Of a DNA stretch of 64,000 bases, positions 1 to 64,000 are shown piece after piece (the stretch's first letter is position 1; each line of letters starts with the position of its first letter). Under the pieces are notes generated by a model. It saw only the letters and a program-made list of their open reading frames with translations. It did no database searches and was not told where the DNA came from. Source of the stretch: Bacteroidales bacterium (GTDB lineage Bacteria; Bacteroidota; Bacteroidia; Bacteroidales; P3); the NCBI GenBank assembly GCA_017439185.1, contig JAFRTM010000012.1:124001-188000 (forward strand). Reading direction: 5' to 3'. The position numbers were made by a program, and so were the translations under genes.

Positions 1-400
1 CCAGCAATTCACGAATGATACTAGTTTGGGAAAACAAGATTATATCGTCTGCAAAGATACATATTATTTTTTACTCCACAACTTTTCCCCTGATTTTTTC
101 CTCTCTCGCCATTTTCAATTCTCAACGTTTCCGAAAAGCGAGAGCAGAAAAGTTTACTTTTATGCCGAGCCCAATAAACGTCAATTTTGCCAAAAATTAA
201 CCATAGCCTTGCCATAGAGTTGATACGAATAAGACATTAATATACAACCTATTAGTAAAAGACCATTTCTGACCCGCTCTCAGTTTTTGTACAAAAAACG
301 TACCTCGCTGAATAATAGTCACTTCTTTTCCATTATCAGCAACTTAGCTCTCCACCTGCCTTCTCTCCCTAAAATCCTCTTGCCTTGCCTTACGTGGCTA
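1..400. other. Intergenic region, no gene supported
   Basis: No credible coding sequence is present; the short ORFs here lack start context and family features. It contains a leftward promoter-like box near 52-59. Positions 111-235 hold a TTTTCAATTCTCAAC tract followed by a CCATAG/CATAGAGTTGATAC motif that recurs near 42.7 kb. Confidence 0.6.
52..59 (-). promoter_or_regulatory. Bacteroidetes-type -7 box facing left
   Basis: Read on the minus strand this is TATCTTTG, the TAnnTTTG box of Bacteroidetes housekeeping promoters. It would drive a gene lying before the start of the window. I see no good -33 TTTG box at the usual distance. Confidence 0.4.
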
Positions 401-2701
401 CTACCTCACCCTTATCCTCGTCCCCGCCTTGGGCTTCTTCCCCAACCCCTCGTTCAGCTCTTTTATCTTCTCCACCGTCGTGCTGTAACGGTGCGCTATG
501 TCCGCCAGCACCTCTCCGGCCTTCACCACGTGGTACATCTCCCGCGCCTTCTTGCGGTCGCTCTCCTTGATGTAGCTCTTGTCGGCTTTGTATTCCAGCA
601 CCTCGCCCTTCCTGCCTTTCGGCTTCTTGATGCCGAAATAGCTCTTGTCCAGGTGCAGCCTTTTGGTCCTCAGCGTGTAGTTGCTGAAGTCTATCAGCCA
701 TTCGGGGTCGAACGTCTCGTACTGGAACCTCACCTCGAAATGCAGGTGCGGCCCCGTCGAGTGTCCCGTGCTGCCGCCCAGACCCAGCACGTCGCCGGCT
801 TTCACCACCTGATGGGGCTTCACGTTGATTTTCGACATGTGCCCGTAAACCGTCTCCAGTCCGTTGTAGTGCCTAACCACCACCAGGTTGCCGTATCCCC
901 CCATCGGCTTCGCTATCCTCACCATGCCGTCGAAGGCACAGTGTATCGGCTCGCCTGTCCTCAGCCCTATGTCCACTCCGCGGTGAGCCCTCTCCCATCT
1001 CCAGCCGTAAGGCGACGTCCGCGGGTTCTTCACCGGAAACACAAATTGCTCCCCTTTCTTCAGCAGGTTCAGGTTTATCTCGTCGGGCAGCGAGTCCAGC
1101 GGCATGTCTCTCAGCCTCACACGCGAATCTGAAAAGTTCTTGCCGTACCACAGCATCGACGGCAGCACCTCCGGGTCTCTCTCCGCCTTCTTCTCCTCTG
1201 CCTTCTCTTCCGTCTTCTCCGTGGTCTTCTTCTCTGCCGCGGCTTTCTGCGACGGCGGACGCTGGGCCATAGCCCCGAAGGTCAGCCCTCCCAGGGCCAC
1301 CGCTATCGCCACCACTTTCAGCCCTCTCCTCAGTTTCCCCACGGCTATCCCCATCTGCTCTCTATATTTCGCCACGGTCCTCCTGGCCGTCGGAAAGCCT
1401 TTCTCTTTCAGCAGGTCGGCCAGCTGCTGGTCGCTCAGCGGGTTCTTCGGGTCTTCCTCCTCCACCGCCTGCCTCAGCAGTTCCTTCACCCGCTCTATCG
1501 ACACACTCTCGCCGCTCTCGCTCACCACTCCCGTGGTAAACAGTTCCTTCAGCCTTATCATCCCGTAGGGCGTCTCCACAAACTTGCTGTTCACCATCCT
1601 CGACATTGCCGACTCGTCGATTCCCACCGCCTCGGCCACTGTCTTCTGCATCATCGGCTTCAGGTCTTTCGCCGCCCCGCTCAGGAAATATTTCTTCTGC
1701 TGGCGCACTATCTCCTTCATCACTGCCGCCATCGTGCGGCTCCTCTCCTTCAGCGCCTCCATGAACACCGTTGCCGATTCGGCGTTGCTTTCTATGTATT
1801 TTGCCGTCTCGTCCTTGCTCCCTTTCCCCTTCGTCATCTCCTTCAGCATCGCCATATATTCCTCGTTCAGTCCCAGCTTCGGCATCTGGCTGTCGTTCAC
1901 GTAGAATCCCACGTTCTCCCCTTGGCGGTAAACCACCAGGTCGGGAATCACCTGTATTCCTTCGCCTGCCATGGGCTCCACAGCTCCACCCGGCTTGGGG
2001 TTAAGCCGCTGTATCACTGCCACCGCTCCCGCAAGTCTCTCTTCGTCCACTCCCAGTGTGGCGCCGATCTCCTCGTATCTCCGTTGGGCGAAACTCTCGA
2101 AACAGCGGTCCACGATCTCTGTCGCCAGCCTCTCCTCGTCGGTCGGCTCCGCTATCCGGTGCAGCTGCAGCGCCAGGCATTCCTGCAGACTCCTCGCTCC
2201 CACTCCCGCGGGCTCCAGGCTCTGCACTATTCCCAGCACCCTCTCCACCTCGGCAGGACTCACCTCCAGGTCGTGGTAGAGTGCCAAGTCGTTGGCTATG
2301 ATTCCCACGTCGCGTGTCAGGTAGCCCGAGTCGTCGAGGTCGCCGATGATTTCGTGGCCTGTCTCCAGCTCCTCGTTGCTCAGCGGCTTCAGCGCAAACT
2401 GCTCATAGAGGTTCTCCGCAAAGGTCTTCACCTCTGCCGGCTGCCAGTCGTCGCGGCTGGCGTGGTAGGCCGTAGGGAAGTCGCGGCTGTCCATGTCTTC
2501 GTAGTCGTCGGCAGCTCCGCTGTCCAGCTCGTTCAGCGACTCCATAGGCTCGCTCTCCACCTCCAGCAAGGGGTTCTTCTCCACCTCCTCGTTGATGGTC
2601 TGCAGCAGCTCCTGCAGCGGCAGGTGCAGCAACTTCATCGCCAGCACCTGCTGCGGTGCCAGCTTCTGTTGCTGTTTCTGTATCTGCTTTTGCTCGCCCA
2701 T
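401..2701 (-). CDS. rpoN: RNA polymerase sigma-54 factor fused in frame to a secreted M23 peptidase with LysM
   Basis: Residues 1 to about 460 are a complete sigma-54 factor. They have a Gln-rich region I start, a core-binding region, a helix-turn-helix and the RpoN box ARRTVAKYRE at 439-448. Sigma-54 directs RNA polymerase to -24/-12 promoters in the cytoplasm. The frame then continues without a stop through a hydrophobic stretch (about 463-479) ending AMAQ, like a signal peptide. After that come an M23 metallopeptidase domain (HRGVDIG and HLHFEV supply the zinc ligands) and a C-terminal LysM-like domain starting MYHVVKAGEVL. The peptidase part would be expected to cut peptidoglycan outside the cytoplasm. 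Met450 (ATG at 1354) lies just after the RpoN box and could start a separate 317-residue peptidase with its own signal peptide. The normal sigma-54 stop seems to have been lost, or both products come from one reading frame. Domain calls are sure; the fusion as one working protein is not. Confidence 0.85.
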   Translation of the reverse strand: MGEQKQIQKQQQKLAPQQVLAMKLLHLPLQELLQTINEEVEKNPLLEVESEPMESLNELDSGAADDYEDMDSRDFPTAYHASRDDWQPAEVKTFAENLYEQFALKPLSNEELETGHEIIGDLDDSGYLTRDVGIIANDLALYHDLEVSPAEVERVLGIVQSLEPAGVGARSLQECLALQLHRIAEPTDEERLATEIVDRCFESFAQRRYEEIGATLGVDEERLAGAVAVIQRLNPKPGGAVEPMAGEGIQVIPDLVVYRQGENVGFYVNDSQMPKLGLNEEYMAMLKEMTKGKGSKDETAKYIESNAESATVFMEALKERSRTMAAVMKEIVRQQKKYFLSGAAKDLKPMMQKTVAEAVGIDESAMSRMVNSKFVETPYGMIRLKELFTTGVVSESGESVSIERVKELLRQAVEEEDPKNPLSDQQLADLLKEKGFPTARRTVAKYREQMGIAVGKLRRGLKVVAIAVALGGLTFGAMAQRPPSQKAAAEKKTTEKTEEKAEEKKAERDPEVLPSMLWYGKNFSDSRVRLRDMPLDSLPDEINLNLLKKGEQFVFPVKNPRTSPYGWRWERAHRGVDIGLRTGEPIHCAFDGMVRIAKPMGGYGNLVVVRHYNGLETVYGHMSKINVKPHQVVKAGDVLGLGGSTGHSTGPHLHFEVRFQYETFDPEWLIDFSNYTLRTKRLHLDKSYFGIKKPKGRKGEVLEYKADKSYIKESDRKKAREMYHVVKAGEVLADIAHRYSTTVEKIKELNEGLGKKPKAGTRIRVR

Positions 2702-2733
2702 GGGCTATTGGTGTCTGTTGTATTTCTTTGCAT

Positions 2734-2764
2734 AAAAGGGAGCCCCACTTCTGAAACTCCCTTT
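2734..2764 (-). terminator. Hairpin terminator after the EF-G2-like gene
   Basis: On the minus strand AAGGGAG pairs with CTCCCTT and is followed by TTTA. It lies between the stop of the EF-G2-like gene and the rpoN start, so rpoN may have its own promoter or depend on read-through. Confidence 0.5.
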
Positions 2765-2787
2765 CTGCTATTCCGCAGTATTTTCTA

Positions 2788-4920
2788 TTAATCCTCTTCG
2801 GTCTGCTGTTCCTCGTAGGCCTTGAGCAGTGCCTGCTGTACATCGGTCGGCACAAGCTCGTAGCTGCTGAATTCCATGGTGAACGTACCGCGGCCGCTGG
2901 TCAGCGAGCTCAGTGCGGTGCAGTAACGGTTCATCTCTGCCAACGGGGCTTTGGCTCTCAGGGTGGTGTATTTGCCTTCGGCGTCCATTCCCATCACCAT
3001 AGCTCTGCGGCCCTGCAGGTCGGTCATCACGCCTCCCTGGCTCTCTGTCGGCACGGTCACGGCCACGTCGTAGATAGGCTCCTTGATCTTCGGGGCTGCC
3101 TGTTTGAAGGCCTCGCGGAATGCCGTACGGCCGGCAATCTTGAAGGCCGTCTCGTTCGAATCCACCGGGTGCATCTTACCGTCGTAGATGTTCACCACGA
3201 TGTCGCGGGCGTAGGATCCGGTCAGTGGTCCCTGCTCCATCTTCTCCATGATACCTTTCAGGATGGCAGGCATGAAGCGTGCGTCGATCGAACCTCCCAC
3301 GATGCAGTTGTTGAACACCAGCTTGCCGCCCCACTCCAGCGGATACTCCTGAGTGTCGCGGATAGGATATTTCGTCTGGTTGGGCATGCCCTCGTAGTAA
3401 GGCTCTATCAGCATGTGCACCTCGCCGAACTGGCCGCTGCCGCCCGACTGTTTCTTGTGGCGGTACATGGCCTCGGCGCTCTTCGTGATGGTCTCACGGT
3501 AAGGCACGTTGGGTGCGGTGAAGTTCACAGCCAGCTTGTACTGGTTCTCGAAATACCATTTCACCGTGTTCAGGTGCAGCTCGCCCTGGCAGCCGAGGAT
3601 CACCTGGCGCAGCTCGCGGCTGTTCTCCAGCGTGAGGCTCTTGTCGTAGGTGGTGAGGTCTTTCAGTGCGGCGCCGACCTTCTCGTCGTCGTTGCTGTTG
3701 GCGGCTTTCACGGCTACCATATACACCGGCACCGGGAAGGCTATCTCCGTCACCACGTCGTCGGTGTTCTTGCCGGTGGTGAGGGTATGGTTGATCTTCA
3801 CGTCTTTCAGTTTGATGGTGCAGACGATGTCGCCGGCGCAGGCTTTCTCCACGCGCTGACGGTCTTTGCCCGAGCACACCAGCACCTGGCTCACTCTCTC
3901 CTTGCTCTGGTTGCAGGCGTTCACCACGTCCTGTGCCTCGGCCAGCTCGCCGTCGTAAATACGCAGGTAGGTGATCTCTCCCAGGTTCTTGTCCTTGGCG
4001 CTCTTGAAGGCGAAAGCCACGGTCGGGTTGCCGTTGTCGCATTTCAGGGCCTTGCCGCCCTTGGTCTGCTTGTTCTCGGCTACCTCGTTAGGTGCGGGCA
4101 CGTTCTCGCACACGAACTCGAGGAGGCGGGCAACTCCCATGTTCTCCTTGGCCGACGAGCAGAGAATCGGGAAGAGGTCTCTCTTGTCGATAGCCAGCTT
4201 CAGAGCCTTGGTGAGCTCTTCGGGCGTGAGGTCGCCGTTCTCGAAATATTTCTCCATCAAAGCATCGTCGGCAGCGGCGGCTTCCTCTACGAGTGCCATT
4301 CTCATCTCTTCGGCCTTGCCGGCAAATTCTGCCGGGATGTCGGCTGCCTCGGTCTTGCCGTCCTTGAAGGTGAGGAGCTTGTTGGCCACGATGTCAACCA
4401 CCTGGTTGAAGCCCAAGCCCTGGTTCACCGGGAACTGCAGCACGGTGCACTTGCCGCCGAAGAAGTCTTTCAGCTGGTTCACGCTGTCGTCGAAGTTGGC
4501 CTTCTCGGCGTCGAGGTGGTTCACCACGAAGAGCATCGGAGTGTTCAGCTTGGATGCGTAACGGTTGGCAACCTCGGTTCCAACCTCTACTCCGCTCTGG
4601 GCGTTCACCACCACCACGGCGGCTTCCACCACGCTCAGCGCGCTCACCAGCTCACCCTGATAGTCGGCGAAGCCAGGCACGTCGAGGATGTTGACCTTCT
4701 TGCCGCCAAACTCGGTGTACATCAACGTCGTCTCTACCGAATACTTACGGTCGAGCTCTATGTCGCGATAGTCGCTGATAGTATTTTTTCCGTCCACCGT
4801 GCCGCGACGGTTAATCAATCCTCCGCAGAAAGCCATAGCCTCCGCCATCGTGGTCTTGCCACTCTTCGCACCGCCCACGAGGGCAATGTTTCTAATGTCT
4901 GATGTCTGATAAATTTTCAT
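2788..4920 (-). CDS. EF-G-like translation factor (EF-G2 type) with altered GTPase motifs
   Basis: This 710-residue protein has the full EF-G layout: an N-terminal G domain followed by domains II-V. The G domain is divergent. The P-loop is GGAKSGKT (16-23). The switch I region reads KYSVET where classical EF-G has RGITI. G3 is DVPGF (80-84), so the catalytic His of DTPGH is Phe, and G4 is NHLD (134-137). The EF-G2 paralogue of Bacteroides thetaiotaomicron is known, from memory, to promote translocation without GTPase activity and to matter under carbon limitation and in the gut. I infer the same type of role here. The gene has its own promoter at 5032-5063 and a terminator after it. A canonical fusA is not in the window. 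EF-G family membership is certain; loss of GTPase activity is inferred from the motifs. Confidence 0.88.
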   Translation of the reverse strand: MKIYQTSDIRNIALVGGAKSGKTTMAEAMAFCGGLINRRGTVDGKNTISDYRDIELDRKYSVETTLMYTEFGGKKVNILDVPGFADYQGELVSALSVVEAAVVVVNAQSGVEVGTEVANRYASKLNTPMLFVVNHLDAEKANFDDSVNQLKDFFGGKCTVLQFPVNQGLGFNQVVDIVANKLLTFKDGKTEAADIPAEFAGKAEEMRMALVEEAAAADDALMEKYFENGDLTPEELTKALKLAIDKRDLFPILCSSAKENMGVARLLEFVCENVPAPNEVAENKQTKGGKALKCDNGNPTVAFAFKSAKDKNLGEITYLRIYDGELAEAQDVVNACNQSKERVSQVLVCSGKDRQRVEKACAGDIVCTIKLKDVKINHTLTTGKNTDDVVTEIAFPVPVYMVAVKAANSNDDEKVGAALKDLTTYDKSLTLENSRELRQVILGCQGELHLNTVKWYFENQYKLAVNFTAPNVPYRETITKSAEAMYRHKKQSGGSGQFGEVHMLIEPYYEGMPNQTKYPIRDTQEYPLEWGGKLVFNNCIVGGSIDARFMPAILKGIMEKMEQGPLTGSYARDIVVNIYDGKMHPVDSNETAFKIAGRTAFREAFKQAAPKIKEPIYDVAVTVPTESQGGVMTDLQGRRAMVMGMDAEGKYTTLRAKAPLAEMNRYCTALSSLTSGRGTFTMEFSSYELVPTDVQQALLKAYEEQQTEED

Positions 4921-5031
4921 TTTTATAATATTTTTACTTATTTTTCCATAATCACATCCTACGCCTTATCTGCTCATTAGCAAACAATTGACGGCCGAAA
5001 AGCACTCCTTCCGACCCTTCGTAGGGAAAGG

Positions 5032-5063
5032 CAAAGATACAAACTTTTTTGATACTAAGCAAA
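5032..5063 (-). promoter_or_regulatory. Promoter of the EF-G2-like gene
   Basis: On the minus strand TATCTTTG (complement of 5032-5039) is preceded, 20 bases upstream, by TTTG (complement of 5060-5063). This is a full Bacteroidetes -33/-7 promoter. It leaves a leader of about 100 bases before the ATG at 4920. Confidence 0.7.
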
Positions 5064-5120
5064 AATCGCAGCAATTTTTTTAGAAAAAACTTTATCCCTG
5101 TTCAAAGGTTCTGCACTTAT

Positions 5121-5165
5121 GAAAAAAAACTTGCCCCACAACGCCAACGGGCTGTGGGACAAGTT
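5121..5165 (-). terminator. Rho-independent terminator of the T9SS cargo gene
   Basis: On the minus strand AACTTGTCCCACA pairs with TGTGGGGCAAGTT (one wobble) and is followed by a run of eight T. It lies 26 bases after the stop codon of the gene at 5191-6330. Confidence 0.85.
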
Positions 5166-5190
5166 CAATCGTTTCCCTCTCGGCTGGAAG

Positions 5191-6330
5191 CTACTTCACT
5201 ATCAGCTTCTTTATTATTTTGCCGGCCTGCGTTGTCGCCTCCACTATGTATACCCCTTGGGGCCATCTGCCGGTGTCGAGTGATGGCACATCGCCTTTGT
5301 GCTCATACACTGTGCAGCCTCTCATATCGCGCACCCTCACCGCCTCCAGCGGCAGTCTGCATTCTATCCTCACCGCTCCGTCGGTCGGGTTGGGGAAGAG
5401 TTTCAGTTCGAGGGTTCCGTCAGCCTGCACCACCTTCTCCGTCCCGCCGCCTATGGTGTCCTGCCCGCCGCCGGGGGTGTCTCCCGGATTGCCCCCTCCG
5501 CCGACAGTGTCTTTATGAACCGCCATTGTGTCCCATTCGGCCAATGGCTCTTTTATGGGAATATAAAGGGTCCATTGATTGCTCCCGGTAAAGGGTTGGA
5601 AATATATGGTTGGAGGATTCTCAATAGATGCATAGACGGTATATGAGACCGAGTCATCGAGAGCATTAACAAACTGATTATAAATAGTGCATCCGCTGCC
5701 GCGCAACCATCCTACTATAAATATCGTATCGGGTATTGCCAAGGGCTCGTCAAAATATAGTTCATACATCGGGACGATGAACTCTTGGTCGTAGGTCAAT
5801 TGGTCATAGGGTAACATACTGTAAAGCCATAATATGGTATCAAGATAATAAAGATCTTTTTCTCGGTTGACCACCCACATCCTTAGCCATCTTTTGCGGG
5901 CATCGGGAGTCCATTTCAGGGAATCCAGTATCCTCCAGCAGTTGCAATCCCGGTCTATGTATTGTACATATATCATCAAGGAGTCGTCCTCGTCGCAGTT
6001 CTCGTATCTGGCCAGATTTACGCTTATGCCGTGTATGGTGTCTGCCGGTCTGACATACATATAGGGTGACATATGGCCGTATACCGAAGAGGCACCCGCA
6101 ACGTTTTGGTCATAGAGAATACGGTTTCTGTGCCATTGGGAACTGTCCTCATTCCCAAGGTCTCCCGCATCAAACCGGCCAAACCAAGGTGGAGTCCCGA
6201 TGTTGTTGAAAGCATAACGGGGATACTGGAAAATGGTTACGGTGTCGTGAACCTGGTGAATGGTATCTTGTGCTAAAGTTGGAGTAGCAAGACATAAAAT
6301 TGCCAATGTAACGAATATGATCTTTTTCAT
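5191..6330 (-). CDS. Secreted protein with T9SS type A C-terminal sorting domain
   Basis: This 379-residue protein starts with a signal peptide (MKKIIFVTLAILCLATPTLAQ is the hydrophobic start, cut after AQ-type residues). It ends with a T9SS type A sorting domain of about 75 residues: a LFPNPTDGAVRI start, GVYIVE, and a final KKLIVK. The middle has no domain I recognise. It is rich in Trp, Tyr and Asp, and a Gly/Pro linker (GGGGNPGDTPGGGQD) separates it from the sorting domain. It should cross the inner membrane by Sec and the outer membrane by T9SS and end at the surface or outside. It lies 21 bases after the 453-residue secreted gene and is probably cotranscribed with it from the promoter at 7778. 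A strong terminator follows. The export call is firm; the function is unknown. Confidence 0.85.
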   Translation of the reverse strand: MKKIIFVTLAILCLATPTLAQDTIHQVHDTVTIFQYPRYAFNNIGTPPWFGRFDAGDLGNEDSSQWHRNRILYDQNVAGASSVYGHMSPYMYVRPADTIHGISVNLARYENCDEDDSLMIYVQYIDRDCNCWRILDSLKWTPDARKRWLRMWVVNREKDLYYLDTILWLYSMLPYDQLTYDQEFIVPMYELYFDEPLAIPDTIFIVGWLRGSGCTIYNQFVNALDDSVSYTVYASIENPPTIYFQPFTGSNQWTLYIPIKEPLAEWDTMAVHKDTVGGGGNPGDTPGGGQDTIGGGTEKVVQADGTLELKLFPNPTDGAVRIECRLPLEAVRVRDMRGCTVYEHKGDVPSLDTGRWPQGVYIVEATTQAGKIIKKLIVK

Positions 6331-6351
6331 AGTCTTTATGTTTTTATTTTA

Positions 6352-7713
6352 TTATTCGGCTTCTTCCTTCTCTTCGGAGTTGTCAATGAACGGTGAGAAC
6401 GGCTGGTCGTTGCAGATATTATCGTTATATAAAAGAAAACCTCCCGCAGGGGGCTCGCAAGCCACGTTGCGTTGTTTTATTTTTGCACGTGTAGTGGCTC
6501 CTTCTGGAATGGTAATATTGATACTTGTACTTTCCATCGTTAAAGATTGGGTTATGTCGCAGACTTCGGTTCTCCAGATAGTAAGGTATCCACCCTGGTT
6601 ACCGCTAATGCAGAATCCAGAATTTGGCCTATAGTCTACCGACTGTAGTTCCATTGGCGATAATGTATTAGTGTTATTGTTGAGTGGACTGTATGCTCTC
6701 GACAGTGCAATGGTGGGGAAGTTGGCGCAATTGAATTCTGCCACTATCCCGGTACTGTCGTTGTTATGGAGTACTGCCAGTTTATGGGAAGAAGCGGAGT
6801 AAGCCATGTCTTTTACGGCAGGTGCAGTTCCTGCCGATATGTCATAGCGGTTAGCGACTTGCAGGATGCCGTTGTTTACGCTGAAAGGTACTATGGAGTA
6901 TATGCCCGCCAAGTCTGACTTATACAAAAGGACATAGTTGTTGTTGTCAATTTTCTTCAGACGAGTGTGGCCTATGACGTTCAGGTCGTGACTGTAGGCA
7001 TAGTTGTCAAACAAGTTGTCGCCAAGCGAGAATCCGGACTTGTTCAATACACGATGGTAGAGTCCTTCTACCAGAGTGTCGTTAAATCCTTTTCGCGAGA
7101 CAGTCACCACATAGTCGTCAAGAACCTCAACGTCGTCAATATTTTCCACAAGGCTGTATGCATAATTTATCGAGTCGGTCTCACTAACGACGTCCAAAAG
7201 ACATCCCGGATGAGTGGTGCCAAAGTTATAACAGTCTCCGACAAGTAGTATGTGTCTGACTCCTGCATCGTGGAAGACCTTGATACGTTTCAGGTTCTTG
7301 AAATAGGCCGTAACAATTGTATCGTAATGACCCGGGCGGTGGGCTGCTATATAATTTTGTATCAAGTGCATATGAAACTTCCATCGTGTTGGATTAGATC
7401 CTGTCGTTTTTGCCCAGCCATAAAAGCCTTTGCCTCCATTATAGTCCCCCGTTACATATATGGTGTCGCCGCTATATGTAAAATCAGTTATGTGAAACTT
7501 TTTTATTGTGCGGCGTTTCTCGAACACAGTATTATTATCCAGTATATCGGCAAACACAAAATTTCCGATGCTGTCGTTTTTCTGTGTGTAAACAACGTTG
7601 CCGTTCCCGCTGTTTCGGGAGACAGAAAAAGTGCTGTTTTCCAATTCGTAAATCTGTGCCGAGGCGAAAAATGCCATCAGGACAAGTGCCAATGTTAATG
7701 TAAGCTTCTTCAT
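6352..7713 (-). CDS. Secreted protein of unknown function
   Basis: This 453-residue protein has a clear signal peptide (MKKLTLTLALVLMAFFASAQ). I recognise no family. The mature part is beta-rich, with short phrases about times, durations and values (GDTIYVTGDYNGG, RIKVFHDAGVRHILLVGDCYNF) that suggest a beta-propeller-like or repeated-sheet fold, but no motif proves it. The C terminus is acidic (SEEKEEAE). There is no T9SS sorting domain and no lipobox, so a periplasmic or Sec-only secreted protein is most likely. It is the first gene of a two-gene unit with the T9SS cargo gene and has a well-formed promoter 65 bases upstream. The two proteins may act together, but nothing in the sequence shows how. 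Confidence 0.75.
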   Translation of the reverse strand: MKKLTLTLALVLMAFFASAQIYELENSTFSVSRNSGNGNVVYTQKNDSIGNFVFADILDNNTVFEKRRTIKKFHITDFTYSGDTIYVTGDYNGGKGFYGWAKTTGSNPTRWKFHMHLIQNYIAAHRPGHYDTIVTAYFKNLKRIKVFHDAGVRHILLVGDCYNFGTTHPGCLLDVVSETDSINYAYSLVENIDDVEVLDDYVVTVSRKGFNDTLVEGLYHRVLNKSGFSLGDNLFDNYAYSHDLNVIGHTRLKKIDNNNYVLLYKSDLAGIYSIVPFSVNNGILQVANRYDISAGTAPAVKDMAYSASSHKLAVLHNNDSTGIVAEFNCANFPTIALSRAYSPLNNNTNTLSPMELQSVDYRPNSGFCISGNQGGYLTIWRTEVCDITQSLTMESTSINITIPEGATTRAKIKQRNVACEPPAGGFLLYNDNICNDQPFSPFIDNSEEKEEAE

Positions 7714-7777
7714 AATTGATTGATTTATAATTTATAATCTGTGTTTATCGAAGATTTGTATCGGTTAAACGACACTG

Positions 7778-7809
7778 CAAAGATACGAAAAGTTTTCGTA
7801 TCTGCCAAA
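7778..7809 (-). promoter_or_regulatory. Promoter of the 453-residue/T9SS cargo unit
   Basis: On the minus strand TATCTTTG (complement of 7778-7785) has TTTG (complement of 7806-7809) 20 bases upstream. This is the standard Bacteroidetes promoter layout. Confidence 0.7.
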
Positions 7810-7828
7810 TAAAATGCCGAATATTTTT

Positions 7829-8851
7829 TTATTTCCCTTTGGGCATGACGGCGGCGCGGCCCTGGTGGAAGTCGGAGGCGTTGAGGAACTGCGGCTCTAC
7901 GACCGTCTTGCCAGTCTTGTCGATGTAGCCATGGAGGCCGTTGGTGTAGATGCGTGCCAAGCCTTCGTGGAAGTCGCCCACCTCCTCGAATTGGGGCTTG
8001 ATGACGAAGGTCCCCTCCTTGTCGATGAATCCCCAGAGCCTTCCCTGCTGCACCGCGGCGAGGCCCTCGTGGAAGTCGGAGGCGTCGTCATACTGCGGCA
8101 GCACGCTGTAGGTCCCTTCCTTGTTCACGAAGCCCCACACGTCGCCCCACCGCACCCGTGCCAGCCCTTCGGAAAATCCCATCGCCACGGCAAACTGGTT
8201 CTCGATGACCATCTTGCCGCCCAGGTCTATAAATCCCCAGAGGTCGTTCAGCTCCACCGCGGCGAGTCCCTCGCTGAAGCTATTGGCACTCTGGTATTGC
8301 GGCTTTATCCTCATGACGTTTGCCGGGGTGATGAACCCCCAGAGACCGTCTATCGACACGGGGGCGAGCCCTTCGCTGAAAGGCAGTGCGAAGTCGTACT
8401 TCGGGGTAATGAACTGCTGTCCGAGGTTGTTGATGTAGCCGCACAGCTCGTCGTCCTGCACCAGCGCTATGTCGTCGCGGAAGGCGGAGACCATGGTGTA
8501 GGCCGGGTTGATGAGGTATTTGCCCTCCTTGTCGATAAACCCGCAGAACGCGTCCTCGCCGTCTATGATGCTCACGGCGGCGAAACCGCCCGAAAAGATG
8601 TTGGCTTCGTAAAAGCGGGGCTTGATGACTATCTTGCCGCTCATGTTGATGTAACCCCATTCCGTGCCCACCTGCACCGGCGCGAGGCCCTCATGGAATT
8701 CGGCGGCATACTCGAAAGCGGGCTTGATGACCATCTTGCCCTTCGTGTCGATATAGCCCCATCGCTCCTGTGCGCTAACGGGCTGGATATTAAGACTTAC
8801 GATTGCCATAAGGGCAATAATGACAGATACGGCGGATTTTCTCATCTTCAT
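7829..8851 (-). CDS. Secreted WG-repeat protein
   Basis: The protein has 340 residues. After a signal peptide ending in VSAQ it consists almost wholly of WG repeats: nine copies of a unit of about 35 residues built on WGYID..GKMVIKP.F..A..F.EGLA.V. The last unit ends at the C terminus (GRAAVMPKGK). WG repeats form a beta-rich solenoid-like or propeller-like scaffold and are common in secreted Bacteroidetes proteins, usually with no known ligand. Units 3 and 4 replace WG with CG (FCGFID, LCGYIN), and the last has HG. The gene stands alone, and I see no good promoter box directly upstream. Family certain, role unknown. Confidence 0.88.
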   Translation of the reverse strand: MKMRKSAVSVIIALMAIVSLNIQPVSAQERWGYIDTKGKMVIKPAFEYAAEFHEGLAPVQVGTEWGYINMSGKIVIKPRFYEANIFSGGFAAVSIIDGEDAFCGFIDKEGKYLINPAYTMVSAFRDDIALVQDDELCGYINNLGQQFITPKYDFALPFSEGLAPVSIDGLWGFITPANVMRIKPQYQSANSFSEGLAAVELNDLWGFIDLGGKMVIENQFAVAMGFSEGLARVRWGDVWGFVNKEGTYSVLPQYDDASDFHEGLAAVQQGRLWGFIDKEGTFVIKPQFEEVGDFHEGLARIYTNGLHGYIDKTGKTVVEPQFLNASDFHQGRAAVMPKGK

Positions 8852-9133
8852 AGTTATTTAAGGAAATAACGCCAAAAACGAGAATTTATTGCCTAACGAG
8901 AAAATAATACACAAACACCCCCCATCGCCCCCCTATAATTTCTATAAGTCCTATAAGTCTTATTTGTCTTATTAGCCCCATAAAAAAATCCCCAACTCCC
9001 ACCAAAACCACCCCACTTTCACCCCCAAAACCACCCCAAAATCATCCATAGACTTCACATAGACTTGATACCTATATAACACCTATCAATCAGCAACTTA
9101 CCAAAAGCCGGAAAAATAAAATCCCCCGAAAAC
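8852..9133. other. C-rich intergenic region
   Basis: This is the untranscribed-looking gap between divergent genes. Its plus strand is strongly C-rich and G-poor, with repeated CACCCC/CCAAAACC words (8995-9040) and a copy of the CATAGACTTGATACC-type motif at 9047-9073 that resembles those near 200 and 42.75 kb. I see no gene in it. Confidence 0.5.
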
Positions 9134-9164
9134 TTTGCCAATTAAAAACAAATTCGTACCTTTG
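9134..9164 (+). promoter_or_regulatory. Promoter of the DUF6266 gene
   Basis: TTTG at 9134-9137 is followed 19 bases later by TACCTTTG at 9157-9164, the Bacteroidetes -33/-7 layout. The leader to the ATG at 9250 is about 80 bases. It contains a directly repeated ATATCCACTTATCCACATTA segment (9184-9230). Confidence 0.7.
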
Positions 9165-9249
9165 CCCCCGAAACAACAAACAACATATCCACTTATCCAC
9201 ATTAAACATATCCACTTATCCACATTAAACATATCAACACCCAACCCCC

Positions 9250-10011
9250 ATGGCTCTCAACACATCCCTCATCCACTTCTCCGGCGCCCTCGGCCCCGTC
9301 ATCGGCTACACCGTCCGCGGCCACCGCTACCTCCGCTCCATGCCCGCCCACGTCCGCAACCCCCGCACCCCAGCCCAGCAGGCCCACCGTTCCCACTTCT
9401 CCCTCGTCTCCACCTTCATCCACACCCTCGGCCCCATCTACAAGCTCGGCTACCGCTACCACAACCCCGACCTCTCCCCCCGTGCCAACCTCTTCCACCA
9501 CATCTACTACGACGCAGTAAACCCAGAAACACTAACCCTCGACCCCACCAAAGTCCTCATCTCCCGCGGCACCCTCCCAACCTTCCAACCCACAGCCGTA
9601 ACCCACACATCCTCAACTATTTCCCTACGCTGGCACCTCACCCAAGGCACCCCCCAAGACCAGCTCAACCTCCTCCTCTACAACGTCACCCAAGCCCAGT
9701 CACGCCCCTACTACAACGCCGCCACACGCTCCCACTCCCGCCTCACCATCCCCCTCCCCGCCACCTGGGACCCCACAGACCACATCATCCTCTACGCCTT
9801 CTGGCACAACCCCAACACCCACGCCAACTCCGACTCCACCATACCCCTCCAACTAAATTCCCCCGATACAGAAAACTCATACAATCAATCCCTTACCCAC
9901 CTCTCCCAAACCCTCACCCACTCCCACCGCCACCCCATAACTCCCCGCCTACTCCAAAAACTCAAGAAAACAACACAAACCCACACCTCCTCACCTCCCA
10001 AAGACTCATAA
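9250..10011 (+). CDS. DUF6266 family protein
   Basis: This 253-residue protein matches the DUF6266 pattern I know from Bacteroidetes. It has an N-terminal SGALGPVIGYTVRGHRYLRS segment, then RNPRTPAQQAHR, then a beta-rich C-terminal half. No enzyme motif, signal peptide or membrane segment is seen. Its role is unknown; such proteins are often present in several copies per genome. Codon use is extreme: nearly every third position is C, and the plus strand has almost no G-rich stretch, unlike the neighbours. This creates a long Pro/His/Arg-rich shadow frame (9135-10217) that I do not call. The C-terminal 45 residues are low in complexity (Ser, Thr, His, Lys). It stands alone behind its own promoter. 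Confidence 0.78.
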   Translation: MALNTSLIHFSGALGPVIGYTVRGHRYLRSMPAHVRNPRTPAQQAHRSHFSLVSTFIHTLGPIYKLGYRYHNPDLSPRANLFHHIYYDAVNPETLTLDPTKVLISRGTLPTFQPTAVTHTSSTISLRWHLTQGTPQDQLNLLLYNVTQAQSRPYYNAATRSHSRLTIPLPATWDPTDHIILYAFWHNPNTHANSDSTIPLQLNSPDTENSYNQSLTHLSQTLTHSHRHPITPRLLQKLKKTTQTHTSSPPKDS

Positions 10012-10115
10012 ACCGTTTTTCATCCCCACGTCATTTGGCCAAACTCTACCGGTGGCAGATGCCGTTATCGGCTGCCGCAAGCTTGTATAATGCCGTAAAC
10101 TATAGACTTGGATGG

Positions 10116-10769
10116 CTATATTTCAATCTCTGGACCGAGAAAATGGGGTTTGGGTCGGAAAATAAGAGTGAAGAACATCTTGGTGCGGGCAAGGCATTCC
10201 CGGAGGGTGAGTTTTAGCTTGGATGCCTGATTGACGTTGTCGGAGGCGTTGAAGGCCACGGCGTCGATGCCGATGTGTGAGGCTATGTAGAGTGCGCGTT
10301 GGTTGTGCCACGACTGGGAGATGATGGTAAGCCGCCTTTGTCCGAAGACTTTCTGGGCGCGGACTAAAGATTCGTAAGTGGAGAATCCGGCGTAGTCGAG
10401 AACTATGGCAGAATCGGGAATACCGGATTCGAGGAGGGCTTGCCTCATATCTTCGGGTTCGTTGTATGTCTTTCGTGAGTTGTCTCCGCTTATCAGTATC
10501 TTGGAAATCTTGTGGGTTTTGTACAATGCCGCCGTGGCGTCTATGCGGTAATAGAAGTAGGGGTTCTGGTAGCCTTGGCGGGTGGTAGGGGAGGTGCCGA
10601 GGAGGAGGCCCACACGGGAATAGGGGATTTCCGAAGGCTCGTCATAGAGTCGCGAGGTGGTACTCCGTGTGACGGATATGTTGGCGTAGATGGTTATGAG
10701 GAGAAAAACCAGCACAAGGAGGGAAACCGTAATGATGGCTGCCTTCGTGATAGGGGATTTCCGACGCAT
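10116..10769 (-). CDS. SanA/ElyC-type DUF218 membrane-anchored protein
   Basis: This 217-residue protein has one N-terminal membrane segment (about residues 10-28, VSLLVLVFLLITIYA) and a DUF218 domain. VGLLLGTSP, ILISGDNS and the ESLVRAQKVFG...TIISQSWHNQRA segment are the SanA/ElyC/YdcF hallmarks. E. coli SanA affects envelope permeability to vancomycin, and the family is linked to envelope maintenance. The biochemical activity is not settled. The domain should face the periplasm. It follows the GH3 lipoprotein gene by 18 bases on the same strand, so an envelope-related two-gene unit is likely. Family call firm, function inferred. Confidence 0.85.
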   Translation of the reverse strand: MRRKSPITKAAIITVSLLVLVFLLITIYANISVTRSTTSRLYDEPSEIPYSRVGLLLGTSPTTRQGYQNPYFYYRIDATAALYKTHKISKILISGDNSRKTYNEPEDMRQALLESGIPDSAIVLDYAGFSTYESLVRAQKVFGQRRLTIISQSWHNQRALYIASHIGIDAVAFNASDNVNQASKLKLTLRECLARTKMFFTLIFRPKPHFLGPEIEI

Positions 10770-10787
10770 ATATAATATAAGGTGTGG

Positions 10788-11906
10788 TTAGGGGGTGGGG
10801 AGGGATTGCTTGAGGTGGCGGATGCGGGCGGCGGACTGGTGGATGCGGTCTTCGGGGATGGCGCCTTCTTTGACCAGGCGGAAGATGATGTCGATGGCTT
10901 GGGGTGCGATGTCGGGGTTGTAGTCCGAACCGTTGTTGGAGAGGCAGAGGAGGTCGGCGCCGGCGAGGATGGCGAGGCGGAGGGCTTCCTCGAAGCCGTA
11001 TTGTGAGACGATGGCGCCCATGGCGAGGTCGTCGGTGATGACGACGCCGGAGAAGTAGAGTGAGTCGCGGAGGAGGGAGGTGGTGACGACGGAGGAGAGG
11101 GAGGCGGGATAGAGCGTGTCGAGGCGGTCGTTGCGTACGTGGGCTGTCATGACCATGGGGACTTTGCCTTCGGCGATGAGGGTGCGGTAGGGTATGAGCT
11201 CGGTGGGGAGCCAGGAGGAGGAGACGTCCACGAGGCCGAGGTGTGTGTCGCCGTCGGCGGAGCCGTGGCCGGGGAAGTGCTTGAGGCAGGAGATGACGCC
11301 GGACTTCTGCTGCTCGTCGAGCCAGATGCGTGCTGAGGCGGAGACATGGTCGGGGTCGGCGGAGAAACTGCGGCCGAGCTTGCCGATGACGGGGCATTCG
11401 GGGTTGACATCGACATCGACGCAGGGTGCGAAGTTGAGGTTGATGCCGAGCTTATGGAGAGTGCGGGCTGTGCGACGGGCGTAGAAACGTACCGAGTCGG
11501 GGCCTGCGGCCGCCGAGGCTTTGGCCGACTGGAAGAAGGGGAATCCGTAGGACTGGCGGAGGCGGTTGACGACGCCACCCTCCTGGTCGATGCCGATGAG
11601 GAGAGGTAGGGTGTCGTTGTTGGCCTGCTGGAGTTGGCGGCAGAGGTGCTTCACCTGATTAGGGGAGGCGATGTTGCGTTTGCGTTGCTTGGATGGGGCG
11701 TCGTACTCGAAGAGTATCACTCCGCCGACATGGAGGTCGGAGATGTCGCGGCGGATGTGGCTGGTGTCGGCGAGGGTCTGTCCGCGGAATCCGACGATGA
11801 GCATCTGGGCGATGTCGTTTTTCAGACGAATAGAGTCGGCGTCTTCCTTGGGGGCGCAGGAGGTGAGGCACATAAGGGTGCAAAAGGAAAGGAGAAGGGT
11901 CTTCAT
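10788..11906 (-). CDS. GH3 beta-N-acetylhexosaminidase-like lipoprotein
   Basis: This 372-residue lipoprotein has a signal peptide with lipobox LTSC near residue 17 and a single glycoside hydrolase family 3 domain of the NagZ type. Visible motifs are IDQEGGVVNRL, CLKHFPGHG (the His-loop typical of NagZ) and ITDDLAMGAI, whose Asp is the expected nucleophile. NagZ enzymes remove terminal N-acetylglucosamine from muropeptides or chitooligosaccharides. The lipobox places this one at the outer or inner membrane, facing the periplasm, rather than in the cytosol. It starts 7 bases after the recR stop and is followed by the SanA-like gene, so all are probably cotranscribed. It is complete, with normal length for a single-domain GH3. 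The exact substrate is not visible. Confidence 0.88.
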   Translation of the reverse strand: MKTLLLSFCTLMCLTSCAPKEDADSIRLKNDIAQMLIVGFRGQTLADTSHIRRDISDLHVGGVILFEYDAPSKQRKRNIASPNQVKHLCRQLQQANNDTLPLLIGIDQEGGVVNRLRQSYGFPFFQSAKASAAAGPDSVRFYARRTARTLHKLGINLNFAPCVDVDVNPECPVIGKLGRSFSADPDHVSASARIWLDEQQKSGVISCLKHFPGHGSADGDTHLGLVDVSSSWLPTELIPYRTLIAEGKVPMVMTAHVRNDRLDTLYPASLSSVVTTSLLRDSLYFSGVVITDDLAMGAIVSQYGFEEALRLAILAGADLLCLSNNGSDYNPDIAPQAIDIIFRLVKEGAIPEDRIHQSAARIRHLKQSLPTP

Positions 11907-11912
11907 AGGATG

Positions 11913-12533
11913 TTAATGGCTTTCGTTGAACGGGATGCGGTGGAGGATGGAGCGGGCGAGGGTGATCTCGTCGGCATATTCGAGGTTGTCGCCGATGGCG
12001 ATGCCGCGGGCTATGGCCGAGACTTTCACGCCGAGGGGCTCGAGCTGGCGGTTGATGTAGAAGGCTGTGGTGTCGCCTTCCATCGTTGTAGGGAGGGCGA
12101 GGATGACTTCGGAGACCGGGGTGTCGGAAGGGGTGGCCACGCGGTCGATGAGCGACTGGATGTTGAGGTCGCGGATGCCGATGCCGTCGATGGGGGAGAT
12201 CACGCCGCCGAGGACGTGGTAAAGGCCCGAATACTGCTGGGTGTTCTCGATGGCGAGGACGTCCTGGAGGTTCTCGACGACGCACACGAGGGAGTGGTTG
12301 CGCTTGGGGTTGGAGCAGATGGGGCAGATCTCCGAGTCGCTGACATTGTGGCAGAGGCGGCAGTAGTGGAGGTCGGACTTGAGGGCGGTGACGGAGGAGG
12401 CGAACTCGGCGATTTCGGAGTCGGAGAGCCTCATCAGGTGGAGGGCGAAACGGAGGGCCGCCCGCCGGCCCACGCCCGGCAGGGAGGAGAGCTGGTCAAC
12501 GGCGTGCTGGAGTATGGAGGAGGGGAGATTCAT
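11913..12533 (-). CDS. recR: Recombination protein RecR
   Basis: This 206-residue protein has the usual RecR layout: an N-terminal helix-hairpin-helix ([19 protein letters not shown]), a zinc finger ([13 protein letters not shown]), a Toprim domain ([20 protein letters not shown]) and a C-terminal Walker-like segment. RecR loads RecA on gapped DNA with RecF and RecO in the cytoplasm. The length is typical. The start overlaps the stop of the upstream coiled-coil gene by 4 bases (ATGA), so translation is probably coupled. The usual neighbour ybaB is not here. Confidence 0.95.
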
Positions 12534-12763
12534 TGGCTACCCCCTTTCGCGAGAGTTTCGCGCAGTGTGTTGATGCGGGAACGCAGTGATGAGATCTGGC
12601 CTTCGAGGAAGTCGGAACTGTACTTGGCATCGCAGAAGCCGTTGCCGCGAGCCACATAGGCAGGGTCGTCGTCGAACTGGTCGGCGAGGAGCTCCTCGTA
12701 GTCGGCGAGGCGCTTTTCGAGGAGTGCGAGCTCCTCTCGGAGTGTGTCATAGTTGTCAGACAT
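12530..12763 (-). CDS. Small coiled-coil protein upstream of recR
   Basis: This 77-residue acidic protein is predicted helical. It has heptad-like Leu spacing in [21 protein letters not shown] and again in [19 protein letters not shown], separated by a short segment with Cys ([13 protein letters not shown]). I do not recognise a family. I chose the ATG at 12763 because the longer frame upstream of it runs through the dnaK regulatory region and has no coding character. Its stop overlaps the recR start by 4 bases, which supports a real gene and a shared transcript. The function is unknown; a dimeric coiled coil is likely. Confidence 0.7.
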
Positions 12764-12846
12764 CGTTGTCAGTATGGTAATAAATAACAGATTATAGCAT
12801 TTATAACGGAAGAATGGGCTATTTATTGCACTGAAGGGGAAGAAAA

Positions 12847-12910
12847 TTTGACAGAGTGTTCTGCCAAAATACTGACATTGTTCTGCCAATTTTGTCAGTA
12901 CTCTGTCAAA
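12847..12910 (+). promoter_or_regulatory. Palindromic operator array upstream of dnaK
   Basis: An outer perfect inverted repeat, TTTGACAGAGT (12847-12857) and ACTCTGTCAAA (12900-12910), encloses an inner one, TACTGACA (12870-12877) and TGTCAGTA (12893-12900). Two direct GTTCTGCCAA copies lie 22 bases apart (12859 and 12881). It ends 10 bases before a sigma-54 promoter, so it is placed to bind an activator or repressor of dnaK. The protein that binds it is unknown. Confidence 0.65.
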
Positions 12911-12920
12911 ATGGGGTGGT

Positions 12921-12936
12921 TGGCACTGAAATTGCA
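12921..12936 (+). promoter_or_regulatory. Sigma-54 (-24/-12) promoter of dnaK
   Basis: TGGCACTGAAATTGCA matches the TGGCAC-N5-TTGCA sigma-54 consensus. The invariant GG (12922-12923) and GC (12934-12935) are 10 bases apart as required. It lies 64 bases before the dnaK ATG. No good TAnnTTTG box is seen between it and dnaK, so dnaK may depend on RpoN and an enhancer-binding protein. Confidence 0.7.
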
Positions 12937-12999
12937 GAGACAATAAATGTGGCGTGGTGCCACAAGAAAAGCAAATAATAACAAAAAAAAGATACAATT

Positions 13000-14952
13000 A
13001 TGGGAAAAATCATTGGAATCGATTTAGGAACAACAAACAGCTGTGTAGCAGTGATGGAAGGCAGTGAGCCCAAGGTGATACAGAACAGCGAAGGCAACAG
13101 GACAACCCCGTCGGTGGTCGGCTTCGTGGAAGGCGGCGACAGGAAGGTGGGCGAGCCCGCCAAGCGTCAGGCAATCACCAACCCCCACAACACAGTGTAT
13201 TCAATCAAGAGGTTCATGGGCGAGACCTATGACCGCGTGCAGAAAGAGATCGCCGCGATGCCGTACAAGGTGGTGAAAGGCGACAACAACACTCCGCGTG
13301 TGGACATCAACGGACGTCTCTACACGCCGCAGGAGATCAGCGCCATAGTGCTTCAGAAAATGAAGAAGACGGCCGAGGACTTCCTGGGAACTGAGGTTAC
13401 GGAGGCAGTCATAACGGTGCCTGCCTACTTCAACGACAGTCAGCGTCAGGCCACCAAAGAGGCCGGCGAGATTGCAGGACTGAAGGTGCGCCGTATCGTC
13501 AACGAGCCTACGGCAGCCGCTTTGGCCTACGGCCTTGACAAAAAGAACAAGGACATGAACGTGGCAGTGTTCGACCTGGGCGGCGGCACGTTCGATATCT
13601 CGATTCTGAGCTTGGGCGACGGTGTGTTCGAGGTGAAGAGCACCAACGGTAACACCCACCTGGGCGGCGACGACTTCGACCAGAAGATTATCAACTGGCT
13701 TGCCGACGAGTTCATGGCCGACAAGCACATGGACCTGCGTAAAGACCCGATGGCCATGCAGCGCCTGAAAGAGGCCGCCGAGAAGGCTAAATGCGAGCTT
13801 TCGAGCAGCCAGCAGACCGAGATCAACCTGCCTTATATCACCGTGGCCGACGGAGTGCCGCAGCACTTGGTGAAGACACTCACCCGTGCCAAGTTCGAGC
13901 AGCTGTGCGACGACCTCATCCAGGCTACTCTCGAACCCTGCCGTCAGGCTATGAAGGATGCAGGTCTGAGCAACAACGACATCGACGAGGTGATACTCGT
14001 GGGCGGCTCCACCCGTATCCCAGCCATTCAGTCCATCGTGGAGAAGTTCTTCGGCAAGACCCCCAACAAGGGTGTGAACCCCGACGAGGTGGTGGCTATT
14101 GGTGCTGCCATACAGGGCGGTGTGCTGACTGGCGAGGTGAAGGACGTGCTGTTGCTTGACGTGACGCCGCTGTCGCTGGGCATCGAGACCCTCGGCGGTG
14201 TGATGACCAAGCTCATCGACGCCAACACCACCATCCCTACGAAGAAGAGCCAGGTGTTCAGCACGGCAGCCGACAACCAGCCCGAAGTGGAGATCCACGT
14301 GCTACAGGGCGAACGTCCGATGGCAGCCGACAACAAGACGATAGGCCGCTTCAACTTGGCTGGCATACCGCCCGCACCGCGCGGAGTGCCGCAGATCTAG
14401 GTGACCTTCGACATCGACGCCAACGGCATACTGAACGTCAGCGCCATCGACAAAGCCACGGGCAAGAGCCAGAACATAAGGATTGAGGCTTCTTCCGGAC
14501 TTTCGGACGACGAGATCAAGCGTATGAAGGCCGAAGCCGAAGCCCACGCCGCCGACGACAAGAAGGCGAAAGAGGAGATCGAGAAGATCAACGCCGCCGA
14601 CGGGATGATATTCCAGAGCGAGAAGAACCTCAAAGAGTACGGCGACAAGATCCCCGGCGACAAGAAGTCGAACATCGAGAGCGCGCTGAATGAGCTGAAG
14701 GCGGCCCACAGCGCCAGAAACGTGAGCCAGATAGATTCCGCGATGGAGAAGCTGAACGCCGCATGGCAAGCCGCCAGCGAGGACATGTACAAAGCTCAGC
14801 AGCAGGCCGGCGGCGCCAATCCAGGTGCAGGATTCGACCCGAATAACAGGGGCGGAGCCGGCTGCGACAACGGCAACTGCGGAGGCGACTGCAACAACAA
14901 AGGCAACGGCGGCGACAACGTAACCGACGTCGACTACGAGGAGGTCCGGTAA
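13000..14952 (+). CDS. dnaK: Chaperone DnaK, interrupted by an in-frame amber codon
   Basis: The reading frame encodes a 650-residue Hsp70. It has [17 protein letters not shown] at the start, the ATPase domain (about 1-385, with [12 protein letters not shown]), the linker [15 protein letters not shown], the substrate-binding domain and a helical lid with a DVDYEEVR end. DnaK refolds proteins in the cytosol with DnaJ and GrpE, neither of which is in the window. Codon 467 (14398-14400) is TAG. The family almost always has GAG (Glu) there, in [15 protein letters not shown], and the same frame continues perfectly from GTG at 14401. Termination would remove most of the substrate-binding domain from a normally essential protein. 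A sequence error, a mixed population or suppression is more likely than a true loss. The gene has a sigma-54 promoter upstream and a strong terminator downstream. Confidence 0.93.
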
Positions 14953-14970
14953 TTATTAAACATATTAAGG

Positions 14971-15010
14971 AGCGAGGTGCAAGCAAAATGCCTGCACCTC
15001 GCTTTTCTAA
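14971..15010 (+). terminator. Rho-independent terminator of dnaK
   Basis: AGCGAGGTGCA (14971-14981) pairs perfectly with TGCACCTCGCT (14993-15003) and is followed by TTTCT. It closes the dnaK transcript and marks the left edge of the AT-rich island. Confidence 0.88.
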
Positions 15011-15021
15011 ATAAGTAGGTT

Positions 15022-15420
15022 ATGAACGAGAATGAGATTGAGCATTACAACAAAAAGATGGCACAGCACTTCCCCCAAACGCTTGGCGCAGCGGCTTGGT
15101 GGTGGAATATAATCACAAAAGTAAAGCCATCTGCGGTTATCCATGAAGAAGAGTTGCATAGTGCTGTAGAATATGCCAAGAATTGTTACAAAAAATGTTT
15201 TGAGCTGGATGAGAATTTGTCTAAAAAGACAAAGGAAAGTTATAAAACGGCTTGTGATTGCGATTTGTCAATAATAGAGCAATTTATAATTAAACATGAA
15301 TTAGAAGAAATTGCCCCACATTTATTTCGACATAAAGGTGTTTTTCACGCCCCATTTTCTATTCCCGATTGGGTTAAACACTTAATGAAGCACAGCTATG
15401 AAAGGAATGTACAACAATAA
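15022..15420 (+). CDS. Hypothetical protein paired with a trypsin-like protease
   Basis: This 132-residue soluble protein belongs to no family I recognise. It is Lys/Glu/His-rich and predicted mostly helical. Notable features are a Trp triplet (AAAWWWNII) near residue 28, four Cys, and a C-terminal FHAPFSIPDWVKHLMKHSYE segment. The gene is AT-rich compared with dnaK and is the first gene of the island. Its last 23 bases overlap the start of the protease gene, so the two are almost certainly cotranscribed and translationally coupled. A partner, inhibitor or substrate of the protease is possible but not shown. No signal peptide is seen, so it should be cytosolic. Confidence 0.7.
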   Translation: MNENEIEHYNKKMAQHFPQTLGAAAWWWNIITKVKPSAVIHEEELHSAVEYAKNCYKKCFELDENLSKKTKESYKTACDCDLSIIEQFIIKHELEEIAPHLFRHKGVFHAPFSIPDWVKHLMKHSYERNVQQ

Positions 15421-16075
15421 GAAAAATGTAATCTTTATAGAAGACACCATGGAGAGCCTTGATTGCATAGAAGGACACGAATTCATCGTCCCTATATTCA
15501 CCAAACCTGAAAAATCATTCCATTGCGGATGTGGGGTGATTGTGGACGGTTTGCTTATTACAGCAGGGCATGTGGCAAAGGACCAAGAATCAAAAACACC
15601 ATTACATTCACTATACGTTCTATTTCATGATAAATTCATTTCATTACTTGACGAAAACATCATTTATGACGGACGTAACAACGATGATAGGAATGGTATT
15701 CATGACGATTTGATTGTATATAGCTGTGGCATAGCAAATAGTCCGTTTGTCCTGAACGGTGAGCCGATTTCTGAAGGGTTAGGATTATATACGTGGCCTA
15801 TAGATTATGACGATGATACAGGCAAAATGCTATGTCATGGAAATGGGTGTACTGTAACATCACTTCATGCGTCACCATTTAACTGCAAAAATGGAGTTTG
15901 GTCGAATTGTTTTATAGTAAATAACCCTGGAATATACCAGCATGGAAATAGCGGAAGCGCATTGTATCGCAAAAACGAGGTCTATGGAATATTACTGGGA
16001 GGCGGAAATGACACTCGTATGTACAAAGCAATGGATGCTAATTATATCAAACAAAAAATCAATTCCTGTTTATAG
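15398..16075 (+). CDS. Cytosolic trypsin-like serine protease
   Basis: This 225-residue protein has the trypsin-fold catalytic triad. His is in LLITAGHVAKD, Asp in GIHDDLIVYSCG and Ser in YQHGNSGSALYRK, followed by the usual GILLGGG strand. There is no signal peptide or PDZ domain, so it is a short, probably cytosolic protease, unlike HtrA. ATG codons at 15398, 15407 and 15449 could each be the start. I keep the first, which overlaps the preceding gene by 23 bases. Short trypsin-like proteases next to small unknown genes occur in bacterial defence and signalling loci, but that role is only a possibility here. It converges on the secreted protease gene with a 20-base gap. The enzyme class is sure; the target is unknown. 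Confidence 0.8.
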   Translation: MKGMYNNKKNVIFIEDTMESLDCIEGHEFIVPIFTKPEKSFHCGCGVIVDGLLITAGHVAKDQESKTPLHSLYVLFHDKFISLLDENIIYDGRNNDDRNGIHDDLIVYSCGIANSPFVLNGEPISEGLGLYTWPIDYDDDTGKMLCHGNGCTVTSLHASPFNCKNGVWSNCFIVNNPGIYQHGNSGSALYRKNEVYGILLGGGNDTRMYKAMDANYIKQKINSCL

Positions 16076-16095
16076 TAGCACGTGTTATACCGCAT

Positions 16096-18024
16096 TTAGT
16101 CTCTTATTTTTATTCGCTGGTCACTATAATACCTTTCGCCGGAATTGATATAAATGTATTTGGTACTTTTGCTTAATGCAGGATAAGTTTCGACAATTTC
16201 TACTATACTATTAGTATTCAATATGGTCCTCTCTGGATATATTTCAATGGAACTATTTTCTAAATAATATTTTTCCTTTGTTATGGCATCCTCAATAAAC
16301 TCTTCTCGATAGCTACGAATCCAAGTATTATAACTTTTGGGAATTACTTTTTTGTATAGTTTTGTATATCCGTCAGCGACTTCTATTTTAGTCAATCTAA
16401 AAGTATGTGCTGATGTCTCTATTTGGATATTTTGTTTTTCCACATCTACAATCACAGGAGATGTGGACGAATATGAATTTTGACCCTTACGAGTTTTTTG
16501 TTCATGATTGTTTCGTCTTTCAATTGCGCTTGAACATTTTATAAGATAAACATACCTTTTCAGTTTCTTGACCTGACCGCTTAATGGCAAGGTCGAGACT
16601 GTGTTGTTTGTGGGGAAGATATTGGTAAGGGACGATGATTCTGCGAGATTCTTAAGATATGATGTTTTAATAGCATATCCAACATTTTCTGTTCCTTTAT
16701 GATGAGCACAGATAACGCCAACGACATTCCCTTTACTGTCGAACAATGGCCCTCCACTATTGCCCGGCTGTAGCGGTGCTGTTATTTGATACAAAGCCGC
16801 ATCGCCTTGGAAGCCTGTTCGAGAACTTATTATTCCGTTGGTAAGTTTAATCTCATCTCCCATAGTTTGAGTTAACGGGTAGCCAAGCACGAAAATATCA
16901 TCGCCAACCTCTGCCATCCTTATGTTAATAGCATAGGGTAAAATGCCAAATCCTTTAAATCTATGGTCGCTGATCTTTACTATTGCCAAATCATTCACTT
17001 TGTCTGTAGCGACGACAGATGCCGTGTATGAAACATTATAATCTCCATTAATACCGCTTATATTTATGGATTTGGCATCTTCTACTACATGATAGTTGGT
17101 GACAACATATCCGTTTTTTAATGCAAACCCAGATCCCGACCATTCCTGTGTTTCTTCTCCCAATGCTTCGTTTGTAGATGAAGTTGGGTACATTTTTAGG
17201 TAAAAAGTTTTATGACTATTAATAATAGTAGTCATACTTGAACCGTCAAAGAACACATAGCAATCTGAAGAAGTGGTCTTGTCCATGTCATACCAGTCTG
17301 CCTTAAAAACACCTGCGGTTGCACTGGCACGAAGATCCGCTTGTACATCACCAGTATACCACCACGATATCCCCGGCTTACAACCAAGATAAAGTAATTG
17401 ATATTCATTACCTGATTTCACACAGCCAATACGATATCCTAAGTTATTTGTTGCCTCATATATTCCGCAAATGCCATCATTATTGGCATCTGCAAAATTC
17501 TTTATAGAAGATTCTGTCCATGAGGTACCACCTATTCGTGGATTGGTGATAGTGTAACCACTAAAACTATAACCATGACAAGACGAGCCATTATCAACCA
17601 AAGCAAATGATGTTAATCCAGGTGGAATCGCATCAAAAACTAAAGTGTATCTGCGAGTTTCACCTTTGTTCACATCGCTCCATCCCCAACCGTTATTTGT
17701 ATATGAAAGCCAAGCACAACTTAAATCTTTAAGGCTTCCGTCACTCTCCAACTCACCATAACATTTGTTTGAACGCCAATCTCCGGATGTTATATAGCAA
17801 TTGTCGCCATAAAAAATATTCAACCTCGATAGTTTTCTTGTCGCCATTACTTCAATGGTGACATATGTGCGACTTTTTGTTCTGTCTATCTGAACAGAAT
17901 ATAATCGACCTTTTTTACCGCCACTTTCGTCCGTATATGAACCATTCACAGATGTGTATTGGCATAACCCAATATTGGATGTAAGCAGCAGAATACCTAA
18001 AATAATTGCTCTTCTTATTTTCAT
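16096..18024 (-). CDS. Secreted HtrA-like trypsin-family protease with a large N-terminal region
   Basis: This 642-residue protein has a signal peptide (MKIRRAIILGILLLTSNIGLCQ). An N-terminal region (about 25-290) rich in Tyr, Ser and Trp has no family I know; it contains SGDWRSNKCYGE and a DANNDGICGIYEA stretch like a calcium-loop dockerin repeat. Residues about 295-470 are a trypsin-like domain with the triad in YVVTNYHVVED (His), KVNDLAIVKI (Asp) and LQPGNSGGPLFD (Ser). No PDZ domain follows. The C-terminal 170 residues are unassigned. It should act in the periplasm or outside the cell. It is AT-rich like the rest of the island. A structured RNA element (18079-18285) occupies most of its upstream region, so regulation through that leader is possible. 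Protease class sure, substrate unknown. Confidence 0.82.
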   Translation of the reverse strand: MKIRRAIILGILLLTSNIGLCQYTSVNGSYTDESGGKKGRLYSVQIDRTKSRTYVTIEVMATRKLSRLNIFYGDNCYITSGDWRSNKCYGELESDGSLKDLSCAWLSYTNNGWGWSDVNKGETRRYTLVFDAIPPGLTSFALVDNGSSCHGYSFSGYTITNPRIGGTSWTESSIKNFADANNDGICGIYEATNNLGYRIGCVKSGNEYQLLYLGCKPGISWWYTGDVQADLRASATAGVFKADWYDMDKTTSSDCYVFFDGSSMTTIINSHKTFYLKMYPTSSTNEALGEETQEWSGSGFALKNGYVVTNYHVVEDAKSINISGINGDYNVSYTASVVATDKVNDLAIVKISDHRFKGFGILPYAINIRMAEVGDDIFVLGYPLTQTMGDEIKLTNGIISSRTGFQGDAALYQITAPLQPGNSGGPLFDSKGNVVGVICAHHKGTENVGYAIKTSYLKNLAESSSLTNIFPTNNTVSTLPLSGQVKKLKRYVYLIKCSSAIERRNNHEQKTRKGQNSYSSTSPVIVDVEKQNIQIETSAHTFRLTKIEVADGYTKLYKKVIPKSYNTWIRSYREEFIEDAITKEKYYLENSSIEIYPERTILNTNSIVEIVETYPALSKSTKYIYINSGERYYSDQRIKIRD

Positions 18025-18078
18025 ATCTTATTGATTTTTTTACATCGAGCTTTTTCATTGTTCTCAATAAGATATAGA

Positions 18079-18285
18079 AAAGGCGTAAACCTTTCGTAAT
18101 TTCACTTATTTGAAGCTGTCGGTGTCTGGTAATACCTTCGAAATAAATAAGTGCAAAGATTCACGCCATGCGCGAACTTCAGCAAACTTATTCTCATTTC
18201 GATGTATCGTTTACCAGACTTTACAGCTTCGAGAACAAGAGCGTCCGCTCAAATTATTTAAATCTATATTTAATCTTTATGTCAT
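18079..18285 (-). ncRNA. Pseudoknotted RNA element, copy A
   Basis: This is about 205 bases of conserved structure shared with copy B at 22193-22395. The main stem pairs 18112-18119 with 18223-18230 and 18124-18132 with 18211-18219, with a 4/3-base internal loop. Copy B has the same stem lengths and loop but different bases, so pairs covary. A hairpin pairs 18160-18166 with 18170-18176, using a pair that is G-U only if the minus strand is the RNA. 18103-18111 pairs with 18145-18153, and 18082-18086 can pair with 18163-18167; both cross the main stem. It starts 4 bases after the stop of the frameshifted gene and ends 55 bases before the secreted protease ATG. It may be a cis-acting leader, a separate small RNA or a recombination site. 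No family is recognised. Confidence 0.6.
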
Positions 18286-18289
18286 GTAA

Positions 18290-18770
18290 TTATTTTATTT
18301 GAGAATAGTCCCATATTGGCATAGGTAGTATCTTCTTCTGAACAATCATCTTGTATTGGGTAGTATGCTTGGGTATGTTGAAGTTCGAAGATTGAACCCA
18401 AAAGAAAGCACTCTTGTTTTTTGTTGTTAATCTATTTATTTGGGGAGCTTTTTGTGGCAACCACGTTTTTATCCATTCCAGTTTCTTTAGCATTTTTTTC
18501 GACTTCGCTTGTGATCGCAGAATGAATCTCAATGTAAAAGACTTCTCCGTTGTAACCCAAGGCATAGTCCCATCGACACTCATTCGGATATAGTTCACGG
18601 GTGGTTGAATCAATATCTAAACTACCATCTATTTGGGATTGCTCTGGAACTTTGATTTTTGACGCATAGTTTCCGAATGCCGTAAGACCTATGCAATACC
18701 CATCTTTTACATCAGGTGTTGCAGCTACAGCATCCTTGAATGTCATGATATGTTTCTTGTTTTTCCCCAT
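18290..18770 (-). pseudogene. Frameshifted partner of the AAA ATPase, possibly nuclease-like
   Basis: Starting at the ATG at 18770, a 112-residue frame runs to 18432. The protein sequence clearly continues in the next frame to 18290. The switch is at a run of seven A on the coding strand (7 T at 18493-18499). With six A, the segment reads EVEKMLKKLEWIKTWL and gives a protein of about 159 residues. The merged protein contains RWDYALGYNGEVFYIEIHSA, a D...E-x-H arrangement that faintly resembles PD-(D/E)xK nucleases with the Lys changed, then a helix and FFWVQSSNFNIPK. It starts 8 bases after the AAA ATPase stop, so it is the second gene of that unit. The homopolymer shift may be a sequence error, phase variation or true decay. 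Function uncertain. Confidence 0.6.
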
Positions 18771-18778
18771 AAAATTCA

Positions 18779-19927
18779 CTATTCTGCATATTCGTATACA
18801 ACATCCGCCGCCCGTGATGAAAATTGAGACAACCCACCCCAACCAGATATTGCACAATTTTCACTTCCGGCATCGAGGGTTGAGATATCCGTGGATTCCA
18901 CCTTACCATTCGTTATTCTTGAAAAATAGTAGGTCGACATCTTTTTCTCAAACAGACCATCAAACAGGTGCGCTGTGGATTGGGTCTTTTTTATATCGAA
19001 TAATTTATACAATGCGTCCTCTTTTCTTTGTGCTGAAGATTCCTTTATTGTGTTGAAAGCCCATGCAAAATCAAGCAATGTGGTGGAGTGGGTGGAAATA
19101 ACAACCTTTAAGCCATTGTGCAACAACTCTAACACTTCCAATAAGATTGCCTTAATCGCTTGTGGATGCAGACCCATTTCAGGTTCTTCTATGACAACAT
19201 ATTTATAGTTATCCTTCTTAAACACAGGAGAAGGCGGTCCTGACAAACAATAAAAAGCAATCAGTAACGGCATGAACTCTTTCTGTCCTGCACTCCATGT
19301 CATGAATGGGATACTCATATCATCCACCTTCATTTTAAATTTCTTTTGTCCAGAGTATTCCTCCATCACAATTTTACCGCCATAAAAGATATTGTCATCG
19401 AACGTTTTTTTCAAAACACTCTTTAGTCTATTGCTGACAGGGAAGATGGTATTGGGATCTCCCATAGATCCTTGAATATAAGTCCTCAAGGTTTCACTAA
19501 AGGCGCGTAAAACATAAGGGGTTGACAAATCAAATTCCATAAAATTCTTTGGGCGTCCATCAGCAATGCTCAGAATTCGTTGTGCTGGAATGTAAAACAT
19601 CAGCTCCTTTTTGGGGACATTCCGTTTGATAAGAGTGTCCATGGATAATACCTTATCATTAAACAAAATCTCCGTTTCTGGTTTAAATATACTATTCATT
19701 CCATCACCAAAAATAACATCAAGAACTTTTTTAGGATTTTTTTTGTCAATAATGTAATTATACTTACGAAGATTGGCCAAAATGTATTCTTTGTCAACTA
19801 TGTATTTTAACAGTTCCAAGAAAAGGCTCTTTCCGCTGGCCTGAGGACCAACCAGAAGAGTGATGTCACCAAAGTTGACAGACACATGACCTATTGGGCC
19901 AAAATTGCTTATGCTAAGATTCTTCAT
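18779..19927 (-). CDS. OLD-like AAA ATPase of an accessory two-gene unit
   Basis: This protein of about 382 residues is an SMC/OLD-type ATPase. It has Walker A GPQASGKS, a signature-like WSAGQKEFMPL segment, Walker B YVVIEEPEMGLHP and the H-loop VVISTHSTT. It has no Toprim nuclease domain after the ATPase, unlike full OLD proteins; a nuclease-like partner may be the next gene. Such ATPases usually pair with an effector in anti-phage or plasmid-control systems, which I infer but cannot show. The frame is open to 19966, but the promoter box lies at 19957-19964. I chose the ATG at 19927, which has GGAG nine bases before it; 19942 is the alternative. AT-rich, with no signal peptide. Confidence 0.8.
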   Translation of the reverse strand: MKNLSISNFGPIGHVSVNFGDITLLVGPQASGKSLFLELLKYIVDKEYILANLRKYNYIIDKKNPKKVLDVIFGDGMNSIFKPETEILFNDKVLSMDTLIKRNVPKKELMFYIPAQRILSIADGRPKNFMEFDLSTPYVLRAFSETLRTYIQGSMGDPNTIFPVSNRLKSVLKKTFDDNIFYGGKIVMEEYSGQKKFKMKVDDMSIPFMTWSAGQKEFMPLLIAFYCLSGPPSPVFKKDNYKYVVIEEPEMGLHPQAIKAILLEVLELLHNGLKVVISTHSTTLLDFAWAFNTIKESSAQRKEDALYKLFDIKKTQSTAHLFDGLFEKKMSTYYFSRITNGKVESTDISTLDAGSENCAISGWGGLSQFSSRAADVVYEYAE

Positions 19928-19956
19928 ACTAAAATTCTCCATAAATTTCAATTTGC

Positions 19957-19986
19957 AAAAATACAACTTTTTTTTTTATCTGCAAA
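19957..19986 (-). promoter_or_regulatory. Promoter of the AAA ATPase unit
   Basis: On the minus strand TATTTTTG (complement of 19957-19964) has TTTG (complement of 19983-19986) 18 bases upstream. It fixes the ATPase start downstream of 19950. It probably also serves the frameshifted partner, RNA element A and possibly the secreted protease. Confidence 0.6.
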
Positions 19987-20218
19987 ATATATTTTGAAAT
20001 TGATAATTGGACGCAAAGAGACAACCGAGAGATTGCCGAAGGATCATTGGACTAAGTATTTATAATGAGCGCCATGCGTTCCTTTGTGGTGGTTGCTTGG
20101 CTTTTTGTTGGTTTTCAATGCATTGTAGTCGTTTCAAAGAAGGCACAAGAACCTACGAAGAAGGGGCGAAGAGTGGTGGTTATTGAAAGCCAGTACCGAT
20201 TATATAAGAGGAGGTGAA

Positions 20219-20315
20219 GTAAAGAGCCGGTGGTTCTTTACGATAGCGAAGCGGAGAAATTGCCCTCGCGGGCAATGCGGCCCAAAGGCCGCTCCGCGGA
20301 TCCGAACACCGCGGA
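20219..20315. repeat. Cluster of GC-rich hairpins with a three-way junction
   Basis: Four stems lie in a row. GTAAAGAGCC (20219-20228) pairs with 20232-20241. ATTGCCC (20259-20265) pairs with GGGCAAT (20270-20276). GCGGCC (20277-20282) pairs with GGCCGC (20287-20292). TCCGCGG (20293-20299) pairs with CCGCGGA (20309-20315). In addition GCGGAG (20251-20256) can pair with CTCCGC (20292-20297), enclosing the second and third stems as a Y-shaped junction. The segment is far richer in GC than its AT-rich surroundings. It may be a transposable-element end, a structured RNA or a recombination site. The rest of 19987-20331 shows no gene. Confidence 0.6.
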
Positions 20316-20331
20316 AAACTCTGCCAATAAC

Positions 20332-20370
20332 AACAAAGGGGTGCAATCATATGGTTGCACCCCCTTTGTT
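20332..20370. terminator. Strong bidirectional terminator
   Basis: AACAAAGGGGTGCAA (20332-20346) pairs with TTGCACCCCCTTTGTT (20355-20370). It lies about 100 bases after the stop of the 226-residue gene and probably ends the transcript of the three-gene unit at 20475-22089. Confidence 0.75.
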
Positions 20371-20474
20371 TAATTTTGAATTTCGCCTACTCTGGAATCA
20401 ATTTTCGTTTTCCTTGCTTATTTTCTATTCGAAAGATGTCATAGATGTGTTGCATGTATCTTCTGAGTTCCACT

Positions 20475-21155
20475 TTACATACTACGTGAATACATTTCTA
20501 CATCTTTCCTCAGTCTTTCGCATACCTTTTCATAAACAATGTTTCCAAGTTCTGCCTTTCTTTCTGATGATGTTTTGCTTATTTGATTGCAGTTGTCAAT
20601 GACATGCCTCTTTACGTTTTCGTAAGCATTCCTTTCTACTGCATTTACGAATTCATTGTTGACATTAGCTTTGTCTATAATACTATCATAAAGATAATAT
20701 GCAGTGAAAAGCATCTTTGTATTTGTGGCCATCGGCATATCCATCGGCAGACCATCATTAAGTATACCAATAAAACTAAGTGGACTTGAGCTCTTGTTTC
20801 GACATGATTGCTCCACTTTTCCAATCAGATGTTTTTGGTCTCGGATTAAAAGTATCATCAGTCGAGCTGCTGCTTCATCATGAATGTTTGTTTTGTTAGT
20901 TTTTAGAGCTTGCGAAAAACAAATGAAAGCATTTTCTGCTCGAACCTCTTGTATATCTTCATCTGGCTCTTGAAAACCGAGACATACTTGGAATATTTTG
21001 CCAATTAGAAGAGGACTATCCAGATTTAAGATTTCAGCTGGATGGTGAACAAAGTAATTGTAAATGTCGCCTCCGTGCTGTTCTAAACTAGTATAGTCTT
21101 GTGTCCCAAATGCTGTCCATGCCATAACGGCACTGAAATTAAGTTGATTATTCAT
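20475..21155 (-). CDS. Hypothetical protein, third gene of a leader-repeat unit
   Basis: This 226-residue soluble protein belongs to no family I recognise. It is predicted mostly helical and begins MNNQLNFSAVMAWTAFGTQD. It has a conserved-looking PMDMPMATNTKMLFTAYYLYDSI segment in the middle and a Lys/Glu-rich C-terminal helix. No signal peptide or membrane segment is seen. It is the last of three genes on the minus strand, each preceded by the same leader of about 31-40 bases. Its leader copy is at 21167-21197, about 11 bases before the ATG. The base composition is AT-rich like the rest of the island. A strong terminator follows. Function unknown. Confidence 0.65.
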   Translation of the reverse strand: MNNQLNFSAVMAWTAFGTQDYTSLEQHGGDIYNYFVHHPAEILNLDSPLLIGKIFQVCLGFQEPDEDIQEVRAENAFICFSQALKTNKTNIHDEAAARLMILLIRDQKHLIGKVEQSCRNKSSSPLSFIGILNDGLPMDMPMATNTKMLFTAYYLYDSIIDKANVNNEFVNAVERNAYENVKRHVIDNCNQISKTSSERKAELGNIVYEKVCERLRKDVEMYSRSM

Positions 21156-21166
21156 TATAATATCCG

Positions 21167-21197
21167 CCTGATTTATCCTGTTGGCTCTTCAGTTTTA
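21167..21197 (-). repeat. Leader repeat R1
   Basis: On the minus strand it reads AACTGAAGAGCC, then AACAGGATAAAT, then CAGG. It begins within the TAA stop of the 133-residue gene and ends just before the ATG of the 226-residue gene. It is one of three near-identical copies (with 21606-21645 and 22095-22134). Confidence 0.75.
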
Positions 21198-21596
21198 AAA
21201 GTTGTCCTCAATATAAAGTATTTCATCGCACATCTTTGCCAAAGTTGCACCCATCGAACTTGTATCGTTTACGAAAACTTGTTCTGATGCAAAGGCATTC
21301 TTCATTTCTTTGGCAAAATATTTTACTTGAGGCAAAAACATCATCAAGTACAAAGAGAAATCCGAGTTATTCATAATATCTTCCGGTCTGCCATAGTGAT
21401 AGTGTATAAATAAATATGCAATGGGGCATTTATAGAGACCATATGCCATTTTTGCTTCTGCTGCCGAGTCTGCACCTTCTTCAAGCATAAGTTGGGCAGC
21501 AAGTTTTACTCCGTACGTATCAACTTCCCTGTAAAGTGAAACGTACTCTTCTTTTGTCCATGGAGATTTTCTCCCCATATTAATTCCTTCAGCCAT
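21195..21596 (-). CDS. Hypothetical protein, second gene of a leader-repeat unit
   Basis: This 133-residue protein is of no family I know. It begins MAEGINMGRKSPWTKEEYVSLYREVD, which resembles a short helix-turn-helix or Myb-like start but is too short to call. It then has a helical, Ala/Met-rich body (AAQLMLEEGADSAAEAKMAYG) and ends acidic (EILYIEDNF). No export signal is seen. Met7 (GINMGRK) could be the start instead. A leader repeat precedes it (21606-21645), and its stop codon forms the first bases of the next repeat. The tight repeat-gene-repeat packing suggests a cassette-like insertion or a shared translation-control element. Function unknown. Confidence 0.65.
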   Translation of the reverse strand: MAEGINMGRKSPWTKEEYVSLYREVDTYGVKLAAQLMLEEGADSAAEAKMAYGLYKCPIAYLFIHYHYGRPEDIMNNSDFSLYLMMFLPQVKYFAKEMKNAFASEQVFVNDTSSMGATLAKMCDEILYIEDNF

Positions 21597-21605
21597 AGAT
21601 TTGTC

Positions 21606-21645
21606 ATTTTGCCAGTTTTATCCTGTTGGCTCGTCAGTTTTATAA
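21606..21645 (-). repeat. Leader repeat R2
   Basis: This is the second copy, between the 149- and 133-residue genes. On the minus strand it starts at the TAA stop of the former and reads AACTGACGAGCC, then AACAGGATAAAA, then CTGGC. Confidence 0.75.
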
Positions 21646-22089
21646 TGATTGTAGATTGTATTTATCTAACTTAATGGCTCCACTATTCATGTTTGAAAGT
21701 AAATCACTATAAATTCGGATTAGCATTTCATTTGTCTCGTGTCCATTGCGAAACATATCAAACAAATTCTCATGTATCATCGCTTGTAACAAACCATTCA
21801 CTCTCGATACAACCCCTACCTGAAACATTTTATACTCCAGCAAATCCTCCCCTTCTTCTGCTATACTATCAATCCATCCCCTCTCGTATTCATATTTCTC
21901 CCATGTGAAATAGACACCGTGGATTAAGGTTTTAACTATTTCGTAATATTGCATGGCATAGTCAATTTTTCCATCACTTTGCGCCTTCTCCCACATTAAT
22001 GAGCGATATTTTCTCAACTGTTTCACTGTTTGCAGTAAATCTTCTCTGGAGAATGGCGCATTTTCTCTTAAATGGTTGGAATTATTCAT
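21640..22089 (-). CDS. Hypothetical protein, first gene of a leader-repeat unit
   Basis: This 149-residue soluble protein is of no family I recognise. It is predicted all-helical, rich in Tyr, Glu and Met, with VKQLRKYRSLMWEKAQSDGKIDY near the start and NGHETNEMLIRIYSDLLSNM near the end. No signal peptide or catalytic motif is seen. The first two residues after Met (MNN) match the start of the 226-residue protein two genes on, but the rest does not. A leader repeat (22095-22134) lies directly upstream. Before that come RNA element B and a good promoter at 22420-22450, which I take as the promoter for the three-gene unit. Function unknown. Confidence 0.68.
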   Translation of the reverse strand: MNNSNHLRENAPFSREDLLQTVKQLRKYRSLMWEKAQSDGKIDYAMQYYEIVKTLIHGVYFTWEKYEYERGWIDSIAEEGEDLLEYKMFQVGVVSRVNGLLQAMIHENLFDMFRNGHETNEMLIRIYSDLLSNMNSGAIKLDKYNLQSL

Positions 22090-22094
22090 TATCT

Positions 22095-22134
22095 GTTTTG
22101 CCAGTTTTATCCTGTCGGCTCTTCAGTTTTTATT
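22095..22134 (-). repeat. Leader repeat R3
   Basis: This is the third copy of the leader, just upstream of the 149-residue gene. On the minus strand it reads AACTGAAGAGCC, then GACAGGATAAAA, then CTGGC. No gene precedes it directly; RNA element B does. Confidence 0.75.
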
Positions 22135-22192
22135 GTTCTTACTTTTGATGCTGCTTGGAGAGCAAGATGTGTTATGTTAGATAAGAAAAAAA

Positions 22193-22395
22193 GAAAGGCG
22201 TGAGACTTTCGTTTTGAATCCTTACTTCATAGTGGGCGACTGGTAATTGCCTTGGACAAATAAGGTAACGAATAATTCCACGCCAATGTGGAACTTTCAG
22301 TTTCTTATTCCCGTCCATAAGATTACCAGTCTTTACTATGGAGAACAAGCACTTCAAGCTCTATAGATTATTTATTTTCTGTGTTTTATGTCATA
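22193..22395 (-). ncRNA. Pseudoknotted RNA element, copy B
   Basis: This is the homologue of copy A, about 4.1 kb away. The main stem pairs 22228-22233 with 22335-22340 and 22238-22247 with 22322-22331, with the same 4/3-base internal loop as copy A. A hairpin pairs TTCCAC (22276-22281) with GTGGAA (22288-22293). GGCGTG (22197-22202) can pair with CACGCC (22279-22284), crossing the main stem and competing with that hairpin. On the minus strand the element ends CACGCC followed by a T-rich run, so termination or a switch is possible. A promoter at 22420-22450 points into it. All copies keep ATGACATAAA near the 5' side, a two-codon open frame. No known family is recognised. Confidence 0.65.
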
Positions 22396-22419
22396 ATGGC
22401 ATTATTCTGTTTCACGCTG

Positions 22420-22450
22420 CAAAGATACATAATATTATTTATATTGCAAA
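22420..22450 (-). promoter_or_regulatory. Promoter reading into RNA element B
   Basis: On the minus strand TATCTTTG (complement of 22420-22427) has TTTG (complement of 22447-22450) 19 bases upstream. Transcription would start near 22413 and run through RNA element B into the three-gene unit. Confidence 0.75.
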
Positions 22451-22538
22451 ATATCATTCCAATTCGGCTTCGATTTCTTCGATGGAGGGGAGAGAGGACC
22501 GGAGGTTGCTTGGGAGGGCTTGTCCGAGTTCGGATTAA

Positions 22539-22620
22539 GGAGAACAAGCACTTCAAGCTCTATGATTTCTTTATTCTATATGTCAGTTTTTATGTCATGA
22601 TTCATTCATTTTTCACGCTG
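22539..22620 (-). repeat. Partial third copy of the RNA element (C)
   Basis: 25 bases at 22539-22563 are identical to 22340-22364 in copy B. The similarity continues through TTTATGTCAT to TTTCACGCTG at 22611-22620, matching 22410-22419. Only the 5' side of the RNA (minus-strand sense) is present; the main stem is missing. It begins 4 bases after the stop of the TIR-like gene. Positions 22451-22538 between the copies are unassigned. Confidence 0.65.
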
Positions 22621-22623
22621 TAA

Positions 22624-23484
22624 TTATAATCTTAAAAGACACCTCTCCATGCATTCCGATAATGTCTTGGGCTCTCTACACATTCGCCGTATTGTACCAC
22701 TTTTTTCCAAATAATTAAACAATTTATCTTTCATTTCAGAGTTTCCGCGTATCATTTCGGGCATGACTCCTTCTTTGTCACAGAATTGATGTATTTTTTC
22801 AGAAATAAAGGAATCTATTACACTCAAATCATGCGGGTCTGTTATTGCTAATCTATCTAACCTGTCAAACCTATCTAATCTATCTAAACGGTAAGTAATG
22901 TATTCAAGTTTTTCCTGTAAAAACTCATTCATTGACCCTTCTTTTTTTTCAACATGAGCAACTTCAAAAGATCCAAAGTTCTTCAAAAAAGTTGTATATG
23001 TGGGATCTTTCTTTGCTTTCTCATCAGTGGCTTTTATCTTTTTTGCCAATTGGTCTTTAAAATCAAGAATCTTATTGTATCTCAAATCTCGTGGATAAGA
23101 CAAATGTTCAATTGGAGAAGTATCAAAAGAGTAGTCCGTTTTATCATCAATAACTATAATTGCAGGTTTGTCAAATGCCAAACGCATACCTAACTCAAAC
23201 ATTACATTGGGATTTTTTCCACTAACGTCACATACGACAATGTCATTACTGTAAATATTTTGGATTATTCGATTTTGAATAATACCGATATCATCAGCAT
23301 CGCTAACAAGATTAGATTCGTAACCCGCAGTACATATTGCTTCTGAAATAATGCTCTTAACTTCAGTTCAATGCTCACTGGGACACCCATCTATCGCTGA
23401 TATAGGCATAATAATACCACATGCAGGCTTGCTAGCGGCATCTTTAGTTTTATGTTCAGTTTTATTTTCAGATTTCTTCTCCAT
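22624..23484 (-). pseudogene. TIR/deoxyribosyltransferase-like protein with a premature TGA
   Basis: From the ATG at 23484 the frame encodes about 286 residues but has TGA at 23368-23370 (codon 39), where GCPSEH*TEVKSIISEA would be expected to have Trp. Beyond it the frame is intact: SDADDIGIIQNRIIQNIYSN, IVVCDVSGKNPNVMFELGMRLAF. This is the signature of nucleoside 2-deoxyribosyltransferase/TIR-like folds seen in bacterial defence and stress proteins. The C-terminal part contains an unusual YRLDRLDRFDRLDRLA repeat and a helical end. Restarting at Met95 (23202) would lose part of the fold. One G-to-A change explains the stop, so the gene may be recently broken, or the base may be wrong. It has its own promoter box at 23568. 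Confidence 0.7.
22851..22886 (-). repeat. Nine-base tandem repeat inside the TIR-like gene
   Basis: Four in-frame 9-base units (ATCTATCTA-type on the plus strand) encode repeated Leu-Asp-Arg triplets. The unit keeps the frame, so copy-number change would lengthen or shorten a charged helix. Confidence 0.7.
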
Positions 23485-23567
23485 TATTATATTATTTGAA
23501 CTTAAATCGTTATGGCAGAGTTGTCTACGTGAATTATTATTTCCATGTCTAATTAATTTTCACTTTG

Positions 23568-23575
23568 CAAAAATA
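23568..23575 (-). promoter_or_regulatory. -7 box of the TIR-like gene
   Basis: On the minus strand this is TATTTTTG, 84 bases before the ATG at 23484. I see no clear -33 TTTG box at the usual spacing. Confidence 0.45.
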
Positions 23576-23652
23576 CACATTATTTCTTATATATTGGAAT
23601 TTTTTGTATATATTTACACCGTCTTCCAATTGTGAAACCAGTGGTTTCATAT

Positions 23653-25209
23653 TTATATCAGGTCGATCGAGTAGTGTAGGCCGCGGTTTTCGCGCCTTGC
23701 GCGGGCCATCTTGGTGATGAGGTAGGCGCAGGCTATGAGGTTGCGGAGTTCGGATAGTTCCTCGGTGAGGACCGAGCGGTTGTAGAGGTCTTCGGTCTCG
23801 CGGAAGATGAGGTTGAGACGGTCGAAGGCACGCTGGAGGCGCAAGTCGCTGCGTACGATGCCGACGTAGTTGGACATGATCTCTTGCAGCTCTTTCTTGG
23901 TCTGGGTTATAAGCACCATCTCCTCGTTGAGTACCATACCTTCGGCGTTCCAGTCGGGTACCGCTTGGCAGTAGCCGATAGAAGGGACTTTTTCGATGGC
24001 AGCCATGGCTGCGTTGTGGGCATAGACCACAGCTTCGAGGAGCGAGTTGGAGGCCAGGCGGTTGCCGCCGTGGAGGCCTGTGCACGAGCATTCGCCGGCG
24101 GCATAGAGGTTCTTGATGGATGACTCGCCAGCCATGTTCACCTCGATTCCGCCACACTGGTAGTGAGCCGCCGGACGTATGGGTATCATGTCTTTGGTGA
24201 TGTTGATGCCGCATTCGAGGCATTTGGCATATATGGTGGGGAATCCGTTGATGAGTTCGCGTTTGTCGATATGGCGAGCGTCGAGGTAGAGGTGGTCGAC
24301 GCCGGCTATCTTCATCTCGTTGTCGATGGCGCGAGCCACTATGTCGCGTGGGGCGAGGGACTGGCGAGGGTCGTATTTGCCCATAAACTCGTTGCCGTTG
24401 TAGTCCTTGAGGATGGCGCCGGCTCCGCGGAGGGCTTCGGTGATGAGGAATGCCGGCTTCTCGGAGGGGTTGTAGAGCGATGTGGGGTGGAACTGCACAA
24501 ACTCCATGTCCTTCAGGACACCGCGTGCACGGTGGACCATGGCCACGCCGTCGCCGGTGGAGATGATGGGAGTGGTGGTGGTGGTATAGACGTTGCCCAT
24601 GCCGCCGGTGGCGAGGAGGGTGACCTTGGCGAGGTAGGTGTCGATCTCATGGGTGTCGGCGTTGAGGGCATAGGCACCATAGCATTCGATGCCGGGAGTG
24701 TGCTTGGTTACCCGTTGTCCGAGGTGGTGCTGGGTGATGAGGTCGATGGCGAACTGGTTTTCCTTGAGTTCGATATTGGGATGGTCGGCGACAGCCTGCA
24801 GGAGACCGCGCTCGATTTCGGCACCGGTGTTGTCTTTGTGGTGGAGGATGCGGAATTCGCTGTGCCCTCCTTCGCGGTGGAGGTCGAAGCGTCCGCCACG
24901 GTCCTTGTCGAAGTTGACGCCGTATTGCACGAGCTCCTTGATACGTTCGGGAGCTTCGCGGATGGTCATCTCCACCACTTCGCGGTTGCAGATGCCGTCG
25001 CCGGCTATGAGGGTGTCCTGGATATGTTTGTCGAAACTGTCGTCGTCGTACATCACGGCGGCAATTCCCCCTTGGGCATATTTGGTGGAGCCTTCGGAGG
25101 CGTTGGTCTTGGTGAGGATGCACACCTTGCCGTGGTCGGCGACTTTCAAGGCATAGCTCAAACCCGCTATGCCAGAACCAATGACTAAGAAATCAACATT
25201 GTAGCGCAT
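23653..25209 (-). CDS. nadB: L-aspartate oxidase
   Basis: This 518-residue flavoprotein has the N-terminal FAD motif VIGSGIAGLSYALKVADHG and the fumarate-reductase-family segments STKYAQGGIAAVMYDDDS, TLLATGGMGNVYTTTTTP, HPTSLYNP and AAGECSCTGLHGGNRLASNSLLE. The last is typical of NadB. It oxidises L-aspartate to iminoaspartate, the first step of de novo NAD synthesis; nadA and nadC are not in the window. The length is normal. It marks the right edge of the AT-rich island, where GC content rises again. Maf starts 15 bases upstream on the same strand, so the genes 23653-28321 may form one transcript. Confidence 0.95.
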   Translation of the reverse strand: MRYNVDFLVIGSGIAGLSYALKVADHGKVCILTKTNASEGSTKYAQGGIAAVMYDDDSFDKHIQDTLIAGDGICNREVVEMTIREAPERIKELVQYGVNFDKDRGGRFDLHREGGHSEFRILHHKDNTGAEIERGLLQAVADHPNIELKENQFAIDLITQHHLGQRVTKHTPGIECYGAYALNADTHEIDTYLAKVTLLATGGMGNVYTTTTTPIISTGDGVAMVHRARGVLKDMEFVQFHPTSLYNPSEKPAFLITEALRGAGAILKDYNGNEFMGKYDPRQSLAPRDIVARAIDNEMKIAGVDHLYLDARHIDKRELINGFPTIYAKCLECGINITKDMIPIRPAAHYQCGGIEVNMAGESSIKNLYAAGECSCTGLHGGNRLASNSLLEAVVYAHNAAMAAIEKVPSIGYCQAVPDWNAEGMVLNEEMVLITQTKKELQEIMSNYVGIVRSDLRLQRAFDRLNLIFRETEDLYNRSVLTEELSELRNLIACAYLITKMARARRENRGLHYSIDLI

Positions 25210-25223
25210 AAAAGACTGTTTGT

Positions 25224-25799
25224 TTAACTGCCGAAGCGAGAGAGCTCGGTAGCGATGCGGGCCACGGGAAGCCCGACAACATTATAGTAATCTCCCTCGA
25301 TGCGGTCGATGGAGACGATTCCGAAAGGATCCTGTATCCCATATCCGCCGGCTTTGTCCATAGGTGCTCCGGTGGAGATATAGGAATCGATTTCTTTCGC
25401 AGTAAGGCTGCGGAAATGGACCCTTGTGAGTTCTGCAAATTCGGTACGTAAGACAGAGCCCCCCTGGCACTTTGCCAGGCATACGCCGGTATAGACCTCG
25501 TGCCAGCGGCCGGAGAGGGTATGCAACATCATGCGGGCCTCTTCGGCGTCGGCCGGTTTGCCCATGATGCGGTTGTCATAGACCACGATGGTGTCGGCGG
25601 TGAGCAGTACGGCGTCGGGAGTGAGAAATCGTTCGGCGGCAAGGGATTTGGAGAGGGCTATGCTTTGAACTACCTCGACGGCTGCAAGACCGTCAGGGAC
25701 TGTCTCTTCGGCATCCACATCGACCGCTTGTACGTCATAGCCCAAGGCACTAATCAGAGTGCGGCGACGGGGCGATTTGCTTGCCAGCAGTATGTTCAT
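25224..25799 (-). CDS. maf: Maf-like nucleoside triphosphate pyrophosphatase
   Basis: This 191-residue protein has the Maf signature: ASKSPRRRTLISALG at the start, ADTIVVYDNRIMGKPADAEEARMML in the middle, and EIDSYISTGAPMDKAGGYGIQD near the end. Maf proteins hydrolyse dTTP, UTP or modified nucleotides to monophosphates and pyrophosphate, which is thought to clean the nucleotide pool. Some also affect septation. The YhdE-type dTTP/UTP group is likely from the motif set, but the substrate is not certain. Normal length, cytosolic. It sits between the MORN protein gene and nadB on the same strand with short gaps. Confidence 0.92.
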   Translation of the reverse strand: MNILLASKSPRRRTLISALGYDVQAVDVDAEETVPDGLAAVEVVQSIALSKSLAAERFLTPDAVLLTADTIVVYDNRIMGKPADAEEARMMLHTLSGRWHEVYTGVCLAKCQGGSVLRTEFAELTRVHFRSLTAKEIDSYISTGAPMDKAGGYGIQDPFGIVSIDRIEGDYYNVVGLPVARIATELSRFGS

Positions 25800-25828
25800 G
25801 ACAGGAGAGGCGTGAAGCCAAGATGGCT

Positions 25829-27019
25829 TTAGAACTTGTTGGAAGAACGTTTTGTGGGTAGTTTGTCTTCGCGGCTTACCATCTTGCCGTCTTCGAAAGT
25901 GCCGACATAGACTTCGACACCGCGGTCATACCAACGCCATTTGCCGACTTTCTGTCCGTTGGAGAAGGAACCGGTCTCTTCCAGTCCTCCGGCTTGGCTG
26001 TAGCGTTCATATTTTCCCTCGCGGACATCCATGCGGTAGCTCTCCACACTTTCGGGTTTCCCGTTGGTGAAATAGCGAGTCTCGGTGCCGTTCTTCTTGT
26101 CGTCGGTATAGTCGATAGTGTAACGTTTTTGGCCGTCTTCGTAGTATCCAACCCATTGGCCGTTCTTTTTGCCTTGGCGGAAAGTGCCGGTGTAGTCAAC
26201 CTTGCCGCTCTCGTACCATGCGGTCCACTGACCCTCTTCGAGGTCGTTGGAATATTTGCCCTCGTGGAGTTTCTTGCCGCTTTCGTACCAAGTGGTCCAA
26301 GTTCCGCGGCGCATACCGTTGGAGTAGTCGCCGCTGCGCCATTTCTGGCCAGTCTCGTAGTAGTAGGTCCAGGTGCCGGTCTCTTTGCCGTTGTCGTAGT
26401 CGCCTTCGATGCCGAGACGGCCGTTGGTGCGCCAATAGAAGAGCCAGTGACCGTTTTGTTCACCGTCTTTGAGGGGTCCTTCCATATCTTTCTTGCCACG
26501 GGAGGTCCACCAGGTGGCAGGTCCGTCGAGCTCGTTGTTGCGATAGGTGCCTTGGAACTTGAGTTGTCCGTTCTCGTGCCATTCTTTGGTCTCGCCCTCA
26601 CGGCTACCGTTCACAAACGTTATGACTTCGTGTTTCTTGCCGTTTTCATACCAAGAGGTGTAGGTGCCGTGCTTTTGTCCTTTCACGATGGCGATTTCGC
26701 TTTTCAGTTTTCCGTTGCGGAACCAGGTGCGGGTGGTGCCGTTGTCATAGCATTCCTCGGCACATTTTTTGCCGTCGTCATAGAAGATGCGCCAGAGGCC
26801 AGTCTTTTCGCCGTCTTCGTTGTAGGTGCCTCTCTGATAAACTTTTCCGTTGGGGTGCCACCAAGTCCAGTCTCCCACGCGGTTGCTGTCGGAGTCCATA
26901 AGTCCTTCGACGGAGGCGTGCTGGCGTGCCGAGTCGTAGAATTTCTGATAGCGGAATGTCTGAGCCGAGGCAGTAAGGGCCAACGAGCACAGCAGAAAGG
27001 CGAAGATGTATTTTTTCAT
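25829..27019 (-). CDS. Secreted MORN-repeat protein
   Basis: This 396-residue protein has a signal peptide (MKKYIFAFLLCSLALTASAQ) followed by about fourteen MORN-like repeats of roughly 23 residues. A typical unit is GTWTTWYESGKKLHEGKYSNG. The repeats cover residues about 45-375 and leave a short basic tail (KLPTKRSSNKF). MORN repeats form an extended beta-hairpin ribbon that binds proteins or lipids. Proteins like this are often labelled YwqK-like antitoxins, but the signal peptide argues for a periplasmic or surface scaffold. No sorting domain is seen. It lies between the DUF4270 gene and maf on the same strand. Family certain; role unknown. Confidence 0.85.
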   Translation of the reverse strand: MKKYIFAFLLCSLALTASAQTFRYQKFYDSARQHASVEGLMDSDSNRVGDWTWWHPNGKVYQRGTYNEDGEKTGLWRIFYDDGKKCAEECYDNGTTRTWFRNGKLKSEIAIVKGQKHGTYTSWYENGKKHEVITFVNGSREGETKEWHENGQLKFQGTYRNNELDGPATWWTSRGKKDMEGPLKDGEQNGHWLFYWRTNGRLGIEGDYDNGKETGTWTYYYETGQKWRSGDYSNGMRRGTWTTWYESGKKLHEGKYSNDLEEGQWTAWYESGKVDYTGTFRQGKKNGQWVGYYEDGQKRYTIDYTDDKKNGTETRYFTNGKPESVESYRMDVREGKYERYSQAGGLEETGSFSNGQKVGKWRWYDRGVEVYVGTFEDGKMVSREDKLPTKRSSNKF

Positions 27020-27043
27020 ATATGTAATGTATTTCTGTTTTGG

Positions 27044-28321
27044 TTATTCGCTGTAAACTATTTCAATGCGAGGACGTTCGGCTTGGGCGTTGCCGTTGAT
27101 ACGGCAGCTGTATGCCGATGAGCGTCGGCTTTCGATGGTAAGGAGTGTGCCATAATCGTGCCTGTCGCGGAGGAGGTTTTGCAGATGGCGGGTGAGGAGC
27201 AACCTGTAAAATTTGCGGCCGGCATCATAGTATCCGTCAAATCCAGAGTAGCGGATGGGGTCAGATGCGTCAAGTACCAAACTGTGGAATCCAGTGGACG
27301 AGATGTGGAAAGCCTGCAGACGGGAAGCCATCTTGGAGGTGTCGGGGTCGGTGACGGGGAGTTTCAACTCGGCATAGTGTATGACAGCAGTGGGATGTTT
27401 TGAGCAGAAGTTGGAGAACCAGGCCGTGTCGAGGTAGAATTTCACGCGTGTGCCGCCCATCGGCTGAAGGTAGAGGTAGTCGCTGTAGTCTAAGGAATCG
27501 GCGGTCTGTATAGTAGGAATGGCGCTTGTGGAATAGTCGTGGGAGAAAGAACTGTAGTGTGTGGTGCCGTAACCGATGAGGAAGTCGTAAGCCACGGTAT
27601 CGGTGCTGTCGGCACATTTGACAGTGAGCTTGGTGTCTACCGCATCAAGGTTTACGGCCAGCATGACCGGGTCGTAGTCGCTCTCGTTAATTTCAATGCA
27701 GATGCCTTTCATGTTTGCGACAAACTCTTCGTTTGTGGCACTTGTGCGGAGGAATCCGTATATGTTGCTGCGGAGGGGAATGGTCATCGAGCGTGAGTCG
27801 GCAGGGAACATAATGGTAGTGTCCACGAAGCAGTTGGAGGTGTTGATGGGCGTTGTGTTGGAAGCGTAGTAGATGGTGGAGTCGTTGAGGGCCTCTGCCA
27901 GTTGATGAACTTTGATGTGCAGGTTGTAAGCGTATGGCCGGCGGCCGTTGGGCCGTGGACGGATATAGGTGAAGACATCGTCGAGTTTGAGAGACAGGGA
28001 GGCCGATATCACTTCGGCAGAACTATTGACGTTGATGCCGCCAGCAGAGGGCAAAGCCACCTGGGTGTAGAATTTGGCGCATGTCGTTCCGCAATAGGGG
28101 TCTTCGGTACGTCCGAGGAGGCCTATGCGGTAGCCTGAGGTTGCAAGGGAGTCGTCGAAGAATATGTAGGGAGTGAGATATACGGTGTCGCATATGCCGT
28201 CGTAGAGGGTGGATGGGTCTTCGAGACCGAGACCTACGTCAGACTCTTTTTCGTTGCAGGATGATATAGTCAGTGTAGTCACTATCAGGGATAAGACAAC
28301 AAACAGTCTAATGGTTTTCAT
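27044..28321 (-). CDS. DUF4270 lipoprotein
   Basis: This 425-residue lipoprotein has the lipobox ISSC at residue 22 after a short signal peptide. The remainder matches the DUF4270 pattern of Bacteroidetes: SDVGLGLEDPSTLYDG, then LLGRTEDPYCGTTCAKFYTQVALPS, SASLSLKLDD, and a C-terminal PRIEIVYSE end. The function of DUF4270 is not known. The gene is commonly found directly next to the truncated glycogen-synthase-like gene in Bacteroidetes, as here (12-base gap). This suggests a conserved functional link in envelope or polysaccharide metabolism, which is inference. It is beta-rich and probably outer-membrane attached. Confidence 0.86.
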   Translation of the reverse strand: MKTIRLFVVLSLIVTTLTISSCNEKESDVGLGLEDPSTLYDGICDTVYLTPYIFFDDSLATSGYRIGLLGRTEDPYCGTTCAKFYTQVALPSAGGINVNSSAEVISASLSLKLDDVFTYIRPRPNGRRPYAYNLHIKVHQLAEALNDSTIYYASNTTPINTSNCFVDTTIMFPADSRSMTIPLRSNIYGFLRTSATNEEFVANMKGICIEINESDYDPVMLAVNLDAVDTKLTVKCADSTDTVAYDFLIGYGTTHYSSFSHDYSTSAIPTIQTADSLDYSDYLYLQPMGGTRVKFYLDTAWFSNFCSKHPTAVIHYAELKLPVTDPDTSKMASRLQAFHISSTGFHSLVLDASDPIRYSGFDGYYDAGRKFYRLLLTRHLQNLLRDRHDYGTLLTIESRRSSAYSCRINGNAQAERPRIEIVYSE

Positions 28322-28332
28322 GATTATAATGC

Positions 28333-29157
28333 TCAGTTGTTAATGCTGCTGCCGGCAACAAGTTCGTAGAATCTGTTGATCTGGGCGTAGAATTGCTCCT
28401 CGTTTTCGTTATATTCCAAGATATTGCGTTTGCATTCCTTGGCGTGTTTTATGAGTTCGGGATTCACGTCGGGCGATCCGATGATAACGCCCTGGGAGTA
28501 GGTGATGGCACCTTTCATCAGCCTTAGGTAGTCAAGGTTCTCAAATAGCCGCAGATCTTTGGCGGTGGCTCCGTCGTTCTTCATTTTCTTGGCTATGTCA
28601 ACATCGAACTTGTCGGGGAAAGAGTCTCCAGTAAGGGTGATGACGCATTTGGAACCTGAGAAGAACGCATTGTCCTTGTTGATACGGCGCATATAGAAAG
28701 GGATCATACAGCTGAACCAGCCGGTAAAGTGGATGATGTTCGGCTTCCATGCGAGTTTCCTTACGGCTTCGAGGGCACCGCGGCAGAAGAAAAGCAGACG
28801 TTCGTCGGCATCCGACACAAGATGTCCTTTATCGTCAAAGAGGCCTTCTTTTTTTGTGAAGTACTCTTCGTTGTCTATGAAATAGACTTGCATGCGAGCC
28901 TGCGGAATAGAGCCGACTTTGATGATAAGCTGGTGGTCGCAGTTATTTACGATAAGGTTCATACCGCACAGGCGTATGACCTCGTGCAGTTGGTTCCGGC
29001 GCTCGTTGATAGAGCTGAAGCGAGGCATAAAGACTCGTATTTCACGCCCCTGTTCCTGCACATATTGGGGCAGGTAACGCCCAAATCGTGCGTTGGCACC
29101 TTCGCCAGCAAATGGCATAATCTCCTGATTTACAAACAATATTTTCCCTTTTCCCAT
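28333..29157 (-). CDS. Truncated glycogen/starch synthase-like protein (GT5 N-terminal domain only)
   Basis: This protein of about 274 residues has only the N-terminal catalytic half of GT5 glycogen synthases: KILFVNQEIMPFAGEGANARFGRYLP, IRVFMPRFSSINERRNQLHEVIR, PNIIHFTGWFSCMIPFYMRR and a conserved end. The C-terminal ADP-glucose-binding domain is missing, and the KxGGL motif is altered to GEGANARFG, so normal synthase activity is doubtful. Short forms like this next to DUF4270 are common in Bacteroidetes, often near panC/panD; here the latter are absent. I moved the start to 29157 (MGKGKILFV). The upstream ATG at 29181 would lie at the expected transcription start, because the -7 box is at 29184-29191. 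Function uncertain. Confidence 0.82.
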   Translation of the reverse strand: MGKGKILFVNQEIMPFAGEGANARFGRYLPQYVQEQGREIRVFMPRFSSINERRNQLHEVIRLCGMNLIVNNCDHQLIIKVGSIPQARMQVYFIDNEEYFTKKEGLFDDKGHLVSDADERLLFFCRGALEAVRKLAWKPNIIHFTGWFSCMIPFYMRRINKDNAFFSGSKCVITLTGDSFPDKFDVDIAKKMKNDGATAKDLRLFENLDYLRLMKGAITYSQGVIIGSPDVNPELIKHAKECKRNILEYNENEEQFYAQINRFYELVAGSSINN

Positions 29158-29183
29158 ATTTTTTGTGCTATTATTTCCCAATG

Positions 29184-29191
29184 CAAAGATA
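29184..29191 (-). promoter_or_regulatory. -7 box of the glycogen-synthase-like gene
   Basis: On the minus strand this is TATCTTTG with the preferred C after it. It forces the gene start downstream, to 29157, and probably serves the whole 25224-29157 set. Confidence 0.6.
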
Positions 29192-29262
29192 CGAAAATTA
29201 TTTATAATGGAAGTAATTTGGGGCGACTTTTTTTGAAAAAGGGGAAAATAACGGTATAGGGA

Positions 29263-31701
<2,439 letters not shown>

Positions 31702-31717
31702 TTATATTATTTTTTTG

Positions 31718-31725
31718 TACTTTTG
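31718..31725 (+). promoter_or_regulatory. -7 box of the AlkZ-related gene
   Basis: TACTTTTG on the plus strand gives a leader of about 155 bases before the ATG at 31888. Part of that leader is a tandem 11-base repeat array. Confidence 0.45.
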
Positions 31726-31779
31726 TGGCGTGATTTTGTTCTTTTTTAAGCTATGGGACAAGTCGAACCAATGTCAAAT

Positions 31780-31837
31780 ATGATACGAATATGATACGAA
31801 TATGACATGGAGCAAACATGGAGTAAATATGGAGGGG
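31780..31837 (+). repeat. Tandem 11-base repeats in a gene leader
   Basis: ATGATACGAAT occurs twice (31780-31801). It is followed by ACATGGAGCAA, ACATGGAGTAA and ATATGGAGGGG (31805-31837). All units are 11 bases and so lie on one face of the helix. They sit between the promoter and the AlkZ-related gene. The three GGAG cores resemble ribosome binding sites but are over 50 bases from the ATG. Confidence 0.7.
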
Positions 31838-31887
31838 AGTTATACCTGAAAATTGTAAAAGAATGAAAAAAAATCGATGAGCCGTAT

Positions 31888-32556
31888 ATGAAACGTAAGG
31901 AAGAAATTTATGATTGTGCCGGTTTGGTGGAGCGCGTTCGAGAGGTGGGCTTCCTGCCGTTGCTGGTCAGCGGCATTCCGGGCTATTCTGCCGAGGAGAT
32001 GGTGGCAGAGGATTGCAGGTATGTGGTGTTCGACGATGGAGGCTGGGATTGGCCGCTGTGGAAGTGGAAAGGGCAGGCCGTTGCCGACGGAGGCTGTGTC
32101 TATGGCAAGTTTTTCGGTGGCAAGGCCGGTTTCGTGAGCCGTGAGTGGTGGCCCGATTTCTGCAATTATAGGCGCCGGAAATACGGCACACCCGCTAACG
32201 ATTCGATTGAGGGTACAATTCTCTCAGTTCTGAGGGAGCAGGGAAGCATGATTACGAAGGAGTTGCGGGCGGAATGTGGCTTTGGAGGGCGTGGCATGCG
32301 AAGCAAGTTCGATGGTTATGTTACGCGACTGCAAATGGGTTGCCGTGTGGTGACGGAGGACTTTGTCTATCCTCGCGACAAGCATGGCAAGGAATATGGA
32401 TGGGGATGGGCGTTGCTGAGTACAGCAGAGGCTTTATATGGCGAAGACTGCCAGAAAGACTGTAGCGGCGAGGAATCCTACAATCGGATTAAGGCTTTCA
32501 TGAAAAAAGTATTGCCAAAGGCAACCGACAAGGAATTCTCGCGATTGCTCGGATAG
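31888..32556 (+). CDS. AlkZ-related winged-helix protein
   Basis: This 222-residue cytosolic protein resembles the AlkZ-related (YcaQ-like) small proteins of Bacteroidetes. It has YDCAGLVERVREVGFLPL near the start, VFDDGGWDWPLWKWKGQ, a YGKFFGGKAGFVSREWWPDF segment, a winged-helix region with ELRAECGFGGRGMRSKFDGYVTRLQMGCRVV, and KHGKEYGWGWALLSTAE near the end. True AlkZ is a DNA glycosylase with a QxD-type motif, which I do not see clearly, so glycosylase activity is unproven. The role is probably DNA binding. It has its own promoter and an unusual repeat array in the leader. It converges on the next lipoprotein gene. Confidence 0.75.
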   Translation: MKRKEEIYDCAGLVERVREVGFLPLLVSGIPGYSAEEMVAEDCRYVVFDDGGWDWPLWKWKGQAVADGGCVYGKFFGGKAGFVSREWWPDFCNYRRRKYGTPANDSIEGTILSVLREQGSMITKELRAECGFGGRGMRSKFDGYVTRLQMGCRVVTEDFVYPRDKHGKEYGWGWALLSTAEALYGEDCQKDCSGEESYNRIKAFMKKVLPKATDKEFSRLLG

Positions 32557-32611
32557 TAAAGTCATGGCAATGGTAAAGCCGTACCAAAGCCGAGTCTTGT
32601 TCGTGTAAGAT

Positions 32612-33022
32612 CTATTGGCGTTGAGGCATTTGTTGTATAAGGTCGAGGGCCTGCCATACACCGTCGCGTTTGCGTAGTTCGAGAGTACCCTTACTGCGAG
32701 AGCGGGGTGTCTTCTTTTTCCATTTCACAGTTGCAGTGGTATCCGAAGAGATTTCTATGTCTGAAATTTTGACTTTGGCAGGCATATCGGCTTCAATAAC
32801 CTCACGGCCGACCTTCTTTACCATGGCACGGGCTTTGGGTATAAACCGTGCTTTTGTTTCGGATGATGCAAATTTTTCAGCTTGGTCCAGGTCATAGTTG
32901 GCAAGGGCCTGTTCGTACTCATAGGCAACGGCTTTGACTATCTTTTTTTCGTTGGTCTTTTGGGCACACGAAGTGAGGGAGATAGCTCCCACAACGATAG
33001 TTAGCAATAAGATTTTTTTCAT
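32612..33022 (-). CDS. Small lipoprotein, DUF4878-like
   Basis: This 136-residue lipoprotein has MKKILLLTIVVGAISLTSCAQ with the lipobox LTSC. The mature part is basic and follows the DUF4878 pattern: an AYEYEQALANYDLDQAEKFASSE helix pair, then a beta-sheet core (VKISDIEISSDTTATVKWKKK) and LRKRDGVWQALDLIQQ at the end. Such NTF2-like lipoproteins have no known enzymatic function. The open frame extends further upstream, but I chose the ATG at 33022 because it starts the signal peptide and the upstream part runs through the terminator of the next gene. Monocistronic from position. Family moderately sure. Confidence 0.75.
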   Translation of the reverse strand: MKKILLLTIVVGAISLTSCAQKTNEKKIVKAVAYEYEQALANYDLDQAEKFASSETKARFIPKARAMVKKVGREVIEADMPAKVKISDIEISSDTTATVKWKKKTPRSRSKGTLELRKRDGVWQALDLIQQMPQRQ

Positions 33023-33042
33023 TCCTGTTAATGTTATAGAAA

Positions 33043-33076
33043 CAAAAAGAGACTGCCTTATGCAGTCTCTTTTTGT
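33043..33076 (-). terminator. Rho-independent terminator after the 128-residue lipoprotein gene
   Basis: ACAAAAAGAGACTGC (33042-33056) pairs with GCAGTCTCTTTTTGTG (33062-33077), giving a long perfect stem with A/T ends usable in both directions. It ends the transcript of 33098-33484. Confidence 0.88.
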
Positions 33077-33097
33077 GTTACGAATAAGCATATAAAC

Positions 33098-33484
33098 TTA
33101 TCTCTTGATAGCTTTTACTTTGCCATCGCTTGTAGCAGTGGTGTTGCCATCAGCATTGATCTGAACCTGAGTCTTACCGGCTTTCACTTTCACGGTACCA
33201 TCAGAATTGACAGCAGTTTCGGTGTTAGCGGTTTTAACCTGCAGACCTTCGGATTTATCGGCTTTCACCTTTACCTTGGGCTCTTCTTTTTTAGGAGCGA
33301 CTTTGGTCTCAGGAGCAACTTCCTCAGCCACAACTTCCTCAACAGCGGGAGTGGTGTCCTCGACTACAACTTCCTCAGCTACGGTGTCGATAGGCTCCTC
33401 GGTTTTGTTACCAGAGCAGTTGCAAGCAGCGGTCAAACCCATAACGGCGACTGCGAGAGCGATGTTAAAGATAACTTTCTTCAT
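33098..33484 (-). CDS. Acidic low-complexity lipoprotein
   Basis: This 128-residue lipoprotein has signal peptide MKKVIFNIALAVAVMGLTAAC with Cys21 and CNCSGNK after it. The mature protein begins with a Glu/Val/Thr/Pro-rich acidic stretch (about 28-65). It turns Lys-rich (KKEEPKVKVKADKSE) and ends in two beta-like repeats (TAVNSDGTVKVKAGKTQVQINADGN). It looks like a flexible envelope tether or spacer. I recognise no family. The first Cys is the probable lipid anchor. It is followed by a strong terminator and preceded by another lipoprotein gene 34 bases upstream. Confidence 0.72.
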   Translation of the reverse strand: MKKVIFNIALAVAVMGLTAACNCSGNKTEEPIDTVAEEVVVEDTTPAVEEVVAEEVAPETKVAPKKEEPKVKVKADKSEGLQVKTANTETAVNSDGTVKVKAGKTQVQINADGNTTATSDGKVKAIKR

Positions 33485-33518
33485 TGTTACTCAATATTAA
33501 AATGTTTAATAATTATTC

Positions 33519-34019
33519 TTATTTCACGAATTTGCCGTCCTTAGCAAGAGCGCGGTCTGCCCAAGTGGCGTTGTCCATCTTAACTTCCATCTCAACGGAG
33601 GTTCCGTTCTTAGCCATGGTCTGGGTAGCAAGAGCGTCAACGGTCTTAGCGTTGAGGTCGAGAGCATTGATTGACTGCTCAGCAGCGGTAGCCTGCCAGA
33701 GACCAAAACCTTGTGCGTCAACGTCAGCTTCGTTCTCATAGTATCCAATAACGTAAGCGTGAGCGAGGTTGTAGTTGGTGCCGCCAACAGTAGCTCCAAG
33801 AATACCGCCAATGTAAGGAACGTTAGCATCAGCATAGTTCTCGCTACCAGAAACGTAAATAACATCAAGAGACTCAACGTCGGTTACGTCTGCATAGAAA
33901 TCGGTAGCAGTCCACTTCTCACCATTGAAGGTAACGGTTGTGGCGTTTTTCTCCTTGTTGCAGGAAACAAACATTGTAGCAACGAGAGCTACGGTCAGAA
34001 TTGCGAAAATCTTTTTCAT
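33519..34019 (-). CDS. Lipoprotein of unknown function
   Basis: This 166-residue lipoprotein has MKKIFAILTVALVATMFVSC as its signal peptide with lipobox FVSC (Cys20). The mature part is acidic and beta-rich, with Gly/Asn/Tyr/Thr-rich sheets (VTFNGEKWTATDFYADV, YIGGILGATVGGTNYNLAHAYVIGYYENE) and a short Lys-rich end. It resembles no enzyme family. It is the first gene of a probable two-gene lipoprotein unit with the 128-residue gene and has a -7 box at 34093-34100. Highly expressed small lipoproteins of this kind occur in many Bacteroidales. Function unknown. Confidence 0.75.
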   Translation of the reverse strand: MKKIFAILTVALVATMFVSCNKEKNATTVTFNGEKWTATDFYADVTDVESLDVIYVSGSENYADANVPYIGGILGATVGGTNYNLAHAYVIGYYENEADVDAQGFGLWQATAAEQSINALDLNAKTVDALATQTMAKNGTSVEMEVKMDNATWADRALAKDGKFVK

Positions 34020-34092
34020 TTTGTTTTTTAATTTAGGTTAATAACTTTATTTTCTGTATTTAATGTGTGGATTTCTCCTTTTTTTCAAGTTG

Positions 34093-34100
34093 CAAAGGTA
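34093..34100 (-). promoter_or_regulatory. -7 box of the lipoprotein unit
   Basis: On the minus strand this is TACCTTTG followed by C, 74 bases before the ATG at 34019. The rest of 34101-34278 is AT-rich, with no gene seen. Confidence 0.6.
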
Positions 34101-34278
34101 CGATTTTTTTTTAGATAGTAAAGAATATGTTATAAATTTTGTATTAAAAATACTTAAAATTTTATCAATGTGCTGATATATAAGTGTTTGTGATTATGGC
34201 AAATTTGGTTCAAATTATATATAAGTCTAGGAGTTAGGATTATATGAATTCGTGAATTGTTAAAAAACATTCGTTTTG

Positions 34279-35418
34279 TCAATTCTTGATGTCTAGAGCG
34301 TCGCGTATGCCGTTGCCGAGAAGCATAAAGGCGAGCACTATGAGCATTATGGCAAGACCGGGCAACAAGGCGAGGTAGGCGTTGTCGAGCAGGATGTATC
34401 CGTAATTCTCTTTCACCATCGTGCCCCACGACGGGGTTGGGGGCTGCACTCCTATGCCGAGAAACGAGAGTCCCGCCTCGAGCAGTATGGCGGATGCGAA
34501 GTTCGATGCGGCAACAACAATCACGCTGCCCATAATGTTGGGCAATATGTGTCGGAAGATGGTTCGTATGGGTCTGTAGCCGAGTGCTCGCGTGGCTTCT
34601 ACGTATTCTTTTTCTTTTATGGAGAACACCTGTCCGCGCACTACACGTGCTATATCTACCCACATGGTTAGTCCTACGGCGACAAACACCTGCCAGAATC
34701 CTTTGCCGAGGGCGAAGGTGATGGCAATGACAAGCAGCACGGTGGGAATCGACCACACCACGTTGATGAACCACATGATAAGGTTGTCCACCCATCCGCC
34801 GAAGTAGGCGGCTATCGCTCCGAGGGTTATGCCGATAATCAGGGCTATGGCTATGGCTATGAACCCGACAGACAGGCTCACCCTGCTTCCTATGAGTATT
34901 TGGCTCAGGAGGTCTCGACCGTAGGAGTCTGTGCCGAGCAGAAAGTGGCGTGTGTCTGTTTTTACCACTTCAGACTGGTGGTAGTATCTGATGTCTCCGT
35001 CGTTGGGCGTGGCTCCAGTGTAGGTCTCCACTCTTAGGCTGTCTCCCGTTTTGGTGTAACTATATATGGGAACTGCGGTATAGGGCAGTTGCTCTCCGAA
35101 AAGCATGCGGTGGAAAAAGCCGTGGTGTTTCGTGTTGTTGGTGTTTGTGTCTTTCAGATAGATAAAGTCTGCCTTGGAAAGGGGTTTCATTGTGGCCAGT
35201 TCGAGGTATTGCTGATTGCAGTAGGGGGTGTGGTCGGGGGTTATGAGGTATCCGAGCAGTGCCACTATGACAAATAAGCCTATCACAACCAGGCTGATCA
35301 CGGCAAGGCGGTTTCGGCAGAAACGCTTCCATGCCAGATGGTCAAGCGAGGCGGTGGCGTTGCTTTTCTGGCGGACAAACTGCCTGTAACTTTTCGAGAA
35401 TATGTCGTGCAGTCGCAT
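34279..35418 (-). CDS. OppC/DppC-type ABC transporter permease
   Basis: This 379-residue inner-membrane protein has an N-terminal OppC-type membrane segment (LVVIGLFVIVALLGYLITP). A large periplasmic part follows, then five further membrane helices. The EAA-like loop is VEATRALGYRPIRTIFRHILPNIMGSVIV. LLGTDSYGRDLLSQILIGSRVSLSVGF before the helices is typical of OppC/DppC. It would be one half of a peptide or nickel import channel. No OppB, ATPase or binding protein gene is adjacent; single permeases of this type occur apart from partners in many Bacteroidetes. The next gene downstream starts 1 base after its upstream neighbour, so it ends a minus-strand set that begins at 37306. Substrate not known. 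Confidence 0.88.
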   Translation of the reverse strand: MRLHDIFSKSYRQFVRQKSNATASLDHLAWKRFCRNRLAVISLVVIGLFVIVALLGYLITPDHTPYCNQQYLELATMKPLSKADFIYLKDTNTNNTKHHGFFHRMLFGEQLPYTAVPIYSYTKTGDSLRVETYTGATPNDGDIRYYHQSEVVKTDTRHFLLGTDSYGRDLLSQILIGSRVSLSVGFIAIAIALIIGITLGAIAAYFGGWVDNLIMWFINVVWSIPTVLLVIAITFALGKGFWQVFVAVGLTMWVDIARVVRGQVFSIKEKEYVEATRALGYRPIRTIFRHILPNIMGSVIVVAASNFASAILLEAGLSFLGIGVQPPTPSWGTMVKENYGYILLDNAYLALLPGLAIMLIVLAFMLLGNGIRDALDIKN

Positions 35419-35419
35419 A

Positions 35420-35737
35420 CTACATCAGTCCAAGTTCCAGTTTCACTTCGTCGGAGAGGTTGTTGAAATCCCAAGGGGGATCGAAGGTGAGCTCCACGTC
35501 AACAGACTTTATTCCCTCTATGCATTCGGTCATCTGCCGTACTTCGTAGAACATGTATTCGGCTTCGGGACAGTCGGGAGCTGTCATTGTCATAAGTATC
35601 TTGAGGTTGAATTCATCGTCGATGTCAATCTTGTAGATAAGGCCGAGGTCGTATATGTTTACGGGTATTTCGGGGTCGTAGATGTTTTTCAGGGCGTTGA
35701 CTACGGCGCCGTGCAGTGTTTCCTTGGTCGGTGTCAT
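35420..35737 (-). CDS. SufT/DUF59 (MIP18-family) Fe-S assembly protein
   Basis: This 105-residue cytosolic protein has the DUF59/MIP18 fold motifs: NIYDPEIPVNIYDLGLIYKIDI and MTMTAPDCPEAEYMFYEVRQ, with the conserved Cys after the Asp. The C terminus has DPPWDFNNLSDEVKLELGLM. Members help insert or transfer Fe-S clusters as auxiliary SUF factors (SufT, PaaD). It is next to sufE (9-base gap) on the same strand, which supports this role. Complete, normal length. sufBCDS are not in the window. The gene symbol sufT is plausible but not proven, so I leave it out. Confidence 0.88.
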   Translation of the reverse strand: MTPTKETLHGAVVNALKNIYDPEIPVNIYDLGLIYKIDIDDEFNLKILMTMTAPDCPEAEYMFYEVRQMTECIEGIKSVDVELTFDPPWDFNNLSDEVKLELGLM

Positions 35738-35746
35738 AGGCGTGTG

Positions 35747-36169
35747 TTATTGTTCTTTCATTTTGAAAGCGATTGCGTACATCTTTATTTGCTTGATCAT
35801 GGAGGTGAGCCCGTTGGAACGGGTAGGGGAGAGGTGCTCCTTCAGCCCTATCTGGTCTATAAACGTGGGCTCTGCGGCAATGATATCGTCGGGTCGCTGT
35901 CCGTTGTAGGCACGAATAAGGAGCGAGATGATTCCCTTGGTGATCACAGCATCGCTGTCAGCGGAAAAGTAGAGGTTGCCGTCACGGTACTGGCAGCTGA
36001 GCCACACTCGCGACTGGCACCCTTTTATCAGGTTCGACTCGGTTTTCTCTTTCTCGTCTATCACCGGGCATTCTTTCCCTAATTCTATAAGATAGGCGTA
36101 TTTGTCTATCCATTCTTCATAGGAGGCAAATTCGTCTATTATCTGATTGCTTATTTCTGCTATGGTCAT
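35747..36169 (-). CDS. sufE: Cysteine desulfurase activator SufE
   Basis: This 140-residue SufE has the signature NLIKGCQSRVWLS with the catalytic Cys at position 51. That residue accepts persulfide sulfur from the SufS cysteine desulfurase and passes it to the SufBCD scaffold. The remainder (ADSDAVITKGIISLLIRAYNGQRPDDI) matches the family. It lies between the LptF/G permease gene and the DUF59 gene, with which it probably shares an operon and a job in Fe-S cluster assembly. Confidence 0.94.
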   Translation of the reverse strand: MTIAEISNQIIDEFASYEEWIDKYAYLIELGKECPVIDEKEKTESNLIKGCQSRVWLSCQYRDGNLYFSADSDAVITKGIISLLIRAYNGQRPDDIIAAEPTFIDQIGLKEHLSPTRSNGLTSMIKQIKMYAIAFKMKEQ

Positions 36170-36187
36170 TGTTTTAGTATTTCTATT

Positions 36188-37306
36188 CTATTTAGGTGCT
36201 TTCTTTACCAGCACAACAGCGGCTATGCCGAACACTATCTGTGGCATCATCACAGCCCAAAACGGTGAAAGGTTGCCGTTGATGGCAAATACGGTGGTGA
36301 TCTTCATGAATACGATGAATGCAAACGCAATGGTGATTCCTATCGCAAGATGCATTCCTATTCCTCCGCGGGTCTTCCTCGACGACACTGCCACTCCTAT
36401 AAATGTCATGACAATTACGGCAAGTGGATTGAGTATCCTTTGCCAAAACTCGATAAGCGACGGCTTTACCGCTGCCGAGCCTCTCAACCGCTCATGCTGT
36501 ATATATGAGTAGAGTTTCAGCGAGTTCATGGTCTCTATCTGCTGTGCCGAGAGACGGAAATCTTCGGGCTCTATCCCCAAAGCGGCATAAACTTTGTGGT
36601 TATATCGCAGGTGCTCTCCGCTTTTGTCGAATGTCCTCACGAAATATTCAGTACATTCCCATTTGTGCTTAATCGTGTCGTATGTGATTTTGTCTGCCTC
36701 GATTCGTCGTACGATTTTCTTGTTGTTGTCAAGCATGTCAATACATACTCTCGATGCACTCTTTGATGGTGTGTTGTATGAGTCGGCAAAAACCAGCGTC
36801 CGTTCGTCGGTTTGGAAGTGTACGCTGTTGAAATAGTTTTTTTTGATAGTCCTGAAATAGGTGTTTTCAAACTCCATCAGGTATCTGTTGCTCCACGGTA
36901 TGATAAAGTTGCTCAGCACTATTACGATAATGGCCACTATGATCGATCCGTGAAGATATGGCCGTAGTAGCCGTTTGTAGCTCAGACCACTGCTCAATAT
37001 GGCTATTATCTCTGTGTTCCCTGCCATTTTAGAGGTGAAGAATATCACCGAGATGAATATGAATAGCGGGCTGTAGAGGTTTATGAATCCGGGAATAAAG
37101 TTCAGGTAGTATTGGAATACAATCTTGCTCAGCGGGGCGTGGTTATGCAGGAAGTCGTCAAGTTTCTCCGACACGTCGAAAGTGATCACAATAACGATGA
37201 TGAGTGCCATGGCAAGCAGGAAGGTCTTCAGGTATTTCTGCAGGATATACCCGTCGATCAGCTTGTATCGCTCCCAGTATCGTTTAGTCAGCTTTAATCG
37301 TGCCAT
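36188..37306 (-). CDS. LptF/LptG family lipopolysaccharide export permease
   Basis: This 372-residue protein has six predicted membrane segments: three near residues 30-130, with the motif PLFIFISVIFFTSKMAGNTEIIAILSSGLSY, and three at the C-terminal end. A periplasmic beta-jellyroll (about 140-270) lies between them. This is the YjgP/YjgQ pattern of LptF and LptG, which extract LPS from the inner membrane with LptB and hand it to LptC. I cannot tell which of the two it is. A hairpin at 37329-37365 separates it from mutA upstream. It is followed by sufE with a 19-base gap. Confidence 0.9.
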   Translation of the reverse strand: MARLKLTKRYWERYKLIDGYILQKYLKTFLLAMALIIVIVITFDVSEKLDDFLHNHAPLSKIVFQYYLNFIPGFINLYSPLFIFISVIFFTSKMAGNTEIIAILSSGLSYKRLLRPYLHGSIIVAIIVIVLSNFIIPWSNRYLMEFENTYFRTIKKNYFNSVHFQTDERTLVFADSYNTPSKSASRVCIDMLDNNKKIVRRIEADKITYDTIKHKWECTEYFVRTFDKSGEHLRYNHKVYAALGIEPEDFRLSAQQIETMNSLKLYSYIQHERLRGSAAVKPSLIEFWQRILNPLAVIVMTFIGVAVSSRKTRGGIGMHLAIGITIAFAFIVFMKITTVFAINGNLSPFWAVMMPQIVFGIAAVVLVKKAPK

Positions 37307-37328
37307 CTATCTCCTGTCTTTCTCCAAC

Positions 37329-37365
37329 CGAGGGGGTCCTCATCTTGCTTCTGAGAACCCCCTCG
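37329..37365 (-). terminator. Hairpin between mutA and the LptF/G gene
   Basis: CGAGGGGGTTCTCA pairs with TGAGGACCCCCTCG on the minus strand, with one U-G pair that is only possible in minus-strand RNA. No T run follows, so it may slow or protect the mutA transcript rather than end it cleanly. Confidence 0.5.
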
Positions 37366-37395
37366 TGTGTTGTCTTTATCGTTTCTTCGAGTGTT

Positions 37396-39261
37396 CTACA
37401 TGATGCCCAACAGTTTCTGGAATGCTGTCAGCGATTCCAGCACATTGGTCTTCACGTGGATGAATTCATCTACCCCATAGCCTTTATAGGTCTCCACCAT
37501 GTCTTTGGGATATCCGGCGAGCACTATGCTCTTCACCTTTCCTTTCAGTCCTTTGCACACCGCTTCGGCTATCTCGGCATATTCGTCGTCGCTCGAACAC
37601 ATGACCACCACCTCGGCTCCCGACTTCAGCGCGGCCTCCACTCCTTCTTCGGCGCTCTTGAACCCGGCATTGTCCAGTATCTCGTAGCCGGCCACTCCGA
37701 AGAAGTTGGTGGCAAATCCGCTTCTTGCCTTCCTCATCGTCAGGTTTCCGTAGGTCAGCAGGAACACTTTGGGACGTTTGCCAGATTGTTCGGTAGCAAG
37801 GCGCAGGTGTTCGAATGCCTCGGCTCCGCGGTATTGGCGCAGTATCTTTACTGGACCGTCTGCCTTCCGGCATCCACAGCAGCATTTGCCTCTCTTCTCT
37901 ATCTTCTCGCTCATCTTCTCGGTGAGGTTGGGATATTGGTTGGTGCCCAGCAGGGTGGTCTTCCTGGTGGCTATGTCCATATCGCGCTGCTGTGCTATGC
38001 GCTCCACCTCGCTTTGTACAAATCCTTCTTTTATTGCTGCCGCAAACCCACCTTTCTCTTCCACTTTCACAAACAGCTCCCATGCATATTGTGCCACCGA
38101 GTTGGTCAGGTTCTCGATGTAATAGCTTCCAGCTGCGGGGTCTACTATCTTGTCCAGATACGACTCTTCTTTCAGCAGCAGTTGCTGGTTACGGGCTATA
38201 CGTGCTCCGAACTCGTCGGTGTCTTTGTATGCTGTGTCGAAAGCGCTGACGGCAATCGAATCGGCTCCGGCTATAGCTGCCGACATCGTCTCGGTGGTAG
38301 TCCTCAGCATGTTTACGTAGGGGTCGAATATCGACTTGTTCCACTCGCTCGGCTCGGCGTGGATATGCACCTTGTAGGCGCACTCGCAGCCGGGCTTGTA
38401 CTGCTCCACAATCTTGCTCCAAAGCAGTCGGGCGGCTCTGATCTTCGCTATCTCGGTGAAATAGGTGCTGCCGGTGGCGAAAGCAAACACCATCCTGCTG
38501 GCCACTTCTTCTGCCTTGTATCCCATATCGGTCAGGTGGGCGAGCAGGTCGTTGGCGGCTGCCAGCGTGAATCCGAGCTCCTGCACCGTGTTGCTTCCGG
38601 CGTTGTGTATTATGTTGCCGTTGATGGTGAACACTTTGAACAGCGGCAAGTTCTCTTTGGCGTAGTCCAGCAGTGCGGCGGCGGCTTTATAGTCGCCCTC
38701 TTCGCCTCTATGGAAATCTCCGTGGGTCAGCGCATAGCGGTACATGTCGAAGTTGCAGCTGCCTTCTACCTTCTTGGGGTCGAAGCCGGCTTTCTTCACC
38801 ACTGCCACGAACAGCTTCAGGGTCTCTACATAGTCTTGCGAGCATCTGAAGTTTGTCTTTATCGCTTCGGGGTATATTCCTTTCAGCAGGGTCTCCATGT
38901 CAGCCTCGGTCGTTATCTCTTTGGTGCAGAACGACAGCGAGGTGGCTCCGCGTTTGAGTGCGTCGAGGGCTATGGCGTTGGCTTTCGCCGGGTCTTTCTC
39001 GTTGATGTCTTGGCGGATGTCCCACACGTTGGCGTTTGCCTGATGGCCTCGGGTATAGGGCTTTGCGCCGGGATTGCTTTCCAGATAGTCAAGCTGTTCC
39101 AGGTCTTCGGCTCTGTAGTAGGGCTTCACTTTGAATCCTTCTATGGTTTTCCATACGAGTTTCTTCTCGTAGTCGGCTCCTTTCAGGTCTTTATTGATGA
39201 CTTCTTCCCATTTTTCTGTCGAAACGGGTGGAAATTCGCTGAACAATTTGTTGTCTTCCAT
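37396..39261 (-). CDS. mutA: Methylmalonyl-CoA mutase small subunit
   Basis: This 621-residue protein matches the small (beta) subunit of heterodimeric methylmalonyl-CoA mutase. It has an N-terminal TEKWEEVINKDLKG, a barrel with PAAGSYYIENLTNSVAQYAWELF and ATRKTTLLGTNQYPN, and a C-terminal B12-domain-like fold lacking the cobalt-ligand DxHxxG motif, as expected for this subunit. An extra Cys-rich insert (KRGKCCCGCRKADG) lies before the C-terminal domain. The holoenzyme interconverts succinyl-CoA and methylmalonyl-CoA in propionate production. The large subunit gene mutB would normally follow mutA but is not in the window; the next gene downstream is the LPS permease. It has a -7 box at 39298-39305. 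Confidence 0.93.
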   Translation of the reverse strand: MEDNKLFSEFPPVSTEKWEEVINKDLKGADYEKKLVWKTIEGFKVKPYYRAEDLEQLDYLESNPGAKPYTRGHQANANVWDIRQDINEKDPAKANAIALDALKRGATSLSFCTKEITTEADMETLLKGIYPEAIKTNFRCSQDYVETLKLFVAVVKKAGFDPKKVEGSCNFDMYRYALTHGDFHRGEEGDYKAAAALLDYAKENLPLFKVFTINGNIIHNAGSNTVQELGFTLAAANDLLAHLTDMGYKAEEVASRMVFAFATGSTYFTEIAKIRAARLLWSKIVEQYKPGCECAYKVHIHAEPSEWNKSIFDPYVNMLRTTTETMSAAIAGADSIAVSAFDTAYKDTDEFGARIARNQQLLLKEESYLDKIVDPAAGSYYIENLTNSVAQYAWELFVKVEEKGGFAAAIKEGFVQSEVERIAQQRDMDIATRKTTLLGTNQYPNLTEKMSEKIEKRGKCCCGCRKADGPVKILRQYRGAEAFEHLRLATEQSGKRPKVFLLTYGNLTMRKARSGFATNFFGVAGYEILDNAGFKSAEEGVEAALKSGAEVVVMCSSDDEYAEIAEAVCKGLKGKVKSIVLAGYPKDMVETYKGYGVDEFIHVKTNVLESLTAFQKLLGIM

Positions 39262-39297
39262 TATGTTGCGTATTTTTTCTTTTTACATTAGCGACGG

Positions 39298-39305
39298 CAA
39301 ATATA
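39298..39305 (-). promoter_or_regulatory. -7 box of mutA
   Basis: On the minus strand this is TATATTTG followed by CC, 37 bases before the ATG. It lies in a T-rich gap (39262-39385) with no gene. Confidence 0.5.
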
Positions 39306-39385
39306 CTACTTTTTTTTATAATTGTCGTATTTTTTTTCTCTTTTTTATTATTTTTCTTGTCAGCCGTCTTCCGTTATGCCGTTGT

Positions 39386-42300
39386 CTAACAGACGTTTTC
39401 TACCCGGCAACCTTCTTCGTCGGTGAACAGCAGCACTCCCTTCACTCCTTCGTACCCCATCGCCCTCACGGCTGCACAGTAGGTTTGCACCTGCAGTATA
39501 TATTTGTCGTCTCTGTGTCCGGTCTTGTAGTCCACCACCCAGGTCTCGCCTTTCCCAATCACCAGCCGGTCTATTCGTTTGTTTTCCCACTTGTCTCCGT
39601 CTTTGATGTTTACGGGGCACTCGTTCTTCACGTCATACTGCGGGTCAAAGAATTTCTTTGTTTCCTCGCCGTTTACTATCTTGTCAATCTGGTCTCTCAG
39701 CTGCTGCTTCTCCTCGTCGGCTGTCTTGTTTCTCTTGCAATATCGTTCTATGGCCGTATCCACGTCGGCTGCGGTTACTATCATCGACAGTATCTCGTGA
39801 ATCTTGTTTCCTCGTTTCTGCTCTTCGGTCAGCGTCTTTTCCTTGTCTCCGGCTATCTTTTTCTGCGTAGTGGTCATCACCGTCCAGCTGAGTTCTCTCT
39901 TGGGGATACTCGGTTCATCTTCCTTTTTGCAATCTTGGTCGTCTCCAATCCAATATTCTGTGCCGGTAACGGTAACCTCTCCTATCACTTTTTTGTCTCG
40001 CTCTTTCGTTGTCCATTTTGGCAACTCTGAGTTTATAAACCTCATTATCATTTTTCCGGCATTTCCGATTTCTGCAGTATATACTATAAGTTTTTCTTTC
40101 GGTCGTGTCAGTGCCACATACAGCAGGTTCAGCTTGTCTGTCTCTTGCTTTCTTCTCTCTTCGGCTATCTGGCCATCGAAAAGGGTCTTTACTTTGTCTC
40201 CTATCTCTTTGTTTATTTTCACTTTACATGCCTCCACTCCCAGCTTCTCCTTGTTGAGGTCAACCCATATCCAGTTGGCCTTTTCCTCATAGTCGGGCAC
40301 CACCATCACCACTTTCCGCTCCAGCCCTTTGGACTTGTGTATCGTCATCAGCCTCACCGCCTCGCTGTCCTCTGTCCAGGGGCGCGCCAGGGCTTTCTTG
40401 TTGGTGGGGGCTATCTTCTCTTTCAGCCATTTCGTGAAGTCTCGGTTGTTTTGCCTATGGTTCTTCACATATTCTGCCGTCGCGTTCAGCAGCGTCTCGG
40501 CGTATCCCCACTCGTTTTCTATCTTTTTTTCGCCGCTGTATATCATGTTGATTATCTTCTCGCAGCAGTCGTAGGTGTCCATCGCTTTCAGCTTCTCCAG
40601 CGTCATGGCTTTGTCCAGCAGGTTGGCTATATCGACTTTCTCTCCGCTTGCCTCTTCTATCCTCAGCCGCCCCAGCCGCGCCAGTTCTACTTGCAGCGCC
40701 ACTCGCGCCACTCCGTCGTTCTTGTTCTCCATCAGCGCCATCATCTCCGCCACCACTCGCGCCACATGGCTGTTGCTCAACTGCTCCGAGTATTCCGACA
40801 CGGTGGCGATCCCTTCCTCTTTCATCGCTCCGGCTATCTTTTTCAAGACATTATTGTCGCGTGCCAGCACCAGTATGTCGCCGTACTCGTATCCTTTCTC
40901 TTCGTGCTGCCTCTTCGCCTCTTTCGCCAGCGCGGCATACATCTCTCCTTTCATCTCCCACTGGGTCCTACCGCCTCCTTCTTTCTGTATCCTCACCACT
41001 TTCACCCAGCCGCCTTCTTTCTTCCAGTCTTCGTCCAGCGCATATCTCCCCTCTTCCTCCGGTTCTTTGTACAATTGTTGTATAAGCGAATTTCCCGCGT
41101 AATCCCCGTCCACGGCAAACCGGAACAGCCTGTTGTTGAACTCCACCACCTCTTTCTTCGCCCTGTAATTGGTGCTCAAGGGTCTCTGCTCGCCACAACT
41201 CTCCAAAATACTTCCCTCATGTCTCTCCACTTTCGGCAAGTCGCAGAACTGCTGCACGTCGCCCTGTCTGAACCGGTATATCGCCTGCTTCCCGTCGCCC
41301 ACCACCAGCGAGTCTCCTCCGCGGCTCACCCCCTCTATCACCAGCGGCACCAGGTTCTGCCACTGCATCTTGCTCGTGTCCTGAAACTCGTCTATCAGTA
41401 TGTTGTTGTACCAGCTCCCGATTCTCTCGTACACATACGGCGACTCGCCCTCCTCTTTCACCACCTCCCCGATCCTCTTTGTCATCTCCGAGTTGTGCAC
41501 CAGGTCGTTCTCCGCATAGTAAGCCTCCACCAGCTCATAAACCCTCTTCATCAATCCTAGCTTGTACAGCTCTCCGCTCATCATCTTCCTGCTGTTGTAT
41601 TCCGCCTTGAGCTCCTCTATTTCGTTAAATATTGTCAGCAGTTTTGGCCGCAGGTCATGCTCTATCTCTTCCATCACTATCTTATTTCTCTTGGCACTTC
41701 CGCTTCCTATCTCGTCTCCGTTTATAAACTTCAGAATCGTTTTCGACACATTTGGCATGTCCCCGTCGGCCTTTCGGGCACCTTCTCTCAGTTTCCTGAA
41801 ATATCCCTCAATGCCGTTCTGCCCTCCGGCAAGCATTCCGCTCAGTTCATGCTTCTCTATCTCGTCCACTCCGTCTTGCCCTTTCTTCTGAAATTCTGTA
41901 TCTATCTCTTTAATACGTCTCTTGTATTCTTTCTCCAGCTCCAGGCATTTCTCCCCGTCAAGCCAGCTCAGCTTCGCCATCTTCTCCGGCGCCTCTTCCC
42001 TGAGGACCTCCTCCACCAGCAGCCCAACCAACCCGTCCAGGTCATATATCTCCCCCTCCTCAAACTTGCTCCGGCTGTAATCCTCCAGTACCTTCGTCGC
42101 CTCCTCTTCCCCCGCCTGGTTTATCATGCTCTTCAGCTTCTCCGTCACATCCTCCTTAAGCGCCTCGGAATCCACCTCCACCATAAAGTTGCACGGCAAG
42201 TCCAGGTCAAAGGCAAACGTCTTCACCACCCGGTTCATGAAACTGTCTATCGTACAAACGGCAAAGTCGCTGTAATTGTGCAATATAGCCTTTCTCACGT

Positions 42301-42580
42301 CTCCTGCTCTCCTCTTCAGCTCCCCGTCGCTGATTCCCAAATCCTCTTTCAGCACTGCCTGCATCGCCTCGTCGGGATTCCCTTCTGCCAGTCCTTTCAG
42401 GTAATTCAATATCCTCTCTTTCATCTCGTTCACCGCCGCATTCGTAAACGTAATCGCCAGTATATGAGCAAACTGCTTGCTGTCGTCATCGGCCATCGCC
42501 AGCCTCAGATACTCCTTCGCCAGGTTGAACGTCTTTCCCGTCCCGGCACTCGCCTTATAAACATAGAACTTTCCTGCCAT
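39386..42580 (-). CDS. AddA/RecB-like helicase-nuclease
   Basis: This 1064-residue protein has the UvrD-type superfamily 1 motifs: Walker A YKASAGTGKTFNLA, motif Ia ILAITFTNAAVNEMKERIL, Walker B ILIDEFQDTSKMQWQ, motif III VVGDGKQAIYRFRQGD, motif V LMTIHKSKGLERKVV and motif VI LNLLYVALTRPKEKLIVY. The C terminus carries a PD-(D/E)xK nuclease (IDRLVIGKGETWVVDYKTG). This layout is that of AddA or a RecB-like exonuclease V subunit. It unwinds and trims double-strand ends to load RecA. The AddB-like partner is not seen next to it. Complete, with the usual length. Codon use is G/A-poor on the coding strand's third positions compared with the iron cluster, but no transfer is obvious. Confidence 0.92.
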   Translation of the reverse strand: MAGKFYVYKASAGTGKTFNLAKEYLRLAMADDDSKQFAHILAITFTNAAVNEMKERILNYLKGLAEGNPDEAMQAVLKEDLGISDGELKRRAGDVRKAILHNYSDFAVCTIDSFMNRVVKTFAFDLDLPCNFMVEVDSEALKEDVTEKLKSMINQAGEEEATKVLEDYSRSKFEEGEIYDLDGLVGLLVEEVLREEAPEKMAKLSWLDGEKCLELEKEYKRRIKEIDTEFQKKGQDGVDEIEKHELSGMLAGGQNGIEGYFRKLREGARKADGDMPNVSKTILKFINGDEIGSGSAKRNKIVMEEIEHDLRPKLLTIFNEIEELKAEYNSRKMMSGELYKLGLMKRVYELVEAYYAENDLVHNSEMTKRIGEVVKEEGESPYVYERIGSWYNNILIDEFQDTSKMQWQNLVPLVIEGVSRGGDSLVVGDGKQAIYRFRQGDVQQFCDLPKVERHEGSILESCGEQRPLSTNYRAKKEVVEFNNRLFRFAVDGDYAGNSLIQQLYKEPEEEGRYALDEDWKKEGGWVKVVRIQKEGGGRTQWEMKGEMYAALAKEAKRQHEEKGYEYGDILVLARDNNVLKKIAGAMKEEGIATVSEYSEQLSNSHVARVVAEMMALMENKNDGVARVALQVELARLGRLRIEEASGEKVDIANLLDKAMTLEKLKAMDTYDCCEKIINMIYSGEKKIENEWGYAETLLNATAEYVKNHRQNNRDFTKWLKEKIAPTNKKALARPWTEDSEAVRLMTIHKSKGLERKVVMVVPDYEEKANWIWVDLNKEKLGVEACKVKINKEIGDKVKTLFDGQIAEERRKQETDKLNLLYVALTRPKEKLIVYTAEIGNAGKMIMRFINSELPKWTTKERDKKVIGEVTVTGTEYWIGDDQDCKKEDEPSIPKRELSWTVMTTTQKKIAGDKEKTLTEEQKRGNKIHEILSMIVTAADVDTAIERYCKRNKTADEEKQQLRDQIDKIVNGEETKKFFDPQYDVKNECPVNIKDGDKWENKRIDRLVIGKGETWVVDYKTGHRDDKYILQVQTYCAAVRAMGYEGVKGVLLFTDEEGCRVENVC

Positions 42581-42918
42581 ATATTATATATGTATAATTT
42601 ATATATAGTATATAACGCAGCCCCTCAAAATTTATTGCCCCAACCCATAATTTTTTTTCTCCCCACCCCAACTTCAAATTTCAAAATTCCCTGTCAGTAC
42701 CACAACAAAATTTTCAATTCTCAACTTTCAATTCTCAATTCTCAATTTAACCATAGACTTATCATAGAGTTGATACCTAGTTGAGTCCTAGTTATCAGCT
42801 ATTTAGCATTTACCGGTTTTCTCCCCTTCCTCAATTTTTTATCACTTTTTGTTCAATGTTCATAACTCCACTGATAAACAGTTGTTTATCTTTAATTAAT
42901 CCCATATTTTAACATTTC
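42581..42918. other. AT-rich intergenic region with repeated motifs
   Basis: This gap lies between the helicase and the iron/haem cluster. It contains a TTTTCAATTCTCAACTTTC tract with repeated ATTCTCA words (42707-42747). A CCATAGACTTATCATAGAG/TTGATACC motif follows at 42750-42777, arranged like the pair near 111-225. I see no gene. Confidence 0.5.
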
Positions 42919-42949
42919 CTGCCATTTCTGTCAGTACTTCTGCCATTTG
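42919..42949 (+). promoter_or_regulatory. CTGCCA/TGTCAG motif upstream of the iron/haem cluster
   Basis: CTGCCATTT at 42919 and 42940 (21 bases apart) flank TGTCAGTACT (42929-42938). The dnaK operator has the same TGTCAGTACT and two CTGCCA copies 22 bases apart. The binding protein is unknown. No sigma-54 promoter follows here. Confidence 0.45.
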
Positions 42950-43030
42950 CCCCCTCGACTCACTAAAAATAGTTACCCGACCATCCAATTTTAACAAAAA
43001 ATAGTGACTCCTTAGTATAAAAAGCTCCAC

Positions 43031-43038
43031 TATTTTTG
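43031..43038 (+). promoter_or_regulatory. -7 box of the porin/imelysin cluster
   Basis: TATTTTTG followed by CA lies 30 bases before the chosen porin ATG (43069). I see no clear -33 box, so an activator may be needed. Confidence 0.5.
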
Positions 43039-43068
43039 CAAATTGAACATTTAACACCTTGTATTATT

Positions 43069-44358
43069 ATGAAACACTGGCAATCAGTTATTTGTCTCCT
43101 GGCGACTCTCATCCTCGCTCCCGTTCTCTCCGCCCAGGACACCATCCCCATAAAAATCCCCCGCCTCACCATCGGTGGCTACGGCGAAGCTACCTTCCGC
43201 TACAATTTCTACTCCGACCACATCTACCGCTACTCCAACGCCGAGAAGCACCGCGACGACAAGGGCCACGGGCAGGTCGACCTCCCTCATGCCGTCATCA
43301 TGCTCGGCTACGACTTCGGCAAAGGGTGGACTTTCGGTACCGAGATTGAGTTCGAACATGGAGGAACCGAAACCGCCGTCGAACTCGAAGCCGACGAGGC
43401 GGGCGAGTACGAGAAGGAAATCGAGCGCGGCGGCGAGGTGGCTCTCGAGCAGTTCTGGATTCAGAAATCGTTCAACCGCTACGCCAACATCCGCGCCGGC
43501 CACATAGTCGTGCCTGTCGGCGCCACCAACAACGCTCACCTCCCCACTCAATACTTCGGAGTCTTCCGCCCCGAAGGCGAAAACACCATCTTCCCCTGCA
43601 CCTGGCACGAGACGGGCATCAGCTTCTGGGGCCAGTCCGACCACTTCCGCTACGAGCTCCAGCTCGTCCCTGCCCTCAACTCGGCTCTCTTCTCACGCAA
43701 CGCCTGGGCCAACGGCGCTTCGGCCTCTCCCTACGAGTTCCGGCCGGCCAATCGCTGGGCTCTCGCCACTCGTCTCGACTACTCCATCCCTCACTGGCGC
43801 CTCAGCCTCAGCGCCTACGCGGGCAACACTTTCAACAACAATATCGAGTCGGCGCGCTCTGAAACCTACGCCGACGTCAACGGCACTGTCCTCATCGGCG
43901 CATTCGACTTCAAATGCGACTACGGCCCCTTCCTCATGCGCGGCAATTTCGACTACGGCTACCTCAACGAGGCCGGCACCATCTCTTCCTTCAACCGCCG
44001 CCTCTCCAACTCCACGGGCTCTCCCTATCCTCACACCGAAGTGGGCCAGTCGGCTCTCGCCGCAGGCTTCGAGGCGGGCTACGACTGCTTCGGCAACTCC
44101 TCCAAGCCTCGCCTCTCTAAGATGAAGTTCATCACTTTCGCCCGCGCCGACTACTACGACACCTACAACCCGCCGGCCACCTACAACGACTACCTCTGGA
44201 CCGAGCGCCTCTGCTTCTCCGCGGGTATCGATTACGCCCCGATTCCTCAAATCGTCATCAAGGCCGAAGGCGGCATCCGACTCTTCCACCACCAGTACAA
44301 CAACGAGCCCTGGTTCGCTCTCGGCGTGACTTGGGCGGCTCTCTTCTCGCGTAAATAA
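43069..44358 (+). CDS. Outer-membrane porin
   Basis: This protein of about 429 residues has signal peptide MKHWQSVICLLATLILAPVLSAQ. Its beta-barrel-rich mature part has alternating aromatic strands (TIGGYGEATFRYNFYSD, VIMLGYDFGKGWTFGTEIEFEHG, WIQKSFNRYANIRAGHIVVP) and ends in LGVTWAALFSRK with the near-terminal Phe expected of an outer-membrane barrel. It resembles phosphate-selective-porin-like (OprP/OprO) proteins of Bacteroidetes. The chosen ATG gives the signal peptide; an earlier in-frame ATG at 43036 overlaps the promoter box. It is the first of four plus-strand genes linked to iron and haem. Solute not known. Confidence 0.84.
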   Translation: MKHWQSVICLLATLILAPVLSAQDTIPIKIPRLTIGGYGEATFRYNFYSDHIYRYSNAEKHRDDKGHGQVDLPHAVIMLGYDFGKGWTFGTEIEFEHGGTETAVELEADEAGEYEKEIERGGEVALEQFWIQKSFNRYANIRAGHIVVPVGATNNAHLPTQYFGVFRPEGENTIFPCTWHETGISFWGQSDHFRYELQLVPALNSALFSRNAWANGASASPYEFRPANRWALATRLDYSIPHWRLSLSAYAGNTFNNNIESARSETYADVNGTVLIGAFDFKCDYGPFLMRGNFDYGYLNEAGTISSFNRRLSNSTGSPYPHTEVGQSALAAGFEAGYDCFGNSSKPRLSKMKFITFARADYYDTYNPPATYNDYLWTERLCFSAGIDYAPIPQIVIKAEGGIRLFHHQYNNEPWFALGVTWAALFSRK

Positions 44359-44390
44359 TATATGAATAATAAACATTAAATCTTAATACA

Positions 44391-45548
44391 ATGAACACTA
44401 CAATCAAAAAAACTCTCTTGGCAGCCTCTGCCATCATCCTTGTTGCAGCGTCTCTCTCTTCCTGCAAGAAGGACAAGACCACCAGCGACGACACCATGAA
44501 GGCCATCGCCGAACAGTACGTCAACCACACCGTGGCTCCTACCTACACCAACCTCGCCTCCAAGACCGAGCAGCTGGTCCTCGACCTCCAGGCTCTCCGT
44601 GCCAATCCTTCTCAGGCCAACCTCGACAAGGCTTGCAACACCTTCCTCGACGCCCGTGCCTGGTGGGAGAAAAGCGAGGCGTTCCTCTTCGGTGCTGCAG
44701 GCGACTACGGCATCGACCCGCACATCGACTCCTGGCCTCTCGATGTCGATGCTTTCAACATCATGATGTCTAACAGCGACCAGATCACAGCTATGGACGG
44801 CGACGAGGGCGACGTCTATGCCGGCAACGTACTCGGCAACGCTCTCCTCGGCTTCCACGGCATCGAGTACATCCTCTTTGAAAACGGAGCTCCCAAAACC
44901 TATTCCGCCATCACCGACAATCAGCTCATCTACGCCATCGCTGTGGCTGGCGACCTCCGCAACCGCTGCTACCAGCTCGAGGTCTGCTGGGTCGGCGCCA
45001 GCAAAGCTCCGGCGGCTCACGTTCAGAAACTCGACGATGTGGAACTTCCCTACACCGTCTCTTCGGCGGCCATAAGCTACGGCGAGAATATGATCAACGC
45101 GGGTCAGGCGGGCAGCCTCTATTCCAGCCTCACCAACGCTATGATGGAGATTCTCGACGGCTGCTCGGCCATCGCCGACGAGGTGGGAACCTCTAAGATT
45201 GGCAAACCTTACTCGGGCGACGACCCCGACTACATCGAGTCTCCCTACAGCCAGAAATCTATCATCGACTTCTATAACAACATCATTAGCATCCAGAACG
45301 CCTATTTCGGCGGCATCGAGGGCCAGCGCGACGACTCCAAGTCGCTCCACGCATATCTCGCCGACCTCGACTCTGACCTCGACAAGAAGGTCACCGTCGC
45401 CATCGACAATGCCTTGTCTAAAATCAATGCCATGCCGGCTCCGTTCGTGAACAACCGCACTGCCGCCGCCAACGGCCAGGCTGTCAGAGCCTGCCAGGCT
45501 CTCGACGAGGTCCTCAGCGAAGCTAAGGCCAAAATCGCCGAACTCTGA
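44391..45548 (+). CDS. Imelysin-family lipoprotein
   Basis: This 385-residue lipoprotein has signal peptide and lipobox SLSSC (Cys25). It has imelysin features: AWWEKSEAFLFGAAGDYGIDPHIDSWPLD and the GFHGIE motif (154-159), matching the GxHxxE pattern once proposed as a metalloprotease site and now linked to iron binding or uptake (IrpA, EfeO-like). The C-terminal QVRACQAL-like helix fits the family. It probably sits on the outer membrane, facing the periplasm or surface. It lies 32 bases after the porin gene and 31 bases before the di-haem protein gene, the usual company of imelysins in Bacteroidetes. A role in iron acquisition is inferred. Confidence 0.9.
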   Translation: MNTTIKKTLLAASAIILVAASLSSCKKDKTTSDDTMKAIAEQYVNHTVAPTYTNLASKTEQLVLDLQALRANPSQANLDKACNTFLDARAWWEKSEAFLFGAAGDYGIDPHIDSWPLDVDAFNIMMSNSDQITAMDGDEGDVYAGNVLGNALLGFHGIEYILFENGAPKTYSAITDNQLIYAIAVAGDLRNRCYQLEVCWVGASKAPAAHVQKLDDVELPYTVSSAAISYGENMINAGQAGSLYSSLTNAMMEILDGCSAIADEVGTSKIGKPYSGDDPDYIESPYSQKSIIDFYNNIISIQNAYFGGIEGQRDDSKSLHAYLADLDSDLDKKVTVAIDNALSKINAMPAPFVNNRTAAANGQAVRACQALDEVLSEAKAKIAEL

Positions 45549-45579
45549 ACTCTGTTGTTTAATTTTAATACCATAAATT

Positions 45580-47160
45580 ATGAATAGGACAACTAAATTT
45601 CTAACAGCTATCCTCCTCATCTCTGCTCTGGCCTCTTTCTCGGCTTGCCGCGAGCATGAAGAGGAGCATAATATCGATGTCGCCGACGAAGAGACTTACG
45701 CCGGTGGACTTTTGGGCACCACGTTCAACAGCTCGGCTTCCGCCTACGAAGACCCGACTCCCGCTGTCCAAAATGCCGGCCTTGTGTCTCAGTTCAAGTA
45801 TGGCGAGTACTTCTTTGAACGCACCGTGACTCAGAACACCTCTCCTTTCAACGGACTTGGTCCGGTCTATATCCGTAGCAGCTGTATCGCTTGCCATCCG
45901 GGTTATGGTCACGGCCGCCGTATGGACCGTTACCGTGCCGACGACTGGGGCAACGGTTACCTCCTCGTGGTTACCGACCAGAACGATAACTATGTCTCCA
46001 CTCTTACCGGCATGCCTCAAACCAAGGCGGTGGCTCCCTTCAAGCCTCCTATCGACGAGGACCAGATTCAGATCTCTTGGCTCCCCTATACCGACGAGTG
46101 GGGCAACCAGTTCCCCGACGGCGAACGCTACGAGCTTATCTATCCCGAAGTCTCCATCCCTGCCTCGGCCTATTATGTCCCTCTCGAGGCGGCCGGCTCT
46201 CCCGTCCCCTACGGCTCCGAAATCGTGCGTCTGGAATCCACCATCGGCGTCTATGGTGTCGGCCTTATCGACGCTATCCCCGACGATTCTCTCAAGGCTC
46301 AGTATCAACGGGAGTCTGACGCGGGAGTTCAGCTCAATCCGGCCATGTGGGCAGGCTCCGACTGGGCTCCATCTGCCTTCTATGGCAATACCAACCATCC
46401 TAAACGCTACACCTATGCTCTCACCCGTGGCCCTCTCCAGGACGCTCCGGGCTCCAACGCCATCTGGAATATCACCAACGTGACTCGTTCCAACAAGCGC
46501 TCGCATTATATTACTGCCAAGTATGCTCAGGTCTCTTCTCAAGACCCAGATGTTCAGGCTCGTTTCTATGAATATTTCCCCGAGTGGAACAAGACGGGCA
46601 ATGTCGAGCAGGATATCTACAATTATCTTATGAGCACCGAGCTCCCTGCCGAGATGAGCAACCAGGATTATGTCAACTTTATGGTCTGGCATCGCGGACT
46701 GGCTGTCCCGGCGGCACGCAACCTCAAGGACTCCACCGTCCAGCGTGGCCGCAAGCTTTTCCGCGATATGGGTTGTGCCTATTGCCACCGTCCTTCCTGG
46801 ACCACTGGACCTGACAACTTCACCGACCCTTCGGGCTTCTTCTCTGTGGCTGACTCTCGCCTGCCGCGTTACCCCTATCAGAAGATTTGGCCTTACTCTG
46901 ACTTCATCCAGCATAAGCTCTACATGAAGAACGACATCCGCACTGGTTGGTGCCGCACCACTCCTCTCTGGGGACGTGGACTCAGTGCGCTCTGTACCGG
47001 CGCCTCCGACCGCATGCACGACTGTCGCGCCCGCAATGTCATCGAGGCCATCATGTGGCACGGCTCAAGCCAGAGCGACGCCCGTCGCAGTGTTGAGAAC
47101 TTCCGCCGTCTCAGCAAAGCCGACCGCGACGCCGTGGTAAAATTCATCAACGCAATATAA
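45580..47160 (+). CDS. Di-haem oxidoreductase-like c-type cytochrome lipoprotein
   Basis: This 526-residue lipoprotein has lipobox FSAC (Cys23) and two haem c motifs: CIACH at 102-106 and CAYCH at about 399-403. This is the layout of the di-haem oxidoreductase (putative peroxidase, DUF1111) family found beside imelysins. It has conserved segments such as RYRADDWGNGYLLVV, VGLIDAIPD and IEAIMWHGSSQSDARR. The reaction is not known; electron transfer to or from iron is a fair guess. It needs covalent haem attachment outside the cytoplasm, and the next gene, CcsBA, is the haem lyase. The spacing to that gene is 26 bases. Complete and consistent with the family. Confidence 0.9.
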   Translation: MNRTTKFLTAILLISALASFSACREHEEEHNIDVADEETYAGGLLGTTFNSSASAYEDPTPAVQNAGLVSQFKYGEYFFERTVTQNTSPFNGLGPVYIRSSCIACHPGYGHGRRMDRYRADDWGNGYLLVVTDQNDNYVSTLTGMPQTKAVAPFKPPIDEDQIQISWLPYTDEWGNQFPDGERYELIYPEVSIPASAYYVPLEAAGSPVPYGSEIVRLESTIGVYGVGLIDAIPDDSLKAQYQRESDAGVQLNPAMWAGSDWAPSAFYGNTNHPKRYTYALTRGPLQDAPGSNAIWNITNVTRSNKRSHYITAKYAQVSSQDPDVQARFYEYFPEWNKTGNVEQDIYNYLMSTELPAEMSNQDYVNFMVWHRGLAVPAARNLKDSTVQRGRKLFRDMGCAYCHRPSWTTGPDNFTDPSGFFSVADSRLPRYPYQKIWPYSDFIQHKLYMKNDIRTGWCRTTPLWGRGLSALCTGASDRMHDCRARNVIEAIMWHGSSQSDARRSVENFRRLSKADRDAVVKFINAI

Positions 47161-47186
47161 TTCAAATAAAGAAGACCCACTGAACA

Positions 47187-49361
47187 ATGAAACACTTCCG
47201 TATAATTCTGTTTTCTGTCTTGGTTGCTGTGTTGATTACCGGAACCGTTGTCGAGAAATTCCACGACAATGCTTATGCTTGCTTACACATCTATGGCTCT
47301 TGGTGGTTCTGCCTCCTCTTGGGTTTGGTGGGTCTTTTTTGTATCTATAATATAGTAAAAGACCGTCTCTGGCACTCGCTCTCGCTGTTGTTGCTCAATT
47401 GCTCTGTAGTCTTTGTGCTGCTGGGCGGTTTGCTTACTTCCGTCACCGGCACCCACGGCAGTGTGGCTCTCCAGCCCGGTGCGCCGGCCTCCTCGTTCTC
47501 AACCGCCGAGGGCGACACACTCTCTCTGCCTTTTACCGTCTGCCTCGAGAATTTCGAGGTCGTACAATATCCCGGCACCCGCACCCCTATGGACTTCGTA
47601 AGCCATATCACCATCGACGGAGAACCTGCTGTGGTTTCGATGAACAATATCTGTCGCCATAAGGGTTACAGGCTCTATCAAGAGGATTTCGACGGCGAAG
47701 GAGGCTCCACTCTTAGCGTGGCTCACGACCCGTGGGGCATCGCCATGACCTATTGCGGCTACGGCATGATGTTTCTCGGTTTTGTGTTGCTGTTTTTCTC
47801 TCCCTCATCGCGTTTCCGCAGTCTGTTGCGCCACTCCGTCCCGATACTTGTTATGGTGTCGGCGTTCTCGGCCTCCGTCTTTGCCGCGCCTCACACTCTC
47901 CCCGACAAGACTGCCGACAAGCTGGGCAGGATAAACGTGCTTTATAAAGGCAGGGTATGCCCGCTTCAGACTTTGGCCAAGGATTTCTCCACCAAGCTCT
48001 ACGGCAAGCCTTCTTATCACGGATTATCGCCGGAGCAGATCCTCAGCGGGTGGCTATTCTTTCCCGAGGAATGGGCTATGGAACCTATGGTTAAGATTAA
48101 GGGTTCCGAGGTGAAACGCTTGCTGGACACGAAAGACCGTTATGTCTCGTTTTATGATCTCTGTATCCTGGATAACGGCTATGATCAGTCTCCCATGGAG
48201 AGTATGGCCAACCCGGCCAATAAAAAACTGAGAGACGTCACCGAAAAGTGCAGCCTAATACAGCAGCTTGTGGGCGGCAGTTTGTTGAGGATATTTCCCG
48301 TGGCGGACAGCACGGGCTCTGTCGCGTGGTACGCCCAGAACGACGATATTCCTCTCCATCTGCCCGACGACGAATATATCTTTATTCGCAAGCAGCACAG
48401 CTATTGCCAGGAGCTTGCCGTCAACGGCGACTATGCCCGTCTCGACGAGGTGTTCGGAAAAATCTCCAAATACCAGGAGCGGACGGCGGGCGACATCCTG
48501 CAGTCTCAGGCTCAGTATAACGCCGAAAGGCTCTATAACAGGCTCACCACCGGTCGTTGGCTTCCTATGGTGCTTATCACGTTAGGGATTCTGCTGTTCT
48601 GTTGCGCCTTGCTGTCCGTCGCGGGCAACCGGCGTATGGCGCGTCACAGTACCGCTGTGGCATGGCTGGGATATGGAATCTCTATGGCGGCTACGTTGTT
48701 TGTGGCTCTTATATTCTCGTTGCGGTGGGTCGCAGGAGGCCACCTGCCTATGGCCGGCAGTTTCGACAGCATGAATCTTATGTGTATCGCCGCCGGATTG
48801 TCGCTCTTTGTGTGGTCCGCTATCAAGCGTTTCGACCTGCAGGGCAGAAAGGGAGCGGTATTGTGCGCTTCTGTCTTGATGGTTCTCGGCTTCTGTCAGC
48901 TTGTGGCCATGCTCAGCGGCTCCAATCCCCCGATGACCCATCTGATGCCAGTCCTAAACTCTCCGCTGCTTGCTATGCACGTGACGGTTATAATGGTCAG
49001 TTATGCCCTCTTTTTCATCGTCTCGCTTAACAGCCTGGCGGCACTCGCCTCTCCCAGTCTTCGCGACGAGTTGCACCGTACCGGCGAGCTGCTGCTTTAT
49101 CCTGCGGTGTTCCTCCTCGCTGTCGGTATCGCCATTGGCGCTGTCTGGGCCAATATCTCGTGGGGCAACTACTGGTCGTGGGACCCGAAGGAGGTCTGGG
49201 CATTGATCACTCTCATCGTATATATCTTCCCGCTCGTACAGTTCGGCAAGCGGCAACATTCTTTGGCATTCCATATCTATTCTCTTCTTGCCTTTTTGAG
49301 CGTTCTCGTAACCTATTTCGGCGTGAATCTGGTGTTGGGAGGCGTCCACGCGTATAATTAA
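47187..49361 (+). CDS. CcsBA-type cytochrome c haem lyase
   Basis: This 724-residue membrane protein is a fusion of ResB/CcsB and CcsA. The N-terminal part has membrane segments at about 5-25, 35-55 and 65-85, then a periplasmic region. The C-terminal part has several helices and the tryptophan-rich WWD motif WGNYWSWDPKEVWAL (about 650-665) that presents haem. It attaches haem to CxxCH motifs of exported cytochromes (system II). The neighbour di-haem protein is the likely client. Conserved His ligands are plausible at FSLRWVAGGHLP and LLAMHVTVIMVSYALFF. It may also serve other c-type cytochromes of the cell. The gene ends before the TonB promoter. Confidence 0.93.
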   Translation: MKHFRIILFSVLVAVLITGTVVEKFHDNAYACLHIYGSWWFCLLLGLVGLFCIYNIVKDRLWHSLSLLLLNCSVVFVLLGGLLTSVTGTHGSVALQPGAPASSFSTAEGDTLSLPFTVCLENFEVVQYPGTRTPMDFVSHITIDGEPAVVSMNNICRHKGYRLYQEDFDGEGGSTLSVAHDPWGIAMTYCGYGMMFLGFVLLFFSPSSRFRSLLRHSVPILVMVSAFSASVFAAPHTLPDKTADKLGRINVLYKGRVCPLQTLAKDFSTKLYGKPSYHGLSPEQILSGWLFFPEEWAMEPMVKIKGSEVKRLLDTKDRYVSFYDLCILDNGYDQSPMESMANPANKKLRDVTEKCSLIQQLVGGSLLRIFPVADSTGSVAWYAQNDDIPLHLPDDEYIFIRKQHSYCQELAVNGDYARLDEVFGKISKYQERTAGDILQSQAQYNAERLYNRLTTGRWLPMVLITLGILLFCCALLSVAGNRRMARHSTAVAWLGYGISMAATLFVALIFSLRWVAGGHLPMAGSFDSMNLMCIAAGLSLFVWSAIKRFDLQGRKGAVLCASVLMVLGFCQLVAMLSGSNPPMTHLMPVLNSPLLAMHVTVIMVSYALFFIVSLNSLAALASPSLRDELHRTGELLLYPAVFLLAVGIAIGAVWANISWGNYWSWDPKEVWALITLIVYIFPLVQFGKRQHSLAFHIYSLLAFLSVLVTYFGVNLVLGGVHAYN

Positions 49362-49421
49362 AAAACGATATAGGTGTAAATCAGTATTTTAGTGTGCGAC
49401 GTAAAAATTTTTTTACAACTT

Positions 49422-49455
49422 TTTGTTGATAATTAAAAAAATGTTCGTACCTTAG
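49422..49455 (+). promoter_or_regulatory. Promoter of tonB
   Basis: TTTG at 49422-49425 and TACCTTAG at 49448-49455, 22 bases apart, give a slightly off-consensus Bacteroidetes promoter. It indicates that tonB is transcribed separately from the iron/haem cluster. Confidence 0.45.
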
Positions 49456-49517
49456 CACCGTGAAAGAAAGTGTCGAAAAACGCTTTTTATCGTTGTAAAT
49501 AATTAAAATACAAGAAT

Positions 49518-50201
49518 ATGGAAGCAAAGAAATCACCCAAGGCCGACCTTGAAAATCGCAAAGGTCTCTTTTTGGAGATTGGTTTGATAGTCATCCTGGC
49601 TCTCGCTTTCCTCGCCTTCAATATCAAGAAGTACGAGCGCGAGCAGGTTGAGGCCATCTCCCGTACCGTTGTCGATGAGGTGGAGGAGACTGTCCTCAAC
49701 ACCGAGGAACAGGAGAAACCACCTGAGCCAGAACCTGTTCAAGAACAGGTCCTCACCGATATCGAAGTCGTAGACAACGATGCTACTATTGAGAATGAAG
49801 TCGATATGAGCGCCTTCACCGAGGAGGTCCTTAATGTCGATGTGTCAGCTCCTATCGTTGAAGAGAAAGAGGAAGAGGTTGTGGAGGAAGTTGTTATCAT
49901 CCCCGACGTCAACCCCGAGTTCGGCGGTGGCGAAGCCAAGCTTTACGAGTACCTGCAGGAGAATATCCAGTATCCGCAGTTGGCTCGCGACGGTGGCATC
50001 ACCGGTAAGGTGTATGTCCAGTTCGTGGTCGAGAAAGACGGTTCTATCACCAACGTGCAGGTCAAGCGTGACATCGGCGGTGGCTGCGGCGACGAAGCTA
50101 AGCGTGTCGTCAAGGCTATGCCCAAGTGGAAACCCGGTAAGGTGGGCGGTCGTACTGTACGTTCGCAGTTCGTCCTCCCGGTCAACTTCAACCTCAGGTA
50201 A
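49518..50201 (+). CDS. tonB: TonB energy transducer
   Basis: This 227-residue protein has a short cytoplasmic N terminus, one membrane segment (IGLIVILALAFLAF), and an acidic Glu/Pro/Val-rich periplasmic spacer (EEQEKPPEPEPVQEQVLTD). A C-terminal TonB domain (about 140-227) has EYLQENIQYPQLARDGGITGKVYVQFVVEKDGSI and a beta-rich end. It couples the proton motive force to TonB-dependent outer-membrane receptors with ExbBD. No receptor gene is adjacent. Directly after the iron/haem cluster, it may serve iron uptake among other substrates. A perfect terminator follows. Confidence 0.92.
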   Translation: MEAKKSPKADLENRKGLFLEIGLIVILALAFLAFNIKKYEREQVEAISRTVVDEVEETVLNTEEQEKPPEPEPVQEQVLTDIEVVDNDATIENEVDMSAFTEEVLNVDVSAPIVEEKEEEVVEEVVIIPDVNPEFGGGEAKLYEYLQENIQYPQLARDGGITGKVYVQFVVEKDGSITNVQVKRDIGGGCGDEAKRVVKAMPKWKPGKVGGRTVRSQFVLPVNFNLR

Positions 50202-50236
50202 GTTAGCGTCAGTAAAGGATTTACAACACATTATCT

Positions 50237-50274
50237 AACAGGGCTGCCACCTCATCCTTGGCAGCCCTGTTTTC
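50237..50274 (+). terminator. Rho-independent terminator of tonB
   Basis: AACAGGGCTGCCA (50237-50249) pairs perfectly with TGGCAGCCCTGTT (50259-50271), followed by TTCTTCT. Confidence 0.88.
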
Positions 50275-50288
50275 TTCTCTGAGACTAT

Positions 50289-52217
50289 ATGATTTCCGTC
50301 AACAACCTCTCCATACAGTTTACCGGACAGGACCTCTTCTCCAATGTCACTTTCAACATTGCCGACCGTGACCGCATAGGTCTCGTGGGCAAAAACGGGG
50401 CGGGCAAGTCCACGCTCCTCAAGATCCTCGCCGGTCTTCAGGATCCCGAGTCGGGCACCCTCGTCATCGCTTCGGGCCAGACCGTCGGCTACCTGCCTCA
50501 GGAGATGGTCCCCGACTCCGAAGGTACTGTCCTCGACGGCGCCATGAAAGCCTTTGAACACATATCTTCCCTTGAACGGCAACATGCCGACCTGACAGAC
50601 CAGATAGCCTCGCGTGACGACTACGACACCGCCGACTACTCCCGGCTCCTCCAGCGCCATAACGATATTGCCGAGCAAATCGCTCTCCTCGGCGGCAATA
50701 GCCGTCAGGAGCAGACCGAAAAGATCCTCTTGGGACTGGGCTTCCGCCACTCCGACTTCCAGCGTCCCATCGCCGAGTTCTCCGGCGGCTGGCAGATGCG
50801 TGTGCTCCTCGCCAAGCTCCTCCTCCAGCACCCCGACTTCCTGCTCCTCGACGAGCCTACAAACCACCTAGACATCGTCTCCATCCAGTGGCTCGAGAAC
50901 TTCCTCGACTCCTACTCCGGCACCGTGGTCCTCGTCTCCCACGACCGCACTTTCCTCGACCATATCACCACGCGTACCATAGAAATCACCGCCGGGCGTA
51001 TCTACGACTACAAGGCCTCCTATTCCGACTATGTCGTCCTGATGCAGGAACGGCGGGCTTCGCAGATGGCCTCGCTCACCAACCAGCAGCGCCATGTCGC
51101 TCAGATCGAGGCGTTCATCGAGCGTTTCCGTTACAAGGCCACCAAGTCCAAGCAGGTGCAGTCGCGCATCAAGATGCTGGAGCGTATGGACGCCATACAG
51201 ATCGACGAGGTTTCGTCGGAGAACATCCATTTCCGCTTCCCGCCGGCGCCCCATAGCGGCAAGATAGTCCTCGAGGCCCAGCACCTGGGCAAGTCCTATG
51301 GCGACCACACCGTCTTCTCCGACCTCGACCTCCTGGTCACCTCGGGCTCCAAGATCGCCTTCGTGGGCAAGAACGGCGAGGGCAAATCTACTCTCGCCAA
51401 GATCATCGCGGGCGACATCACCGACTACAGCGGCATCTTCCGCCTCGGCCATCAGGTGCTCCTCGGCTATTATGCCCAGAACCAGGCCGCCATGCTCGAC
51501 CCCGAGAAGACGGTGTTCCAGACCATCGACGACATCGCCACCGGCGACATCCGTCCCAAGATACGCAACATCCTCGGCTCGTTCCTCTTCGACTCCGACG
51601 ACATAGAGAAGAAGGTCAAGGTCCTCTCGGGCGGCGAGAAGGCCCGTCTGGCGCTCGCCAAGCTGCTCCTCTCTCCCTCCAACCTGCTGCTCCTCGACGA
51701 GCCCACCAACCACCTCGACATGGACTCCAAGGATGTGCTGAAGAACGCGCTGCTGCAATATACCGGCACCCTCATCGTGGTCTCCCACGACCGCGACTTC
51801 CTGCAGGGCCTCACCGACCGCCTCTACGAGTTCCGCGACGGAAGGGTGCGCGAGTTCAACGGCGACATATTCGAGTTCCTCGAATGGCGCAAACTGCAGG
51901 ACCTCAACCAGCTCAACCAGTCCTCCGCCAAGGCTTCCGCCTCCCAGAGCGAGCAGCCTTCGCAGAACAAGATCAACTACCAGCAGTCCAAGGAGCGCGA
52001 GCGCGAGCTCCGCAAGCTCCGTTCGGCGGTCTCCAAGATAGAGCAGGAGATAGAATCGCTTGAGTCGCTCATCGCCGAAAAGGACGAAATCCTCGCTTCG
52101 GGCAATCCCCAATCCCCCGAGTTCTACTCGGAATACCAGTCGTTGAAGACTTCGTTGGAACAGAAGATGGCTGAGTGGGAGGACGCGGTTATCACGGTCG
52201 AGCAGTTCGGCTCCTAA
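50289..52217 (+). CDS. ABC-F family ATPase
   Basis: This 642-residue cytosolic protein has two ABC domains in one chain with no membrane segments. Domain 1 has Walker A GKNGAGKST, signature FSGGWQMRV and Walker B LLLDEPTNHLD. Domain 2 has Walker A GKNGEGKST, signature LSGGEKARLALAK and Walker B LLLDEPTNHLD. A charged linker of about 80 residues joins them (QQRHVAQIEAFIERFRYKATK). A long C-terminal coiled coil (ELRKLRSAVSKIEQEIESLES) follows. This is the ABC-F layout of ribosome-binding factors such as EttA, Uup and antibiotic-protection proteins. Which type it is cannot be told from sequence alone; the C-terminal coil suggests the Uup/YdiF side. Confidence 0.93.
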   Translation: MISVNNLSIQFTGQDLFSNVTFNIADRDRIGLVGKNGAGKSTLLKILAGLQDPESGTLVIASGQTVGYLPQEMVPDSEGTVLDGAMKAFEHISSLERQHADLTDQIASRDDYDTADYSRLLQRHNDIAEQIALLGGNSRQEQTEKILLGLGFRHSDFQRPIAEFSGGWQMRVLLAKLLLQHPDFLLLDEPTNHLDIVSIQWLENFLDSYSGTVVLVSHDRTFLDHITTRTIEITAGRIYDYKASYSDYVVLMQERRASQMASLTNQQRHVAQIEAFIERFRYKATKSKQVQSRIKMLERMDAIQIDEVSSENIHFRFPPAPHSGKIVLEAQHLGKSYGDHTVFSDLDLLVTSGSKIAFVGKNGEGKSTLAKIIAGDITDYSGIFRLGHQVLLGYYAQNQAAMLDPEKTVFQTIDDIATGDIRPKIRNILGSFLFDSDDIEKKVKVLSGGEKARLALAKLLLSPSNLLLLDEPTNHLDMDSKDVLKNALLQYTGTLIVVSHDRDFLQGLTDRLYEFRDGRVREFNGDIFEFLEWRKLQDLNQLNQSSAKASASQSEQPSQNKINYQQSKERERELRKLRSAVSKIEQEIESLESLIAEKDEILASGNPQSPEFYSEYQSLKTSLEQKMAEWEDAVITVEQFGS

Positions 52218-52220
52218 GTG

Positions 52221-53483
52221 TCATATCGCCATGCCGGCGGCCCTGCCGGTGGAGAAGGCTATCTGCAGGTTGTAGCCGCCAGTGTCTCCGTCGAGGTCCA
52301 GCACCTCGCCGGCGAGGTACAGCCCGTCCACCAGTCTCGACTCCATGGTCTTGGGGTTTACCTCTTTGAGGCTTACCCCTCCCTGGGTCACTATGGCCTC
52401 GTCGTAGTCGCGTGTGCCGACGATGGTGAGGGTCATGTCTTTGAGGAATCGCAGCAGCCGTTTCCGCTCGGCTCCGTTTATCTGGTTCAGGCGTTTGTAG
52501 TATTCTATGTGCAGCGTTTTGAGAGCCGTGTTCACCAGCTCTGCCGGCAGCCACATCCTCAGCGCGTCGTTGAACACGCGTGTGCCACTGGCGTCGAGGT
52601 CGGCGATGAGGCGTTTGTCCAGCTTCTCCTCGTCGAGGGCGGGCTTCAGGTCTATATGTGCGGTGAGCCGTTCCCCCGAGTGCAGAAGTCGGCTGCATTC
52701 GCGGCTGGCGGTCATCACTATGGGGCCGCCGATGCCGTCGTCGGTGAACGTCATCTCGCCGAATCCTTCCCACAGTTTCTTCCCGTTGGCGAGGGTGAGG
52801 CGCAGCGCCACGTTCTTGAGGGTGAAGCCGTCGAGGTCGGGGTCTATGGCCTCTTCCGCCACGAGAGGTACCAGCACCGGCACCTGGTCCACCACGGTGT
52901 GTCCTGCCTCTTGTGCCATACGGTATCCGGCACCGGTGGAGCCGGTGGTGGGGTAGGAGAGTCCGCCGGTGGCAAGCACCACCTTGCGGGCCATAAGGGT
53001 CTGGCCGTCCTGGAGCCTTACGCCGGCTATCCGCCGCCCTTCGTCGCCGTCCACTATGACGAGGCTTTTCACTGCACAGTTCTTTCTGATGCTCACGTTT
53101 TCGTTATGCTCCAGCTCGTTGACGAGGGCGAGGAAGATGTCCAGCGCCTTGCCGCTGGCGGGATACACGCGGTTGCCCCGTTCCACGGTGAGTCTCACCC
53201 CTCGCTCTTCGAAGAATCGCATAAGCTCTTCGTTGTAGAACTGGGCGAAACAGTTGCGCAGGAACCGCGAGTCGGAACCTATGTGAGTGAGGAAATCTTT
53301 GAGAGGTGCTGTGTTGGTGAGGTTGCAGCGTCCTTTGCCGGTGATGCGGAGTTTGCGGCCCGCCTGGTCCATCTTTTCCAGCAGTAGGACCTGCTTGCCG
53401 CGCTCGGCTGCCGTCACGGCTGCCATCAGGCCTGCCGCGCCGCCGCCTACGACGATGACGTCGTTATCTCTCGAACCATCCAA
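52221..53483 (-). CDS. HI0933-family NAD(P)/FAD-dependent oxidoreductase
   Basis: This protein of about 420 residues starts with the dinucleotide-binding motif VIVVGGGAAGLMAAVTAAERG and has LLLEKMDQAGRKLRITGKGRCNLTN, typical of the HI0933/YhiN (BaiN-like) flavoproteins. It also has LATGGLSYPTTGSTGAGYRMAQEAGH and a C-terminal GLYLAGEVLDLDGDTGGYNLQIAFSTGRAAG. Members are flavin reductases with no settled physiological substrate; some act on bile acids. I chose the TTG at 53483, six codons before the FAD motif and overlapping the stress-protein stop by 20 bases. The first ATG (53531) would give a longer, non-conserved N terminus and a 68-base overlap. It is followed by convergent ABC-F. Confidence 0.87.
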   Translation of the reverse strand: MDGSRDNDVIVVGGGAAGLMAAVTAAERGKQVLLLEKMDQAGRKLRITGKGRCNLTNTAPLKDFLTHIGSDSRFLRNCFAQFYNEELMRFFEERGVRLTVERGNRVYPASGKALDIFLALVNELEHNENVSIRKNCAVKSLVIVDGDEGRRIAGVRLQDGQTLMARKVVLATGGLSYPTTGSTGAGYRMAQEAGHTVVDQVPVLVPLVAEEAIDPDLDGFTLKNVALRLTLANGKKLWEGFGEMTFTDDGIGGPIVMTASRECSRLLHSGERLTAHIDLKPALDEEKLDKRLIADLDASGTRVFNDALRMWLPAELVNTALKTLHIEYYKRLNQINGAERKRLLRFLKDMTLTIVGTRDYDEAIVTQGGVSLKEVNPKTMESRLVDGLYLAGEVLDLDGDTGGYNLQIAFSTGRAAGMAI

Positions 53484-54303
53484 TGTCGTGGGGGTGTATG
53501 CAGAGTACGGGGATCTGTGAGTGGTGCACAATCTGCTGTGCGTTGGTGCCGAGGAACAGGCGCGATAACGACATGGGCACGTTCTGCTCCGTGTTGATCA
53601 CCACGAGGTCGGCGTCGATCTCTTCGGCATATTCCATCACCGTGTCGCAGTAGTTGCTGTATTTGCGCACCTCGCTGACATATTTTACCCCTTCTTTCTT
53701 GAGGAATTCCTCGGTCTGGTACAGGTAGGTCCTGAGGTCGGAGGCGTATATTTGGTTGTCGAGGAGTCCCACGATGTGAATGGTGGAGCCGAATATCTTG
53801 GCCATCTCGGTGGTGAAGGGCACCTTCTGGCGCGACGTCTCGTTGACGCGGATGGGCATCACTATGCGTTCGAGGTCTTTGCGGAAGTCGAAACCTTCCC
53901 TCACGGTGAGTGTCGGGCAGGGCGACTCCTGCACTATGCGCACCGCCGTGCTGCCCATGAAGTATTTCTCGAATCCCGAGGCTCCGTTGGTACCGCACAC
54001 AATCATTGGCGACTTGCATTCCCTTGCCGCGTCGCCCAGCACGGGGGCCACCTTGCCGCTGCGTATCTCCACAGTGAGCTTGCCGCCGGTGAGGGCCTTG
54101 CTGTATTTCTCCTGTAGTTCGTCCAGCTTGTCTTTCGCCAGGTGGTAGGCCGAGTCGAGCTGCTCGTCGGTGAATAGTTTCTTCTCGCGTTTCACCCATA
54201 TCAGCTTGATATCGGTGTTCAGCTTGTTGGCGATGTCGATGGCCAGTTCCAGGGCCATGTACGACCCGTTAGAGAAGTCAGTTCCTACAATGATTGCACT
54301 CAT
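53464..54303 (-). CDS. Universal stress protein, two UspA domains
   Basis: This 279-residue cytosolic protein is made of two UspA-like domains. The first (1-140) keeps the ATP-binding motif GTNGASGFEKYFMGSTAVRIVQ. The second (about 150-279) keeps the fold (MPIRVNETSRQKVPFTTEMAKIFGSTIHIVGLLD) and a weaker ligand motif (LFLGTNAQQIVHHS). UspA proteins support survival under starvation and stress by unclear means. It has a -7 box at 54442-54449, so the leader is about 140 bases. It overlaps the start of the flavoprotein gene, suggesting cotranscription and coupled translation. Family firm. Confidence 0.9.
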   Translation of the reverse strand: MSAIIVGTDFSNGSYMALELAIDIANKLNTDIKLIWVKREKKLFTDEQLDSAYHLAKDKLDELQEKYSKALTGGKLTVEIRSGKVAPVLGDAARECKSPMIVCGTNGASGFEKYFMGSTAVRIVQESPCPTLTVREGFDFRKDLERIVMPIRVNETSRQKVPFTTEMAKIFGSTIHIVGLLDNQIYASDLRTYLYQTEEFLKKEGVKYVSEVRKYSNYCDTVMEYAEEIDADLVVINTEQNVPMSLSRLFLGTNAQQIVHHSQIPVLCIHPHDIGWFER

Positions 54304-54441
54304 CCTTTTTTTACATTTTTATACATTATACGTTAAGAAACGTCATTTTGTTTCATTTATTGTGTGGCTGACAAATTTTTTTTTCGCTGGAAATATTTTC
54401 TTGTGTGATAGTCAAAGCAACTGCCTCCATATTTATAGTCG

Positions 54442-54449
54442 CAAAAATA
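54442..54449 (-). promoter_or_regulatory. -7 box of the universal stress protein gene
   Basis: On the minus strand this is TATTTTTG followed by CG. It lies 139 bases before the ATG in a T-rich leader. Confidence 0.5.
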
Positions 54450-54508
54450 CCCCGATTCGGGGGAATTTTAACACTCTTTAACTATTTATTATCTTCCTCT
54501 CACGCAGC

Positions 54509-54536
54509 CCCCCTCTCTCTTTAATAAGAGAGGGGG
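54509..54536. terminator. CCCCCTCTC hairpin in a long intergenic gap
   Basis: CCCCCTCTC (54509-54517) pairs with GAGAGGGGG (54528-54536). It lies in the 54304-54742 gap between the stress protein and the T9SS plug gene. The distance from the plug stop (over 200 bases) makes it a poor direct terminator. The rest of the gap is AT-rich, with CTTTACTTTAACC-like words, and has no gene. Confidence 0.45.
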
Positions 54537-54742
54537 CGGGTGAGCCATCCTTACTTTGCCTTTACTTTAACCTTGCTTTATCCTGGACCCCACCTTAATG
54601 TCACCTTAATCAATAACCAGTGTCAGGATCCTCCAAATTCAAACTTTTTTTACAAAATTCCGCCGAGTTCCCGATTTTATGCGACTATATACTCAAAGAC
54701 CCATGCTCTTTGAGGTAATGTTTATAAAACGTGCTGTAAAGA

Positions 54743-56005
54743 TCAGTTGGTTGCTTTGCGGATCATGATCAGGCGGTCGTAGATGTCGTTTGGTGCGCGG
54801 TAGTAGATGTAGGCGGTATAGGTGTTGGGAGTGCCGTAGTGGTCGCCTTCGATGGTGGCGGTGGTGGCTTCTTTTTCGCCGTGGGGGAGGAAGAGTAGCT
54901 GGTAGGCGTAGTAGCCCTGTTTGAGTTCGAGACGTTTGGTGTAGGCTTTGTATTCGGCGTTCCACTCCATGCGGCTGTCGTCGTTGAGGAGCCAGTCGGT
55001 GAGTTGTCCTACGATATAGACGTTGCCGTCGAGGAAGGGGGTCTCGCGGGGGAGTCTGAAATTGACCCATACGTACTCCGATTCGAGGGTGGGGTTGTTG
55101 CGGTCGCGTGCGTTGACTTTCATGCCTCCGTTGAGGGATTCGGTGGGGCTGTAGTTGCGGTGGGAACGGTCTTCCTCGGGTCGCAGGATGGCGAAGATCT
55201 CGCCTCCGAAGGTCTCGACGCGCTGGATGTTGTACATGGTGGCGCGGAGGTTGCTGATGTCGAAATAGCGGAAGGTGTTGCCGCCGGGGAATATGTTCTC
55301 GGGTTTCCACTGGTAGCAGAGGGCGGAACCGCCGGAGTAGGAGGCGAAGGGGAGGAGGCGCAGGTTGTCGAGGCGTCCGTTCTGCTGTAGGAAGACTTTT
55401 ATGTACTGTGGCTGGAGGACGACGCCGCTGCGGGGGCTGCGGTCTTTGTTCCACTCGAGGGTGACCTTGACTTCCTGGTTCTGCATGAGTCCTTCGGAGG
55501 CGCGGCCTACCTCGACGGTGGCGTCGATGGCCTGCTCGGTGACCCAGAAGCGCTTGGTGAAGACGACGCTGTCGGGGTTGTCGTCGGGGGTGACGGTGAG
55601 GAGGTAGTTGCCGGAGATGAGGAAGGTGGTGTATTCGGCGGGAAGGCGCTGGCTGTAGTGCATGTAGGGCATCAGGGTGGTGAAGGAGGACTCGAAGTCG
55701 TAGATGGTGCCTTCCTCGAAGCCGTCGATATACTGGAAGGGTTCGAGGCCGTCGGGCTCCCACTGGGCGTCGCAGTGGGTGATGCGGTAGCGGAAGCTGT
55801 GGCTCTCGTCGCTGAGCTCGTCGAAGGAGAGTTGGAGGCGTTCGCGGCTGCCGAGGGCGAGGACGGGTGGCTGGAGTTCGGAGTCGCCTTTGGAGAGTAT
55901 GACGGTGCGTATGAACTCGGTGCGTACCGAGTCTTTCTGCACCTGGCAGAGGGCCAGCAGGGGCAGGCTGAGGAGCAGGGCGAATATGGCGAAGGATTGT
56001 CTCAT
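54743..56005 (-). CDS. T9SS plug-domain (DUF5103) protein
   Basis: This 420-residue protein has signal peptide MRQSFAIFALLLSLPLLALCQ. Its beta-rich body matches DUF5103, now described as the type IX secretion system plug protein domain: LQPPVLALGSRERLQLSFDELS, YRITHCDAQWEPDGLEPFQYIDGFEEG, YTTFLISGNYLLTVTPDDNPD, and the C-terminal YAYQLLFLPHG. The plug protein is thought to close the SprA translocon channel in the outer membrane. It supports a working T9SS in this organism, in agreement with the sorting domains at 5191, 58871 and 60933. Complete; stands alone here, upstream of no other T9SS gene in the window. Confidence 0.87.
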   Translation of the reverse strand: MRQSFAIFALLLSLPLLALCQVQKDSVRTEFIRTVILSKGDSELQPPVLALGSRERLQLSFDELSDESHSFRYRITHCDAQWEPDGLEPFQYIDGFEEGTIYDFESSFTTLMPYMHYSQRLPAEYTTFLISGNYLLTVTPDDNPDSVVFTKRFWVTEQAIDATVEVGRASEGLMQNQEVKVTLEWNKDRSPRSGVVLQPQYIKVFLQQNGRLDNLRLLPFASYSGGSALCYQWKPENIFPGGNTFRYFDISNLRATMYNIQRVETFGGEIFAILRPEEDRSHRNYSPTESLNGGMKVNARDRNNPTLESEYVWVNFRLPRETPFLDGNVYIVGQLTDWLLNDDSRMEWNAEYKAYTKRLELKQGYYAYQLLFLPHGEKEATTATIEGDHYGTPNTYTAYIYYRAPNDIYDRLIMIRKATN

Positions 56006-56122
56006 AGGCTCTTATAATAACGCAGCATTTGGATTTTTATTGTGAGGAGGGGGCTGGCTCTCCGGCAGGTGGCCCCTCCATATCAACACCGTATCAACAC
56101 CAATACAACACCGACTGAACCG

Positions 56123-57379
56123 TCATCGGGAAATCTCTATGCGGAGGACTTCGGTGGTGGTGTCGTCCACCGCCCAGCGTCCGTCGGCGCGCATGCCTAT
56201 GACCCACACTATGGAGCCGTCGCGGTCACAGAGGAGCCAGGCCCTATCTTTCTCGAGGAGCGAGAGCTTGAGGTCGTTCCAGTAGTCGCTGAGGAGGCGG
56301 CTGCCGCGCATGCCGAAGGGCTGGAAGCGGTCGCCCTCGCGCCAGTGGCGCAGGGTGAGGGGCTGGCGCAGCTTGGCGGGGTCGCAGAGTATCGAGGAGG
56401 AGTCGCAGCGCAGGGATTGCAGCTCATGGCGTGGAAGGAGGGTGGTCGTGTAGGAGGGTGGTGTGTCGGGTGCGTCGAGAGGGACTATCTGCAGTGTCTC
56501 GCGGTCGCGCACCATCTTGTGGGTAGGGGAGAGGAAGAGGCGGCCGCTCTCGCCGCCGAGGCCGTCGGCGAGGTCGTGGACTGTGGAGGGTGCAAAGTTG
56601 TAGGGCCGCAGGAGCTCGAAGAGGAGTGTCTCGCGGGGCTCGCCCACCTCGGCGAGGGCTATGGCGATGATGCCGTCGGGACGCTGGGTCACGGCGCGTT
56701 GGCGCAGGGAGTACACGTAGAGGTCCACTATGGCTGCGGCGTCGGCGAGGTGGCTCATGTTGAGCTCCATGGTGTGGTCGAACGAGGGCGAGAGCTCGCG
56801 CAGGAGCGGCAGGAGCTGGTGGCGGATGCGGTTGCGCTGGAAGAGGAGCGTGGCGTTGGTGTGGTCCTCGACATATTGCAGCTTCTCCTCTTCGACGAAA
56901 CGGTCGATTTCCTCGCGGCTGAAGGGGAGCAGGGGCCTCACGATGTGGCCGTTGAGGGGTTTGATGCCTCCCAGTCCTGCCACTCCGGTGCCGCGCAGGA
57001 GGTTGAGAAAGAAGGTCTCGACGGAGTCGTCGCGGTGATGGGCCACGGCGATGAGGTCGAGTCCCCGTTCCCGGCGGGTCTGCTCGAAGAAGGAGTAGCG
57101 CAGCTCGCGTGCCGCCATCTCGACGGAGAGGCCGTGCTCACGGGCATATCGCTCGGTGTCGAACTGTGCCACGTGGCAGGGGACTCCCAGCCGCTCGGCC
57201 AGAGAGTGCACGAAGGCTTCGTCGCGGTCGCTCTCGTCGCCGCGGAGGTGGAAGTTGCAGTGGGCTATCTCGAAGCGGAACCCTTGGCGGTGGAGGAGTT
57301 CGGCAAGCACCACCGAGTCGCGGCCGCCGCTGACGGCTGCGAGTAACGTGTCTTGGATATTGAGGTTTCCGAGTTTCAC
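56123..57379 (-). CDS. tilS: tRNA(Ile)-lysidine synthase
   Basis: This 418-residue enzyme has the PP-loop motif AVSGGRDSVVLAELL near residue 16, HCNFHLRGDESDRDEAFVHSLA, and the family segment VAHHRDDSVETFFLNLLRGTGVAGLGGI. It uses ATP and lysine to change the wobble C of tRNA-Ile (CAU) to lysidine, so that AUA is read as Ile. The C-terminal part fits the TilS substrate domains. It is downstream of rlmB with a 3-base gap, so both RNA-modifying genes are cotranscribed. A normal essential gene; length typical of Bacteroidetes. Confidence 0.94.
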   Translation of the reverse strand: MKLGNLNIQDTLLAAVSGGRDSVVLAELLHRQGFRFEIAHCNFHLRGDESDRDEAFVHSLAERLGVPCHVAQFDTERYAREHGLSVEMAARELRYSFFEQTRRERGLDLIAVAHHRDDSVETFFLNLLRGTGVAGLGGIKPLNGHIVRPLLPFSREEIDRFVEEEKLQYVEDHTNATLLFQRNRIRHQLLPLLRELSPSFDHTMELNMSHLADAAAIVDLYVYSLRQRAVTQRPDGIIAIALAEVGEPRETLLFELLRPYNFAPSTVHDLADGLGGESGRLFLSPTHKMVRDRETLQIVPLDAPDTPPSYTTTLLPRHELQSLRCDSSSILCDPAKLRQPLTLRHWREGDRFQPFGMRGSRLLSDYWNDLKLSLLEKDRAWLLCDRDGSIVWVIGMRADGRWAVDDTTTEVLRIEISR

Positions 57380-57382
57380 GGT

Positions 57383-58165
57383 TCAACGGTTGTTTTTCTG
57401 CCGCAGGGCTTCGTAGAAGAAGATGCCGGCGGCGACGCTCACGTTGAGCGACTGCACCTCGCCGCACATGGGCAGCTTGGCGCGCTGGTCGCAGAGTTTC
57501 AGCACCTCGTTGGAGATTCCTTTGTCTTCGGAACCCATCACGAGGATGGTGGGGCGGCGGAAGTCCACCTCGGTATAGGGAGTGGCCCCTTTCTCGGTGG
57601 CGGCGCATATCTGCCATCCGCTCTGGCGTGCCAGGTGGATGACTGTCTTGAGGTTGTCCTCGCGGCATACGGGCACCCGCATCAGCGCTCCCGACGAGCT
57701 TTTCACCGCCTCGTCGTTGAGTGCGGCGCTGCCGTGCTGGGGCACTATGATGCCTTCCACTCCGGCACACTCGGCGCTGCGGGCTATGGCTCCCACGTTG
57801 CGCACGTCGGTGACGTGGTCAAGGAGCACCACCATGGGGCAGTCGCTGTGCCACGTGCCCTCTTCCACCATCGCGGCGAAGCTGCGGTATTCGATGGCGG
57901 AGACGGTGGCCACCACGCCCTGATGGTTGCCGCGCGTCAGGCGGTTGAGTTTCTCGACCGGCACATACTGTACCGCGATGCCGGCCTCTTTGAGCTTGCC
58001 TTTCAGCTCGCTGAGGAGGGGCGAGGCGAGGCCGTTCTGTATCATCACTTTCTCTATCTGGCGTCCGGCGACTATGGCTTCCATCACGGGATGTATGCCG
58101 TAGATGGTCAGCCCTTCGCGCTCGGCTTTGCTCTCTTTGACGATGGGATTGCCTTTTACTATCAT
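57383..58165 (-). CDS. rlmB: 23S rRNA 2'-O-ribose methyltransferase (RlmB, SpoU family)
   Basis: This 260-residue protein has the N-terminal substrate-binding segment with YGIHPVMEAI and the SpoU/TrmH motifs: VLLDHVTDVRNVGAIARSAECAG, SSGALMRVPV, and VMGSEDKGISNEVLKLCDQRAKLPM with SLNVSVAAGIFFYEALRQ. RlmB methylates the 2'-O of G2251 in 23S rRNA in E. coli. The exact target here is inferred; related TrmH-family proteins modify other sites. It is 21 bases after lolD and directly followed by tilS. Confidence 0.9.
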   Translation of the reverse strand: MIVKGNPIVKESKAEREGLTIYGIHPVMEAIVAGRQIEKVMIQNGLASPLLSELKGKLKEAGIAVQYVPVEKLNRLTRGNHQGVVATVSAIEYRSFAAMVEEGTWHSDCPMVVLLDHVTDVRNVGAIARSAECAGVEGIIVPQHGSAALNDEAVKSSSGALMRVPVCREDNLKTVIHLARQSGWQICAATEKGATPYTEVDFRRPTILVMGSEDKGISNEVLKLCDQRAKLPMCGEVQSLNVSVAAGIFFYEALRQKNNR

Positions 58166-58186
58166 GGGGACGGTATTACAAGGTTT

Positions 58187-58840
58187 TCATAACAATATCT
58201 GGCCGTCTTTGACGGTGATTTCGCGGTCGGCGGTCTTGGCCAGCTCTTCGTTGTGGGTCACTATCATAAAGGTCTGACGGTAACGGTCGCGTAGCTCGAA
58301 GAAGAGCCGGTGAAGCTCTTTGGCGTGCACCGAGTCGAGGTTGCCGCTGGGCTCGTCGGCGAGCACCACGGTGGGTTTGTTTATCAATGCGCGTGCCACT
58401 GCCACCCGTTGCTGTTCGCCGCCCGAGAGTTCGGCGGGCTTGTGGTCGGCGCGTGACGTGATGTTCAGGAATTCCATCAGTTCCTCGGCATCCTTGCGTG
58501 CCTCTTTCATCGACTTGCCCTTTATCAGTGCCGGCATGCAGATGTTCTCCTCCGCCGTGAACTCGGGCAACAGGTTGTGGAACTGGAACACGAAGCCAAT
58601 GTGCTCGTTGCGGAAGGCGGCGAGCTTGCGCTCGCCCATCTTGGTGACGTCGGTGCCGTCGTAGATGATGCTGCCGCTGTCGGGACTGTCGAGGGTGCCG
58701 ATAATCTGCAGTAGCGTGGTCTTTCCGGCTCCCGAGGCTCCGACGATGGACACCACCTCGCCTTGTTCGATGGTGAGGTTGATGTCGCGCAGAACCTGCA
58801 GGCTGCCGTAGCTCTTGTTGATATGCTGTATCTCTATCAT
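58187..58840 (-). CDS. lolD: LolD-like lipoprotein-releasing ABC ATPase
   Basis: This 217-residue ABC ATPase has Walker [12 protein letters not shown], signature [15 protein letters not shown], Walker [13 protein letters not shown] and the H-loop [10 protein letters not shown]. The profile is that of LolD, which powers release of outer-membrane lipoproteins from the inner membrane with LolC/E, or of the related MacB group. The partner permease genes are not next to it. It lies just upstream of rlmB on the same strand. The LolD assignment is likely but not certain, because the subfamily is close to other export ATPases. Confidence 0.85.
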
Positions 58841-58870
58841 GGTAATCAGTTGTCAGTAGTTAATGGACTG

Positions 58871-60919
58871 TTAATGTTTGACTATCTTTATTGATTGTCC
58901 GGCAGATCGGAGTATATATATTCCGTTGGGATATGGCGAAATATCAAATGAGCCGTCACGCGCGTCTATGTGTTGCAGCCAACGGCCATTTGTGGAATAA
59001 AGCTCCATCGGTGTGGCCGCATTGCCCTTTATGAAAATCCTGCCCGTTGTAGGGTTCGGGTAAACGGCAACCGGGGCCATTCTGTCGGATACTGAATAAA
59101 TGCCTTCGGGGTCGTCGTCGGGGTCTGACGAAGGAAGGTCGGTGGGTTCGGCAGGACCGGAAGTGTTGACCGCCAGGGAGAACTCCGAGGTGTTGCCCTG
59201 TGCGTCGATGGAGAGTGCCGTGAAATAAGTGTCTGAGGGATAGCCTTCGACTGTGGCTGTCCAGGCACCAGACGCTGTCGGTGTGACGGATTTCAGGTAG
59301 GTCATCCCCTCACCGTGAGCCGAATGGTCAACAGCGGCGACATAGAGCTGCACCTCTACTGCCGACGGGTTGGGGGTGTCGAGAGTGCCGCTTAGGGTGT
59401 GTGACGACTGGTTGAATGTCACTGACTGTATGACGGGGAAGTTGAGCAGGTTGTTGGCACCGGCGTCACTGTCGCCGTTGTCGTTGGCGGAGACTCCTGG
59501 CTGGTAGAGGTCGATGGCGAGAAATCCGTTGTCGTGAAAAGAGTTGCAGCTGATACGGTTGCTGACGCATGAGGGGTTGGTGATATACACTCCACAGGCT
59601 CCGTTGTGGGCTATGATGTTAGACTCGGCAGGGGTGCCACCGATTTGTGTGCCGACAGGCCCCTGCGAGATGCGGATGCCGTCCATGCCGTTGGGCAAGG
59701 GCTGGTTGGCTGCATTCACACCTATCTTGTTTCTTACTATCCGGTTGCTGTCGCTGCCGGTGATATTGATTCCTATGCCCGACTGCAGGTTGCCTGAGAT
59801 GATGTTGTCGTCAATGATGTTGCTGTAGGATATGCCGTCGATGATGATGCCGGCGGTGTTGGCCACGGCCAGCATCCCTGTGCGGTCGGTTCCGATGTAG
59901 TTGTTCTGGATAAGGTTGCGGCTCGTGCCGTTGTTGTAGAGGAACACTCCGTAGCCCACATTGCCCGAGATGATGTTGCGCTCGGCGTCAGAGGGGCCGC
60001 CTACACGGTTGGAGAAAGAGCCGTCGTCACACAGCACTCCGTAGGTGTTGCCTATGGCGTAAGAGCCTGTTATGTCGGTGCCGATATAGTTGCCAATGAT
60101 GATGTTCTCGGTGGCTCCTACTCCGAAGAGAGGCAGGCCGTAGTCGAGGTTGCCGGAGATAATGTTGCGTTCGGTTTCGGTTGTGCCGCCGATGGTGCAG
60201 TATTGCACAGCCCCTTCCATCGACATGCCGTCGGCATTGGGTATAGCGTAGGTGCCTGTGCGGTCGGTGCCGATAAGGTTGGCCGACACGGTGCAGTAGC
60301 GCACGTCGAGCAGGCGTATGCCTATATGCTCGTTGCCGGAGATGACGTTGCGGTCGGCCGCTGTGTTGCCACCAATGGTGCAGTAGTCGGAGCCGGAGAT
60401 GAATTCCAGCCCGATGTAGTTGCCCATGGCGGAGGAACCCGTGGCGTCGGTGCCCACATAGCAGCTGGTCACTGTGCTGTAGGGCGAGTTGTAGAACTGT
60501 GCGGCTTCGGTGAAGCGGCAGATGCACAATCCCTTGACCGTGGTGTGGGAGGCATTCATGAAGCGGAAGCCGTAATCCACTATATCGCTCCCGTCGATGA
60601 CGATCTCAGGGCCGAGTGGGTTTCTGTCCCCTCCGAAAGTGGTCTGCGACGTGCCGTCGATGGTCACGTTGGAGGTCTGGATATAAGGGTAAGTGGACGA
60701 AGGGGCGATGACCCACACTCCTGTCTGTGCGTTGTAGCCGGCATCGGTGGCGGGAATGTTGAAGTTGATTGTATGGGGACCGGCGGAGTTGGAACATTGG
60801 GTCAGGGCGTTGCGCAACGAGCCTGTGCCGCTGTCGTTGGTGTTGGTGACAATATATACTGCGGCATTGGCGTTAAGCAAAATCATCAAACTAATTATTA
60901 TGGTGAGAATATGTTTCAT
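58871..60919 (-). CDS. Secreted parallel beta-helix protein with T9SS sorting domain
   Basis: This 682-residue protein has signal peptide MKHILTIIISLMILLNANA, then YIVTNTNDSGTGSLRNALTQC, a start typical of secreted Bacteroidetes beta-helix proteins. A long right-handed beta-helix follows (about 100-440), with repeats of the type GNYIGTDITGSYAIGNTYGV. A Ser/Asp-rich linker comes next, and a T9SS type A domain closes it (VYPNPTTGRIFIKGNA, GIYILRSAG, KIVKH). It should be exported by T9SS to the surface or outside. Beta-helix folds of this NosD/CASH type bind or cut polysaccharides, but no active site is visible. It lies 14 bases after its larger paralogue (60933) on the same strand. Confidence 0.87.
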   Translation of the reverse strand: MKHILTIIISLMILLNANAAVYIVTNTNDSGTGSLRNALTQCSNSAGPHTINFNIPATDAGYNAQTGVWVIAPSSTYPYIQTSNVTIDGTSQTTFGGDRNPLGPEIVIDGSDIVDYGFRFMNASHTTVKGLCICRFTEAAQFYNSPYSTVTSCYVGTDATGSSAMGNYIGLEFISGSDYCTIGGNTAADRNVISGNEHIGIRLLDVRYCTVSANLIGTDRTGTYAIPNADGMSMEGAVQYCTIGGTTETERNIISGNLDYGLPLFGVGATENIIIGNYIGTDITGSYAIGNTYGVLCDDGSFSNRVGGPSDAERNIISGNVGYGVFLYNNGTSRNLIQNNYIGTDRTGMLAVANTAGIIIDGISYSNIIDDNIISGNLQSGIGINITGSDSNRIVRNKIGVNAANQPLPNGMDGIRISQGPVGTQIGGTPAESNIIAHNGACGVYITNPSCVSNRISCNSFHDNGFLAIDLYQPGVSANDNGDSDAGANNLLNFPVIQSVTFNQSSHTLSGTLDTPNPSAVEVQLYVAAVDHSAHGEGMTYLKSVTPTASGAWTATVEGYPSDTYFTALSIDAQGNTSEFSLAVNTSGPAEPTDLPSSDPDDDPEGIYSVSDRMAPVAVYPNPTTGRIFIKGNAATPMELYSTNGRWLQHIDARDGSFDISPYPNGIYILRSAGQSIKIVKH

Positions 60920-60932
60920 AGTCTAATGGGGG

Positions 60933-63596
60933 TTATTGTTTCTCAATCTTATTGGTAAACGACTTGCCGTCGGGAGTGGTGACAACCAGGAAATACGCTC
61001 CTGCCGGCAATGGCTCGAGGTCGATCTCTATCGATTGATTTTGTACTCGTGCTGCGGCTTTAGATGGAGTAACGTCAAACCCCTGTATATTGTATAAACG
61101 TATCGTGGCGCAATCTGCGATGTTGGATATTGTTACAGCCCCGGTGGTAGGGTTGGGGAATACGGCAATGTTGCCTTGTGAGGCATCTCTGATGGAGAGA
61201 TCCTCGTCGCCCGGGTCGGTCCCTGCCTCCACGGTGGCCTGCTGTGAGAATTCTGAGGTGTTGCCGTGTGAGTCTGTGGCGGTGGTTGTGACTGTCTGGC
61301 CCGTGAGGTCGTCGTCGAAGACTGCTTTCCACGTCCCGTGCGGCGAGGGGGTGGCCGTGGCTATATATTTGCGCCCTTCGGGGAATGAGGCCGCAGGGTC
61401 GTGGACATAGAACAGTTCCACTACCGCACGTTGAATGTTGCGGGAATCAAGTTGCCCGCGGATGATGGTCTTGCCGAGCACCGCGTCATATACAGCAGAG
61501 GTGACCACAGGGGTATTCATCAATCGGTTGCAACCGTCGTCGAGGTCGGCGGAGTCGTTGGTGTTGATACCCCAAGGGTTGATGTCTATACCTGCCCAGC
61601 CGTTGTCGTAGATGGCGTTCTGCGATATGCGGTTGCGTATGGTGGTGTTGTCGGTGAGCATAATGCCGGCGGTGTCGTTGTGGGCTATGACATTGCCCCG
61701 GTTCTCGCCTCCTATGAAGTTGTCGTGGGCTCCCGTGCTGAGCATGATTCCAGCCGATTTGTTGCCGAGCGGCAGCAGGGTGTCGGCCGAGGAACCGATG
61801 ATGTTGTTATACACCATCACACTGTCGGCCCTATCGGTGATAAGCATTCCAAACTGGCGGTTGGCGGACACCACGTTGTGTGACACTTCGAGGTTGTGGA
61901 CCAGCGCGCTCACGATGATGCCGTTCTCATTGGGTAGCGGGCCGTTGCCGGTGGCATCGACTCCTATGTAGTTGCCCTTAATGCGGTTGCCGTCGCAGCC
62001 GTAGTCGGTCACCTCGATGCCTGCGTAGCGGTTACCCGAGAAAATGTTGCGGTCTGCCGGACTGTCGCCTCCTATGATGTTGCCTTTGGCGAAGGCGGCA
62101 AGCATCAGCCCCACGTCGTTGGGCAGCGGGTTGAGTCCGGAAGCGTCGCAACCCACGTAGTTGCCTCTGAAGATGTTGGTGTCTGTGGCACGGGTGACGA
62201 TGAACAATCCGTAGCTGCGGTTGCCCGAGAGGAGGTTGTTCTCCATTATGTTATGGTTCGACGAGCCGTCCACGCAGATGCCCGTGGCGTTGGGTATGGA
62301 GACCGTGCCGGTAACGTCGGAGCCGATATAGTTGCCGGCGATATTGTTGTACGAGCAGTGGCCGTAGTAGATGCAGCCGTAAATCTTGTTGCCGGATATG
62401 ATGTTGCGCTCGCCTACGGTGGCTCCGCCTATGATGTTGTGCCGTCCGGCGGAGTTGATCTCCACTCCGTTGGCCTGCAGCGGAACTCCCTGGGCGTCGT
62501 TGAACGAGAAGGTGCCGGTCTTGTCAAGTCCTATGTAGTTGGCGCTTACTCTATTGCTGTCGGCTGCCTGGATATAGACACCAATCTCGGAGTTGCAGGA
62601 GATGATGTTGCGCGAGCCAGCCGTCGTGCCGCCCACAAGGTTGTCGTTGGCTCTTTGCTGTATGATCACTCCGTAGTGGTTCGAAAGCGGTGCCGCTCCG
62701 GTGATGTCGAGTCCGATATAGTTGCCTTTCACCACGTTGTTGCGCACGTTCATGCCGTCCATCACCACGGCGGCATTGGTGTTGCCGGACAATATGTTGC
62801 GTGTCGCCTCTGTCTCGCCTCCTATCACGTTGTCGTGGGCTGCCGAGGTGATATATATTCCTTGGGAGTTAGGCACCGACAGGGTTCCCGTGCGGTCGCA
62901 GCCTATGCGGTTGGACTTCACCGTCACTCCGTAGGCTCCCACAAGGGCAACGCCGGCTATGGAGTTGCCGCTTATAATATTATTGGAAATGGTTATGTTG
63001 TGCGAATATTCGGTGGTATAACCCATATAGGTGCCGCCGGTGATTCCGATGCCGTAGGTGTTCGACGGCTCAAAGGCATTCTGCCCGTCGGCCTGGATTC
63101 CTATGTAGCAGTCGCTCACCGTGCAGTCCACAGCTCCGAACAGCATTATCGAATACTCGAATCCTCCTAGGGCAAAGCCTTTGATGGTGTTGTTACGGCC
63201 AATCATTGTGTTGGGGCCTACCACTCCGAAGGCGAAGGTGAGACCGGTGGTGGACTTGATGACCACTTCCGGTCCGTTGGGGTTGAGGTCGCCTTGGTTG
63301 GCGGTCTGTGTGGTGCCGTCGATGGTGATGTTGTTACCCAGTATGTATGGCAGGTTGGACTGCAGCGTGATGGTCCAGGTCCCGGTGGTGGCGTTGTAGC
63401 CTGCGTCACTGGTGGGGATATTGAAACTGATGGTGGAAGTGCCCATGTATGACATCGAAACTCCGTTCAGGGCCGCCCGCAGCGATCCCTCGCCACTGTC
63501 GGCGGTGGTGGTGACCACATAGTCGCCAGCCATCGCAAGGTGCGTCACTGCCAGCAGCAGCGCTAATGCCGCTATGCGTCGTGTTCGTTTAATCAT
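60933..63596 (-). CDS. Larger secreted parallel beta-helix protein with T9SS sorting domain
   Basis: This protein of about 887 residues is the paralogue of the previous one. It has a signal peptide (RIAALALLLAVTHLAMA), YVVTTTADSGEGSLRAALNGV, a longer beta-helix (about 100-640) with repeats like GNYIGSDVTGTVSIPNATGI, then an Ig-like part, and a T9SS type A domain (VFPNPTTGAVTISNIADC, GAYFLVVTTPDGKSFTNKIEKQ). I chose the ATG at 63596 (MIKRTRR), which gives a normal signal peptide; the ATG at 63608 is an alternative. Tandem duplication with loss or gain of helix turns is likely. Surface polysaccharide binding or adhesion is possible. The gene ends 14 bases before the next start, so the two are cotranscribed. 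Confidence 0.86.
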   Translation of the reverse strand: MIKRTRRIAALALLLAVTHLAMAGDYVVTTTADSGEGSLRAALNGVSMSYMGTSTISFNIPTSDAGYNATTGTWTITLQSNLPYILGNNITIDGTTQTANQGDLNPNGPEVVIKSTTGLTFAFGVVGPNTMIGRNNTIKGFALGGFEYSIMLFGAVDCTVSDCYIGIQADGQNAFEPSNTYGIGITGGTYMGYTTEYSHNITISNNIISGNSIAGVALVGAYGVTVKSNRIGCDRTGTLSVPNSQGIYITSAAHDNVIGGETEATRNILSGNTNAAVVMDGMNVRNNVVKGNYIGLDITGAAPLSNHYGVIIQQRANDNLVGGTTAGSRNIISCNSEIGVYIQAADSNRVSANYIGLDKTGTFSFNDAQGVPLQANGVEINSAGRHNIIGGATVGERNIISGNKIYGCIYYGHCSYNNIAGNYIGSDVTGTVSIPNATGICVDGSSNHNIMENNLLSGNRSYGLFIVTRATDTNIFRGNYVGCDASGLNPLPNDVGLMLAAFAKGNIIGGDSPADRNIFSGNRYAGIEVTDYGCDGNRIKGNYIGVDATGNGPLPNENGIIVSALVHNLEVSHNVVSANRQFGMLITDRADSVMVYNNIIGSSADTLLPLGNKSAGIMLSTGAHDNFIGGENRGNVIAHNDTAGIMLTDNTTIRNRISQNAIYDNGWAGIDINPWGINTNDSADLDDGCNRLMNTPVVTSAVYDAVLGKTIIRGQLDSRNIQRAVVELFYVHDPAASFPEGRKYIATATPSPHGTWKAVFDDDLTGQTVTTTATDSHGNTSEFSQQATVEAGTDPGDEDLSIRDASQGNIAVFPNPTTGAVTISNIADCATIRLYNIQGFDVTPSKAAARVQNQSIEIDLEPLPAGAYFLVVTTPDGKSFTNKIEKQ

Positions 63597-63619
63597 AATT
63601 AGTCTCATTTATTGTCGTC

Positions 63620-64000
63620 TTATAGTCTGTTGCCGTTGAGGAATACCGTCTCCACCTTGTTCTCGCCGAAGCTGTAGGGCATATATTCGTAGGATGGTAT
63701 AGGCTTGGTGATGTAGAAGTTGGCTCGTTTGCCCACGGTGATGCTGCCTAGCTGGTCGCTCACTCCCATGGCGTAGGCTGTATTGATGGTTGTGGCATTC
63801 AAGGCCTCCTCGGGGGTGAGTCGGTAACGGATGCAGGCCATCGAGAGGACGAGCTGCATGTTGAAGGAGGGGGCTGTGCCGGGGTTGTAGTCTGAAGCCA
63901 TGGCCACAGACAATCCTGCGTCGATCATCTTGCGGGCCGGCGAGAGCGGCAGATTGAGGAAGAATGCGCATCCGGGAAGAATGGTGGGCATTGTCTCGGA
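63620..64000 (-). CDS. hutI: Imidazolonepropionase, C-terminal part (runs off the window)
   Basis: This is the last 126 or so residues of a metal-dependent amidohydrolase, continuing past the end of the window. MPTILPGCAFFLNLPLSPARKMIDAG, VAMASDYNPGTAPSFNMQLVLSMACIRYRLTPEEALNATTINTAYAMG and GSITVGKRANFYITKP match imidazolonepropionase. That enzyme opens imidazolone-5-propionate to formiminoglutamate in histidine breakdown. The Asp of VAMASDYNPG is the expected metal ligand. The rest of the hut set would be beyond 64000. The start is not in the window. Confidence 0.88.
   Translation of the reverse strand, partial: SETMPTILPGCAFFLNLPLSPARKMIDAGLSVAMASDYNPGTAPSFNMQLVLSMACIRYRLTPEEALNATTINTAYAMGVSDQLGSITVGKRANFYITKPIPSYEYMPYSFGENKVETVFLNGNRL

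Follow-up and report, generated by a model that had tools for sequence, protein, structure and literature searches.

The window analysed here, a stretch of 64,000 nucleotides, carries on its minus strand two copies of an element that is well supported as a structured RNA and covaries very strongly. In the reading we favour, this RNA is a cis-acting 5′ leader that serves as a transcription attenuator, with two folds that exclude each other, and it probably works as an on/off switch. Its relatives make up a leader RNA family, apparently uncatalogued, that precedes unrelated accessory genes in Bacteroidia from the gut and the environment. The family seems to be widespread and cis-regulatory, and Rfam 15 lacks it; little is known about post-transcriptional control in this phylum. 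It is unusual for both of two exclusive folds of a single RNA to covary, and this renders the mechanism directly testable. The leader's signal, once found, would explain why unrelated accessory genes have one leader in common.

The two elements and their strand

A preliminary description placed two elements at 22193-22395 (copy A) and 18079-18285 (copy B). Both are present at these positions with the stem letters reported: CATAGT/ACTATG and GACTGGTAAT/ATTACCAGTC in copy A, GAAGCTGT/ACAGCTTC and GTCTGGTAA/TTACCAGAC in copy B, with a 3/4-base internal loop separating the two stem parts in each. Both elements fold better than dinucleotide shuffles on either strand (z −3.7 to −5.6), and equally well-folding shuffles occurred for the plus strand of copy B (2/200) and for none of the remaining copy and strand combinations. 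The strand, which had been left open, is supported as the minus one by an excess of G-U over A-C oppositions: 157 versus 43 on this strand in alignment A4, itself fitted to the structure, and 64 versus 17 in the MAFFT alignment A2, restricted to P2-P5. The RNA corresponds to the minus strand of the window, as do the parts listed below, and the spans 22394-22197 and 18285-18082 start with a conserved ATG-ACA-TAA and stop where the last pairing strand ends. Copy A is the 5′ leader of the gene that starts at 22089(−), and copy B that of the gene at 18024(−).

The promoter described as pointing into one copy was recovered as a promoter-like site aimed into copy A, TTTG-TATCTTTG at 22450-22420 (TTTG at 22450-22447, TATCTTTG at 22427-22420), of the TAnnTTTG type named as a Bacteroidetes promoter box in PMC9723704. 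By eye, copy B has no promoter-like site comparable to it. Copy A continues with a putative minimal ORF, ATG-ACA-TAA (22386-22394; most genus copies have an ATG-(0/1 codon)-stop), followed by the small hairpin h0 and strand A (22341-22361), the latter being CTTGTTCTC (22349-22341), complementary to segment U. The rod, assigned by folding and covariation, spans 22228-22340 and comprises P1 (22340-22335/22233-22228), P2 (22331-22322/22247-22238), P3 (22316-22313/22257-22254), U (22312-22304), a P5 arm (22294-22288) and M (22284-22258). Strand D (22227-22197) is complementary to M and is followed by the U-rich TTTCTTTTTTT (22196-22186), which together would form the predicted terminator half.

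Copy B has the same layout: the minimal ORF ATG-ACA-TAA (18277-18285), h0 GAGCGGACGCTC with strand A (18231-18250; strand A at 18239-18231), and a rod at 18112-18230, also from folding and covariation. Its parts are P1 (18230-18223/18119-18112), P2 (18219-18211/18132-18124), P3 (18200-18196/18144-18140), U (18195-18187), a P5 arm (18177-18170) and M (18167-18145). Strand D (18111-18082), complementary to M, precedes a weaker U-rich stretch, TTTTCTATATCTT (18081-18069). The gene downstream (16096-18024) encodes a trypsin-like peptidase (PF13365) of 642 aa.

Samples and alignments

From 62 first loci, 51 genus copies were used; the 11 left out were six repeat fetches of one place, two loci unrecovered by local BLAST, one without a clear 3′ end and two short partial matches. 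Two of the 51 have no recognisable U, which bears on the A:U test. Alignment A4 holds 98 rows from 96 loci (L120 and L154 occur twice). Its pattern-derived rows are mostly from other Bacteroidales and some are from the window's genus; the pattern scan listed 80 of 120 loci. Since the letters of U and P5 were fixed by this pattern, tests of U:M and A:U covariation are weaker in these loci.

The rod fold

That the stem pairs change together, as first noticed between the two copies, is not a matter of chance: across 47 distinct genus copies, P1 arms fit their native partner much more closely than a swapped one (14.1 versus 6.9), and none of 2000 permutations reaches the native value (in six rows, segments were placed manually). 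For each of the 18 P1-P3 pairs, A4 contains changes on both sides; 96.5% of the rod cells are paired in it, and the rod covariation score is 0.613 compared with 0.155 for shuffled and at most 0.080 for slid alignments. Two of five rod measures are barely or not above shuffles, namely the pairs changing on both sides (20 versus 17.0 in A4; 13 versus 11.6, 81/500, in A2) and the pair types (268/500 in A4, 36/500 in A2). The U:M pairing (P4, P5) has almost no covariation, in part because the search pattern fixed its letters. When 95 segment pairs were compared all against all, the predicted six ranked at the top (z 37.7, 25.7, 20.7, 14.9, 9.6 and 4.7), followed by one unpredicted pair at z 4.4; the median was 0.17, and A and U lay outside the segment set. 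The permutation statistics given here and below ignore the relatedness of rows.

The alternative fold

The hairpin and the two crossing pairings reported in the preliminary description exist in both copies. Its term ‘pseudoknotted’ fits less well, as the crossing pairings are better read as two alternative folds. A true pseudoknot, with rod and M:D formed at once, was rejected by a geometric argument rather than a calculation: A and D lie directly next to P1, whereas U and M adjoin P3, and a rod of ~20 bp separates these two ends.

M:D is paired in 92.6% of cells and covaries (0.272 versus 0.179 shuffled and at most 0.087 slid). Its middle part scores 13.6 compared with 10.0 for swapped partners (0/1000 permutations), and the genus set alone gives 12.8 versus 11.3 (0/5000; 46 distinct copies). 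For A:U, exemplified by TTGTTTCC with GGAAATAAG, 43 distinct genus pairs give 15.9 versus 15.1 (0/5000); in A4, where the pattern fixed U in most rows, A:U has no covariation and 947/1000 permutations reach the native value. As M:D and A:U covary besides the rod, two exclusive folds appear to be selected. The 12 nucleotides from about the end of D contain 8.1 U on average, and at least six U in 97 of the 98 rows. The U-rich stretch of copy B is weak. The leader thus combines the exclusive pairings of a transcription attenuator with one terminator-like stem followed by U, the U:M side being a matter of pairing, not covariation.

Folding of successive prefixes of copies A and B gives A:U first, which is then displaced by U:M, and the full-length minimum free energy (MFE) fold of both is the rod; M:D occurs in none of the prefix MFE folds tested for these two copies. 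Over the 98 rows, the rod segment reaches −51.9 kcal/mol compared with −30.2 for M..D plus −10.9 for A..U (segment MFEs). The rod is thus more stable than both alternative hairpins together, so something must keep it off for termination to occur. As equilibrium folding favours the rod, hence read-through, in copies A and B, we infer a trigger for termination.

Proposed mechanism

In fold N (read-through), the arms of P1, P2 and P3 would form the long rod, whose tip holds U paired with M. In fold T (stop), A, the strand immediately 5′ of P1, would pair with U, and M with D; with the U-rich stretch directly after D, M:D would act as an intrinsic terminator ahead of the gene. Fold T would also contain two short hairpins, AAA:UUU around P2a and GGU:ACC around P2b, which would expose P2a and P2b in loops. 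These loops could kiss, a plausible route between the folds. The GGU/ACC pairs had been considered as a pseudoknot, a reading replaced by the nested hairpin of fold T.

These steps differ in strength. Comparison of sequences supports the RNA, its strand, P1-P3, M:D, A:U within the genus set and the two short hairpins. From this arrangement we infer that M:D terminates transcription, that fold N leaves the gene on and that the loops kiss, and some cell signal (a ligand, a protein or the state of the ribosome) would select the fold. More tentatively, the leader might represent a new class of RNA switch in Bacteroidia, in which the A:U and M:D hairpins bear the P2 halves in their loops, kissing could zip the RNA up into the rod and abolish the terminator, and one signal would govern scattered, unrelated accessory genes. 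The genes named under this reading are HTH regulators, restriction-modification, surface LRR proteins, peptidases and TonB receptors.

Distribution, novelty and downstream genes

The search for further copies with a covariance model, as the preliminary description had proposed, found matches in 79 of the 99 genomes of the genus and in 56 of the 295 of the order (the window's own genome counted), and in 18 genomes besides its own in a phylum sample of 395. Matching genus genomes have 1-9 matches, some of which may be the reverse strand of one place. Rfam 15 gave no credible match for the elements in the window or for 27 distinct loci (gathering thresholds; E up to 10, 1 and 1); the sole match on the elements is MicC (E 7, plus strand, 22380-22486), far below its gathering score. 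The family is apparently absent from Rfam 15 and uncatalogued, and published supplements may hold an earlier description. The two outcomes that had been named as refuting the observation, a lack of covarying homologues or a match to a known element, were both looked for, and the observation survived.

The longest ORF just downstream lies in sense in 67 of 70 testable copies, these being the A4 rows, out of 98, with room for this count. Covariation, homologues and this orientation together support a functional structured RNA upstream of accessory genes, and among the options first proposed (leader switch, small RNA, recombination site) the leader switch is the best supported.

The downstream genes are mixed and have no obvious function in common, which counts against the proposed leader switch. 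By eye, 16 of 65 downstream ORFs among the matches listed resemble one small HTH family, and Pfam found HTH_26 in 7 and HTH_3 in 3 of 61 downstream proteins, again among the matches listed. The idea that a small HTH gene is the common target was dropped, as such a gene follows part of the copies only. Retron- or RT-linked RNA, RNA of an RNA-guided nuclease and type III toxin-antitoxin RNA were also put aside, as none of the classed downstream proteins (first 25 families listed) was evidently of such a kind. nadB was found in 21 of 21 genus genomes. The dnaK piece and the gene at 22624 are both missing from the flanks (up to 1.5 kb) of 15 other loci; the gene neighbourhood is therefore variable, and the idea of an island fixed between dnaK and nadB was dropped.

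Other explanations

The same two folds could act on translation or mRNA stability, with M:D hiding or exposing the start region and the U-rich stretch being merely A/U-rich; we consider this unlikely. In its favour, 11 of the 65 pattern-derived copies among the matches listed have their chosen start codon 2-13 nt past the match end, and the Bacteroides tetQ leader is cited as a translational attenuator, and ermC and tetQ leaders together as attenuators, in PMC5418344. However, in 30 of the 49 genus copies with a chosen ORF, this ORF starts 60-130 nt further on, often (by eye) with another hairpin in between, and the U-richness from about the end of D in nearly all rows speaks against it too.

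Alternatively, the element could be a free-standing small RNA, about 200-230 nt long and equipped with a promoter and terminator of its own, to which the downstream gene is merely a neighbour; this seems quite improbable. Such an RNA would suit the TAnnTTTG box that 23 of 51 genus copies carry at most 110 nt before h0, and the partial copy L008 with its different terminator-like hairpin. The sense orientation of downstream ORFs speaks against it, as do the start codons within 15 nt of the match end, which leave the gene without space for its own promoter; this option of the preliminary description is possible but weaker than the leader.

We give little credence to an attenuator governed by the ribosome, in which translation of the minimal ORF would decide between A:U and U:M. 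Of 51 genus copies, 46 do have an ATG-(0/1 codon)-stop 27-43 nt before h0, where single-base shuffles predict 9.3, but among the pattern-derived rows listed it is found in 20 of 71 (11.6 expected). Moreover, the plain nucleotide motif TGACATAA accounts for many of these cases, and a ribosome at the minimal ORF would, given the size of its footprint, stop short of strand A. A recombination site folding as single-stranded DNA like an integron attC can hardly be correct: the layout is constant despite changed stem letters and the copies precede unrelated accessory genes, but pairing is not equal on both strands given the G-U excess on one, the orientation to genes is fixed, the end is terminator-like, and no match was found in viral contigs (one pattern), phages (copy B) or plasmids (copy A).

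Relation to known systems

The trp leader is a ribosome-mediated attenuator with a chain of 1:2, 2:3 and 3:4 pairings between its regions. The leader described here resembles such attenuators (trp, ermC and the Bacteroides tetQ leader) in its exclusive 1:2, 2:3 and 3:4 pairings and 5′ position. In contrast, its exchange sits inside a long covarying rod, its leader peptide is putative and its downstream genes are unrelated. In transcriptional riboswitches, a compact conserved fold precedes an alternative terminator that lies ahead of the gene. Our leader likewise shows a conserved fold upstream of genes in sense, then a terminator-like alternative; however, its genes share no evident pathway of the kind expected for a riboswitch. 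A 2017 survey reportedly located the HTH-XRE RNA motif upstream of XRE-type HTH genes, and part of the ORFs here resemble HTH genes; no Rfam model matches the scanned loci. Flavo-1 (RF01705) and Bacteroidales-1 (RF01693) are, like this family, RNA motifs of Bacteroidetes, computed according to PMC2864571, and neither was reported for the 19 loci scanned with a cut-off of E 1.

Surroundings of copy A

The gene downstream of copy A (21640-22089) encodes 149 aa with no Pfam family at E 0.01. A hairpin, GCC-GACAGGATAAAACT-GGC (22100-22119), lies upstream of its start codon, and similar sequence precedes the next two cistrons (21592-21648 and 21147-21203). A partial copy at 22536-22628 lacks the rod but has h0, strand A and the start region. 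The minus strand between this partial copy and copy A contains a 26-codon open stretch resembling the end of a coding sequence.

Anatomy and strand

The two elements on the minus strand of the window, copy A (about 22193-22395) and copy B (about 18079-18285), represent a real, apparently uncatalogued family of cis-regulatory RNAs. Sequence inspection bore out the preliminary description: both elements exist as described there, their stem letters differ between the copies yet change together, the stem carries a 3/4 internal loop, and a promoter box (22450-22420) belongs to one copy only, copy A. On the minus strand, each copy begins with a conserved ATG-ACA-TAA, continues with a small hairpin (h0) and extends to the end of the last pairing strand. 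On the transcribed strand, the order is the promoter box (copy A only), a minimal ORF and h0; strand A (CUUGUUCUC) and the 5′ arms P1a, P2a and P3a of a long rod; strand U (G(A/G)GAAUAAG) and the 5′ arm of the tip hairpin; strand M (GGCGUG...CUUAUUU), P3b, GG(U/C), P2b, (A/G)CC and P1b; and finally strand D (AA.UAAG...ACGCC) and a U-rich stretch.

Either strand of both elements folds better than dinucleotide shuffles. On the minus strand, G-U pairs outnumber A-C mismatches by 157 to 43 in A4, a 98-row alignment fitted to the structure, and by 64 to 17 in A2, a 31-row MAFFT alignment (P2-P5 only), which supports this strand as the functional one. In 46 of the 51 copies of the genus set, the 70 nt preceding h0 contain an ATG followed by zero or one codon and a stop, where single-base shuffles predict 9.3 such copies; a comparable stretch contains this arrangement in 20 of 71 rows derived from a sequence-pattern scan (11.6 expected). 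It may be a true minimal ORF or a nucleotide motif.

Covariation of the rod

In A4, 96.5% of the rod cells are paired and the covariation score reaches 0.613, whereas shuffled versions score 0.155 and slid ones no more than 0.080; each of the 18 pairs in P1-P3 shows two-sided changes. The corresponding A2 score is 0.353 (0.142 shuffled, at most 0.118 slid), with two-sided changes in 12 of the 18 pairs. Two of the five rod measures add little: the two-sided pairs, at 20 versus 17.0 shuffled in A4 and 13 versus 11.6 in A2, and the number of pair types, which shuffles reach in 268/500 (A4) and 36/500 (A2) cases. An alignment-free test of P1 gave 14.1 for native and 6.9 for swapped arms (0/2000 permutations); the permutations here and for M:D, A:U, the P2a and P2b hairpins and the segment pairs take no account of relatedness.

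Two predicted alternative folds

In the first predicted fold, P1-P3 would form together with U:M, nested; the second would consist of A:U, M:D and hairpins around P2a and P2b. Compensating changes in U:M (P4, P5) are almost absent from A4 and A2; the near-invariance of both strands would be explained by each of them having two partners. The stretch after D holds on average 8.1 U per 12 nt, and together with the two alternative folds this gives an attenuator layout, in which M:D would act as terminator, U:M as antiterminator and A:U as anti-antiterminator. This predicted mechanism is well supported by sequence comparison.

M:D has 92.6% paired cells and a covariation score of 0.272 (0.179 shuffled, at most 0.087 slid). 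Its middle part scores 13.6 versus 10.0 (0/1000 permutations); as a control, pairing this part with the U middle yields 8.8 versus 8.7 (302/1000). Within the genus set, the M:D middle reaches 12.8 versus 11.3 and A:U 15.9 versus 15.1 (each 0/5000). A:U is without support in A4, where 947/1000 permutations reach the native value and the search pattern had fixed U in most rows. By eye, its letters differ in diverged copies, both in one further locus of the window's genome, L186 (CUCUUG/CAAGAG), and in loci of other orders (UCUCG/CGAGA or UCUUGU/ACAAGA). The hairpins around P2a and P2b each gave 0/2000 permutations over all rows, and 0/2000 and 8/2000, respectively, in pattern-derived rows only. 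When 95 segment pairs were compared all against all, the top six were predicted pairs; the best unpredicted one had a z of 4.4.

In prefix folding of copies A and B, A:U appears first and U:M takes over once M appears; M:D occurs in none of the minimum free energy folds tested on these prefixes. The rod segment is on average more stable (-51.9 kcal/mol) than the M..D and A..U segments (-30.2 and -10.9 kcal/mol). Given this stability and the absence of M:D from those folds, read-through would be the default by energy, and termination would therefore need a factor or a kinetic step.

Relatives and known work

DNA searches with copy A and with copy B each hit 28 of 99 genomes; those hit by copy A all belong to the genus, whereas copy B hit 26 in the genus and, weakly, two outside it. 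A covariance model built from 31 copies matched 100/100 loci tested (L063-L162), which had been preselected by pattern scan of genome contigs. Under stricter filters, with weak matches lost, it matched 79/99 genus genomes (with 1-9 matches per genome), 56/295 of the order and 19/395 sampled from the phylum, the latter comprising the window's own and 18 from other orders of the class. In the window's genome it marks seven places, namely copies A and B, a third close copy and four that have diverged (E 5e-6 to 3e-5); an eighth match falls on the opposite strand of a copy already known. Among the 80 of 120 pattern-scan loci listed are termite-gut Symbiothrix, Prevotella, Paraprevotella, Alloprevotella, Tannerella, Dysgonamonadaceae, Muribaculaceae, Paludibacteraceae, Salinivirgaceae and one Fibrobacter record. 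Viral contigs searched with a pattern, phage records searched with copy B and plasmid records searched with copy A were all without a match.

Rfam 15 gave no credible match on the elements, and the titles and abstract openings listed in literature searches contain no description of this RNA family. The HTH-XRE RNA motif is already known. An excerpt of PMC8040213 names HTH-XRE as one of the two gene domains commonest near 3161 candidate RNAs from human microbiomes, so some family members may be in its supplement. Another study reports 64 structured 5′ regions in a Flavobacterium (PMC9723704), and Bacteroides thetaiotaomicron has long 5′ UTRs as well as short ORFs according to PMC7366714.

A second subfamily in the window's genome (L186-L189) has a different start (CCGATTTC...GAAATCA.GAAGCGTTATGC or close). 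The gene after the leader resembles a lipoprotein or secreted protein in L186 and L187; in L188 a small gene and then a secreted one follow.

Downstream genes

Of the nearest genes in the minus direction, the one beginning at 22089(-) has no Pfam family at E 0.01, and the one beginning at 18024(-) encodes a trypsin-like peptidase (PF13365). Among 70 testable copies, 67 have their longest downstream ORF in sense, and 45 their longest upstream ORF. A same-strand ORF starts at -20 to +350 nt in 65 of 72 pattern-derived copies; four of the other seven sit at most 705 nt from the locus end. Pfam and PADLOC revealed no shared pathway among the classed downstream proteins. Among 25 of 37 Pfam families listed for 61 proteins, HTH_26 occurs in 7, BspA-type LRR in 6 and the Por secretion tail in 5, besides several kinds of DNA methylases; the 25 of 130 PADLOC families listed are mostly methyltransferases. 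Pfam on 45 genus proteins yields 19 families of one or two members each, including peptidase, DnaJ, ResIII and AAA. In other orders, four of six tested proteins carry a TonB plug and a carboxypeptidase-like domain, and one is a sigma factor.

Small HTH-like proteins (IHIG...WLA...CDR.N.YKIF) lie 3′ of the leader in L130 (2906-3235) and other pattern-derived loci. By eye, a RelE/Gp49-like gene is close to the L130 leader, which suggests a toxin-antitoxin pair.

Neighbouring features

A short hairpin with loop ACAGGATAAAAC and GCC/GGC stems directly precedes three successive start codons of the window (21147-21203, 21592-21648 and 22081-22137, minus strand). It recurs in many relatives' leaders, where its stems covary by eye, and may be a separate translation element. 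Promoter-plus-start leader pieces without the rod occur at window 22536-22628, in L008 (about 580-640, followed by another GC hairpin and a U run) and in upstream parts of L016 and L017; they could be remnants or constitute a shorter second RNA. A 26-codon open stretch that ends in a stop (SELGQALPSNLRSSLPSIEEIEAELE, about 22448-22530, minus strand) lies between the partial copy at 22536-22628 and copy A, and resembles the tail of a deleted gene. Finally, one Symbiothrix locus with a leader copy (L064) also holds the Rfam small RNA BTncRNA_FopS at 1538-1611 (78.7 bits).
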